42,405 nucleotides of DNA. Source: Nitrosopumilus sp. Its GTDB lineage: Archaea; Thermoproteota; Nitrososphaeria; Nitrososphaerales; Nitrosopumilaceae. Numbering within the stretch: the first letter of the stretch is position 1; every line of letters begins with the position of its first letter. This document shows positions 1 to 42,405 of this stretch, piece by piece. The DNA is taken from the NCBI GenBank assembly GCA_029862745.1, contig JAOTWS010000011.1, positions 1-42,405 on the forward strand. Direction: 5' to 3'. Position numbers and translations under genes: made by a program. The notes under the pieces were generated by a model. It did no database searches. It was not told where the DNA came from and saw only the letters and a list, made by a program, of their open reading frames with translations.

Positions 1-582
1 CATTATATCGTGGTTAACATGTTCTGCATCCTCAAATTCAATAGAAATCTCCATTGCTTCTCCTGCAGTTGGCATTGAAGTCCAAACTGAAACTTTTGTG
101 CCATCTGATAACATTCCGGTAGCAGATGCAGCACCTTCCATGTGCATCATTTCACCGTTGTCATCATGATCTTCTTTTTCAGCTTCTACTTCTTGTACTA
201 TGATCAAACCTTTCATCCAAGGATGTACCATACAGAAATAAGGAACTTCACCTACTACTGTTGGAGTCCATTCAAATGAATTGGCTGCCATCAATAAACC
301 AGTATCGAATTCGCCACTTGGTCCACCATCTGGTGTTCCTGCTGTATACGTGTGTGCTGCAGTATCAGTATTTGACATGATTACTTTACCACCAACATCT
401 ACTGTTGCAGTACTTGGAATGTAACATCCATCTGGACTAGTTTCACAACCTGGTGCGCCAGAACCTAATGCTGGAACGATTGTGACTTCTGAGTGATCTG
501 CAAAAGCAGCTGGTGTCATTGCGACAATACCTGCTGCAATAGCAAATAGTACGAAGAATGAGCTAATTGCTTTAGTCTTCAT
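1..582 (-). CDS. Secreted plastocyanin-like blue copper protein (3' end beyond window)
   Basis: The reading frame is open from the ATG at 582 to the window edge (194 codons, C-terminus missing). Residues 1-29 form a signal peptide ending in AFA. A cupredoxin domain follows, with a complete type-1 copper set: His77 (AAHTYT), then Cys117, His120 and Met123 in PYFCMVHPWMKG. Two Cys near residues 46 and 53 may form a disulfide. After the cupredoxin comes a His/Asp/Glu/Met-rich linker (about residues 130-150) and the start of a second beta domain. Ammonia-oxidising archaea use many such small copper proteins for extracellular electron transfer in place of cytochrome c, and this role is inferred from the family. 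On the minus strand, TTTTTATG at about 607-614 fits a TATA box for a leaderless start at 582. Confidence 0.93.
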   Translation of the reverse strand, partial: MKTKAISSFFVLFAIAAGIVAMTPAAFADHSEVTIVPALGSGAPGCETSPDGCYIPSTATVDVGGKVIMSNTDTAAHTYTAGTPDGGPSGEFDTGLLMAANSFEWTPTVVGEVPYFCMVHPWMKGLIIVQEVEAEKEDHDDNGEMMHMEGAASATGMLSDGTKVSVWTSMPTAGEAMEISIEFEDAEHVNHDIM

Positions 583-641
583 TAGATTGAATACTTGTTC
601 GGATACATAAAAACCTCACTGGAATTTTCAGTTATGAAATA

Positions 642-1457
642 TTAATTTTTTCTAGATTGGTACAACTTTAGAATTCCAAAAATAGGAATTCCAATATACA
701 TTCCAATGTTTAGAAGAATTATAGATATGCCGTACCCTAACATCTTTTCCTCTGAATCAATGTTAACGTGGTTCAATAATGATAATGATGATAGCATTGG
801 AGTTAATGTCACTTTTGTAAATTCTTTGAAAATTGGATGCTCTCTTTCAAAGTCTGCAACTGTTGGTGAAAATGAATAATAAAATTGATTAAAAGATGTC
901 ATAAATGCCATACCTGAACTTGTTTTTAGAATTGTATTGTCTCTAAGTTCTCTTAATTGTTGAACTTGAGGTGCAAACTCAGAACCATATGTAGCAGTTG
1001 CAATTAGGCATCCCCCATTTTCTCCATCTACTTTGTTATTATCAATTGTTGGTTGAGCATAAACATCACCTACTAAAATATCAAAAGAGACTGTTTCTGG
1101 CGGAATTGGTTGAAACAAAATTCCCTCTATTGTAAAATCCATGGTATAAATTCCCTCACCTAAATTGAATTCAATTGGAATTTTCACAGATCCAACTGAT
1201 GTATGCGTAAGTGGAATTGGTCCAAAAACAGTCTCCCCATCTTTTGAAACTGAAATCGTATAATCAATATGTTCTTGAATTTTTTTTGTTTGAGGATTGA
1301 TAAAATCTATATTTATTTTAGTTTGAGTATTTGGATCAATCTTATCATACGTTAATTTGACATCAAGTGTTCCTTTCTCAGTTACCATAGTTTGCTCTTC
1401 TGCAAATGCTGGAATAATTAATAATGGAATTAACAATAACATTAGTAAAAATTTCAT
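642..1457 (-). CDS. Secreted CFI-box protein with C-terminal membrane anchor
   Basis: 271 residues. The N-terminus is a signal peptide (MKFLLMLLLIPLLIIPAFA). A beta-rich ectodomain of about 110 residues follows (threonine- and valine-rich, Ig/CARDB-like in appearance). Near residue 148 is the motif GGCLIATATYGSE, the hallmark of the CFI-box C-terminal module common in thaumarchaeal exported proteins, with the helical PQVQQLRELRDNTIL and FYYSFSPTVADFEREHP segments typical of it. The protein ends with a hydrophobic segment (about residues 243-262) and the basic tail QSRKN, so it is probably anchored by its C-terminus with the ectodomain outside. Substrate and partner are unknown. It diverges from the next gene. 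A TATA-like TTTTATTTG lies about 27 bp before the ATG. Confidence 0.85.
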   Translation of the reverse strand: MKFLLMLLLIPLLIIPAFAEEQTMVTEKGTLDVKLTYDKIDPNTQTKINIDFINPQTKKIQEHIDYTISVSKDGETVFGPIPLTHTSVGSVKIPIEFNLGEGIYTMDFTIEGILFQPIPPETVSFDILVGDVYAQPTIDNNKVDGENGGCLIATATYGSEFAPQVQQLRELRDNTILKTSSGMAFMTSFNQFYYSFSPTVADFEREHPIFKEFTKVTLTPMLSSLSLLNHVNIDSEEKMLGYGISIILLNIGMYIGIPIFGILKLYQSRKN

Positions 1458-1538
1458 AGATTATCTTTTAATTTGACAAATAAAAGTTGTACTCTAATTT
1501 TCATAAAAAATTACTGCGCATAGAAATTCTATACCATC

Positions 1539-1546
1539 TTTAAATA
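1539..1546 (+). promoter_or_regulatory. TATA box of the 1569 gene
   Basis: TTTAAATA ends 23 bp before the TTG start codon. The expected transcription start (about 26 bp downstream of the box centre) coincides with the start codon, so the message should be leaderless. This supports the TTG at 1569 as the real start. Confidence 0.6.
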
Positions 1547-1568
1547 TGGAATAAACATAAATTCTATA

Positions 1569-3269
1569 TTGAATAACAAGTTTGCAATATTACTAATCAT
1601 CATAGGCATTTTCACCATTCCAATAATTCTTCCAAACGCATTTGCTCATGGACTTGGTGGTGATCAAGCTGAACCTATCAGCTTTGGTGGAATGGAAGTA
1701 ACTGTTCGAACCCAATTAAGTCCATCTGATATTACTGTTGGTGAAATTAATTCTGCAAATATGCAAGTACGTTTCTTTGATACACTAACTGATGAAAATC
1801 TTGATAAAGTTACATATCGAATAGAAGTCTGGCAAAGTGGAGAACTTTTAGCTAGAAATTTGTTTTATGATTTAGATGGAAGATTAGATGTTAAAATTAA
1901 ACCTCAACCCACATGTAATAAAACCCATCTTGAAGAATGTTCAATTTATGGTGGCTCTGAACATGTAAGTGCACCAGGTGCTCTATTTGTTCAAGGTGCA
2001 GCATGTACTGATGATAATTTAGACATTTGCGCAAGACCATCAATCACAGGCCCAATATTTGTAAAAGGTGGTTTATACAAAATTAGAGTTGATATTGAGG
2101 CTGCTACTAGTCCAAGAACTATATTAGCTAATTTGCTTAGCTATGAAACTTTTGTTAGTGTTGCACAGGAACAAAACTTTTTTCTAAAGACTGCAAATGC
2201 TGAAGAAATCCCAGTCATTATAAAAACATACTATGATGATGTTGATAACTTCAAATTTGATCAATCAGACAATTCTATCTCATTTGATATGCCATTTGAT
2301 TGGAGTCCATCATATGTTGATTTAGTACAAGTTGTTCATGAAGAAGTCAGAGTTCCAAAGACTTTTACACCTTATGCAGAAGGAAAACAATTCAAAGGAT
2401 ATGTTAATGGAGTGGAAATTGATCAGAGGGCATTACTTAATGATCCGTATTCACATGATGATACCAATATCATTCATTTTCTAATTACCAAAAATGAATT
2501 ACAAAAAATCAATGAAAAACTGGGATCAGACAACTACGACAATCCAAAAATGGATTTAAAACTAGTACCTTTATCTGAAGCTTCAAAAAGTTCAACAGAA
2601 TTTTATCTTGTTGATACTGTTAATCATAAACAAATTCCAACAACTGTGAATATCTCATGGGATGGAAAGTATGGAGCTAATCAAGAAATTCCATTTGAGT
2701 TTACATTCTTTAATGAAAACAGGGAGCTAATCAAAGATATTCATTATGCATACTTTGTTTTTGATGAATCTGACAAAGAAATAGCAAGTAATGTGGGTGA
2801 TGATCCCTCAATGCTTGGAATTCTTTCTACTGAAGGAATTGACATTCAAAGAATTTTTGTTCCTTCTCAAGGTCAAATTAGAGTTGATGTCAAAGTTTTA
2901 GGAACTGGATTAGACTATAATCCAAAGTATGCTGGGATTGGTTCCGCAATTATTGAGATTGGACCTGGTTTGTCAACTTCAGTACCTGAGAAAGTACCAA
3001 TTCCTAGTTGGATTAAAAATAATGCTGAATGGTGGGCAGCTGATCAAATTGATGACAACTCGTTTGTTCAAGGTATTCAATATTTAATTAAAGAAAATAT
3101 TTTAAAGATTCCATCAACCTCACAGGGATCTAGCTCTGGCTCAAACGAAATTCCTATGTGGATTAAAAACAACGCAGGTTGGTGGGCTGATGGATCAATT
3201 GATGATGGTTCTTTTATTCAAGGCATTCAATTTTTGATTAAAGAAGGAATAATGAAGATTCAATCATAG
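1569..3269 (+). CDS. Large secreted protein with two C-terminal tryptophan-rich repeats
   Basis: 566 residues with a TTG start. Residues 1-26 are a signal peptide (hydrophobic core, then NAFAHG). The body (about 30-470) is beta-rich, with several Cys ([20 protein letters not shown]) that could form disulfides outside the cell. I recognise no catalytic motif. The segment MPFDWSP is shared as MPFDWTE with the next large protein (3511), and the two are paralogues along their length (for example GGLYK, VVTYYD/IKTYYD, FDMPFDW). The C-terminus carries two repeats of about 37 residues, with consensus IPxWIKNNAxWW then IDDxSFxQGIQ and LIKE, encoded at about 3000-3110 and 3150-3258. The second repeat is duplicated exactly at 7350-7453. 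Probably a cell-surface protein. Confidence 0.88.
3000..3258 (+). repeat. Tandem tryptophan-repeat pair in the 1569 protein
   Basis: Two copies of a module of about 37 codons (3000-3110 and 3150-3258) are joined by a Ser/Gly linker ([11 protein letters not shown]). Both begin IPxWIKNNA, then WW, IDD, a QGIQ turn and LIKE. The second copy is identical at the nucleotide level to 7350-7453. Confidence 0.9.
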
Positions 3270-3272
3270 GTT

Positions 3273-3280
3273 TTTAAATA
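3273..3280 (+). promoter_or_regulatory. TATA box of the 3303 small gene
   Basis: TTTAAATA sits 23 bp upstream of the ATG at 3303, the spacing expected for a leaderless transcript. It starts only a few bases after the stop codon of the preceding gene, so 3303-5064 is probably its own transcription unit. Confidence 0.55.
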
Positions 3281-3302
3281 AATTAAGTAAAGTGATATTG
3301 TT

Positions 3303-3509
3303 ATGAAAGACATCAATGACATTATGCCCAAAATCCCAAACATGAGATGGGGAGCTTTGATGAACAAAGCGCCAACCAATGATAAAGTTGAAGAAATGAA
3401 CAAAATTTTCCCAGATAATGGCAAATGGCATACTGTATTTGAAGAAAAAGATCTGGTCACCATTGATGGAAAAGAAATACGCAAAAAAGATCCTAGCAAG
3501 TGGACATAG
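3303..3509 (+). CDS. Small conserved-looking hypothetical protein, 68 aa
   Basis: Not recognised. It is a soluble, highly charged 68-residue protein with two Pro/Trp-containing stretches (MPKIPNMRWG, DPSKWT) and no signal peptide or Cys. Three things support it as a real gene: a correctly spaced TATA box, an ATG start, and a stop codon (3507-3509) lying one base before the TTG of the following secreted protein, which implies translational coupling. The frames overlapping it on the other strand are shadows. Confidence 0.65.
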   Translation: MKDINDIMPKIPNMRWGALMNKAPTNDKVEEMNKIFPDNGKWHTVFEEKDLVTIDGKEIRKKDPSKWT

Positions 3510-3510
3510 T

Positions 3511-5064
3511 TTGCAAAATCTATCACTAATCACAATTTTAATTATTTCTGCTGCATTTGTATTGGGATTTCATAATGCATACGGTCATGGTGTAGGAAAT
3601 GAAACTTTTCCACCTGTAGAATTAGATGGAAAACTTGTTACTTTGGAAGTGTCCTCTTCAAAAAATGATCCAAATACAAAAGATGATCAACAAATATCTA
3701 TTTCATTGATTAATTTTGATTCAAAAGTTACTTTACGTGATACCACTTTTCTGATAAAATCTGAACGTGGAGAGCAATTTCTCTTTGAACAAGAATTTAA
3801 GGCAGACAATGGTTTCATAGTTTTTAATTTTGTATCTGAAGACAATGATTCAATTATAGTAGAAACTGAGAACGGTGGTAATTTTTTCAGTTCTTTATTG
3901 GGACTTGAAAGTAAACTAGTGAATGTAAAAGGACCAAGACTTAGTGAAGGCGGTCTGTACAAATTTGATATTAAGGTACTTACTGCTAATGACTATTCTA
4001 AAAAATTAGAAAAACCATTGACATTCAATGCAGGAATTTCTATTGCTCAGACAATTAGATATGATTTTATTGATCCAAATTTCGGAGAACAAAATATTCA
4101 TGTTGTAACATACTATGATGAAATTTCCAATTTTAATTATGATTTTATTTCAAAGAAAATCTCTTATTTCATGCCATTTGATTGGACTGAATCTAACATT
4201 AATCAAACATCTGTTGTTCATCAAGAACTTGTAATTCCAAAAAAATTTGGTGATTTACTATCTTCTGGATTTTCTATATATGTAAATGAAGTAAAACTGT
4301 CTGATGATGTTATAAATATTGATGATTTTTTTTCTGATGAACGCGTTGTCCATTTTATTATTTATCAAAGAGAATTGATGAATGTTTTTCATAGTAAGGA
4401 AAATCACAATGGAATGAATTTTGTAATCCAACCAGATCCTGATTATATTCATTTGAGTTCAGTTACTGATAATGGTCAATTTAGAATTATGACTACTTGG
4501 GAGCCTGAGATTCTAAAATCTAATTCAAATGCAAAAATAATTTTTGATGTCACAGATGTTTTCTTAAAAAATAAACCAGTTTCTACACAATATTATTTCT
4601 CAATCACTCAAAATGATCGTATTATATTTGAGCAAAGCGGAATAAGTACTGATTCTAAAGATGAGCAAAATGTTGTAGAATTTTTTATTCCCGCTGATGT
4701 TACAGGAATTGTACATCTTAATTTTAAAAATTTAAACAACAACAATCTTGCAAAGGCAACTATTCCAATTGTTATTGATAGAATTAATACTCTAGAAATT
4801 ATTATTCCTGATTGGATTCGAAATAGTGCATTATGGTGGTCTGAGGATCAAATTGATGATGATACTTTCATTCAAGGAATTGAATATCTTATCAAAAATC
4901 AAATAATAGTAATCCCTTCAACACAACAGGAAACTTCAAACTCTCAAGAAATTCCTGATTGGATTAAAAATAATGCTAAATGGTGGATATCTAATCAAAT
5001 TGATGACAAAACATTTGCTCAAGGGTTAGAATTTTTAATTAAAAATGGAATAATTCATGTATGA
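3511..5064 (+). CDS. Large secreted protein with two C-terminal tryptophan-rich repeats (paralogue of 1569)
   Basis: The frame is open from 3418, but the signal peptide (QNLSLITILIISAAFVLGF, then HNAYGHG) begins right after the TTG at 3511, one base past the upstream stop, so I place the start there (517 aa). The mature protein is beta-rich and parallels the 1569 protein: GG(L/Y)YKFDI, VTYYDEISNFNYDF, MPFDWTE, VVHQELVIPK. It has no cysteine pattern or catalytic motif that I recognise. Two C-terminal repeats (IPDWIRNSALWW and IPDWIKNNAKWW, each followed by QIDD and an LIKN helix) lie at about 4804-4916 and 4951-5061. Presumably it is exported and surface-attached. Confidence 0.85.
   Translation: MQNLSLITILIISAAFVLGFHNAYGHGVGNETFPPVELDGKLVTLEVSSSKNDPNTKDDQQISISLINFDSKVTLRDTTFLIKSERGEQFLFEQEFKADNGFIVFNFVSEDNDSIIVETENGGNFFSSLLGLESKLVNVKGPRLSEGGLYKFDIKVLTANDYSKKLEKPLTFNAGISIAQTIRYDFIDPNFGEQNIHVVTYYDEISNFNYDFISKKISYFMPFDWTESNINQTSVVHQELVIPKKFGDLLSSGFSIYVNEVKLSDDVINIDDFFSDERVVHFIIYQRELMNVFHSKENHNGMNFVIQPDPDYIHLSSVTDNGQFRIMTTWEPEILKSNSNAKIIFDVTDVFLKNKPVSTQYYFSITQNDRIIFEQSGISTDSKDEQNVVEFFIPADVTGIVHLNFKNLNNNNLAKATIPIVIDRINTLEIIIPDWIRNSALWWSEDQIDDDTFIQGIEYLIKNQIIVIPSTQQETSNSQEIPDWIKNNAKWWISNQIDDKTFAQGLEFLIKNGIIHV
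4804..5061 (+). repeat. Tandem tryptophan-repeat pair in the 3511 protein
   Basis: Two copies of the module of about 37 codons (IPDWIRNSALWW..., IPDWIKNNAKWW...) are separated by a short TQQETSNSQE linker. The nucleotide sequences differ from the 1569 pair, so these are older copies than the 3150/7350 pair. Confidence 0.88.
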
Positions 5065-5126
5065 TTATACTAGTTCGAAAAATGAACCAGTCCTTTTAAA
5101 TCTGAAAAAATGTCAACTCTATTACT

Positions 5127-5519
5127 TTGTTTAAACCTGAAAGTATAGTTGAAAGAAAATCAGTCTTATTCTCAATTGTTGTAACTGGAGTTATAGCAAT
5201 ATTGTCTTTACCAATTATTGTTCCTCATCTATTACATGGCTATCACTTGGCGCATATTTTTTTGCATATTGGTGGACTAAGTCTTGCTGTGTTCATTTCA
5301 GTAATTGCAGGATTTGCATATTATAGGTTGAGGACAAAACGACTTTTATTTAGCACTACAGCATTTACTAACTTTATTGGTGCTGAAATTTTTTTATTAG
5401 TAGATGCAACATGGCCTACCATCTATGATTTTGATATGATGTCTATTTCTGAAATAGGACATTTATTGACGTTTATAACATTAGGGTTACTAGCGTTAGG
5501 AGTATTTAGAAATGACTGA
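5127..5519 (+). CDS. Small four-helix integral membrane protein
   Basis: 130 residues with a TTG start. Four hydrophobic segments are apparent: about residues 13-33, 39-65, 78-95 and 106-126. His residues cluster in the first half (VPHLLHGYHLAHIFLHIGG). It overlaps the downstream regulator gene by 8 bp, so the two are translationally coupled. TTTTAAAT at about 5093-5100 fits a TATA box for the TTG. I do not recognise the family. Membrane protein plus winged-helix regulator pairs are common in archaea, and the His cluster suggests metal or haem binding, but that is only a guess. Confidence 0.75.
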   Translation: MFKPESIVERKSVLFSIVVTGVIAILSLPIIVPHLLHGYHLAHIFLHIGGLSLAVFISVIAGFAYYRLRTKRLLFSTTAFTNFIGAEIFLLVDATWPTIYDFDMMSISEIGHLLTFITLGLLALGVFRND

Positions 5520-6012
5520 CAGAGATTCACAAATTCAACAAATCATTGAAAAAAATCCAGGAATCCAATTTCGTGAAATTATGCGTTCATCTGGATTAAA
5601 AAATGGTGTATTGAGCCATTATTTAGGAAAATTAGAAAAAAATGGAATTATTAAAGCAAAACGAGGTCCAAGGCAAATAAGATTCTACCCTCCTCGAATT
5701 ACTGAAGACGAAACCATAATCATCAAAGCCCTAAGAAAACAAACTCCTCGTGATCTTATACTTGCATTAGTAAAAGAAGATGGATTAGAATTTTCACAAC
5801 TAGTAAACGAGGTTAAAAAATCACCATCAACTGTTTCACTTTATCTATCCCAACTTGTTGAAGATGAACTAGTAGAAGTAAAATTAGTTCAACTCAAAAA
5901 GAGATATTATATTAAAGCAAGAGATCTGATAGATAAATTAGTTGAAGACCATAGGCCTGGATTACTTGAGAAACCAACTTCTGGATTTGAAGATATTTTC
6001 AACTCTTTTTAG
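5512..6012 (+). CDS. Tandem winged-helix transcriptional regulator
   Basis: 166 residues holding two winged-helix domains. The first (about 5-65) has NPGIQFREIMRSSG, LSHYLGKLEKNGIIK and a basic wing RGPRQIRFYP. The second (about 70-150) has TPRDLILALVKEDG, SPSTVSLYLSQLVEDELV and a wing ending KKRYYIK. This two-domain arrangement is typical of archaeal MarR/ArsR-like regulators that bind DNA as dimers. No metal- or ligand-binding motif is obvious. It is coupled to the membrane protein upstream (8-bp overlap) and to the secreted repeat protein downstream (about 26-bp overlap), so a role in controlling this surface operon is inferred. Confidence 0.85.
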   Translation: MTDRDSQIQQIIEKNPGIQFREIMRSSGLKNGVLSHYLGKLEKNGIIKAKRGPRQIRFYPPRITEDETIIIKALRKQTPRDLILALVKEDGLEFSQLVNEVKKSPSTVSLYLSQLVEDELVEVKLVQLKKRYYIKARDLIDKLVEDHRPGLLEKPTSGFEDIFNSF

Positions 6013-7228
6013 ATCTTCAGAATCAAAAATTCTATTTCTGTTTGTATTATTATTTTTAATCTTGGTTGTTCCTCAAGTAGCATATGCTAATGTTTATGTC
6101 CCATTACATGAATATCTAGGATATTTTGATTCGACTGGAATCTATACAGTAGTTGGAAATGTTAAAAATGAAAATCATTTTGCAATAATTCCAACAATCA
6201 CTGTATCTGTAATTGATGATTATAAAACTATGTCAAAAACAATCAAGCATGTTCCTTTAGGTGCTGGTAAGGAAATACCATTTAAAATAAAGTTTCCAGA
6301 ATTAATATCCAACACTCCAATTCTTATGAATCCTGAGATAATTTTTGATAAAACCATAAAAAATGAAATTCCAATTCAAGTACTTTATGATAAAACCTTA
6401 ATCAAACACAGTGATGGACACATTTCAGGAAGAATTCAAAATACCGGTGAAAAAACTATCTATTATCCTAAAATTTATGCAGTAGTTCATGGTTATGAAC
6501 TGGTATTAGATATTACACAAAATATTGAATTTATTGAAAAAATTGAGCCAGAAGAAATTGTTGAATTTTCAATGTATCCTGACCCATCAATTACTGCCGA
6601 TGTTTTTTATTATAGCTGTTTTGCACCAGTAGACACTACCGTAATTCCAGTAACTGCGAAGAAGAATGGAGGGGAATTTGATTTTCGATATGATTCAGGT
6701 GCATGGTATTCAGCCGCTGAATTCAGTAATGATGGAACAACCCTTACTATGCGTGGATACAATAGTTATCCGCTTCAAACATACGCTAATTTTGAATTTC
6801 CACCAATTACAGGCAAAGAAAAGTTTGATGTTACAATAAATGACAAGCCTATAGAATTCATTCAGAGTGTTGATGAGATGGATCAATGGCATGTTGCATT
6901 TATTGTAGAACCACACTCACAAGGAATTCTAAAAATTACTGGCTTTGAAAAAGGATTACCTCCTGAAATTCCTCAATGGATTAAAATAAACGCTAAATGG
7001 TGGATATCTGATCAAATCTCTGATTCTGAATTCATGAAGGGAATAGATTTTTTATTCAAAAAAGGAACAATATTTGTTGCAGATAAACAGTTCATTGTAG
7101 AATCTGACTGGTATATTCCATCTTGGTTCAAGACCACTGCATTATGGTGGTCTGAAGAAAAAATTTCTGATGATGATCTTCTAAATGCAATTGAAAATCT
7201 TGTGAAACAAAAAATAATTGTAATTTAA
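5987..7228 (+). CDS. Secreted protein with two C-terminal tryptophan-rich repeats
   Basis: The frame is open from 5942, but the TTG at 5987 gives a classic signal peptide (KIFSTLFRSSESK, hydrophobic ILFLFVLLFLILVV, then PQVAYA), so I choose it (413 aa). It overlaps the regulator gene by 26 bp. The ectodomain has a beta-sandwich look, with GKxxNxxxxx-type strands (YTVVGNVKNENHF, SGRIQNTGEKTIYYP) resembling FxLYD/CARDB domains. The repeats IPQWIKINAKWW (about 6967-7077) and IPSWFKTTALWW (about 7117-7225) close the protein. They are the most diverged copies of the module in this window. Function unknown; probably a surface protein controlled together with the membrane protein/regulator pair. Confidence 0.83.
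   Translation: MKIFSTLFRSSESKILFLFVLLFLILVVPQVAYANVYVPLHEYLGYFDSTGIYTVVGNVKNENHFAIIPTITVSVIDDYKTMSKTIKHVPLGAGKEIPFKIKFPELISNTPILMNPEIIFDKTIKNEIPIQVLYDKTLIKHSDGHISGRIQNTGEKTIYYPKIYAVVHGYELVLDITQNIEFIEKIEPEEIVEFSMYPDPSITADVFYYSCFAPVDTTVIPVTAKKNGGEFDFRYDSGAWYSAAEFSNDGTTLTMRGYNSYPLQTYANFEFPPITGKEKFDVTINDKPIEFIQSVDEMDQWHVAFIVEPHSQGILKITGFEKGLPPEIPQWIKINAKWWISDQISDSEFMKGIDFLFKKGTIFVADKQFIVESDWYIPSWFKTTALWWSEEKISDDDLLNAIENLVKQKIIVI
6967..7225 (+). repeat. Tandem tryptophan-repeat pair in the 5987 protein
   Basis: Two diverged copies of the module of about 37 codons are joined by a short linker. The aromatic triad W....WW, the (I/V)SD turn and the terminal amphipathic helix are all kept. Confidence 0.82.
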
Positions 7229-7349
7229 TCTGATGGATTCAACTAACAGTTAATTTTATTTTATTAAATATTGGTGGAAATTCATTTTCTAAAGGAAATT
7301 TTATTTTAGTAATACAATCTTTTAATATACTTCAAAATAATCTGTATGT

Positions 7350-7466
7350 ATTCCTATGTGGATTAAAAACAACGCAGGTTGGTGGGCTGATGGATCAATT
7401 GATGATGGTTCTTTTATTCAAGGCATTCAATTTTTGATTAAAGAAGGAATAATTAAAATTGAATAA
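7350..7466 (+). CDS. Solitary tryptophan-repeat micro-ORF (36 aa) in a 104-bp exact duplication
   Basis: Bases 7350-7453 match 3150-3253 without a mismatch. The ORF inside runs from ATG 7356 to TAA 7464-7466 and encodes just one repeat ([10 protein letters not shown]..., ending IIKIE). There is no signal peptide. An in-frame stop lies at 7338, so it is not the end of a longer intact gene. TTTAATATA at 7321-7329 lies about 27 bp before 7356, as a TATA box would, and this sequence is outside the duplicated part. It is either an expressed stand-alone repeat peptide or the remnant of a recombination between repeat-coding genes. The feature start marks the duplicated block; the coding part begins at 7356. 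Confidence 0.6.
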   Translation: MPMWIKNNAGWWADGSIDDGSFIQGIQFLIKEGIIKIE

Positions 7467-7502
7467 TCTTATTATACGAATTTTAATCAAGCTAAATAAC
7501 TA

Positions 7503-8279
7503 ATGTTTCCACTAAGAGATGAGAACCCACATCCTCCAGGATTCAAACCAACTATAACTTATGCACTAATCATAATTAATGTAATTGTTTTTTTTATTGA
7601 AGTAGCATATACTGGTCAAATTTTTGAATTTACAAATCAAAATACAATTAGTTTATTTTACAATTGGGGAGCTGTTCCAAATTGTGTTACTGGTGGAAGT
7701 GTGTTAAACATAGATTTTGGTTCAGGCCCTCAAAGTATTTCTTGTCCTCAAGAACCGTATTTCTCTCTATTAAGTTCAGTTTTTTTGCATGGTGGTATAA
7801 TGCATCTAGGAGGAAACATGCTGTTCTTATGGATATTTGGTGATAACATCGAACAAAAATTCGGTAAGTTGAAGTATCTTGGAATTTATCTAATATGGGG
7901 AATTCTTGCTGGATTGATCCATATTGCCGGTGATGTTAACAGTGTGATTCCTGCAGTGGGTGCATCTGGTGCAATTTCTGGAGTATTAGGAGCTTATCTA
8001 GTAATTTTCCCAACAGCAAGAATACAAACTTTTCTTATATTGGGATTTATCTGGAAAATGATGCATATCAAGGCAAAATGGTTCTTGCCTTTCTGGCTAA
8101 TTTTTCAAAATTTACTTCCATATTTTATTGGAGGATTTGGTCTTGCAGGAGATGGTGTAGCATATCTTGCTCACATTGGAGGATTTGTTGTAGGTCTAGC
8201 AACAGGTTACTTGTACAAAAAAACACACAATTCTGAGTTTATGTATGGTACAAGATATGGTTACAGATCAGATTATTGA
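7503..8279 (+). CDS. Rhomboid-family intramembrane serine protease
   Basis: 258 residues with at least six hydrophobic segments. Rhomboid hallmarks are present: HGGIMHLGGNMLFLWIFGDNIE (about residues 96-116, HxxxxHxxxN in the second core helix), the catalytic serine Ser155 in VGASGAISGVLGAY, and the catalytic histidine His224 in AHIGGFVVG. A large loop with two Cys (Cys61, Cys81) lies between the first helix and the protease core. Rhomboids cut single-pass membrane proteins within the membrane. The many secreted and anchored proteins just upstream are possible substrates, but that link is inference only. Confidence 0.93.
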   Translation: MFPLRDENPHPPGFKPTITYALIIINVIVFFIEVAYTGQIFEFTNQNTISLFYNWGAVPNCVTGGSVLNIDFGSGPQSISCPQEPYFSLLSSVFLHGGIMHLGGNMLFLWIFGDNIEQKFGKLKYLGIYLIWGILAGLIHIAGDVNSVIPAVGASGAISGVLGAYLVIFPTARIQTFLILGFIWKMMHIKAKWFLPFWLIFQNLLPYFIGGFGLAGDGVAYLAHIGGFVVGLATGYLYKKTHNSEFMYGTRYGYRSDY

Positions 8280-8312
8280 ACGCATAAATCACTGAATCTA
8301 TTTGTAATTCTT

Positions 8313-8489
8313 ATGCCGTTGATTACAGTATCAATGTACCCTGGAAGAACACAGGAACAAAAAGACGAATATGCAAAAGCAATAACAAAATCTGCAGTAG
8401 AGATTCTAAAAACAAAAGAAAATCATGTAATTGTTGTTTTTGAAGACAATCCTAAAGAAAATTGGTTTTTGGCAGGAAACCAACTGTAA
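8313..8489 (+). CDS. 4-oxalocrotonate tautomerase-family protein, 58 aa
   Basis: A small ORF from ATG 8313 to TAA 8489. It begins MPLITVSMYPGRTQEQK and continues with helix KDEYAKAITKSAVEIL and strand HVIVVFEDN, ending NWFLAGNQL. This is the beta-alpha-beta plan of the 4-OT family, whose N-terminal Pro (exposed when Met is removed) is the catalytic base. Length is normal for the family (about 60). These enzymes act as hexamers on small keto/enol acids. The physiological substrate cannot be read from the sequence. It lies 33 bp after the rhomboid gene and is followed by T-rich sequence that should end transcription. Confidence 0.85.
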   Translation: MPLITVSMYPGRTQEQKDEYAKAITKSAVEILKTKENHVIVVFEDNPKENWFLAGNQL

Positions 8490-9250
8490 AAACTAGATTT
8501 ATTATCATTTTTTCTTTTTTTGTAAAAAATAAAATACATCTTTTTTAATTTTCTGAATATGGTCACAAATATTGATTCTAAATAGATTCAAATTGGAAAA
8601 AAGAATTTGTTGAATTAGATCCAATCTTTTAATGGATTTCATAGTGTTTTTGATTATAATTGATCCAATTGGATTCAAAGAAATAAAATGGAATCTAATG
8701 GAAAAATTACTTAACATTGACAGTGCTGATATAATTTTTACATTTATGATATCTCATAAGGGTTAAGTTTATGTTTAATACTATGACAATTTAATTTTCT
8801 AATTTTTCAATATCTTGTTCAAGATAAGGAACATTGTTATGCTATGATTCATTTTTAGATACTTCTTTCTAAAATTTTGATGAGTTTATAGATCTAACTA
8901 CAAATATTGTTATTCCTATATGCTGAATATTGTATCAGACCTTAAGACCAAAAACGTTAGATTTTGGTGACAGTTCTAATACCTTTATGATTTAACAAAT
9001 TTGGTATTTAGATTCTACTAAGAATTCATTCTCTTGTTTTATAGACCTAGAATTTGATTTTATTAATTCTTGCTGGATTACTATCTAGCTGGAAGAAACT
9101 TGTAGACTAGAAAATCCCCCTAGTCAAGGTTTGATATATACACTATGATCGGTTTAATTTCTATTTACAAAATATACATAATAATAAATAGTTCATTTTA
9201 TGATGTATCAAGAGTTTATCCTTTTATTGTAATTTAATTAATCATATTAT
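8490..9250. other. AT-rich intergenic region of about 760 bp
   Basis: I find no convincing gene. The first 40 bases are T-rich (runs at about 8506-8520) and likely terminate the tautomerase transcript. A 12-bp palindrome, ATCCAATTGGAT, lies at 8663-8674, with related GATTCAA/GATCCAAT words around it (8580-8700). A weak hairpin (GACTAG/CTAGTC, 9-base loop) is at 9105-9125. A minus-strand frame at 8505-8717 is compositionally biased, starts in poly-T and is probably not coding. Confidence 0.6.
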
Positions 9251-10057
9251 ATGAAAACTGCAATTGTTCAATTCAAAGCATCAACTAGGAAAGAAGATAA
9301 TCTTAAAAAAATTCTTTCATACATTTCAAAGGCAGCATCAAAGAATGCAACATTATGTGCATTTCCAGAATTTATGATGTTTTACACAAATTCCACTCAA
9401 ACTCCCAAACAACTTGCAAATTTAGCTGAAACAATTAACGGGGATTTTATTACAACAATTGCAAATGCTGCAAAAGAAAAACAAATTCAAATTATAGGTT
9501 CATTTTATGAAAAAAGCAGAAAAAAAGATCGTGTATATGATACATCATTTATTATTGATGTATCAGGTAAAGTAATCTCCACCTACAGAAAAATTCATCT
9601 CTACGATGCATTAGGATTCAAAGAGTCAGATAAAATGACTTCAGGTTCTAAAATTGTAAAGCCAGTTGATACATCTATTGGTAAAATTGGAATGATGATA
9701 TGCTATGACTTGAGATTTCCAGAAATGTCAAGATCACTTGCTGTTGCTGGTGCTGAAGTTTTAGTTGCACCATCTGCTTGGGTTAAAGGCAAAATGAAGG
9801 AAGAACACTGGATTACGATTAACAAGACAAGAGCAATTGAAAATGGATGCTACATGATTGCACCTGATCAAGTTGGAAATATCTATTGCGGCAGAAGTTT
9901 GGTAGTTGATCCATATGGAAAAATTCTACTTGATATGAAAAAGAAACAAGGAATAAGTTTTGTAAATATTGATTTGAATAATGTAAAACAAACACGTAAA
10001 GTTTTACCATTGCTCAAAAATAGGAGAACAGATATCTATCCTATTTTGAAGGCTTAG
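9251..10057 (+). CDS. Carbon-nitrogen hydrolase (nitrilase/omega-amidase family)
   Basis: 268 residues, a single nitrilase-superfamily domain with the full catalytic triad: Glu40 (AFPEFMMF), Lys114 (YRKIHLYD) and Cys151 (MMICYDLRFPE). The pattern most resembles the Nit1/Nit2 omega-amidase branch (KIHLYD, CYDLRFPE, ENGCYMIAPDQVG), which hydrolyses small amides such as alpha-ketoglutaramate or deaminated glutathione. The substrate here is not determined. No signal peptide, so cytoplasmic. It converges with the next gene, and the two stop codons overlap by 17 bp. Confidence 0.93.
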   Translation: MKTAIVQFKASTRKEDNLKKILSYISKAASKNATLCAFPEFMMFYTNSTQTPKQLANLAETINGDFITTIANAAKEKQIQIIGSFYEKSRKKDRVYDTSFIIDVSGKVISTYRKIHLYDALGFKESDKMTSGSKIVKPVDTSIGKIGMMICYDLRFPEMSRSLAVAGAEVLVAPSAWVKGKMKEEHWITINKTRAIENGCYMIAPDQVGNIYCGRSLVVDPYGKILLDMKKKQGISFVNIDLNNVKQTRKVLPLLKNRRTDIYPILKA

Positions 10058-10508
10058 TCTCTCTACTTTCACAATTAAAGTTAGAACACTGTTTTATCCA
10101 TTTTTGTTTTCGTGAATAACGAAAAATTATTGTTGGCCATTTACATACATTACATGGTATTTTGGTTGCTCTCAATCGTGCTTTTTGTAATAATGGTGAC
10201 GATGCTTTACACCCCCCATAGAAATTTGAACATCCCATGAAACGTTTTCGAGTAGTGCGTGATCTAATTACCATCATTTCACCTAATTTACATTCAGGAC
10301 ATTGCACTAACCCCTTTTTAGGAGAATTCGTTCCAAGAATGATGTATTTTTTTTCTTTTGATGACCAAGATAGAAACCCATTATTGTCAAAATATTGAAT
10401 TATCTCTTTTTTGAAGATGTTAGTTCTTGACTTTGTAGTTTTTACTACATGTCTAATGATGGGTTTTTTGATTTGAATTGTTCTTGACGTCGTTCTCTTT
10501 GATGGCAT
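10041..10508 (-). CDS. Stand-alone topoisomerase-type C4 zinc-finger protein
   Basis: The frame reaches 10562, but the ATG at 10508 (MPSKRTTSRT) is the better start: it begins a basic N-terminus and leaves room for a divergent promoter (155 aa). Residues about 85-125 hold a zinc finger like those at the C-terminus of type IA topoisomerases (CPECKLGEMMVIRSRTTRKR, then FMGCSN and GGC). A second one follows (CNVCKWPTIIF, then KQCSNFNC). There is no catalytic topoisomerase domain, so this is a free nucleic-acid-binding module. Such fingers bind single-stranded DNA or protein partners in topoisomerase I, and a role beside a topoisomerase or in repair is inference. Confidence 0.82.
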   Translation of the reverse strand: MPSKRTTSRTIQIKKPIIRHVVKTTKSRTNIFKKEIIQYFDNNGFLSWSSKEKKYIILGTNSPKKGLVQCPECKLGEMMVIRSRTTRKRFMGCSNFYGGCKASSPLLQKARLRATKIPCNVCKWPTIIFRYSRKQKWIKQCSNFNCESRETKPSK

Positions 10509-10564
10509 TTTATATGATAAATTTATTATAACAATTTTTATAGGGAAATGGGTCAGCAACATTT
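10509..10564. promoter_or_regulatory. Divergent promoter between the zinc-finger and thiolase genes
   Basis: The 56-bp gap holds AT-rich boxes for both directions. TTTTTATAG (about 10534-10542) lies some 26 bp before the thiolase ATG. On the opposite strand, TTATAATAA (about 10522-10530) is suitably placed for the minus-strand ATG. Confidence 0.5.
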
Positions 10565-11719
10565 ATGGAAAAGGTTTGTGTTCTTGGCGCTGGAAGCACA
10601 AAATATGGAAAATTAGCTGACAGCATAGCCGATATTACTACTCAGGCATCTATTTCAGCCATAGAAAGTGCAGGAATAGATCCTAAAGAAATCAAAGCAG
10701 GGTACATCTCAAACGTATTTGGGGTTGCAGATAAACAAGTCCATCTTGGTCCTGTCTTAATGAGTAATTTAGGAATTTCAGATAAACCATCATTATCAAT
10801 TGAATCTGCATGTGGAAGTGGTTCTGTAGCTTTTAGAGAAGCATTTGCAAATGTTGCAGCTGGCTTTTATGATTGTCTTGTTGTAACAGGTGTTGAAAAA
10901 GTAACTCATACAGGAACTGAGTGGACAACAACTTATTTTGCATATTGCTCAGACTTTTTCTATGAAGGTCAGGCAGGTGCATCATTTCCAGGGTTGTTTG
11001 CATCTATGGCAAGAGCATATTTGACAGAATTTAATACAACTGAAGAAGATTTTGCAAGAGTTGCAGTAAAGAATCATAATAATGGTTTACTTAATCCAAA
11101 AGCTCACTTACAAAAGAAAATTACAATTGATGATGTAATGAATTCTGCAGTAGTTGCTAGTCCACTAAAACTTTATGATTGTTGCCCATTTTCTGATGGT
11201 GCAAGTTCTGTAGTTCTTTGTTCTGAAAAATTTGCAAAAGAACATGGTAATGACTACATTGAAGTTATAGGTTCTGGAAGAGGTGGTTCACCTGCTGCAT
11301 TACAAGGACGTGAACATATGACAACAATTCCAAGTACAAAGATTGCATCTGAAGCTGCATACAAAATGGCAGGTATTACTGCAAAAGATGTAAATTTTGC
11401 AGAAGTACATGATTGCTTTACAATTGCAGAAATAGTTGATACTGAAGATTTGGGATTCTTTGAAAAAGGAAAGGGTGTTCAAGCTGTACGTGAGGGTAGA
11501 ACAAATCTGAATTCTGACATTTCTATAAATCCATCAGGCGGTCTTAAATCAAAAGGACATCCAATTGGGGCTACTGGTATTGGACAAGTAGTAGAAGTAT
11601 TTGATCAATTAACTGGAAAAGCTGGTGCACGAACTGTTAAAGATGCAAAAATTGGTTTAACTCATAATTTTGGCGCAACTGGTGCAAGTTGTGCTGTTCA
11701 CGTATTTCAAAGTGTATAA
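10565..11719 (+). CDS. Thiolase (acetyl-CoA C-acyltransferase family)
   Basis: 384 residues, full-length archaeal/SCP-2-type thiolase. The nucleophilic Cys83 is in SIESACGSGSVAF. The second half has the histidine in EVHDCFTIAE, the GGLKSKGHPIGATG loop and the C-terminal NFGATGASCAVHVF with the second catalytic Cys. Thiolases interconvert acetoacetyl-CoA and two acetyl-CoA. In ammonia-oxidising archaea one closes the 3-hydroxypropionate/4-hydroxybutyrate cycle and another may feed the mevalonate pathway. I cannot say which this is. The DUF35 gene follows after one base, and archaeal thiolases of this type form complexes with DUF35 proteins. Confidence 0.93.
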   Translation: MEKVCVLGAGSTKYGKLADSIADITTQASISAIESAGIDPKEIKAGYISNVFGVADKQVHLGPVLMSNLGISDKPSLSIESACGSGSVAFREAFANVAAGFYDCLVVTGVEKVTHTGTEWTTTYFAYCSDFFYEGQAGASFPGLFASMARAYLTEFNTTEEDFARVAVKNHNNGLLNPKAHLQKKITIDDVMNSAVVASPLKLYDCCPFSDGASSVVLCSEKFAKEHGNDYIEVIGSGRGGSPAALQGREHMTTIPSTKIASEAAYKMAGITAKDVNFAEVHDCFTIAEIVDTEDLGFFEKGKGVQAVREGRTNLNSDISINPSGGLKSKGHPIGATGIGQVVEVFDQLTGKAGARTVKDAKIGLTHNFGATGASCAVHVFQSV

Positions 11720-11720
11720 A

Positions 11721-12086
11721 ATGACAATAAAAGAGCAACTTATTGAAAACGCAAAACAAGGCAAAGTTTTAGCTCATAAATGCACTAGTTGTGGCCTTCT
11801 TCATCTTTCAACCGTATATTTTTGCCAAAAATGTGGAAGTAAAGGATTTGAGGATGCCATTTTGGATGGTACAGGCTCGGTTGCTACATATACAATAATA
11901 ACTGTAGCTCCTGCAGGCTTTGAAAAATACACTCCATATGCCTTTGTTGTACTTCAATTAGATAACACAGATTTACGAATCTCTGGATTTATGGCAGGAA
12001 TTGCTACTCCGGCAGATTTACCTGTTGGAACTAGAGCTAAAATTACTGGTTTTGATGAACGCGGAATAATTATTGAAAAGCAGTAA
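11721..12086 (+). CDS. DUF35 OB-fold / zinc-ribbon acyl-CoA-binding protein
   Basis: The start is the ATG at 11721, one base after the thiolase stop (the open frame extending back to 11670 is overlap). 121 residues: an N-terminal helix, a rubredoxin-like zinc ribbon (HKCTSCGLLHLSTVYFCQKCG, four Cys) and an OB-fold (TGSVATYTIITVAPAGF, AKITGFDERGIIIEKQ). In other archaea a DUF35 protein bridges thiolase and HMG-CoA synthase and channels acetoacetyl-CoA. Here only the thiolase is adjacent, so a thiolase partner role is well supported by context, and the bridging role is open. Confidence 0.9.
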   Translation: MTIKEQLIENAKQGKVLAHKCTSCGLLHLSTVYFCQKCGSKGFEDAILDGTGSVATYTIITVAPAGFEKYTPYAFVVLQLDNTDLRISGFMAGIATPADLPVGTRAKITGFDERGIIIEKQ

Positions 12087-12156
12087 ATTAATTTGCTTGA
12101 ATTATTAAAAAAAATCAAAATCGATTCTTAATTATTTTGTATATGTGATTATTTTC

Positions 12157-12318
12157 ATGTCAGTAGAAATCATATGTGGTAAATGTGGAGAAAAGATCAC
12201 AAATATGAAAATGTTGAAATCTCTAAAAGATGTCATGAATCCCACCAACGGCAAATGTCCATCATGTGGACAAAAACTTTCCACATCAGAATTTTCACTT
12301 GATGTTCAAGAAAACTGA
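12157..12318 (+). CDS. Small zinc-ribbon protein, 53 aa
   Basis: ATG 12157 to TGA 12318. It encodes two CxxC knuckles (CGKCGEK and CPSCGQK) separated by about 27 residues with a Lys-rich helix, plus a short acidic tail (FSLDVQEN). The full metal-binding set and a TATA-like TTTTGTATATG at about 12134-12144 argue that it is a real gene. No enzyme domain. Such mini zinc ribbons are frequent in archaea and usually bind nucleic acid or act as subunits. It lies immediately upstream of the NrdD-like regulator gene, but a link is not shown. Confidence 0.75.
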   Translation: MSVEIICGKCGEKITNMKMLKSLKDVMNPTNGKCPSCGQKLSTSEFSLDVQEN

Positions 12319-12375
12319 TCTAAAAAGATCTTCGAATTATATTATTTTTAGTTTTCTAAAAAACTGATCTAAAAA
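12311..12375 (+). repeat. 16-bp direct repeat upstream of the NrdD-like regulator
   Basis: AAAACTGATCTAAAAA occurs at 12311-12326 (across the stop codon of the zinc-ribbon gene) and again at 12360-12375, 49 bp apart start to start. The core AAACTGATC reappears inverted as GATCAGTTT at 14602-14610, before nrdJ. Candidate binding site for the regulator encoded just downstream. Confidence 0.45.
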
Positions 12376-12431
12376 CTGGAATAGATTTTTCAGTCATAAG
12401 TCTTATTTACTCCTTAATTTTACGAAGATTG

Positions 12432-14555
12432 ATGAAACTTAATGATGAAGAATTAGAATTAGACTTGGACTCAGATTCTGACTCAGATCCAAAAAGAGGT
12501 GGCATCTTACAATCTACATCAAAACGTGTTAGAATGATCTTTTCTGTTATGGCAAGTCCCAACAGAATTGATATCCTTAGAATTTTAAATTCTAAAGGGC
12601 CTTTGACTTATTCTGAATTAAAATCTTTGGCTGGATTTAAATCAAAAAAAGAAAGTGGCAAATTTGCATATCATTTGAGAAAATTACTTAGGCAATCACT
12701 TGTCGCATTAAATAAATCTGAAAGACGCTATACAATCACAAATCTTGGAAAACTTGTTTTAAGCTTAGCAAGACAGATTGAAGAAAGATCAATTATTGAA
12801 AGTGGTAAAATGTATGTTAGAACATCACATGAATCCATTGAGGAGTTTAATTCTCATAAAATTATTCAATCGCTAGTTCGTGAAGGAAGCCTTCCACTAG
12901 AACTGGCACAAAAAATCACCGAAGAAGTTGAAAACAGAATTTACAAATATCAGACTACCTACCTAACAGGGGCATTAATACGAGAAATGGTAAACTCTGT
13001 TCTTTTAGAACATGGTCATGAGGAATATCGCAATAAACTTGCACGCCTAGGCCTATCTGTTTTTGATGTTCAAGAGATGCTTTCCAATCTAGATAATATT
13101 GATAACGGCGCTGAAGGCTTATTGTTTAATACTGGCCAAAGAGTATTTGCTGAACACTTACTTACAAACATTTTACCAAAAGATGTTGCAGACTCTCATC
13201 TTTCTGGTGATCTACACATTACTCATCCTGGTGTTTGGTCCATGATTCCTGATACAATATTTGTGAATATTAAAGAGTTGATTGAAAATGGAATTGATCT
13301 TGGTGGAAAATATCTTGATGTATCAAGAATACCTGCATCAAAACAACTTGATGATGTTACAAGTTCTTTATCTATTGTAATTGCTCTTCTTTCAAAAGAG
13401 GCTTCAAAAGAAATTGTACTTGATGGATTAGTTTCTTTATTTACAAAATATTCAAAATCTCTTCCAGATCTTGAACAAAAACTGACAGATGCATTTGCAA
13501 CAGCATCTACAACTTCAAAATATAATAAAACAAGTACCAATATTTCAATTAGGTTACAATTAGGAACTGATGCAAAAATAATTAACTCAATTATTAATGC
13601 GTACAAGAATTATACAAAGATAACACCAATTCCAAAAATTGGTTTGATCATAGATGTAGATAAAGGAAAGATAACAGATGTATCAGAATTAGTATCTGAA
13701 ATACTTCTACTTGGTGGAAAAATAATGTTTGCTAAAGGACAAACATCTAGTTATGGTGTTACAAACGGATCTACAAAGACTACCGGTCCACTATCAATCA
13801 CTTTAGAATCTGTTTCTATTAATCTTCCAAGACTTGCATTTGAATCAAATAAAGATGAGACTTACTTTAGAGCAAGACTTGCATTACTTATGAAACCTGC
13901 ATTAGCTTCAATGGCATTAAGAAAGAAAGAGATCTCAGATCTTACTAGAAGAGGACTAAATCCAATTCTTGCAAAGAACACCCAATACATGCAAAGGAGT
14001 TCTGTATCTCTAGTTGTAAATTTGGTTGGACTAAAAGAATCAGTGTTTAACATACTTGGCTTCAAAGACAACAAAGAAGGGCGTGACATTCTTCACAAAG
14101 TAATTGAAACTGCAGTTGATGTTGGTACAAAAAAAGGCAAAGAATTAGGTGATATCGTAGCCATTTCTATGACTGAAACTGAAGCCTCTACTCGCTTTGC
14201 AAACTTGGATGGCGAAAAATACGGTAAGAATTCTACCCTTAATTCAATGGACGACGACTATTATTCACAAGGAATAGTAATCAAAACATCTGAAATTTCT
14301 ACTTATAACAACAAAAGTGAGCCTATTCTTGAATGTAACAAACTTTCAAAATTACTAAATGGTGGTTTACTTGTAACATTGGAAATTGGTAAAGATGCAA
14401 AAATTGATGAAATTAAAGAAGCAATTGAAAAGGCATCAGAACTTACGCCTTCTTTTAAGCCTGTTAGGAATACTCCAATATGCGGTGAATGTGGTTTTAA
14501 GGATGAACCATTTGAAGATAAATGTCCAAAATGTAAGTCTCCGTACATTGTCTGA
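12432..14555 (+). CDS. Winged helix + ATP-cone + inactive NrdD-like protein (putative nucleotide-sensing regulator)
   Basis: ATG 12432 is preferred over the in-frame TTG just before it (707 aa). Domains: an acidic leader; an ArsR-like winged helix (about 25-120: ASPNRIDILRILNSKG, FAYHLRKLLRQSLV, RRYTITNLGKLV); an ATP-cone (about 124-215: YVRTSHESIEEFN, TYLTGALIREMVNSVLLEHG); then a class III reductase (NrdD)-like region. That region includes SINLPRLAFES, RRGLNPILA, VNLVGLKESVFNILGF and TETEASTRFANLD, which mirror NrdD core motifs, and a terminal zinc knuckle (CGECG...CPKC). It stops where NrdD continues to its glycyl-radical loop. The only Cys outside the zinc site is in EPILECNKL, so radical and active-site residues are missing. 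It cannot be a reductase. A DNA-binding, ATP/dATP-sensing regulator of nrdJ downstream is inferred. Confidence 0.85.
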   Translation: MKLNDEELELDLDSDSDSDPKRGGILQSTSKRVRMIFSVMASPNRIDILRILNSKGPLTYSELKSLAGFKSKKESGKFAYHLRKLLRQSLVALNKSERRYTITNLGKLVLSLARQIEERSIIESGKMYVRTSHESIEEFNSHKIIQSLVREGSLPLELAQKITEEVENRIYKYQTTYLTGALIREMVNSVLLEHGHEEYRNKLARLGLSVFDVQEMLSNLDNIDNGAEGLLFNTGQRVFAEHLLTNILPKDVADSHLSGDLHITHPGVWSMIPDTIFVNIKELIENGIDLGGKYLDVSRIPASKQLDDVTSSLSIVIALLSKEASKEIVLDGLVSLFTKYSKSLPDLEQKLTDAFATASTTSKYNKTSTNISIRLQLGTDAKIINSIINAYKNYTKITPIPKIGLIIDVDKGKITDVSELVSEILLLGGKIMFAKGQTSSYGVTNGSTKTTGPLSITLESVSINLPRLAFESNKDETYFRARLALLMKPALASMALRKKEISDLTRRGLNPILAKNTQYMQRSSVSLVVNLVGLKESVFNILGFKDNKEGRDILHKVIETAVDVGTKKGKELGDIVAISMTETEASTRFANLDGEKYGKNSTLNSMDDDYYSQGIVIKTSEISTYNNKSEPILECNKLSKLLNGGLLVTLEIGKDAKIDEIKEAIEKASELTPSFKPVRNTPICGECGFKDEPFEDKCPKCKSPYIV

Positions 14556-14769
14556 AATTCGTAAGTGAAAAACTAGTTACGATCATTTTTGCAAACTTTT
14601 TGATCAGTTTCAGATATCACGATCATTACAATTATGATGGAAGTTATGCTAGTATGAACTTCATAGTAGCGGTGTTAAAAATATTGACACATTAACGTGT
14701 CAAGATCAAAACTTTTGGAGCACATAAGTTATATCCACATTATTCTTTATCGTGTACGAGGAGATTATA
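14556..14769 (+). promoter_or_regulatory. nrdJ upstream region
   Basis: 214 bp. It holds a direct repeat ACGATCATT (14579-14587 and 14619-14627), GATCAGTTT (14602-14610), the 20-bp inverted repeat at 14684-14703, a TATA-like TTATAT at 14729-14734 and a Shine-Dalgarno GAGGAG at 14758-14763, six bases before the ATG at 14770. It is denser in symmetrical elements than other promoters in this window, which fits a regulated gene. Confidence 0.55.
14684..14703. promoter_or_regulatory. 20-bp inverted repeat, candidate operator of nrdJ
   Basis: Perfect 7-bp arms TTGACAC and GTGTCAA flank ATTAAC, of which the central TTAA is also symmetrical, so only one of ten base pairs breaks the symmetry. It lies 26 bp upstream of the TATA-like box. 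The symmetry suits a dimeric winged-helix protein. Confidence 0.55.
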
Positions 14770-17418
14770 ATGGATAATTCACAAATAGAAAATACTATCA
14801 CTGAGATCCGTAAGCGCAGTGGCGCAATCACGGCTTTCAATAAAGATAAAATTTCAAATGCCATATACAGGGCATTGGCTGCCACCTCTAAAGCCGACCG
14901 TGGTGTAGCCGATCAATTAGCAACAAATGTAGTTAACAAACTAGTGGAGCAAGGATTTACAATCACTAGGACACCTACAGTTGAAGATATTCAAGATATT
15001 GTAGAATCAACATTAATTGACAGTGGTAATAGCGATATTGCAAAAGCATATATCGTTTACAGACATGAGAGAAGAAAATTAAGAGATCAAAAAATGAATG
15101 TCCTGAATCTAAAAGTATTAGATCCAGTCTCCAAAAAATTTGATTTGAATTGTCTAAGGGTTTTAGCCTCAAGATATCTTTTCAGAAATTCAAAAAATGA
15201 GATCATTGAATCTCCAACTCAAATGTTTGAGAGAGTTGCAATTCTAGTAGGAATTGGCGATATTCTGTATGATACTCAAGTATTTGACAAATCAGGAAGT
15301 ACTAAACAAAATATAGATGAAGCAGAATCTTATCTTGAAAAACTAGATGCATTTGATTATAAGTTCAAAGTAGGAAATTATTTTTTCAACAAATGGCATT
15401 TTAGATCTTTGATCAATCATTATGTGACATTAGCAAACAAAGGTCAAATGAAGGTAAGCTTCAAAGATCTTCTGACTTTGTTAGCAGCAAAGAAACTTGA
15501 TAGTTATGCAGACAAAATTACTGAATATTTTGAAATGATGACCACACAAGACTTTCTGCCAAATTCACCAACAATGATGAATGCAGGTGGAAGATTGGGG
15601 CAGCTATCAGCATGCTTTGTGCTTGGAATGGAGGACGGAATGGAGCAAATCATGAAATCCACTTCGGATGCAGCATTAATTTTCAAGTCTGGAGGAGGTG
15701 TTGGAATCAACTATTCTGATCTTCGTGAGGAAGGTGATATTGTGGCATCCACTTCTGGTGTTGCCTCTGGTCCAGTATCATTCATGAATATTATCAATAC
15801 CGTAACAGAAGTTGTAAAACAAGGTGGGAAAAGACGTGGAGCAAACATGGGGATCATTGAAGCATGGCATCCTGATGTTGAGAAATTCATTACAAACAAG
15901 ACAGAACCAGGAGTTTTGGAAAACTTTAACGTAAGTGTTGGTATCTGGGAAGACTTTTGGAATGCACTAGTTAACACTGAAGATGGTAACTATGTTTTAC
16001 GTAGCCCACGCAACAAAAAACCAGTTAAAGAAATTAATGCACATCAACTAATTGATCTAATTGCATTATCTGCATGGAAGAGCGCAGAACCTGGGTTGAT
16101 CTTCTTTGATCAAATTAATAAATACAATGTATTTGCCAAAGCCAGACAAGCACCACTAAGAGCAACAAACCCATGTGGTGAACAAAGTCTCTATCCATAC
16201 GAATCATGTAATCTAGGATCCATCAACTTGGTAAATCTTGTTAAAAGACAAGCAGATGGCACTTATGAATTTGATTGGCAAAGATATGAAGAAACAATTA
16301 GAAAGACAACAAGATTTTTAGATAATATTATTGATGTAAACACCTATCCTGTTCCAGAAATCAATATAGCATCTAAAGAGTCTAGAAGAATTGGACTTGG
16401 AGTAATGGGAGTAGCTGATCTCTTATACAGACTAAGAATCCCATACAATTCCAAAGAAGGATATGAATTACAATCCAAACTCTCTGAAGCTTTAACATAT
16501 TATTCAACGGAAGAAAGTGTTGCTCTTGCCAAATCACGTGGTGAGTTCCCACTTTGTTCAAAGACAGAATATCCTGAAGGAAAGATTCCAATAGCCGGAT
16601 ATTATGAGAAACAAAAAGAATCTCATTCATATGAATGGGATCCACTAATTGAGAAAATCCAAAAACATGGTATTAGAAATGTCTTAACTACTACAGTAGC
16701 ACCAACTGGAACACTCTCTATGATTGCAGATTGTTCAAACGGAATGGAACCTGCATTTGCTCTTGTATTTGAGAAAAGAGTTACTGTTGGTAGATTCTTC
16801 TACTCCAATAAGATCTTTGAAGAAGCCCTCAAAGAAAATGGTCTTTATACAGATGAAATTCTTGCAAAAATCGCAGATAACTATGGTTCATTGAAAGGAA
16901 TTGAAGAAATTCCACAATGGATGCAAGATGTCTTTGTCACAGCAATGGATATTCACTGGGCTGATCACCTTATGGCTCAAGCTGTATGGCAAGATTGGAT
17001 TGGAAATGCAATTGCAAAAACAATCAATATGCCTTATGATGTAACAGCAGAAGATGTAAAATCTGCCTATTTACTTGCACATGAATTAGGACTAAAAGGA
17101 ATGACCGTTTATCGTGATGGTTCTAGACACAAACAAGTTCTTCACATGACTAGTGAAAACGCCAAAAAGATCTTTGATGTATCTCCAAGTGAATACGTGA
17201 CTACGTTTGTTCTTTCCAAAATAACAAACCCATACATCAAATCCCAAGTAAATGCATCACTTGCATTAAAAGTTCATGACGCAGAAATCACTACGGAAAC
17301 TCAACATCAAGAAGTTTCTGAAGATCGTCTATGCCCAACATGCAAAAACAATCTAGTCTTTGTAGAAGGCTGTAGTATCTGCATAGAGTGTGGATATAGT
17401 GGATGCACATCGGGATAG
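14770..17418 (+). CDS. nrdJ: Adenosylcobalamin-dependent (class II) ribonucleotide reductase
   Basis: The frame opens at GTG 14752, but the ATG at 14770 has a Shine-Dalgarno GAGGAG six bases upstream and is chosen (882 aa). An N-terminal ATP-cone (about 8-105: GAITAFNKDKISNAIYRAL, AYIVYRHERRKLRDQ) provides allosteric control. The catalytic barrel contains the first redox Cys (QLSACFVLGMEDG), the substrate loop FKSGGGVGINYSDLR, and the active-site NPCGEQ followed by ESCNLGSINL. Late in the barrel are TTTVAPTGTLSMIADCSNG and GLKGMTVYRDGSR. The C-terminal tail carries the zinc/redox Cys cluster (CPTCKNN, CSICIECGYSGC). Class II enzymes reduce ribonucleotides to deoxyribonucleotides using coenzyme B12 independently of oxygen. 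Preceded by the NrdD-like regulator. Confidence 0.96.
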   Translation: MDNSQIENTITEIRKRSGAITAFNKDKISNAIYRALAATSKADRGVADQLATNVVNKLVEQGFTITRTPTVEDIQDIVESTLIDSGNSDIAKAYIVYRHERRKLRDQKMNVLNLKVLDPVSKKFDLNCLRVLASRYLFRNSKNEIIESPTQMFERVAILVGIGDILYDTQVFDKSGSTKQNIDEAESYLEKLDAFDYKFKVGNYFFNKWHFRSLINHYVTLANKGQMKVSFKDLLTLLAAKKLDSYADKITEYFEMMTTQDFLPNSPTMMNAGGRLGQLSACFVLGMEDGMEQIMKSTSDAALIFKSGGGVGINYSDLREEGDIVASTSGVASGPVSFMNIINTVTEVVKQGGKRRGANMGIIEAWHPDVEKFITNKTEPGVLENFNVSVGIWEDFWNALVNTEDGNYVLRSPRNKKPVKEINAHQLIDLIALSAWKSAEPGLIFFDQINKYNVFAKARQAPLRATNPCGEQSLYPYESCNLGSINLVNLVKRQADGTYEFDWQRYEETIRKTTRFLDNIIDVNTYPVPEINIASKESRRIGLGVMGVADLLYRLRIPYNSKEGYELQSKLSEALTYYSTEESVALAKSRGEFPLCSKTEYPEGKIPIAGYYEKQKESHSYEWDPLIEKIQKHGIRNVLTTTVAPTGTLSMIADCSNGMEPAFALVFEKRVTVGRFFYSNKIFEEALKENGLYTDEILAKIADNYGSLKGIEEIPQWMQDVFVTAMDIHWADHLMAQAVWQDWIGNAIAKTINMPYDVTAEDVKSAYLLAHELGLKGMTVYRDGSRHKQVLHMTSENAKKIFDVSPSEYVTTFVLSKITNPYIKSQVNASLALKVHDAEITTETQHQEVSEDRLCPTCKNNLVFVEGCSICIECGYSGCTSG

Positions 17419-17479
17419 AAATAGCATAAGGAAACATTTCAGTTATCGGAATATTACGATGATCGATGAGGGTCAAGGT

Positions 17480-17532
17480 CAACATGTTAAAGGCTTCAGA
17501 AGCCTGTTGTGGATTAATCAACTAAAGAACCA
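17480..17532 (+). other. GC-richer structured segment after nrdJ
   Basis: GGCTTC-A-GAAGCC (17492-17504), extended by A/T to a 7-bp stem, lies inside CAACA/TGTTG arms (17480-17484, 17505-17509). GTGG and CCAC follow, flanking 17508-17532. The composition is richer in G and C than the surrounding DNA. It could be the nrdJ terminator or 3' UTR, or a small RNA. No known RNA family is recognised. Confidence 0.35.
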
Positions 17533-17641
17533 CTTATTGTTATCTTAAGTTACAAACTAAATTGTAACATAGTAAAAGTTCCCACGATCCAAGATGATCT
17601 TTTTGTAAACTTTTTTACTCTCATTTTATGATGCCTATCTT

Positions 17642-18757
17642 ATGAACAAGAAAATCCTAGGAATGGTCATAGGAATAACAATAATTATTGCAATTACTGC
17701 CACAGCTATAATTTTACAAAATTTAGGAGTCTTTACTCAAAAAACTAATGAAAAAATTGGCCTTGTAATTAATTCACCAAATCAAACTACTACTTTACAG
17801 GATTTAGATAAAATTTATTCTCAAGCATCAGATGTTGGAATTGGAAGAAGTAATGTCTATCTTTTTTGGAATTTAATTGAACCCATACATGGAGAATATG
17901 ATTGGAAACAATCAGACACATTGATGAGTTTTAACAAAAAAAATAATCTCAAAGTTACACTTTACTTTTCTATTATTAATGGAGAATCACTAGGGCCGTT
18001 CCCCAATTGGATTGGAAAACCATCTCTTAATGCTATAGGGGAAGATAGAATAATCAGTGTACTTGATGCAATATTATCACGATATGACATTGTAGATACA
18101 GTAATTCTTGCTGGTCAAACCGAATCTCAATTTAGATTCTATGAACAAAACATTCCTGTGTATAAAGAATTATTCAATGGAATCTATGACAAAATCAAAG
18201 AAAAGCATCCTGATGTCAAACTTGGAAATGCATTTACACTAGATCAAGTTTTGAATAAAAACTTGCAAAATATCGTAACCGATTTGGCTATTGGTGATTT
18301 TGTTGCCTTTTCTTATTCACCAGTTGACAGTCTAAATGATATTATAAAAACTCCACAACAAGCAGTAGAAGACCTAGAAGAAATATTTGACTTAGCAGGA
18401 GATAAAAAAGTTGGAATCTTTGAAATTAGTTGGAGTACCTCTAATTTTATTGGAGGAAGTGATTCCACTCAAGCAGAATTTTTGGAAAAAACCTTTGAAT
18501 TTTATACTAAAAATGAATCTAAAATAGAATTTTTTACTTGGTATAGGCAGTATGATAAACCCGAAGGGACATGTGTATTTGAAGAACAAGAAGTTGGTAA
18601 TAATACATTGATTGTAGGTGGATCTGGTTTTGGGAGCAGTGAGCATGTAATTGAAAGATTGAATCAGTATGTTTGTAATGCTGGATTGATAAATAATGAT
18701 GGTGTTGCAAAACCAAGTTGGAATGAATTTAAGAAGCAAGTTCAAATGATAAACTGA
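17642..18757 (+). CDS. Membrane-anchored glycoside-hydrolase-like (TIM-barrel) protein
   Basis: 371 residues. Residues 5-28 are a single hydrophobic signal-anchor (basic MNKK start, no clear cleavage site), so the rest faces the outside. The body resembles (beta/alpha)8 glycosidases: GLVINSP, GIGRSNVYLFWNLIEP followed by HGEYDW (compare the W..iEP..G.ydw element of clan GH-A enzymes), LKVTLYFSII, AGQTESQF on a mid-barrel strand (possible acid/base Glu) and KVGIFEISWS (possible nucleophile Glu) near the last strands, then FFTWYRQYD. The family is not certain. Its stop lies one base before nep1, so the two may be cotranscribed. An alternative is a catalytically inactive sugar-binding barrel. 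Confidence 0.65.
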   Translation: MNKKILGMVIGITIIIAITATAIILQNLGVFTQKTNEKIGLVINSPNQTTTLQDLDKIYSQASDVGIGRSNVYLFWNLIEPIHGEYDWKQSDTLMSFNKKNNLKVTLYFSIINGESLGPFPNWIGKPSLNAIGEDRIISVLDAILSRYDIVDTVILAGQTESQFRFYEQNIPVYKELFNGIYDKIKEKHPDVKLGNAFTLDQVLNKNLQNIVTDLAIGDFVAFSYSPVDSLNDIIKTPQQAVEDLEEIFDLAGDKKVGIFEISWSTSNFIGGSDSTQAEFLEKTFEFYTKNESKIEFFTWYRQYDKPEGTCVFEEQEVGNNTLIVGGSGFGSSEHVIERLNQYVCNAGLINNDGVAKPSWNEFKKQVQMIN

Positions 18758-18758
18758 A

Positions 18759-19427
18759 ATGATTTCTGTGATTTTATCTGAATCTGCATTGGAACTCGTA
18801 CCATATGATCTAGAAGATCATCCATCAGTAATATCACATGCAAGAAAGCTTGGAAAACATTCGTCAGAAATTTTATTGGATAATTCATGGCATTTTGCAG
18901 CTATGAAAGGAATCAAAAATGAATTGAAAAGAGGACGGCCAGATTTGGTACATTTTTTAATACTTGAGGCCACTACCATTCCATTATATCTTAAAAATAA
19001 AATGAAACTTTATGTTCACACAATAGATGATAAAGTAATTTCCTTTGGTACAAATGTTCACATTCCGAAATCATATCATAGATTTGAAGGTGTTATTGAA
19101 AAATTATATAAAGAAAAAAAAATTAAAGTAAATGATAAGCTGTTACTAGAGATTCATGATGAAACTTTTTCAGAACTCTTAGTTGAAATCAATCCATCCA
19201 AAGTAATTGGATTTTCTACAAAAGGTACTTTGAATTCATATGAAAAAATTGCTGCACAAATTTCAGAAAATACCTGTATTGTACTCGGAGGATTTCAAAA
19301 AGGACATTTTTCTGATTCAATTCAAAACAAAATAACTGATCTGTATTCTGTTGGAGATGAATCCTTTGAAGGTCATGTTGTTGTTTCAAGAATTCTCTAT
19401 GAATATGAAAAAACCATTTTTATGTAG
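18759..19427 (+). CDS. nep1: rRNA pseudouridine N1-methyltransferase Nep1 (Emg1)
   Basis: 222 residues, SPOUT-class methyltransferase. Diagnostic features are the early SALELVP, LDNSWHFAAMKG, the highly conserved RGRPDLVHFLILEATTIPL (about 54-73), TIDDKVISFGTNVHIPKSYHRFEG, and the C-terminal knot LGGFQKGHFSD with SRILYEYE at the end. Nep1 methylates a pseudouridine in the small-subunit rRNA and assists ribosome assembly in archaea and eukaryotes. It acts in the cytoplasm as a dimer. It starts one base after the upstream gene and is followed by a tRNA gene. Confidence 0.95.
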   Translation: MISVILSESALELVPYDLEDHPSVISHARKLGKHSSEILLDNSWHFAAMKGIKNELKRGRPDLVHFLILEATTIPLYLKNKMKLYVHTIDDKVISFGTNVHIPKSYHRFEGVIEKLYKEKKIKVNDKLLLEIHDETFSELLVEINPSKVIGFSTKGTLNSYEKIAAQISENTCIVLGGFQKGHFSDSIQNKITDLYSVGDESFEGHVVVSRILYEYEKTIFM

Positions 19428-19449
19428 GAAATGAAGTTTGCATTTTATT

Positions 19450-19523
19450 GCAGTCATAGTATAGCCTGGTTAGTATTCGGGGTTTCCAACCCTGTGACGC
19501 GGGTTCGAATCCCGCTGACTGCA
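19450..19523 (+). tRNA. tRNA-Gly (anticodon UCC)
   Basis: 74 nt. Acceptor arms GCAGTCA/TGACTGC pair perfectly, with discriminator A. The D stem is GTAT/GTAT (two GU pairs), with the loop containing the invariant GG. The anticodon stem CGGGG/CCCTG closes the loop TTTCCAA, giving anticodon UCC. The variable loop is TGAC. The T arm GCGGG-TTCGAAT-CCCGC is perfect. No intron is present and the CCA end is not encoded. The gene lies between nep1 and the RNase P subunit gene, whose product helps mature tRNA 5' ends. Confidence 0.95.
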
Positions 19524-19574
19524 TTATTTCATTATAATAAGAATCAATTTTTAGGTGTAGTTTAAGAGATTATT

Positions 19575-19877
19575 GTGAAACCTGCAATCAGAAAAATTGC
19601 ACTAGAGAGAATGCAGATTCTCATTGATAATGCAGTTTCTAATGCAAGGACTAATCCAGAGCTTTCTCAGCAACAAGCATTACTTGCTCGTAGAATAAGT
19701 ACTAGATATAAAATTAAAATGTCTTTTAATCTTCGAATGGTTTTTTGCAAAAAATGTAAATCCTTTATTGCACCTGGAATTAATTCAAGAATTAGATTGG
19801 GTAGGACATCTGTCAAATCGATCAGAATTTCTTGTAACTTGTGTGGTCATACTTACCGGAAAATTATATCTCATTGA
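19575..19877 (+). CDS. rnp4: Ribonuclease P protein component 4 (Rpp21/Rpr2 family)
   Basis: 100 residues with a GTG start. An N-terminal helical part (KIALERMQILIDNAVSNA, QQQALLARRISTRYKIKM) is followed by a zinc ribbon with FCKKCKSFIAPG and CNLCGHTYRK. Between the knuckles lies the basic INSRIRLG segment typical of archaeal RNase P Rpp21. Length is normal. The protein binds the RNase P RNA with Rpp29 and raises its activity on pre-tRNA. Its position 51 bp after a tRNA gene is fitting but probably coincidental. Confidence 0.93.
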   Translation: MKPAIRKIALERMQILIDNAVSNARTNPELSQQQALLARRISTRYKIKMSFNLRMVFCKKCKSFIAPGINSRIRLGRTSVKSIRISCNLCGHTYRKIISH

Positions 19878-20390
19878 TTTTTTTAATACATGCTAATGCT
19901 ATCAATTATCTTTTTCTCATATTACATGCAATAAATAATTTCTATTATAACAAATTCTTTGGATTTTGAAAATATCCAATTAAGTTTTATTTCTTTAGGT
20001 TTGTTATTAGAAGATAATGACGGAGGAAAAATTACTAAATAAATATACAATTCTAATAACATAGTAGTCTACAAATCTAATGATATTTACTATGACAGTT
20101 TTGTTATAGTATGAAAGCACTTACTGTCTAGATCTTGTAGTTGGTTTATGCTATTCTTATTAATACATAGAATTTACCAAAAATAACCTAATTTGTAATT
20201 GTGAGCAAAAATACATTTTATTCAAATCTAAAACTTTTATGATCTATATGAACACCATTATTTTTGATAAATGATCAAGATGAATAAAATCCATTGAGTT
20301 AAAAAAGTTAATTGATACTAAAGTAGTAATCAATAATATTATGACGTTTTTAATACTTAGTTATTCTTTCACTTGTCTGTTTCAATTTAA
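19878..20390. other. AT-rich intergenic region of about 510 bp
   Basis: No gene is supported. T-runs just after 19877 probably end the rnp4 transcript. TGTTATTAGAA (20002-20012) and TTCTAATAACA (20051-20061) form a perfect 11-bp inverted repeat around a 38-nt interior. CTA-T-GACAG (20090-20098) pairs with CTGTCTAG (20124-20131) with one bulge. These may be remnants or small structured RNAs. Nothing recognisable. Confidence 0.5.
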
Positions 20391-20981
20391 ATGTCGATAC
20401 ATCAAATTTTAATCATGACGCATTCAATAGTACAAATTAGACGTGCTTTTGGATTTTTTTTCATAAATATTGCTATTTTAGTTTCGAGTGGTTCAGTTGT
20501 AAGTGAAATAGCGTTTCAAAATGATGTACCTTTGTATTATTATGTGATGATATGGATAATTATTTCTAGTTTAATTGTTGGTTTACAATTCAGAAAATTC
20601 AAACTGGTTTTTTCCTCAATACGCCAAAGAATGAGAAATAGTACAAAATGGTCATTACAAATCAAAGTAATAAACGGTCTTTGTTGGGCATTACCTTTTG
20701 CATTAATTATATTTTTTCCAGAACTCTCACAATATTTACTGCTATTAGGAATAGGATTGGGCAATATCTCAACTTTTGTTTTTATGAATAAATTCAACGG
20801 ATTAAATAATAAAGAGCAACTGGTAGTTGGAATTACATCTCTTGTTTTAATTTTACCTGCTTTTAAGATTTATTCTTCATTTTTTCTAGAAAATCAAGAC
20901 ATTGCAGTTTTACTGTCCAGACTTTTTATTGCATTGTCATATGCAATTGGGGGTATATATGCTCTTTATCAAAAAGATTGA
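20391..20981 (+). CDS. Integral membrane protein of unknown function
   Basis: 196 residues from ATG 20391; an in-frame ATG at 20415 (MTHSIVQIRRAF) is an alternative start. About six hydrophobic segments are seen: 25-42, 48-65, 95-112, 115-131, 145-165 and 173-192. A basic, probably cytoplasmic loop RQRMRNSTKW (about 79-90) lies between the second and third. No enzymatic or transporter motif is recognised. It stands alone between two AT-rich regions and is not obviously part of an operon. Not identified. Confidence 0.65.
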   Translation: MSIHQILIMTHSIVQIRRAFGFFFINIAILVSSGSVVSEIAFQNDVPLYYYVMIWIIISSLIVGLQFRKFKLVFSSIRQRMRNSTKWSLQIKVINGLCWALPFALIIFFPELSQYLLLLGIGLGNISTFVFMNKFNGLNNKEQLVVGITSLVLILPAFKIYSSFFLENQDIAVLLSRLFIALSYAIGGIYALYQKD

Positions 20982-21069
20982 TACAAAAATGTTTTTAACA
21001 AAACTATAATCACGATCTGAGAATTTTACGCTGAAATATATTTAACAAACTAGCCACGATACCTCAATG

Positions 21070-21077
21070 ATTTATAA
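21070..21077 (+). promoter_or_regulatory. TATA box of the eS19-PDCD5 operon
   Basis: TTTATAAG is centred about 28 bp upstream of the ATG at 21102. The predicted transcript starts within a few bases of the start codon, so it is probably leaderless. Confidence 0.6.
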
Positions 21078-21101
21078 GACGATTATCAATTTTTTTACTT
21101 C

Positions 21102-21554
21102 ATGGCAAAGGTATACGATGTACCAGCAGATGTATTGATAGGTAGATTAGCAAATGTTCTAAAGAACGAAAATATTCCTACACCTTCTTGGATTCCATTT
21201 GTTAAAACTGGAGCTCATGCAGATAAACCACCACAAGATAGGGAATGGTGGCATACTAGATGTGCATCAATTATGAGAAAAATTTACTTTAATGGCCCAA
21301 TTGGAATTAATGCATTAAGAAACGATTATGGTGGTGGTAAACCATCTGGATATGGAGCAGCTCATCATAAAGATGCTGGAGGTGCGATTATACGTAATGC
21401 TATTCAAGGATTAGAAAAACTTGGTTATCTAGAAAAGGTTGAGAAGAAAGGTCGTATAGTATCTAAACATGGCATGCAGAAATTAGATAGATTAGCAACA
21501 GATATTCTAAAAGAACTAATTGTTGAAAATCCACAATTGAAAATATACCGATAG
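21102..21554 (+). CDS. rps19e: Small-subunit ribosomal protein eS19 (S19e)
   Basis: 150 residues, full length. It shows the family signature features DVPADVLIGRLANVL, PSWIPFVKTGAHADKPPQDREWWHTRCASIMRKIY, GPIGINALRNDYGG and LEKLGYLEKV with GRIVSKHGMQKLDRLA. eS19 is present in archaea and eukaryotes but not bacteria, and is needed for late maturation of the small subunit. The PDCD5 gene begins 7 bp after the stop, an arrangement common in archaea. Confidence 0.97.
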   Translation: MAKVYDVPADVLIGRLANVLKNENIPTPSWIPFVKTGAHADKPPQDREWWHTRCASIMRKIYFNGPIGINALRNDYGGGKPSGYGAAHHKDAGGAIIRNAIQGLEKLGYLEKVEKKGRIVSKHGMQKLDRLATDILKELIVENPQLKIYR

Positions 21555-21561
21555 ATTTGAA

Positions 21562-21843
21562 ATGAGTTCTCCAGAATCTAACGAACACTCTCAACATAAC
21601 TCTGATCACGAACTTGCAGCACAGAAGGAACAAATTCTAAAACAAATTCTTACACCTGAAGCAAGATTGAGACTAAACAATATCAAAATGGTAAAACCTG
21701 AACTATCTGAACTTGTCGAGCAATATCTGATCGGAATGGCAACTAAAGGAAAAATACCAGGTCAGATCAACGATAATCAATTAAAGCAAATATTACTCTC
21801 TACTCAACAACCTAAACGTGATTTTAAGATAAATCGAATATAA
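21562..21843 (+). CDS. PDCD5-family DNA-binding protein
   Basis: 93 residues. After a polar, His/Ser-rich N-terminus (MSSPESNEHSQHNSD), a three-helix core carries the family motif ILTPEARLRLNNIKMVKPE, then LVEQYLIGMATKGKIPGQINDNQLKQIL. The C-terminus is short and basic (KRDFKINRI). Archaeal PDCD5 homologues bind double-stranded DNA in vitro. The in vivo role is unclear, and the constant linkage with eS19 suggests ribosome or translation biology. It is cotranscribed with eS19 (7 bp gap). Confidence 0.92.
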   Translation: MSSPESNEHSQHNSDHELAAQKEQILKQILTPEARLRLNNIKMVKPELSELVEQYLIGMATKGKIPGQINDNQLKQILLSTQQPKRDFKINRI

Positions 21844-21884
21844 TCCAAAAAAAACTTAATTATGGGAAAAATGACAATAAATGC

Positions 21885-22964
21885 ATGAAAGCAGTTGTAT
21901 ACAATGAATATGCACCAGACGATAATTATGCTAAAATCCTCAAAGTCCAGGATATAGATGAACCAAAACCAAAGCCAGATGAGGTAATTTTTACTAATAA
22001 AGCATCTGCCTTAAATTATAACGATATTTGGGGAATGAGAGGAGTTCCAGTAGCAGTCCCACTTCCACATGTTTCTGGTTCTGACGTAGCAGGCGATGTA
22101 ATCGCAGTAGGTGATGATGTACAAAATTTCAAAGTAGGTGATAGAGTTGTTTCTCATTCTAACTTGTCATGCAGAGTTTGTAAAGCATGTACCGATGGAA
22201 GAGAATTTGACTGTACCCGAAGACAAGTTTGGGGTTTTCAAACTGGACCGCTATGGGGTGCATACTCTGAACAAATTCATTTACCAGAAGTCAATGTTTC
22301 AAAAATTCCAGAGGGTGTATCTTATGATGATGCAGCAGCAGCATCAATGACTCTTCTTACTTCATGGCACATGTTAGTAGGTAGAGCAAAGATTACTCCA
22401 GGACAAACCGTATTGATTATGGGTGGAGGTTCAGGAGTAGGAAGCTTTGGAATTCAAATTGCTAAACTATACAATTGTGATGTTATTGCAACTGCAAGTC
22501 CAGACAAATTAGATAAATGTCTAGAACTTGGTGCAGATTATGCAGTTGATCATAGAAAAGATGATTGGAGTAAAGAAGTCTTCAAGATATCAAAGGAACT
22601 TGCAAAGAAAAAAGGCGAAGCTCCAGGGATTGACATTGCCTTTGATCACATAGGTGAAACACATTTCAACAAACAATTAACACTACTCAAGTATGGTGCA
22701 TCTCTGGTCTCATGTGGTGCTACAACAGGGTATGATGCAAACATAGATCTTAGACACATATTCTTCAAAGGAATTAATGTCTTAGGTTCAACACAAGGAA
22801 CTAAAGCAGAACTTGATCAAGGACTGTATTGGATGGGTCAAGGCAAAATTAAAGCCGCTATAGACTCAACTTATACTTTTGAGCAAGCAGCAGAGGCACA
22901 CACAAAGATGGTAACCGGAAAAGGTCTCTTTGGCAAAATCTTGATGAAGCCAGAGGGTGCTTAA
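21885..22964 (+). CDS. Zinc-type medium-chain dehydrogenase/reductase (alcohol dehydrogenase/enoyl-CoA reductase-like)
   Basis: 359 residues. It has a GroES-like N-terminal domain (KPDEVIFTNKASALNYNDIWGMRGVP, PHVSGSDVAGDVIAVG) and a structural zinc loop with Cys in SCRVCKACTDGREFDC. The Rossmann nucleotide-binding motif is GGGSGVGSFGIQIAKLY, followed by HFNKQLTLLKYG and GTKAELDQG. The usual catalytic zinc Cys is replaced (ALNYNDIWG), as in quinone-oxidoreductase and acryloyl/crotonyl-CoA reductase branches. In the 3-hydroxypropionate/4-hydroxybutyrate cycle an MDR enzyme reduces acryloyl-CoA, so this is a candidate for that step by family only. The CitE-like gene follows within 10 bp. Confidence 0.85.
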   Translation: MKAVVYNEYAPDDNYAKILKVQDIDEPKPKPDEVIFTNKASALNYNDIWGMRGVPVAVPLPHVSGSDVAGDVIAVGDDVQNFKVGDRVVSHSNLSCRVCKACTDGREFDCTRRQVWGFQTGPLWGAYSEQIHLPEVNVSKIPEGVSYDDAAAASMTLLTSWHMLVGRAKITPGQTVLIMGGGSGVGSFGIQIAKLYNCDVIATASPDKLDKCLELGADYAVDHRKDDWSKEVFKISKELAKKKGEAPGIDIAFDHIGETHFNKQLTLLKYGASLVSCGATTGYDANIDLRHIFFKGINVLGSTQGTKAELDQGLYWMGQGKIKAAIDSTYTFEQAAEAHTKMVTGKGLFGKILMKPEGA

Positions 22965-22973
22965 CCCTTTTTA

Positions 22974-23828
22974 ATGACGCAGCTTTATCGAAGTCTCATT
23001 TTTGTTCCTGGAAATAACCCCAGATTTATTGAAAAAGCAAAAAATCTACAAGCTGACATTGTTTGTTTTGATCTAGAAGATTCTGTTCCAGATGTTGAAA
23101 AACCAAATGCCAGAAAATTAATTAAATCTGCATTAAAATCACGTGTTTTATACAAATCTTCAATTTTTGTTCGCACTAATTCTCCGACATCTGGAAAAAT
23201 CCCTGCTGATCTTAAAGAAATAGTTCAAAAAGGAATTGATGGAATTGTAATTCCTAAAGTAAATAATATAAAAGAGTTAAAACAATTTGAAAAAATTTTA
23301 TCTAGATTAGAAAAGACGAGAAAACTAAAAACAATTCAAATAATTCCTTCCATTGAATCTGCCGAAGGTGTAGTTAACACATTTAGTATTGCATCATTTG
23401 GAAAAAGAATCTCTGCAGTCGTCTTTGGTGTTTTTGATCTACTTAATGATTTAGGAGTTGAATATACAAAAGACTCTGAAGGGGCAAAGTATTCAAGAAG
23501 AAAAATTCCAGTTGATGCGCGTGCAGCTGGTGTCGCAGTGATTGATGCTATTTGGCAGGATCTTAAAGATCTTGAGGGGTTAGAACAAGATTGTAAAATT
23601 GGAAAATGTTTAGGATATTCCGGTAAAAGTATTATACATCCAGATCAAATTCCAACTGTTCATAGATTATTTCATCCTAACAAAAATGAAATTATATGGG
23701 CTGAGAAAGTATGTAAAATATATCTCGAATCTATTAAGAAAGGTACAGGTGCTACCACCGTTGATGGAAAAATGATAGATGAAGTACATTTCAAACAAGC
23801 AAAAGCACTTCTTGAACTTGTAAAGTAA
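22974..23828 (+). CDS. CitE/HpcH-type CoA-ester lyase
   Basis: 284 residues, TIM-barrel of the HpcH/HpaI-CitE family. Recognised features are RSLIFVPGNNPRFIEKA, DIVCFDLEDSVPDVEKPNARK (Mg-binding acidic pair), IFVRTN, GIDGIVIPKVN, IIPSIESAEGVVNTFSIA and LGYSGKSIIHPDQIPTVHRLFHP near the end. Bacterial relatives cleave citryl-, malyl- or citramalyl-CoA. This stand-alone form suggests a malyl- or citramalyl-CoA lyase/thioesterase rather than citrate lyase. The real substrate is not readable. It probably shares a transcript with the reductase upstream (9 bp gap). Confidence 0.88.
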   Translation: MTQLYRSLIFVPGNNPRFIEKAKNLQADIVCFDLEDSVPDVEKPNARKLIKSALKSRVLYKSSIFVRTNSPTSGKIPADLKEIVQKGIDGIVIPKVNNIKELKQFEKILSRLEKTRKLKTIQIIPSIESAEGVVNTFSIASFGKRISAVVFGVFDLLNDLGVEYTKDSEGAKYSRRKIPVDARAAGVAVIDAIWQDLKDLEGLEQDCKIGKCLGYSGKSIIHPDQIPTVHRLFHPNKNEIIWAEKVCKIYLESIKKGTGATTVDGKMIDEVHFKQAKALLELVK

Positions 23829-24439
23829 TAATTTTTATGTATTTAATATAAAACATATCATTAACTAATTTCATGCTAATATTTTCTTAATTATCTATTT
23901 TTTAGGATATCTTTTAGCTAATATTTTCTTTTTCGATATCTAATTTAATTTCCTAAAAAACTAAAATTTAGAAATCTCTTTTTCTTCATTAAGCACTATC
24001 CAAGATTTGATAATTAATTTATTAATATCCTATTTTTAATATTTCTGTATCTAAATATTTTAGGAACTTTAAACTTTTCAAAGATTTTTGAAATGATATA
24101 TTTTCCAAAATCTTCAAAATTATCAGTTACACATTTCATTAATTTTATTGATGTTTCGCTATCAAAAATAATTCTTGTTTAACTATGTTGTTCTAGTTGA
24201 TCTTAATATTTCAAATAATAGTATATTTTATACAACTAAAAAATAGAGATAAATTCTAAAATAAAGATCTTGTGGTTAGTGTAGCTAAAACCTAACTAAT
24301 TTAGAAAAATTGAAAAACTAAATACCATTTAGTTAAAAAACCATTCACAATGAATAAGTCAACGTCTATTGTTGACTTTTAATTAATTATTGTTTTGAGA
24401 ATTAGTATAATTATTATATTCCTATCTTCATATTGAATA
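23829..24439. other. AT-rich intergenic region of about 610 bp with inverted repeats
   Basis: No reading frame of note. The T-rich stretch after 23829 probably terminates the lyase transcript. Two perfect inverted repeats occur near the end: AACTAAAT-ACC-ATTTAGTT (24316-24334) and AAGTCAAC-(7)-GTTGACTT (24356-24378). They precede the promoter of the ribbon-helix-helix gene. Confidence 0.55.
24316..24378. promoter_or_regulatory. Two inverted repeats upstream of the ribbon-helix-helix gene
   Basis: Each repeat has perfect 8-bp arms, with a 3-nt spacer (24316-24334) and a 7-nt spacer (24356-24378). The second lies about 35 bp before a TATA-like TATTATATT (24412-24420) that is correctly spaced for the GTG at 24440. 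Autoregulatory operators of ribbon-helix-helix proteins often look like this. A terminator-like role is the alternative, since T-rich sequence follows the second. Confidence 0.45.
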
Positions 24440-24592
24440 GTGATTAAATTGAGTAAACGTGTAACAATCATGATTGATGATGATCTTGATAAAAAACTTC
24501 GACTTCGTCAAGCAAAACTAATTCAAATCAAGCAATCTTCATATAGTTATTCGAAAGTTTTAAATGATACTCTTCGTAAATCTCTGAAATAA
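24440..24592 (+). CDS. Small ribbon-helix-helix (CopG-like) DNA-binding protein
   Basis: A short frame from GTG 24440 (alternative TTG 24449) to TAA 24592, 47-50 residues. The sequence SKRVTIMIDDDLDKKLRLRQ is the classic RHH strand plus first helix, followed by SSYSYSKVLNDTLRKSL as the second helix. Such proteins bind DNA as dimers through the N-terminal beta strand, here RVTIMI. A TATA-like box sits about 24 bp upstream of the GTG, favouring a leaderless transcript. No toxin partner is adjacent (a TPR gene follows), so it is more likely a lone transcription factor than an antitoxin. Confidence 0.78.
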   Translation: MIKLSKRVTIMIDDDLDKKLRLRQAKLIQIKQSSYSYSKVLNDTLRKSLK

Positions 24593-24664
24593 TTATAGAT
24601 AATCAGTTTTTCTATCTTTTAGAATAGGTTATAGTTAATGAATTTTCATTAGATTATAGTAAAA

Positions 24665-25369
24665 ATGGTAAATCTACTAGATCCTTCAAATGTTATTACT
24701 CGAATGTTTCGTGCTGGAAAATATGATGAAATGTATAACTATTGTAAAGATTTACTAGATAAAATCCCTAATGATATGGTTGCACTTCAGAATATTTCAC
24801 TGTCACTGATTCATATGAAAAAATATTCAGAGGCTATTGTTTATTGTGATAAAGTTTTAGAAATAAAACCTTCAGATATCTATGCATTAAAAAATAAAAT
24901 TTATGCACTTGAAAGTATGAAACAATATAAACAAGTTTTAGAATTATGTGAAAAATTACTTTTAACTAACTCAAAGGATTTATGGACTTTAAACAGTATG
25001 GGGTTGTCTTTAAATGAATTAAATCGTCATGAGGATGCTATTGAATATTATGATATTGTTCTTGCAATTGATCCAAATGATGTTACTGCATTGATGAATA
25101 AAGCTATATCACTTAGTCATTTAGGAAATTATCAAGATGCACTAATCTACTATGATAGAGCTCAAATAATAGATCCAAATTTAAAAGAAATACCTATTGC
25201 TAAATCACATATATTTGAAAAATTGAATTTAAAAGATGATGCATTCTTAGCTGCTCAAGGAGTACTTAACAAAGATATGGAAAATATAAAAATTGATGCT
25301 AAAAAAAATAAATGTTCTGTTTTTCATCAATTTTGTAATGAAGAATTTGAAAATCTCAATTCTAAATAA
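24665..25369 (+). CDS. Tetratricopeptide-repeat protein
   Basis: 234 residues comprising about five TPR units: AGKYDEMYNYCKDLLDKIP, MKKYSEAIVYCDKVLEIKP, MKQYKQVLELCEKLLLTNS, LNRHEDAIEYYDIVLAIDP and LGNYQDALIYYDRAQIIDP. A polar tail of about 55 residues, with CSVFHQFC near the end, could hold a metal or disulfide. No signal peptide, so cytoplasmic scaffold for protein-protein contacts. Partner unknown. It lies just before the riboflavin genes but has its own spacing (49 bp), and functional connection is not indicated. Confidence 0.88.
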   Translation: MVNLLDPSNVITRMFRAGKYDEMYNYCKDLLDKIPNDMVALQNISLSLIHMKKYSEAIVYCDKVLEIKPSDIYALKNKIYALESMKQYKQVLELCEKLLLTNSKDLWTLNSMGLSLNELNRHEDAIEYYDIVLAIDPNDVTALMNKAISLSHLGNYQDALIYYDRAQIIDPNLKEIPIAKSHIFEKLNLKDDAFLAAQGVLNKDMENIKIDAKKNKCSVFHQFCNEEFENLNSK

Positions 25370-25418
25370 TTAATATTAATCTAAATCATTTTATAGAAAA
25401 GAATTTGTAATTAATTTA

Positions 25419-26003
25419 ATGTTTACCGGGATTGTTGAAGGTGTTGGAACCGTAGAAAAAATTTCTAAAAATACTAAAAACAGAAGTGCAGTCCAAATGA
25501 CTATAAATCTTGGTAAGCATTCAAAGGGATTAAAAATTGGTCAAAGTGTTGCTCTTAACGGTGTATGTCTTACGGCAATTAAACTTTCTAAATCTAATTG
25601 TGTTTTTGAGATGATTGAGGAAACCACAAAGAAAACAGATCTTGGAAATTTAAAAGTTGGTGGAGTTGTAAATATTGAACGAAGCTTAAAAGTTGGTGAA
25701 CGACTTGAAGGGCATTTTGTTTTAGGTCATGTTGATGATGTTGCAATTATTAAAAAGATTATAAAAAAACCTAAAGAAATTCAAATCTGGTTTGAAATCC
25801 CTAAAAAATTATCGAAATATGTAGTTAAAAAAGGCTCTATTGCATTAGACGGAATCAGTTTAACTGTTGTTGATATTAAAAATAATCTTGTTTTGGTTTC
25901 ATTAATTCCTCATACGATTGATGTTACAAATTTTCATACTAAAAAAATAGGCGACAAACTTAATATTGAAACTGATATTCTTGGAAAATATATTCTAAAA
26001 TAA
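25419..26003 (+). CDS. ribE: Riboflavin synthase, bacterial-type (lumazine-binding) enzyme
   Basis: 194 residues made of two homologous lumazine-binding halves. The first begins MFTGIVEGVGTVEKI, with GVCLTAIKL and ERSLKVGERLEGHFVLGHVD; the second has KGSIALDGISLTVVDI and IPHTIDVTNFHTKKIGDKLNIETD. It dismutates two 6,7-dimethyl-8-ribityllumazine molecules into riboflavin and the pyrimidine precursor. Many archaea instead use an unrelated riboflavin synthase (RibC type), so the bacterial/eukaryotic-type enzyme here is notable. First gene of the riboflavin cluster. Confidence 0.95.
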   Translation: MFTGIVEGVGTVEKISKNTKNRSAVQMTINLGKHSKGLKIGQSVALNGVCLTAIKLSKSNCVFEMIEETTKKTDLGNLKVGGVVNIERSLKVGERLEGHFVLGHVDDVAIIKKIIKKPKEIQIWFEIPKKLSKYVVKKGSIALDGISLTVVDIKNNLVLVSLIPHTIDVTNFHTKKIGDKLNIETDILGKYILK

Positions 26004-26013
26004 CATCGATTAT

Positions 26014-26037
26014 TTACCATTATAGTGGTAATTACCA
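26014..26037. promoter_or_regulatory. Overlapping palindromes before ribB
   Basis: TTACCA (26014-26019), six spacer bases, then the perfect 12-bp palindrome TGGTAATTACCA (26026-26037). The same hexamer is thus present three times in alternating orientation. TTTATAATTA at about 26050-26059 is the likely ribB TATA box just downstream. It may be an operator, or, with the following T-run, the ribE terminator. Confidence 0.45.
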
Positions 26038-26082
26038 ATTTTTTAGTAAACTTTATAATTAGATTATCCTAATTTTTTTAAT

Positions 26083-26748
26083 ATGTCTCTTGAATCTGCA
26101 TTACAATCTCTAAAACGTGGAGAATTTGTCTTATTGTTTGATTCAGCTGGACGTGAAAATGAAATTGATATGGTTGTAGCAGCAGAATTTATTACGCCTG
26201 AACATGTTGCTAGAATGCGTCAACATGCAGGTGGTTTACTCTGTATTGCAATTGATAATAATTTTGCAACATCTCTTAATTTGAGATACATGCATGAAAT
26301 ACTAGCTGATTCTGCTATTTCAAATAAAGATATGATTATGGGGTTGGCCCCTTATGGTGATCACCCAACTTTTTCATTATCTGTGAACCATTATCAGACC
26401 TATACTGGAATTACTGACAAAGATAGAGCATTAACAATTAGTGAAATGGCAAAAATCTTCAATGTTGATAATAGACAGAAAAAATTTACTTCATCATTTA
26501 AGACCCCTGGCCATGTTCCATTACTTATTGCATCCAAAGGATTGTTAGCAGCACGTCAGGGGCATACCGAAATGTCTGTTTATTTAGCACAAATTGCAGG
26601 TTTGACTCCTGTAACAGCAATTTGTGAAATGATGGATGCTGAAACATATGTTGCGCTATCAGTTGATAAGGCAAAAAAATATGCAAAACAAAATGGTGTT
26701 CCATTAATTGATGGAAAAGAACTTTTAGAATTTGCCAAGGTGAATTAG
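26083..26748 (+). CDS. ribB: 3,4-dihydroxy-2-butanone 4-phosphate synthase
   Basis: 221 residues, monofunctional RibB. The acidic Mg-binding loop FDSAGRENEIDMVVAAEFIT (about 19-38), the substrate residues in RQHAGGLLCIAI, DRALTI in mid-protein, TPGHVPLLIASKGLLAARQGHTE and the C-terminal ALSVDKAKKYAKQNGVPLID are all present. The enzyme makes the four-carbon unit of riboflavin from ribulose 5-phosphate. There is no RibA domain, as expected for an organism that starts from ArfA. ribH begins two bases after its stop. Confidence 0.96.
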   Translation: MSLESALQSLKRGEFVLLFDSAGRENEIDMVVAAEFITPEHVARMRQHAGGLLCIAIDNNFATSLNLRYMHEILADSAISNKDMIMGLAPYGDHPTFSLSVNHYQTYTGITDKDRALTISEMAKIFNVDNRQKKFTSSFKTPGHVPLLIASKGLLAARQGHTEMSVYLAQIAGLTPVTAICEMMDAETYVALSVDKAKKYAKQNGVPLIDGKELLEFAKVN

Positions 26749-26750
26749 TA

Positions 26751-27167
26751 TTGAACATTGCAATAGTAGTTTCGGAATTTAATGAAGAAATTACATCTAG
26801 GATGCTTGCTGTGGCTAAAGAAAAAGCAGCTTTAATGCAATTAAAAATTTCTTATACATGTATGGTTCCAGGATCTTACGATATGCCTATAATTATAGAT
26901 GCATTATTAGAAAAAAAAGAAATTGATGCTGTAGTAACTCTTGGTGCTATTATCAAAGGGCAAACAAAACATGATGAAGTAATTTCTCACTCTACAGCTA
27001 AATCCATCACTGATTTATCATTAAAACACCAAAAACCCGTCTCTTTGGGAATCTCTGGCCCTGGAATGCGTGAAAAACATGCCTTTGCTAGAATAAGACC
27101 TGTTGCTGAACGAGCTGTAGAGGCTGTTATAAGAATATCTGATGAACTGAAAAGGATTAAAAAATGA
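26751..27167 (+). CDS. ribH: 6,7-dimethyl-8-ribityllumazine synthase
   Basis: 138 residues with a TTG start; GGTG eight bases upstream, inside the end of ribB, serves as ribosome-binding site. Lumazine synthase features are IVVSEFNEEITSRML, MVPGSYDMPIIID, TLGAIIKGQTKHDEVISHSTA (substrate phosphate site, proton-accepting His) and a C-terminal helix EAVIRISDELKR. It condenses the RibB product with 5-amino-6-ribitylaminouracil. It is translationally coupled to arfA (ATGA overlap at 27164-27167). Confidence 0.95.
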   Translation: MNIAIVVSEFNEEITSRMLAVAKEKAALMQLKISYTCMVPGSYDMPIIIDALLEKKEIDAVVTLGAIIKGQTKHDEVISHSTAKSITDLSLKHQKPVSLGISGPGMREKHAFARIRPVAERAVEAVIRISDELKRIKK

Positions 27168-27916
27168 TTCAACTTAGTATCTTAAAAATTACTGAATATG
27201 GTCCTTGGACGTTAACCTTAGGTAGTGATAGAGAACATGAATTACAAATACTTCAAGCATCACTTTACAAAGAAGTTCAAAAATTATTTTCTGAGAAAAA
27301 CTGTATAGTTTTTCTAAATCGTGCAGATGAATTTTTTGTGGTTTCAAATGGTCTTGAATTAGAAGATCATATTCAAATCCAAAAAACTCTTGAAAAATTA
27401 TTTGATCTTCGGCTAACCATTTCAATTGGTTATGGAGAATCTCCATTTGAAGCAAATTTGAAGGCGTATGAAGGAAAAAAAAATAAAATTGTATTAAATG
27501 CGAAGTACAATATTTTTGGTTTTGTCAATGGGAAGTCTAATTCGAAAGTTTCCATTATGCATTTGGATGTTGATGATCTTACTTCAAAACGACAAACTAG
27601 CTCTCCATATGAAATATCGTCAATAATTTTTGAGTTGTATTACAAAATGATAAAATTTTTCCTAGAGCAAAATTCACTGACATTTTTCATGGGTGGTGAT
27701 AATTTTATGGTTGTCGCAAATGATGCTGGAAAAAATTCTGTGCAGAATTTTATTGATATGATAAAAAATACTGATAAAATTTATTTGAATTGTGGAATAG
27801 GTAATGGTAATTCTGGTAGAGAAGCGGTAAAATTAGCTACAAAATCTCTTGACACTATACGAAAAATTCGGGATTCCGGGAAAGAAAAACCTGAAGTTTA
27901 TGAATTATCATGTTGA
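27164..27916 (+). CDS. arfA: GTP cyclohydrolase III (archaeal riboflavin/F420 pathway)
   Basis: 250 residues, the usual length of ArfA. The cyclase-like double fold is visible: RADEFFVVSNG, TISIGYGESPFEANLKAYEGKK, then MHLDVDDLTSKRQ, the metal/nucleotide site FFMGGDNFMVVANDA and NCGIGNGNSGREAVKLATKSLDTIR. It opens the guanine ring of GTP to the formylated pyrimidine (FAPy), the first step of archaeal flavin and F420 synthesis. It overlaps ribH by 4 bp and the next gene by 7 bp, so the whole cluster is tightly coupled. Confidence 0.94.
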   Translation: MIQLSILKITEYGPWTLTLGSDREHELQILQASLYKEVQKLFSEKNCIVFLNRADEFFVVSNGLELEDHIQIQKTLEKLFDLRLTISIGYGESPFEANLKAYEGKKNKIVLNAKYNIFGFVNGKSNSKVSIMHLDVDDLTSKRQTSSPYEISSIIFELYYKMIKFFLEQNSLTFFMGGDNFMVVANDAGKNSVQNFIDMIKNTDKIYLNCGIGNGNSGREAVKLATKSLDTIRKIRDSGKEKPEVYELSC

Positions 27917-29100
27917 TAAAAAATATTAGTGTATTATCAGGTTCAGAATTAGATTTTATTCCAAATACAAATATCAGAATTCAGAATCAAAAATTCAAAA
28001 AAATTCAACCAAAAATTGAATCTGATAATAAAGAAGAATCTATTGATTGTGAAGGTCTTTTACTAATTCCTGGATTTATCAACGCTCATACTCACATTGG
28101 AGACTCGATTGGAAAAGATGTTACACTTAACAGTAGCGTTGATAAAAAAATACATCCTGTATTTGGTATTAAATCAAAAATTCTAAAAAATACTTCTGAA
28201 GAAAATTTAGCTAATTTTATGAAAAATACGTGTTATTCTATGATTAGAAAAGGAATAACCACTTTTGTTGATTTTAGAGAGGGTGGATTAGATGGTGTTC
28301 TCTTACTTCAAAAAGTGTTATCTGATATGCCTTTACGTTCAATTATTTTAGGTAGAATGGAGTTTTATCAGGGATCTTCAGAAATTAAAAAAAACCGTCC
28401 ATTTCCCAAATCAAAAAATCTGGAATTTTCTGCACTACTCAAAAAATGTGATGGTATAGGTATTAGCGGTGCAAATGAAAACAGCACTTCTGTATTGACT
28501 CGTTATTCAAAAATTACAAAAATTCGAGCCATTCATTCATCTGAAACTAAACAAAGTACTACTAAATCCAAAAAAATTACTGGAAAATCTGAAACAACCA
28601 GAGCTTTGTTTCTAAAACCTAATTTTCTAGTTCATATGACTTATGCCACAAAAAATGATCTTATTGCTACTGCAAAAGCAACTAGAGGAATTGTAATTTG
28701 TCCCAGAGCTAACTCATCACTAGCTGAGGGGATTCCAAACATCGAATTAATGCAAAAGGCAGGATGTACAATTGCATTAGGTACAGATAATGTTATGATA
28801 AATTCCCCTGATATGTTTAGAGAAATGGATTTTATTTGGAAAGTGACGATGGGAATTAACAAAAAAAGAATAGATCCAAAGGAAATTCTCAAAATGGCTA
28901 CTGTAAATGGTGGAAAGATTTTAAAAAAAAATATTGGAATAATTCAAAGTGGGAAGATTGCTGATTGTATTTTTCTTGATAAACATGCATTGGATTTAGA
29001 ACCTATGCATAACCCCCATGCGTCTATTGTTCATAGAGCATCTGAATCTGCAATTAAAGCAGTAATGATTGGAGGAGAAATTGTTTATGGGAAAATCTAA
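27910..29100 (+). CDS. Amidohydrolase-superfamily enzyme in the riboflavin operon (candidate deaminase or ArfB replacement)
   Basis: 396 residues, ATZ/TRZ-type amidohydrolase: an N-terminal beta-sandwich strip, then a TIM barrel. Metal and catalytic residues are intact: His60 and His62 (INAHTHIGDS), His209 with Glu212 (IHSSET, the HxxE seen in guanine- and S-adenosylhomocysteine-type deaminases), His242 (LVHMTYATKND) and Asp293 (LGTDNVMINSP). C-terminal NPHASIVH also fits. It lies between arfA and arfC with overlapping ends, where another pathway enzyme is expected. Known archaeal ArfB belongs to the creatininase family, and the archaeal pyrimidine deaminase has no assigned gene to my knowledge. 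Either job would suit this fold. Inference from position and residues only. Confidence 0.85.
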   Translation: MLIKNISVLSGSELDFIPNTNIRIQNQKFKKIQPKIESDNKEESIDCEGLLLIPGFINAHTHIGDSIGKDVTLNSSVDKKIHPVFGIKSKILKNTSEENLANFMKNTCYSMIRKGITTFVDFREGGLDGVLLLQKVLSDMPLRSIILGRMEFYQGSSEIKKNRPFPKSKNLEFSALLKKCDGIGISGANENSTSVLTRYSKITKIRAIHSSETKQSTTKSKKITGKSETTRALFLKPNFLVHMTYATKNDLIATAKATRGIVICPRANSSLAEGIPNIELMQKAGCTIALGTDNVMINSPDMFREMDFIWKVTMGINKKRIDPKEILKMATVNGGKILKKNIGIIQSGKIADCIFLDKHALDLEPMHNPHASIVHRASESAIKAVMIGGEIVYGKI

Positions 29101-29743
29101 ACCATACGTGATCCTTAGTGCAGCAATATCTATTGATGGAAAGATTGCCACTAAAACTGGTTTTTCTCATCTATCCTCAAAACAAGATAGTATTAGACTT
29201 CATAAATTACGATCTAAAGTTGATGCAATTCTTATAGGAAAGAATACTGTCTTACGTGATAACCCCATACTAACTGTACGTCATATAAAAGGAAAAAACC
29301 CAATTAGAATAATTCTGGATTCTAAGGGTAGTCTTTCTAAAAACTCTAAAATTTTACAAACAAGTAACAAAATTCCAACAATAATAGCTGTATCAAAAAT
29401 AATTCCTAAATCCAATCTTGAAAAACTTCAACAGTTTCCTGTAGAAGTAATCATTACCGGTAAAAAATCAGTTGATATTAAATCATTGTTAAGAAAACTT
29501 TCAGATAAAAAAATTAAAATAATCTTGGTTGAAGGTGGAGGAACTGTAAACTGGGAGTTTATAAAAAATAACCTTTTTGATGAGTTGATTGTTACAGTTT
29601 CTCCCTTTTTAATAGGAGGAAATAGTGCAATATCCTTTGTTGAAGGAAAAGGGTTTGAAGAAATATCAAAATCTCCCAAATTACAACTCAAATCTACAAA
29701 AAGGCTCAAAAATCATCTTGTTTTGAATTACGAAAAAGTGTAA
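29087..29743 (+). CDS. arfC: 2,5-diamino-6-ribosylamino-pyrimidinone phosphate reductase (RibD C-domain type)
   Basis: The true start is ATG 29087, nine bases after the strong Shine-Dalgarno GGAGGAG (29071-29077), not the TTG at 29069; 218 residues. RibD reductase-domain features are YVILSAAISIDGKIA, LHKLRSKVDAILIGKNTVLRDNPILTVR, NPIRIILDSKG, ILVEGGGTVNWEFIKNNLFDEL and SPFLIGG. It reduces the ribosyl to the ribityl side chain using NADPH. In archaea this precedes deamination. It overlaps the amidohydrolase gene by 14 bp. No RibD deaminase domain is attached. Confidence 0.93.
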   Translation: MGKSKPYVILSAAISIDGKIATKTGFSHLSSKQDSIRLHKLRSKVDAILIGKNTVLRDNPILTVRHIKGKNPIRIILDSKGSLSKNSKILQTSNKIPTIIAVSKIIPKSNLEKLQQFPVEVIITGKKSVDIKSLLRKLSDKKIKIILVEGGGTVNWEFIKNNLFDELIVTVSPFLIGGNSAISFVEGKGFEEISKSPKLQLKSTKRLKNHLVLNYEKV

Positions 29744-29779
29744 GTTATTATACTTTCTTTAAAATAAAATTACAAGAAA

Positions 29780-30037
29780 TTGGCAATAAAAAAGAAAACT
29801 ACAATAAAAAAGAAGGCTGCACCAAAAAAGAAGGCTGCACCAAAAAAGAAGGCTGCACCAAAAAAGAAGGCTACTAAATCAAAAGGTAAAAAACCAGCAT
29901 TTGGTGGATATGCAATTAGTTTTGCAGGTCGTAAAGAAACTGTAGAACAAGTATTTGGAAAAAAACCAATTGCACCAAGTGAAATGACCAAAAAGATTTG
30001 GGCATTTGTTAAATCAAAAAGCCTCTCTAATCGTTAA
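29780..30037 (+). CDS. Basic Lys/Ala-rich tailed protein, chromatin-like, 85 aa
   Basis: 85 residues with a TTG start. The first about 36 residues are a histone-H1-like tail of AAPKKK repeats. At the DNA level it is a perfect 18-bp tandem repeat (three copies at 29812-29865 plus part of a fourth). The globular C-terminus (FGGYAISFAGRKETVEQVF, then PSEMTKKIWAFVKSKSLSNR) resembles the end of a SWIB-type helical domain (compare itkkLWeyIk..nLq), though too short for a full one. TTTAAAATA lies about 20 bp upstream. A nucleic-acid-binding, chromatin-associated role is inferred from charge. Confidence 0.72.
   Translation: MAIKKKTTIKKKAAPKKKAAPKKKAAPKKKATKSKGKKPAFGGYAISFAGRKETVEQVFGKKPIAPSEMTKKIWAFVKSKSLSNR
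29812..29865 (+). repeat. 18-bp tandem repeat encoding AAPKKK
   Basis: Three exact copies of GAAGGCTGCACCAAAAAA with a partial fourth at 29866-29875. Being exact at the DNA level, the tail length probably varies between strains by slippage. Confidence 0.9.
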
Positions 30038-30135
30038 ATCCACGTGTTAACGATTATTCGTTAACTTATTTCTATCTTTTAATTATTTTTTTAAAATGAA
30101 TAAGATATAGATATTGGATTTATGATGAAACTATT

Positions 30136-30693
30136 ATGTCAACTGTATCACTAAGACGCGATCATGAATTAATAGAAAAAGTAATCAAAGCAATGGAGTC
30201 TACTGTACAATTATTGATAGATGGTAAACAAATTCCAGAATCGATTTTAATGCCAGTGATTGATTTTACAAAAAATTTTACTGATGTTTGTCATCATAGT
30301 AAAGAAGAGAAATCTCTTTTTCCTGCATTAGAACAAGCTGGTATGCCTAGTAATATGGGACCTATTGCTATGATGTTAATTGATCATCAACGTTCAAGAG
30401 AAATTGGCACCGAGATGGAAGAATCAGCCAAAAAATATCTTGGATCTGGAGATTCCTCAAAATTAATTTCTGATATGCAACAATATGTTGAACATATTAC
30501 AGAACACCTTTGGAAAGAAAATAATCGGTTATTTATGATGGCTGAAGCCAGATTACAATACGTTTCAGAAAAAGTAGACAAAGAATTAAATGAAATTGAA
30601 AAATCTAAACTTGATACTTTGGGAAAGACTAGAGAACATTATGAACAATTAGCTGAGAATCTTACAAAAGATGTTTCTCAACAAAAGAATTAG
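30136..30693 (+). CDS. Hemerythrin-domain protein
   Basis: 185 residues. A four-helix hemerythrin bundle carries the di-iron ligands: His10 (RRDHELIE), His53/His54 and Glu57/58 (CHHSKEEKSLFP), His84 (IDHQRSREI), and His120, His124 and Glu128 (VEHITEHLWKEN). A coiled tail (about 140-185, ESE/KEL-rich) extends beyond the fold. Stand-alone prokaryotic hemerythrins bind oxygen, store iron or sense redox/NO. The exact role is unknown. The acidic protein gene follows two bases after the stop, implying an operon. Confidence 0.9.
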   Translation: MSTVSLRRDHELIEKVIKAMESTVQLLIDGKQIPESILMPVIDFTKNFTDVCHHSKEEKSLFPALEQAGMPSNMGPIAMMLIDHQRSREIGTEMEESAKKYLGSGDSSKLISDMQQYVEHITEHLWKENNRLFMMAEARLQYVSEKVDKELNEIEKSKLDTLGKTREHYEQLAENLTKDVSQQKN

Positions 30694-30695
30694 AT

Positions 30696-30986
30696 TTGTC
30701 TTATAGCTTGTTTGGTCAAGTGTTGGGAGTTAGAAAATTTGCTAACGGTGACATTGAAGTAGATTTCTATCATGACGACGAAGTTACTCAATATAGATAC
30801 TCTTCTGATTCAAATAGATTAAGCAATTTTCCAAAGGAATTAATTGAATCTTTAGTCTCAACATTGGCTACTGATATTTGTATTGATATTTTTTTTGGAG
30901 ATGATGGCAATCCAACTCATATTGAGTTAGAAGAATGTGGTGATGATGATGAAGTTGATGATACTGTTATTATAGAGGAATTATAA
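30696..30986 (+). CDS. Acidic hypothetical protein downstream of hemerythrin, 96 aa
   Basis: TTG start two bases after the hemerythrin stop. 96 residues. It is not recognised: a beta-rich start (YSLFGQVLGVRKFANGDIEVDFYHDDE), a helix (NFPKELIESLVSTLATDICIDIFF) and a strongly acidic C-terminus (EECGDDDEVDDTVIIEEL). No membrane segment. Coupling with the hemerythrin gene suggests a shared process. The acidic tail could bind metal or a basic partner, but this is conjecture. Confidence 0.65.
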   Translation: MSYSLFGQVLGVRKFANGDIEVDFYHDDEVTQYRYSSDSNRLSNFPKELIESLVSTLATDICIDIFFGDDGNPTHIELEECGDDDEVDDTVIIEEL

Positions 30987-30990
30987 ATTT

Positions 30991-31004
30991 TTGAAATATT
31001 TCAA
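30991..31004. terminator. 14-bp palindrome after the hemerythrin operon
   Basis: TTGAAATATTTCAA is a perfect palindrome four bases past the stop codon of the acidic protein gene. It lies in the convergent gap before the aldehyde dehydrogenase and is a likely 3' end element. Confidence 0.35.
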
Positions 31005-31118
31005 GGTTTTCTCAATATCTTGTTGATCTTTACTTAACAAACTAAATGTTATCAAGCATACTCATGATAATATATACAAAAACTGCACTTGATGAGATTC
31101 TAATTTCTGCCTATGAGT

Positions 31119-32510
31119 TTATTCTACATAATGATGATTTGTTAGATTATCATAGAACCTAACTGATTTCAAATTTACAAATTCTAACATTCCATATCTT
31201 GATAATTCTCTCCCAAATCCGCTATGCTTTATTCCGCCAAATGGAATTCTAGGATCTGAAATTACTACATTATTGACACTTACAATTCCTGATTCAATTT
31301 GCCTAGACATGTTATCTGCTTTTGCAAGATCTTTAGTCCAAATACTTGCACCTAACCCAAACTCACTCTCATTGGCCAATTTAATTGCCTCACTTTCATT
31401 TTCAACTATTGTAATAGGAGCTACCGGACCAAATGTTTCCTCTTTTGCAATTCGCATATCTGGCTTAACATTTGTTAGGATTGTTGGTTTATAAAAAAAT
31501 CCTCTACCTTCCATTTCAGAACCTCCTAAAAGAATTTCAGCACCTTTTTTCTTTGCATCTTCCACAATTCCAGAAATTGTATCTAAACCATCCTTACTTG
31601 AAATTGGTCCGATATCTGTTTCTATAGACATAGGATCCCCTACATTGAGTTGGGATGTTTTTTTGATAAATAATTCAATAAATTCATCTGCAATATTTTT
31701 GCCAAGAAAAAATCTTTTTGACGCCACACAACTTTGACCACAATTGATGAATCTTCCTTTAACTGCACCTTCAGCTGCTTTTTCAATAATTGCATCATCT
31801 AATACTATGAATGGATCACTTCCGCCCAATTCCAAAACACATTTCTTCAAATTGCTTGCAGCTCTTTCTCCTACTTTAGCACCAGCAATTGTACTTCCGG
31901 TAAAAGTTACGGCATTAACATCAGAGTCAATAAGATGATTTGCAGACTCTACACTTCCTACTACTGTTTGAAAAATTCCATCTGGTATTCCTGACTCCGT
32001 AAATGCTTTTTCAATTTCAATTCCTGATTGCATAGTAATTCTTGCTGGTTTCATTACAATTACATTTCCTGCCATTAAACATGGAGCTGCAAATCTTAAT
32101 GCTTGCCAATAAGGAAAATTCCAGGGCATGATAGAACCAATTACACCTAATGGTTCAAAAGTCAAGAAACTTTTTCTTGCATCTGTGTTTAGTACTTCGT
32201 CAGCAAGGAAGCTATCACCATGATCAGCATAGAATTCTAAGGCCCAAGCACATTTTTCAACTTCACCAATTGACTCCTTTAGTGCTTTACCCATTTCAGA
32301 TGTTGCAATTTTTGCAAGACTTGTTTTATTTTTCTTCAAATATTCAACCAAATTGTAAATGTAACTTCTTCTTTTCTCATAATCTTTTTTCCATTCTGGA
32401 AATGCTTTTTTTGCTTTTTTAACTAAATCAAATACTTGATTCTTATCCATTGCTGAATATGTTTTGATATTTTCACCGGTAGCAGGATTTATCGTGGTTA
32501 TTTGATTCAA
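31119..32510 (-). CDS. Aldehyde dehydrogenase, succinate-semialdehyde dehydrogenase type
   Basis: 463 residues with a TTG start (AT-rich box AATTAAATAAATAG about 27 bp upstream). ALDH hallmarks: MPWNFPYWQALRFAAPCLMAGN, the NAD loop FTGSTIAGAKVGERA, catalytic Glu in LELGGSDPFIV, catalytic Cys in INCGQSCVASKRFF, and EETFGPVAPI. It best resembles short-form NAD(P)-dependent succinic semialdehyde dehydrogenases (GabD/Sad; about 455-465 aa). In an organism with the 3-hydroxypropionate/4-hydroxybutyrate cycle it would oxidise succinic semialdehyde to succinate, a side route away from the cycle. Substrate is inferred. It converges with the hemerythrin operon. Confidence 0.9.
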   Translation of the reverse strand: MNQITTINPATGENIKTYSAMDKNQVFDLVKKAKKAFPEWKKDYEKRRSYIYNLVEYLKKNKTSLAKIATSEMGKALKESIGEVEKCAWALEFYADHGDSFLADEVLNTDARKSFLTFEPLGVIGSIMPWNFPYWQALRFAAPCLMAGNVIVMKPARITMQSGIEIEKAFTESGIPDGIFQTVVGSVESANHLIDSDVNAVTFTGSTIAGAKVGERAASNLKKCVLELGGSDPFIVLDDAIIEKAAEGAVKGRFINCGQSCVASKRFFLGKNIADEFIELFIKKTSQLNVGDPMSIETDIGPISSKDGLDTISGIVEDAKKKGAEILLGGSEMEGRGFFYKPTILTNVKPDMRIAKEETFGPVAPITIVENESEAIKLANESEFGLGASIWTKDLAKADNMSRQIESGIVSVNNVVISDPRIPFGGIKHSGFGRELSRYGMLEFVNLKSVRFYDNLTNHHYVE

Positions 32511-32676
32511 GTATATTTACAATTAATTTGCCCTATTTATTTAATTACTTATTTTTCAAATCTGTTAATAACATTAGAAGATTATTGTGAATCTAAATAA
32601 TATAATGCATAACCTAATCCAATATTACGTCAAAAATTATCATTTAATCTTCAAATTAATACCGTTTTCAATTTGG

Positions 32677-33192
32677 TTAAAACACTTGTTGCATATCTTT
32701 CTTAATTTCATCTACTTTCTTTGAATATGCTTTTCTTGATTTGTCATTCTTTTTTAGATTTAAAACATTTTGACATGATGGACATTTGAACATACCATCA
32801 AGTGCGTTTTCAAATGTCACTCTTGGACAATCTTCGTTACCGCAATGATAAAAATCTGAAGCATTTTCATAATCTAGTCTCTGTTGTAATCTTTCAGTAA
32901 TTTTCTTTTTTTGGTTTTCAATAAAATGTTCAACCTCTTCTCTCCTTGTTCTCCATCTATAGACAAACCACCCTTTTCTTTCATCTTTTACTCTAATTCC
33001 AGTAATGAGTGATTTTCCAAATAGATCATACAATACTTTTCTTACCATGTTGATTCTAAGGCCTGTTGAGCTTGCAATTTCTTCATCAGTTGCATCTTCC
33101 GCTTTTAAGAGAGATCTTGCAATTTTGAGGTATTCATCTCCTCCAATCATTGAAGCAATTCTAACAAATGGATCTTCGTATTTGTCTACCAA
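32677..33192 (-). CDS. tfe: Transcription initiation factor E subunit alpha (TFE)
   Basis: 171 residues, TTG start. The N-terminal winged helix (about 8-90) includes ATDEEIASSTGLRINMVRKVLYDLFG and WFVYRWRTRREEV. The C-terminal zinc ribbon has CGNEDCPRVTF and FKCPSCQNVL. This is the archaeal homologue of TFIIE-alpha, which helps open the promoter with RNA polymerase, TBP and TFB. Last gene of the minus-strand operon hflX-trm56-tfe (26 bp after trm56). Confidence 0.95.
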   Translation of the reverse strand: MVDKYEDPFVRIASMIGGDEYLKIARSLLKAEDATDEEIASSTGLRINMVRKVLYDLFGKSLITGIRVKDERKGWFVYRWRTRREEVEHFIENQKKKITERLQQRLDYENASDFYHCGNEDCPRVTFENALDGMFKCPSCQNVLNLKKNDKSRKAYSKKVDEIKKDMQQVF

Positions 33193-33218
33193 CTCTAATG
33201 ACTTCTGATTTTCTATTA

Positions 33219-33752
33219 TTAATCCCTTGTTTCTTTTACCTGTACATTTTTACCATTTTTTGTGGGTATTATCCTTCTTTTGGCATTTAGAAACTCTTTC
33301 TCAAATTGAACACCTTTTTGTATTCGATCCAAAAGTATTGCTAATGCACTAATTTCCGAATGTGGTTGACTCCCGATCCCCACATTATAATCTGCTAATT
33401 CATAAATTTCTCTTGGAACTTTTTCTGCACCAACTACAACCAGTAATTTTTCTTCTTTTCGGAGTTTCTCCTGTACTTCATTAATGCTTTCACCATACAT
33501 TGAAAGATGTATTATTTTGAAATTTTCCTCTTTTTTCTTTTTTACAATAGTTTTCCATTTATCAATAAACTCTACCACAAAATCTCCTCCCCAAGTTTTA
33601 TTGATCTTCTCTAAGGTATCTTTAATTTCTGGATTAATTTCAGTCATAAAAATTTTCTCTGCTCCAAATGCTCTTGACACTAGTGCTACATGCGTTGTTA
33701 CTCTGTCATCCCTTACAAGACGTTGTCCGATTCTAACAATTTCAATTACCAA
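33219..33752 (-). CDS. trm56: tRNA (cytidine-56-2'-O)-methyltransferase, SPOUT family
   Basis: The frame opens at TTG 33764, but the TTG at 33752 gives the family-typical start [22 protein letters not shown]. It also has GAGGT (33764-33768, minus strand) upstream, so I choose it (177 aa). Signature features are [71 protein letters not shown], the deep trefoil knot. The archaeal enzyme methylates the 2'-O of C56 in the tRNA T-loop. It overlaps the hflX stop. Confidence 0.93.
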
Positions 33753-34863
33753 ATGTTTTTTCAACCTCTTTTAAAGAATTTTTATTGAATTTATGAGAAT
33801 TTTTACTATCTATAATATTCTTAATTAATTCCTTTAACTGTTTGACATTTTCACCTGTTTTAGCAGAAACTGAAATTACTTTTTGATTATCACCCAAGTT
33901 AAGCAAATCAATTTTTTGTTTTATCTCCTCTTTCTTTAGTAGATCTGATTTGTTTAATGCATATACTATCTTGTCTTTTTCTACTTCTAATTCACTTAAT
34001 GTTTTCATACAACTTGTAAATTTCTTTTTTAATTCTAAAACCGGATCACTAATGTCGATTACTAAAATAATAATATCTGTATATCTTAATTCTTCTAAAG
34101 TTGATCTGAATGCATCTATCATATATGCAGGCAATTTACTGATAAATCCTACTGTATCTGAGATTAAGAATTGTTCTTGATTGATTGATACTCTTCGTGT
34201 AGTTGTAGTTAAGGTTGTAAACAATTCCTTACTCTGAGTTTTTACTTCTCCTGTTGTTTTATTAAACAATGTGGTTTTTCCTGCTGATGTATATCCTGCC
34301 AGAGAAATTATTTTGAATCCCATTCTTTTTCTTCCTTGCCTATGAAGCTCTCTTTGTTTTCCAGCTTTTTCCAGTTTAGCTCTTATTGTTTGCATTCGGT
34401 GTTTTATATCGTTATAGTAAACATCCACCTCGAATTTTCCTATTCCCATAAATCCTGGTTGTTCTCCCATATTTGAAAGGCGAACTTTTTCTTTGGCTCT
34501 AACCATTTCATATCGTAATTGAGCTAATTTTACTTGTAACTTTGATTCTGCACTTGATGCTCTATTTTCAAAAATCTCAAGAATTAATCCCTCTCTATCC
34601 AAAACTTCTCTATGCAAAACTGATGCAAGATTGTAATTTTGATGTGGTTTTAAAATTTCATCAAATACTATTACATCCGGTCTAAGTTTATCTGATATCT
34701 CCTCTAATCTTTCCAATGTGCCACCACTAATTCCATATTTTGGTTTTTTTAGATAATCCTGAGTAATTGTGTGAACTACATCATATCCTGCAGTATAACA
34801 TAATCCTTTAGCCTCGTTAATAGAATCTTCTTGGTCATATGTTATTAAAATTGTAGATTTCAT
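33742..34863 (-). CDS. hflX: HflX-family GTPase
   Basis: 373 residues. N-terminal HflX domain ([63 protein letters not shown] with a coiled coil), then the G domain: Walker [13 protein letters not shown] (G1), the switch [30 protein letters not shown] (G3), NKSDL (G4) and SAKTG (G5). HflX binds the ribosomal large subunit and rescues or splits stalled ribosomes. First gene of hflX-trm56-tfe. Confidence 0.95.
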
Positions 34864-34950
34864 TTCAATTCATCATTTTTTCCAAGTTAAAAATTCTAGA
34901 CAATCATATTGTATCCATTATCTCATTTTAATCGTATCTAATTTGCCAAA

Positions 34951-35997
34951 TTATTCTGTTTTCTTCAATGTTTTTTCTATATTCATATTCAAAACTATTT
35001 CAGCTATGTCACTAGCATATTCTGAAATTCTTCTAATGTTTTCAGTCATTCTCCTTACTCTGTAAATTTCTTCATCATCTTTTAATAACTTTGAAGCGTC
35101 TCTGACTTTTTTCTCAAATTTTACGATTTCATCTATTTTTTTAATGGTATCTTCTGCCTGAGAATAATCTTCTTTAAATAATGCCAGACATGAATCATCT
35201 AAAACTGATAAACAAAATTCATTCATATCTTGCAATTTTGCTAAAATTTCTTTCTTGACAGGTTTTTTAAATTCTAAAAGGTCTTTTGCGATAAATGATG
35301 CATGATCACCTGTTCTTTCTATGTTTTTTACAATAAGCCTATATCCTAAACAATCTCTAGCGTTTCTAAAACCCATTTCTTTCAGTATGTGTTCATTTTG
35401 AATTGCTATCTTTAATTGACGAATTATGTAAAATCCAAATCTATCTACCTCATCATCTGTATTAATTACTTCTTGAGCCAATTCTAAATTATTCTCTTTT
35501 ACTGCTAAAATTGCATCACTTGACATTGACTTAGCCAAATGAATCATTCGTTTGAATGCACCATCTACTGATAGTTCCAGTAAATTGACAAGAACTTGAA
35601 CTGTTATGCCACCGCTTGAGTCAGAAATAATCTCGGAACCCATTAACATTCGTTTAACAGCTTCTTTTACTGTGTTTCTTTGATGTGCACTTAATCTGCC
35701 ATTTTTTGGTTTTACGTTAATTGTTTTATAACCTAAAAAGTATAATGAAATTAATTTTCTTACAATTGAAGATGTTTCTTCTTCACCTTCAATTTCTATT
35801 ACTGCATCATCCTTTTTTTGAATACGTGATTCATATTTAGGCGGATAAATTTCTAACGTTGATGATCCTTTTCTGGTCATTCTAATTTGATCTCCTTGTT
35901 TTAAACCTAATTCTGTAATCCATTGTTTTGGTAATGAAACTATGTATGATGACTTTCCAGTGAACTGAATTTTTCTAGTTTCTTCTCTTTCCTCCAT
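34951..35997 (-). CDS. AbrB-type / PhoU-domain phosphate regulatory protein
   Basis: 348 residues. Residues about 8-50 form a SpoVT/AbrB-like DNA-binding fold (RKIQFTGKSSYIVSLPKQWITELGLKQGD, MTRKGSSTLEIYP). The rest is a PhoU bundle with two units, containing NLELAQEVINTDDEVDRFGFYIIRQL and ISEYASDIAEIVLNMN, including the acidic metal-binding motifs typical of PhoU. PhoU proteins negatively control phosphate uptake. The AbrB-PhoU fusion is an archaeal form that may bind DNA directly. It shares a divergent gap with the PUA gene. Confidence 0.9.
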   Translation of the reverse strand: MEEREETRKIQFTGKSSYIVSLPKQWITELGLKQGDQIRMTRKGSSTLEIYPPKYESRIQKKDDAVIEIEGEEETSSIVRKLISLYFLGYKTINVKPKNGRLSAHQRNTVKEAVKRMLMGSEIISDSSGGITVQVLVNLLELSVDGAFKRMIHLAKSMSSDAILAVKENNLELAQEVINTDDEVDRFGFYIIRQLKIAIQNEHILKEMGFRNARDCLGYRLIVKNIERTGDHASFIAKDLLEFKKPVKKEILAKLQDMNEFCLSVLDDSCLALFKEDYSQAEDTIKKIDEIVKFEKKVRDASKLLKDDEEIYRVRRMTENIRRISEYASDIAEIVLNMNIEKTLKKTE

Positions 35998-36082
35998 AAT
36001 CTAAAGAGAAAAAACCATTCTATATAGTTTGATAGGCATAATATGGTTTAACATTGAACTAATATTTAGATAAGATCGTACT

Positions 36083-36562
36083 ATGTGTATGGATGCTATT
36101 TTGAAACTTCAGTATTCAATTGATGCATTGTTTGGAAATGGTGTATCAAAGTATCTACCAAAAAATGTTGAAATTATTTTTTCACGAAAGACTGGAAGAA
36201 TCAGAACTGTTTCAGATGGAGGAAAATTACTTTGTACTTTAAGAATTGATGGTGGCTTAGCAATAAGCCCTTATTTTGCACAAATTTTACTAAAAAGTAA
36301 AATATTCAAAGAAAACTGTGTTGAAATAAACAAAGACGCTGCTCCTTTTGTAAGCGAAGGGAAATCTGTATTTTGTAAGCATGTAATATGGTGCGGAAAA
36401 AATGTACGTATTTCTGCAGACACCCCAATACTATTCAATAATAAAGTCATTGCAGTTGGTAAAGCTGTTTTATCTTCAGAAATGATTTCTGATTTTAATA
36501 GGGGTGTGGCCATTAAAGTTAGAGATAGTTTAAAAAGTCCTGAAGGAGAAATAAAATCATGA
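36083..36562 (+). CDS. PUA-domain protein upstream of NAC
   Basis: 159 residues; ATG 36083 (MCMDAIL), with a second ATG two codons later possible. The C-terminal half is a PUA domain (about 80-155: VEINKDAAPFVSEGKSVFCKHVIWCGKNVRISADTPI, FNNKVIAVGKAVLSSEMI), a compact RNA-binding fold found in tRNA-modifying enzymes. The N-terminal half (KLQYSIDALFGNGVSKYLPKNVEIIFSRKTGRIRTV) resembles the pre-PUA part of archaeal tRNA-guanine transglycosylase-type proteins. It overlaps the nac start by 4 bp (ATGA). RNA target unknown, and a translation role is likely from the pairing with NAC. Confidence 0.85.
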   Translation: MCMDAILKLQYSIDALFGNGVSKYLPKNVEIIFSRKTGRIRTVSDGGKLLCTLRIDGGLAISPYFAQILLKSKIFKENCVEINKDAAPFVSEGKSVFCKHVIWCGKNVRISADTPILFNNKVIAVGKAVLSSEMISDFNRGVAIKVRDSLKSPEGEIKS

Positions 36563-36900
36563 TGCGCGGAGGTAATCGCGAAATGCGAAGAATGATGGAT
36601 AAAATGGGTCTAGATATGAATGAGATTTCAAATGTTCAAGAAGTTATTATTAAAACTGATAAAAAAGAGATTATTATCACAAAGCCTTCTGTTACTGAAA
36701 TGAAAGCAAAAGATAACTCTATTTTTACCGTGACTGCAGATAGTTACGAAGAAAGAGAACTAGAGGTTCCGATTTTCTCAGAAGAGGACATACAATTAGT
36801 AAGTCAACAGGCTGGGGTAGATGAAGAAAAGGCAAAAAATGCTTTAGAAGAATCTAAAGGCGATCTTGCAAGGGCGATCTTACTTTTAACTACCGGATAA
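36559..36900 (+). CDS. nac: Nascent polypeptide-associated complex protein (archaeal NAC)
   Basis: 113 residues. A NAC domain (about 15-65: MMDKMGLDMNEISNVQEVIIKT, EIIITKPSVTEMKAKDNSIFTVTADSYEERE) is followed by a UBA domain (about 73-111: FSEEDIQLVSQQAGVDEEKAKNALEES, GDLARAILLLT). Archaeal NAC is a homodimer that binds ribosomes and shields emerging chains. It begins within the last codons of the PUA gene. Confidence 0.95.
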   Translation: MMRGGNREMRRMMDKMGLDMNEISNVQEVIIKTDKKEIIITKPSVTEMKAKDNSIFTVTADSYEERELEVPIFSEEDIQLVSQQAGVDEEKAKNALEESKGDLARAILLLTTG

Positions 36901-36971
36901 TACTCTATATCTTGGTAATCTGCGCCTAAAAATGAATGATTTAAGTAATGGAATTATTAAATCTGAGTACA

Positions 36972-37307
36972 ATGAGTAATATGGCTGAATCTAAAGTTAC
37001 TGGAATCATCAAATCTTTGAATACCTTAGAGGATGATCTTGATTCACTAAATAGCAAAGTAGGAGGCATGAAAAAACAACTATTAATAAAAACACAATCC
37101 GAAATAGATAATTTACTAGAAAAAACTCGAGAAATGGCTACCAAAGAGGCTGAAGTGATTATTAATATATCCAAAGAAAAAGCGATAGCCGAGTCTGCAA
37201 AGATTGTTCAAGAAGGAGATACAAAATTATCTGAATTAAAATCAAAAATTGATGCTAATTTTGATGAGGCAGTAAAGTATGTGGTGTCAACAGTTTTGAA
37301 GGTATAA
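36972..37307 (+). CDS. A-type ATP synthase subunit H-like coiled-coil protein
   Basis: The open frame reaches ATG 36948, but TTTAAGTA at 36940-36947 would put the transcript start near 36969. That favours the in-frame ATG at 36972 (111 aa). It is a nearly uninterrupted coiled coil (IIKSLNTLEDDLDSLNSKVGGM, EIDNLLEKTREMATKEAEVII, AESAKIVQEGDTKLSELKSKI) with the ending VKYVVSTVLKV typical of the AhaH/E-type stator subunits. The remaining ATPase genes are not in this window. Another coiled-coil protein cannot be excluded. Confidence 0.7.
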   Translation: MSNMAESKVTGIIKSLNTLEDDLDSLNSKVGGMKKQLLIKTQSEIDNLLEKTREMATKEAEVIINISKEKAIAESAKIVQEGDTKLSELKSKIDANFDEAVKYVVSTVLKV

Positions 37308-37325
37308 ACCTAAATTGTACATTTA

Positions 37326-37991
37326 ATTTTATCAGATATAGATCCCTTACAGAATACTCGTATAGGAATTGCTACTACTAATGGTAGGTCATACTATAAA
37401 TTTTCAACTTGTTTGAAGAATCTTAACTTATCTTTTGATCCTATTCTTCCTGAAGAAATTTTAGAATACTCTGGTCATATTGTTTTTACTACTAGAAAAG
37501 AGTCTCCAAAAAAATGTGAAAAGATTTTGTTACATGAGGATATTTTTGAGCATCATCATACTGTAATTAGAGGAATGATGATACAAAAACTAAATCAAAA
37601 ATTTAAAGATGAAAATCTTATCTTAGGAATAGATCCAGGTCAAAGAATTGGCTTATCAATATTTTACTATGGGCAAGAAATTGAAAGATCATTTTACTCT
37701 TCAGTAGAAAAATTAACTTTTCACCTTATTCAGATTTTAGGCGGTCTTAGAGCAAAAAGAAAAATTCTAAAAATCGGAGATGGGAATATGAAAATTTCTA
37801 AACAAATCGTGACAATGCTTAATCTAAAATTTTGCTCATCTTTTGAATTAGAATTTGTAGATGAACGAAAAACTAGTCTAAAAATCAAAAATTTCAATCA
37901 AAGGGGAAAACGAGATATGTTGTCTGCAAAATATATTTCACAGCGAGATGGTTATAGATATATGATTTTGCCGTTATCTATGACAGGATAA
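37326..37991 (+). CDS. RNase H-fold (RuvC/YqgF-like) protein with unusual start
   Basis: The first NTG start in the frame is the TTG at 37413 (192 aa). The frame is open back to 37314, however, and the extra residues look coding (ILSDIDPLQNTRIGIA, TTNGRSYYKFSTC). GGTATAAAC (37301-37309) would start transcription near 37330, where the codons are ATT/TTA, so an atypical start codon or a sequence error is possible. The core LILGIDPGQRIGLSIFYYGQEI holds the first Asp of the RNase H/RuvC fold, and KILKIGDGN and LEFVDERKTSLKIK give further acidic residues. It may be a Holliday-junction-resolvase-like nuclease or a non-enzymatic relative. A perfect terminator hairpin follows. Start shown is tentative. 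Confidence 0.7.
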   Translation: MLSDIDPLQNTRIGIATTNGRSYYKFSTCLKNLNLSFDPILPEEILEYSGHIVFTTRKESPKKCEKILLHEDIFEHHHTVIRGMMIQKLNQKFKDENLILGIDPGQRIGLSIFYYGQEIERSFYSSVEKLTFHLIQILGGLRAKRKILKIGDGNMKISKQIVTMLNLKFCSSFELEFVDERKTSLKIKNFNQRGKRDMLSAKYISQRDGYRYMILPLSMTG

Positions 37992-37995
37992 TTTC

Positions 37996-38036
37996 ATTTT
38001 CTAAAGTCTATTTTTAGAAAATATTATTTTTTTAAT
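37996..38036 (+). terminator. Hairpin plus T-run terminator
   Basis: ATTTTCTAAA (37996-38005) and TTTAGAAAAT (38013-38022) form a perfect 10-bp stem with a 7-base loop, followed directly by T-rich sequence. It lies five bases past the stop of the RNase H-fold gene. Confidence 0.65.
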
Positions 38037-38148
38037 TTTTTATAATAGAATTTAATTTTTTTGTGAAAAGAGTATATTTACACATGTAATTTTTTCAAAA
38101 AATATTGCTCAAAATCAAACATACATATTTATTGATGATTTTTTGCTT

Positions 38149-38175
38149 TTAATTGAAAATAATAATTTCAATTAA
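38149..38175. promoter_or_regulatory. Perfect inverted repeat upstream of the zinc-ribbon gene
   Basis: TTAATTGAAA and TTTCAATTAA (10 bp, no mismatch) are separated by ATAATAA. It sits about 65 bp before the TATA-like TTATATAG at 38238-38245. Possible operator. Confidence 0.4.
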
Positions 38176-38237
38176 CATGTTTTATGAAATAATTTAAATA
38201 TTTTACCATTTTTTATCAATATTTTATCGATCCATCC

Positions 38238-38245
38238 TTATATAG
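38238..38245 (+). promoter_or_regulatory. TATA box of the 38273 gene
   Basis: TTATATAG is centred about 31 bp upstream of the ATG, placing the transcript start within a few bases of it. Confidence 0.55.
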
Positions 38246-38272
38246 ATATGAATTCTACATAATATTACTAAG

Positions 38273-38716
38273 ATGACATGTAAAGGAATTTGTGTAAGAT
38301 ACAAGGCTCAAAAACCAGTTGGTACTGGAAGATACGCTTCAGGACAACGTCGATGCCAAATTTGCGAAATATTCATCAAATGGGAAGGACTTTGGTGTCC
38401 ATGTTGTGGCTATAGATTGAGAACTAAACCACGTAATTTAAAATACAAAGCAAAATTACGTGCTAGAGTTGAAGCTGATTCTATTGAAGCTAAAGCAGCT
38501 ACTGATTTTGAATCAGATGTTGAAATAGTAGTTAAACCAAAAGCTAAAACAGTAAAAGCTAAAACAGCAGCAACAAAGACTAAGGAAAAAACTTCATGCA
38601 GATATTGTGAAAAATTGTTTGTTTTTACAGACAAACATGAAAAGAACTGCAAAAAGAATCCAAATTCCAAAATAGAAGTCTCTCAAACAAATGAATCAAT
38701 AGCAATAAAAGCATAA
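38273..38716 (+). CDS. Zinc-ribbon protein with Lys/Ala linker and C-terminal zinc knuckle
   Basis: 147 residues. The N-terminal module (about 1-65) has Cys3 and Cys7 (MTCKGICVRYKAQKP), CQICEIF and WCPCCGYRLR, followed by a basic helix LKYKAKLRARVE. A flexible Lys/Ala/Thr-rich linker (KPKAKTVKAKTAATKTK) leads to a second knuckle CRYCEKLFVFTDKHEKNC (CCHC-like). No enzyme motif. I recall this N-terminal type as common and multi-copy in marine ammonia-oxidising archaea, but its function is unknown. A nucleic-acid-binding role is likely. Confidence 0.82.
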   Translation: MTCKGICVRYKAQKPVGTGRYASGQRRCQICEIFIKWEGLWCPCCGYRLRTKPRNLKYKAKLRARVEADSIEAKAATDFESDVEIVVKPKAKTVKAKTAATKTKEKTSCRYCEKLFVFTDKHEKNCKKNPNSKIEVSQTNESIAIKA

Positions 38717-38737
38717 GATTTGTTCATACGATATTGC

Positions 38738-38781
38738 ATTCTCCAAATGGGTTTTACCAAAAAATGGTACATTTGGAGAAT
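38738..38781 (+). promoter_or_regulatory. Strong hairpin over the start of the gene upstream of the UbiD homologue
   Basis: Outer stem ATTCTCCAAATG (38738-38749) / CATTTGGAGAAT (38770-38781), 12 bp and perfect. A five-base bulge (GGTTT) lies on the left, then an inner stem TACCA (38755-38759) / TGGTA (38765-38769) closed by AAAAA. The ATG at 38764 begins in the loop and continues into the inner stem, so the start is sequestered. This could be translational control, or a terminator-like structure after the upstream gene. Confidence 0.6.
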
Positions 38782-39075
38782 CGGAATTTTTCTTTAAATA
38801 TACAAAAATTTGAAAATGGATATTTTATTTCTGTTACAGAGGGATCTAATAAAATAGGTTCTATGGTTGCTTCTTTAGCAACTGGACCAACTCCTATAAC
38901 AACCACAATTATACCATCAAGAACTGAATCTCTTTTTCTAAAGTTAGTTGCTGAACGCATTAGTGTACGAGTAAGAGGAATTGCTATTGTATCCGCCTTT
39001 ATTCAAAAGGAGTTAGAACCAAATATTGCAAAAGCCTTAATGTTTGAAATTATGGAGGCAATAGAGAATGAGTGA
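38764..39075 (+). CDS. Small conserved-type protein, possibly proteasome-assembly-chaperone-like
   Basis: The frame opens at TTG 38734, but the ATG at 38764 gives a cleaner start (MVHLENRNFSLNIQKF; 103 aa). Two beta strands, a glycine-rich turn (GSNKIGSMVASLATGP), more strands (TTTIIPSRTESLFLKLVAERIS, RGIAIVSAFIQKEL) and a C-terminal helix (IAKALMFEIMEAI) suggest an alpha/beta fold like proteasome assembly chaperone 3/4 proteins. This is a weak resemblance, not a firm call. It overlaps the UbiD-family gene by 8 bp, so the two are cotranslated. Confidence 0.65.
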   Translation: MVHLENRNFSLNIQKFENGYFISVTEGSNKIGSMVASLATGPTPITTTIIPSRTESLFLKLVAERISVRVRGIAIVSAFIQKELEPNIAKALMFEIMEAIENE

Positions 39076-40402
39076 TTTAAGAAATTTTATTTCTCAAATT
39101 AAAAAAACCAAAGATCTTAAAATTATAAAAACTAAGGTTTCCACAAAATTTGAAATTGCAGGAATCACTGCTAAAGTAGATGGCTCCTATGCTGTATTGT
39201 TTGAAAATATCAAAGAGAGTAATTTCAGTTTAGTTTCTAATTTAGTTGGAACAAGAAAAAGATTTGCTCTTGCAGTTGGAGGTTCAGAAACCAATATCCA
39301 TGAAAAAGTTATTTCAGCAATCAAAAACGCTAAAAAACCAAAAATAATCTCTTCAGGAAAATTTCTGGAAAACAAATCAAAAAATTTATTTTCTATGCCC
39401 ATCGTCACTCATTTTGAGAAGGAATCTGGTCCATTTATTACATCATCAATAGCATATGTCAAAAATCCTGAAACTGGAAAACAAAATTCATCATTTCACA
39501 GATTAATGCCAATAGATAATACTCACTTTTCAATTAGAATGGTTGAAGATCGTCATCTACACAGATGTTTTGTTGACGCAAAAAAACATCATGAGGATCT
39601 AAAAATTGCAATTACAGTAGGAGTTCATCCAGCAATTTCTATTGCTGGAGCATATCAAGCTGAATGGGGTAAAGATGAAATTGATATCGCAAATTCTTTA
39701 TTGGGTGAAAAATTAACATTGACGAAACTTCCTTTTACAGGACTAAATGTACCATCAGGTTCCGAAATTGTTATGGAGGGAAAAATTCTTCAAGATAAAA
39801 CTTATCCTGAATGGATGGTTGAAATGCTACAAACATATGATCATAAAAGAACTCAACCTATTTTTGAACTTGAAAATCTTTATTACAGAAACAACCCTAT
39901 TTTTCATGATGTTTTGTCTGGCTACTCTGAGCATAGATTGCTTATGGGAATGCCTATTGAATCTAAATTAAATGGAGAATTAAAGAAATCTTTTCCTCAC
40001 CACATACTGCAAGTTTCAATGACTAATGGTGGTTGTAATTGGTTACATGCTGTAGTACAAATTAAAAAGAGAAGTGAATCTGATCCTAAAAAAATAATTA
40101 CAAAAACATTTGAGTCACATCGTTCACTAAAACAAGTAACTATAGTTGATGAAGATATTGATCCTAATAATGCTGAATCTGTAGAATATGCAATGGCTAC
40201 AAGATTTCAAGCAGATAAGGATCTAATTATTCTAAAAAATGTTCGTGGTTCTAGTCTTGATCCTTCTAGTGATCAAAAAAAATTACAAACTGCAAAAATG
40301 GGTATTGATGCAACACGTTCCTTATCTAAACGTCCAGAGGGATTTGAATTAGCAAAAATTCCAAAAATTGATAAAATTAAACTAGAAAAGTATTTAAAAT
40401 AA
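39068..40402 (+). CDS. UbiD-family prenylated-FMN decarboxylase
   Basis: 444 residues, full-length UbiD family. Features: N-terminal DLRNFISQIKKTKDLKII, VSNLVGTRKRFALAVG, KESGPFITSSIAYVKNPETG with FHRLMPIDNTHFSIRM, VGVHPAISIAGAY, GSEIVMEGKI, NGGCNWLHAVVQIKKRS and a C-terminal GIDATRSLSKR. UbiD enzymes decarboxylate or carboxylate unsaturated acids using prenylated FMN. In archaea a homologue makes isopentenyl phosphate from anhydromevalonate phosphate in the modified mevalonate route, and this is a plausible role. The UbiX partner is not in the window. Confidence 0.92.
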   Translation: MSDLRNFISQIKKTKDLKIIKTKVSTKFEIAGITAKVDGSYAVLFENIKESNFSLVSNLVGTRKRFALAVGGSETNIHEKVISAIKNAKKPKIISSGKFLENKSKNLFSMPIVTHFEKESGPFITSSIAYVKNPETGKQNSSFHRLMPIDNTHFSIRMVEDRHLHRCFVDAKKHHEDLKIAITVGVHPAISIAGAYQAEWGKDEIDIANSLLGEKLTLTKLPFTGLNVPSGSEIVMEGKILQDKTYPEWMVEMLQTYDHKRTQPIFELENLYYRNNPIFHDVLSGYSEHRLLMGMPIESKLNGELKKSFPHHILQVSMTNGGCNWLHAVVQIKKRSESDPKKIITKTFESHRSLKQVTIVDEDIDPNNAESVEYAMATRFQADKDLIILKNVRGSSLDPSSDQKKLQTAKMGIDATRSLSKRPEGFELAKIPKIDKIKLEKYLK

Positions 40403-40460
40403 TCAAAATAAACTGTTTAAATTAAATTGGATGAATTTAACGTTATCACATAGATTAAAA

Positions 40461-40949
40461 ATGTCTTCAGAAAATTCTCACATTCGTGAAAAAAGTCCTT
40501 TTGAATCACGTGCAGAAGTAATTGTTCGAATGTTTCCCTCAGATGCAAATCCTGCAGGAAATGTATTTGGTGGAGAAATTTTAAAACATATTGATATGGT
40601 TGCTGGAATTGTAGCTCAGCGACATTCACAATCAAATGCAGTTACTGTTTCTATGGATAGTGTAAATTTTTTAAAACCTGTTTTTGTGGGAAACGTACTT
40701 ACACTAAATGCTAGAATTAATTATGTACACAACTCATCAATGGAAATTGAAGTTAAAGCTGAAGCTGAAGATATAGTGACTGGAATAAGAACAGTTACTG
40801 GAACTGCTTTTGTCACTTTTGTAGCTCTTAATAAAAATGGAAAACCCATGCTTGTTCCTAAATTATCTCTAAAAACAGATGATGATAGAATCAAATTTGA
40901 AGAAGGTAAAAAAAGAATGGAAAAACGATTACAAAATCGTCAGAAATAG
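40461..40949 (+). CDS. Acyl-CoA thioesterase, hot-dog fold
   Basis: In-frame ATGs at 40431 and 40461; I prefer 40461 (MSSENSHIREK; 162 aa), since the ten extra residues of the longer form do not resemble the family. The hot-dog domain shows FPSDANPAGNVFGGEILKHIDMVAGIVAQRHS (YciA/ACOT type, with the catalytic Asp in the helix), NAVTVSMDSVNFLKPVFVGNVLTLNARINYV, the conserved strand EIEVKAEAEDI, and VTGTAFVTFVAL. The C-terminus is a basic helix. It hydrolyses acyl-CoA; chain length cannot be inferred. Confidence 0.9.
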   Translation: MSSENSHIREKSPFESRAEVIVRMFPSDANPAGNVFGGEILKHIDMVAGIVAQRHSQSNAVTVSMDSVNFLKPVFVGNVLTLNARINYVHNSSMEIEVKAEAEDIVTGIRTVTGTAFVTFVALNKNGKPMLVPKLSLKTDDDRIKFEEGKKRMEKRLQNRQK

Positions 40950-41002
40950 TATATTTGATTTTCATAGATCCATTTAAGAATCACAAAAATTATCTTTAGT
41001 TA

Positions 41003-41416
41003 ATGTCAGAACAAAACAAAAACAATGAGTGGGATTCATTATGGCAAGAGTATACCAAGTCTCTTGAAAACTGGAAATCACTTTTTGAACAAATTCAAAA
41101 GGCAAGTAGTGACATGCAAGCCAAATTCAATGAAGTATGGGAAAAAGCCACTGCTGAATCTAGTGCTGAAACCATGAAATTATTTGGAGAAAATTGGCAA
41201 AAAGCAATGAATGAAATGGGAGCAAAATCTTTCAAAGCATTTGGAGAAAATTGGCAAAAATCTCTTAATGATACCAATACTTCTAATTTCAAAGCATTTG
41301 GAGAAAATTGGCAAAAAACCCTTAGTTCATCTGGATTAGAACAAATGAATGCCTACGGTGAAATGATGAAAAAATTTGCTGAGACATGGAGTTCCATGTG
41401 GCCTAAATCTCAATAA
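41003..41416 (+). CDS. Phasin-like amphipathic repeat protein
   Basis: 137 residues, all helical, no Cys. Three 19-residue repeats begin FGENWQK: FGENWQKAMNEMGAKSFKA, FGENWQKSLNDTNTSNFKA and FGENWQKTLSSSGLEQMNA, with related WDSLWQEYTKSLENWKSLF before and YGEMMKKFAETWSSMW after. At DNA level the repeat period is 57 bp and the last two share 30 identical bases (41231-41260, 41288-41317). Amphipathic, Trp-bearing helices of this kind fit phasins coating polyhydroxyalkanoate granules, or lipid/particle-associated proteins. No polymer synthase is in the window. Confidence 0.6.
   Translation: MSEQNKNNEWDSLWQEYTKSLENWKSLFEQIQKASSDMQAKFNEVWEKATAESSAETMKLFGENWQKAMNEMGAKSFKAFGENWQKSLNDTNTSNFKAFGENWQKTLSSSGLEQMNAYGEMMKKFAETWSSMWPKSQ
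41180..41317 (+). repeat. 57-bp period repeat inside the phasin-like gene
   Basis: TTTGGAGAAAATTGGCAAAA recurs at 41183, 41240 and 41297, spaced 57 bp each time. The exact match of the second and third copies over 30 bp suggests recent duplication or gene conversion. Confidence 0.9.
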
Positions 41417-41520
41417 TTTGTTGAATTGTGATGACAACTTTTCTTTTTTTATTCCTACATCACAATAAAAATATTATTTTAAATGTGTCTGATTAATTCT
41501 TTAATTTTTTTCTATTTCCT

Positions 41521-41910
41521 TTAATATTTATTATTTTTACTAGATTCAATATTTACATATTTTGACTGTGCTTTCAAGCTACTTGCTAACTCTTTAAAGA
41601 TCTCATTCACGCTTACATCAACTAAATTTATGGTTGCATTTTCTTTCACAATTTGATTCTCAAATTTATCTTTGATAGCAAAGGATACTGAGGACCAATG
41701 CAAAATCCCTTTCAATTGTTCCTCAACTGTTGTATTAGTTGTTGGAAAATTTGCTGGCGAGAAGACAATTCCATTGGTCCATTGCATAGTTGGAATCCCC
41801 CCACCTGATGATCTTGTACTAAATGCGATCTGTTTTACCCAATCCTCAAATTTGTATTCAATAACCTCATGAATGATCAATTTTTTCCATGGTTCTATAG
41901 AAATCTCCAT
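41521..41910 (-). CDS. Conserved-looking hypothetical protein, 129 aa
   Basis: 129 residues with an ATG start, no signal or membrane segment. The N-terminal half is aromatic and beta-like (MEISIEPWKKLIIHEVIEY, FEDWVKQIAFSTRSSGGGIPTMQW). The C-terminal half is a likely helix (VSVNEIFKELASSLKAQSKYV). No motif recognised. It converges with the phasin-like gene across a T-rich gap (about 41440-41515) and diverges from the final gene. The long frame on the other strand (41672-41872) is a shadow. Confidence 0.65.
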   Translation of the reverse strand: MEISIEPWKKLIIHEVIEYKFEDWVKQIAFSTRSSGGGIPTMQWTNGIVFSPANFPTTNTTVEEQLKGILHWSSVSFAIKDKFENQIVKENATINLVDVSVNEIFKELASSLKAQSKYVNIESSKNNKY

Positions 41911-41993
41911 TTGATGTTATTACTAATAGACCAATTATAATCTTATTTTTTTAATATCGCTTATTTACTAGACACTAGCCATTGTTTTCTATT

Positions 41994-42405
41994 ATGGATA
42001 AATGGGCTGACTACTTAATTTCAAAAGTTAGTTATACTTCTGATCACTTAATATCTATTGCAATTAGACATAAAGATACTGATCAAGGAATTACAAAAGG
42101 TAAACCAGTAGATCGTCTTACAATTGCATCTGATATAAAAAATGGATTACTTTACATTACAATTTACAACCAAAAAAGTTCCTGGAAAAAAGGACATCGA
42201 ATTCGAACTTTTTCAATTGATGGTACACCGTATTTACGAATTGATCAAAATAAAGCTCAATTAGATTTTCTTGGCGATCTTCCCCAGGAACTAGATCTTA
42301 CACCTGAACCAGAGTATGAAGAAGAAGAAGCCACAGCTGAACAACTATTGAGATTAGAACAATTAGAAAAACAAATTCAAGAATTAGAAACAAAATCATC
42401 ACAAG
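41994..42405 (+). CDS. DUF3892-like protein, 3' end beyond window
   Basis: The frame is open from ATG 41994 to the window edge (137 codons). It has a beta-rich N-terminal domain of about 95 residues (ADYLISKVSYTSDHLISIAIRHKDTDQG, DRLTIASDIKNGLLYITIY, KGHRIRTFSIDGTPYLRID), which is the DUF3892 pattern of short repeated strands around an Asp-x-x-Gly turn. An acidic stretch (EPEYEEEEATAEQ) and a coiled coil (LLRLEQLEKQIQELE) follow. Function unknown. TTATTTAC at about 41961-41968 fits a promoter box for a near-leaderless start. Confidence 0.7.
   Translation, partial: MDKWADYLISKVSYTSDHLISIAIRHKDTDQGITKGKPVDRLTIASDIKNGLLYITIYNQKSSWKKGHRIRTFSIDGTPYLRIDQNKAQLDFLGDLPQELDLTPEPEYEEEEATAEQLLRLEQLEKQIQELETKSSQ

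Follow-up and report, generated by a model that had tools for sequence, protein, structure and literature searches.

The closest described system is NrdR, a repressor of ribonucleotide reductase (RNR) genes that consists of a zinc ribbon and an ATP-cone (TIGR00244; PMC9110341, PMC12051234, PMC12176259). NrdR carrying dATP and ATP binds DNA (PMC9110341), and its boxes must be separated by a whole number of helix turns (PMC12051234). No match to TIGR00244 above cut-off was found in the genome (G000) that hosts the locus studied here; across the phylum such matches were present in 6 of 121 genomes, all from one distant family, with none among the host-family members listed. No described switch of dNTP synthesis for archaea without NrdR was found in the open-access literature searched. 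Ammonia-oxidising archaea are among the most abundant archaea on Earth, and for them a conserved pseudo-reductase regulator would fill this gap.

Domain construction of REG

The window is the whole stretch of DNA that was analysed, 42,405 nucleotides from Nitrosopumilus sp. Positions 12432-14769 comprise one gene and a 214-nt intergenic region, up to the base before nrdJ. The product of this gene is here named REG; its start is the ATG at 12432 or, alternatively, a TTG three bases upstream at 12429, and its stop is at 14555. The features are as follows, with the type of evidence in brackets.

12432..14555, + strand: REG, a winged helix (wHTH)-ATP-cone-pseudoNrdD-zinc ribbon protein of 707 aa (ORF, Pfam, profile alignment)
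12510..12767, + strand: ArsR-like winged helix, residues 27-112 (Pfam, alignment, profile, codon comparison)
12810..13073, + strand: ATP-cone domain, residues 127-214 (Pfam, alignment)
13074..14471, + strand: NrdD-like body without the active-site Cys positions (alignment, profile, AF2 model)
14472..14552, + strand: C-terminal Cys4 zinc ribbon (C684, C687, C698, C701), the chain stopping before the Gly-radical loop (alignment)
14770..17418, + strand: nrdJ, class II (adenosylcobalamin) ribonucleotide reductase with its own ATP-cone (Pfam, NCBIfam)

Pfam placed DUF7347/HTH_20 at residues 36-110 of REG, the ATP-cone at 127-199 (PF03477, 34.2 bits against a cut-off of 25.8) and NRDD at 455-703, all above the curated cut-offs. 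With a profile of 29 diverse homologues, the solved NrdDs (Streptococcus, Prevotella, Thermotoga and T4) align along the body with E-values between about 1e-28 and 6e-36; the alignment of the N-terminus to ArsR-family regulators is weak. An AF2 model of REG has a mean pLDDT of 58; residues 290-707 are largely confident, and the N-terminal half is of low confidence because the alignment is too uniform there. The best structure matches of the modelled body are NrdDs (4col, E 2e-11) and, together with the profile alignment, they place an NrdD fold in the body. The preliminary description had proposed a dead NrdD to which a winged helix and an ATP-cone are fused, with a chain ending at the zinc knuckle; Pfam, the profile, the model and the catalytic columns described below bear this out, and REG does end after its second CxxC.

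REG resembles NrdR in having an ATP-cone and a zinc ribbon and in its adjacency to RNR genes, but whereas NrdR has an N-terminal zinc ribbon followed by the cone, in REG the N-terminal domain is a winged helix and the zinc ribbon is C-terminal; DNA binding by REG would use the ArsR-like winged helix and not the zinc ribbon. Furthermore, REG is around 700 aa with an NrdD body, its sequence relation to NrdR is limited to the cone, and TIGR00244 is not among its NCBIfam matches. With class III NrdD (PF13597) it shares the whole body and the zinc ribbon, and the two are sister clades in the tree described below, but REG lacks the active-site Cys positions and the Gly radical and has an added N-terminal winged helix. 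With the ArsR/DUF7347 regulators (PF24038, PF12840, PF01022) it shares an N-terminal winged helix of about 80 residues, which in REG is fused to an ATP-cone and a pseudo-NrdD rather than forming a stand-alone metal sensor. No earlier description of the wHTH-cone-pseudoNrdD architecture was found in the open-access literature; the ATP-cone and RNR-repressor concepts are known, and the REG protein family and its construction appear to be new.

Lost catalytic residues and conserved domains

The catalytic columns were compared in an alignment of 52 REG homologues with six intact archaeal NrdDs taken from neighbouring genes. In REG itself the Cys of the RPFC motif is replaced by T and the barrel Cys pair by G and V, and the Gly-radical loop is missing. 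These losses extend through the family: the RPFC column holds Cys in none of the 52 homologues, the first barrel column reads G in 46, L in 4 and F in 2, the second retains Cys in just 3, and the glycyl radical loop (R-x-x-G-Y), present in the intact NrdDs, is found in 0/52. The MGCR motif of the S. thermophilus NrdD pairs, in the REG profile alignment, with a G-x-R that has no Cys. Retained catalytic residues would have refuted the preliminary proposal, and this comparison did not refute it. The four Cys of the structural zinc site are kept in 51-52 of the 52, and since they are kept while the Gly loop and the active-site Cys are lost, the zinc ribbon has outlived the catalysis that it once supported. 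Active wHTH-NrdD enzymes were also considered for the homologues from outside the order and rejected, as all of these lack the radical loop.

In a FastTree phylogeny of 61 sequences all 38 REG-type proteins form one clade (local support 0.82), apart from the 23 intact NrdDs. By this topology the repurposing of a reductase as a regulator probably happened once, and it lends support to the earlier proposal that an obsolete reductase became the body of a regulator.

Conservation is uneven along the protein. Among 35 relatives (73-96% identity) invariant columns make up 86% of the winged helix, the most conserved part of REG, and 72% of the cone, and in successive segments of the body they make up 29%, 18%, 48% and 12%. 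Over the 86 codons of the winged helix, comparison with the homologous locus L101 gave 66 silent differences and no amino-acid difference. Purifying selection on the winged helix is extreme and, together with the invariant columns, reads as the pattern of a working DNA-binding domain. The reading frame is open in nearly all genomes carrying a homologue. Some lineages have a shortened body with the winged helix and cone kept, as in the homologues of 597 aa (G127, L201) and of 616 aa without the zinc ribbon (G092, L179).

Of the residues that contact nucleotides in ATP-cones, E137 and F139 are kept in 49-51 of the 52 homologues, and the canonical K-R-x-G loop reads V-R-T-S. Nucleotide binding by REG is uncertain because of this altered loop, and the ligand could differ from the canonical one. 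The level of invariance of the cone, and its score above the Pfam cut-off in most family members tested, nevertheless suggest that it still does something.

Linkage to RNR genes and distribution

REG had been described as lying immediately upstream of nrdJ, and this is so, nrdJ beginning at 14770, 214 nt after REG. Its product is the one NrdJ of the host genome and the sole RNR large subunit found there; the genome has no other NrdD-family protein. The lack of a conserved linkage to nrdJ across genomes had been named as a refutation, and the comparison of loci supports the linkage: nrdJ is the next gene after REG in 41/41 loci L111-L151. No RNR gene adjoins REG at 33/40 loci of other classes. 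Exceptions are G042, which has nrdJ and no REG, and L152 (G137), where a REG homologue has no nrdJ match beside it. At L138 and L148 the NrdJ after REG is of a distant TSCPD type without an ATP-cone, and the REG-adjacent nrdJ of L163, a locus of another class, likewise encodes a TSCPD-domain class II RNR without the cone; these genes have apparently taken the place that the long nrdJ holds at other loci.

A real nrdD is downstream of REG in six loci of other classes, directly in L171 and L187 and after a small ORF in L155, L156, L164 and L185; this ORF encodes a glutaredoxin in the two that were tested, L155 and L164. At many other-class loci a convergent gene of the aspartate/ornithine carbamoyltransferase family adjoins REG, and such a gene is also found 3' of the RNR gene in L140 and L155. 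The simplest reading would be an inherited REG-[RNR]-carbamoyltransferase locus whose RNR has been exchanged or moved. The REG family is older and broader than nrdJ: in other classes REG precedes a real nrdD or stands alone beside the carbamoyltransferase gene. An intact NrdD or an NrdJ is present in nearly all REG-carrying genomes whose RNR content was checked.

A REG homologue is present in 58/61 relatives. Phylum-wide, 218 of 299 genomes match REG at E<=0.001 and about 170 at E<1e-30, the weaker of these matches possibly being to NrdD or HTH alone. Named contigs with matches are almost all from Nitrosopumilus, Nitrosarchaeum and kin, and among viruses and plasmids there were just partial matches or NrdD-annotated genes. 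Two public records, labelled Phycisphaerales and Proteobacteria (L036, L094), carry a REG locus that is Nitrosopumilus-like (86-87% identical), and because of this they are probably mislabelled or contaminated assemblies.

Candidate operators and proposed function

The sequences upstream of REG and nrdJ contain the following features.

12160..12318, + strand: small zinc-ribbon ORF of 52 aa with a double CxxC, immediately upstream of REG (sequence)
12313..12325, + strand: AACTGATCTAAAA, candidate operator upstream of REG, overlapping the stop codon with which the small ORF before it ends (motif)
12362..12374, + strand: AACTGATCTAAAA, another candidate operator upstream of REG; the presumed TATA box follows about 28 bp later (motif)
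14597..14609, - strand: AACTGATCAAAAA, candidate operator upstream of nrdJ (motif)
14581..14624, no strand assigned: three GATC sites (14581, 14602, 14621) upstream of nrdJ at intervals of about two helical turns, with a fourth at 14704 (motif)

The pattern AACTGATCWAAAA, a 13-mer derived from the REG-nrdJ locus, has four exact copies in the 1.81-Mb genome, three of which are at this locus. Of all 4-mers, GATC shows the strongest enrichment upstream of REG and nrdJ across 55 non-identical Nitrosopumilaceae loci (293 against 75 expected, in 54/55 loci), with a density of 20.9/kb upstream of REG and 12.9/kb upstream of nrdJ, compared to 2.1/kb upstream of other genes of the same loci. Spacings between neighbouring sites favour about 10-11 and 18-21 bp, and in each region 1/5000 random placements was as concentrated in phase at 10.5 bp, although independence is overstated here since the loci are related. 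Helically spaced candidate sites upstream of both the RNR gene and its own gene are a further likeness of REG to NrdR, in the case of REG seen in Nitrosopumilaceae only, and the helix-turn spacing of the NrdR boxes is an attractive parallel. No GATC excess was found in families f2, f3 and f8, the arrays being confined to Nitrosopumilaceae, and yet the winged helix in f3 and f8 is 93-96% identical. For this reason it is as a working hypothesis that the GATC sites are assigned to REG, and another factor might bind them.

The best explanation, which we consider likely, is that a dead class III reductase gave rise to REG as a dedicated regulator of RNR gene transcription. In its favour are the domain order and the NrdD fold, the lost catalytic residues, the single origin, the strong selection on the winged helix, the linkage to RNR genes of different types, the lack of NrdR in the host, and the GATC sites and the 13-mer upstream of both genes. 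Against it weigh the altered cone loop, the confinement of the GATC arrays to Nitrosopumilaceae, the other-class loci where no RNR gene adjoins REG, and the exceptions G042 and L152. REG would probably be the missing archaeal switch for nrdJ and is best read as functionally like NrdR with an unrelated architecture. The winged helix would bind operators upstream of the REG gene and nrdJ, which in Nitrosopumilaceae would probably be the helically spaced GATC sites; the ATP-cone would sense ATP/dATP or dNTPs together with the NrdD-type body, which is still organised around the zinc ribbon, and both would change oligomeric state. Most probably REG would bind DNA more readily when dATP is high and would then repress nrdJ, in the manner of NrdR, with activation also possible. 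A wider proposal is somewhat favoured: REG would belong to an ancient archaeal family in which an RNR turned into the transcription factor of the enzyme that replaced it. Such a family would have stayed with the RNR locus while the RNR there changed class (nrdD to nrdJ) or nrdJ subtype, would sense dNTPs at allosteric sites inherited from the RNR, and would be a convergent counterpart of NrdR.

Alternatively, REG may be an RNR-linked transcription factor that activates, or that responds to a non-nucleotide signal such as redox state, or zinc via the Cys4 ribbon. The TATA boxes, as presumed by eye, are downstream of the GATC sites, an arrangement which fits activation as well as repression; the retention of the zinc ribbon and the departure of the cone loop from the canonical KR-G motif also agree with this possibility. 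The conservation of the cone weighs against it, suggesting a domain that is still functional, and we regard it as unlikely. It is a good deal less probable that REG acts at the protein level, as a pseudo-subunit or scaffold that binds NrdJ or NrdD and modulates its activity, with the wHTH serving protein contacts. The retained NrdD fold and the adjacency of the genes would suit such a role, but the linkage survives exchange of nrdJ for a distant subtype and for nrdD, and a specific protein interface could hardly accommodate such exchanges; moreover it is the winged helix that is best conserved, and candidate sites are common to both upstream regions. A decaying pseudogene or a still cryptic reductase could account for the NrdD homology across the whole body, but with the radical loop and barrel Cys gone, a frame kept open under strong purifying selection, and an intact RNR also present in most REG-carrying genomes, this was rejected as highly improbable.

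If REG is such a regulator, an allosteric enzyme has been recast as a transcription factor of the same pathway, and with this locus a defined protein can be tested directly, along with its promoters and candidate operators.

A wider regulon was sought with the 13-mer and rejected: the sole exact copy elsewhere is at the end of a gene read as scpA, a one-mismatch pair is intragenic, and the 64 sites at <=1 mismatch are modestly above the 45 of a reversed-pattern control. The densest GATC arrays seen are those of L095 and L224 (G096), with around nine sites within 150-200 bp upstream of REG and A/T-rich tracts between them. Many relatives show, upstream of REG, sequence similar to the 52-aa zinc-ribbon ORF. 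In L133, L135, L150 and L227 (families f2, f3 and f8) an element resembling TTTTACAAAG(G/T)TA(A/C)TTTAA is present near the start, upstream of REG.
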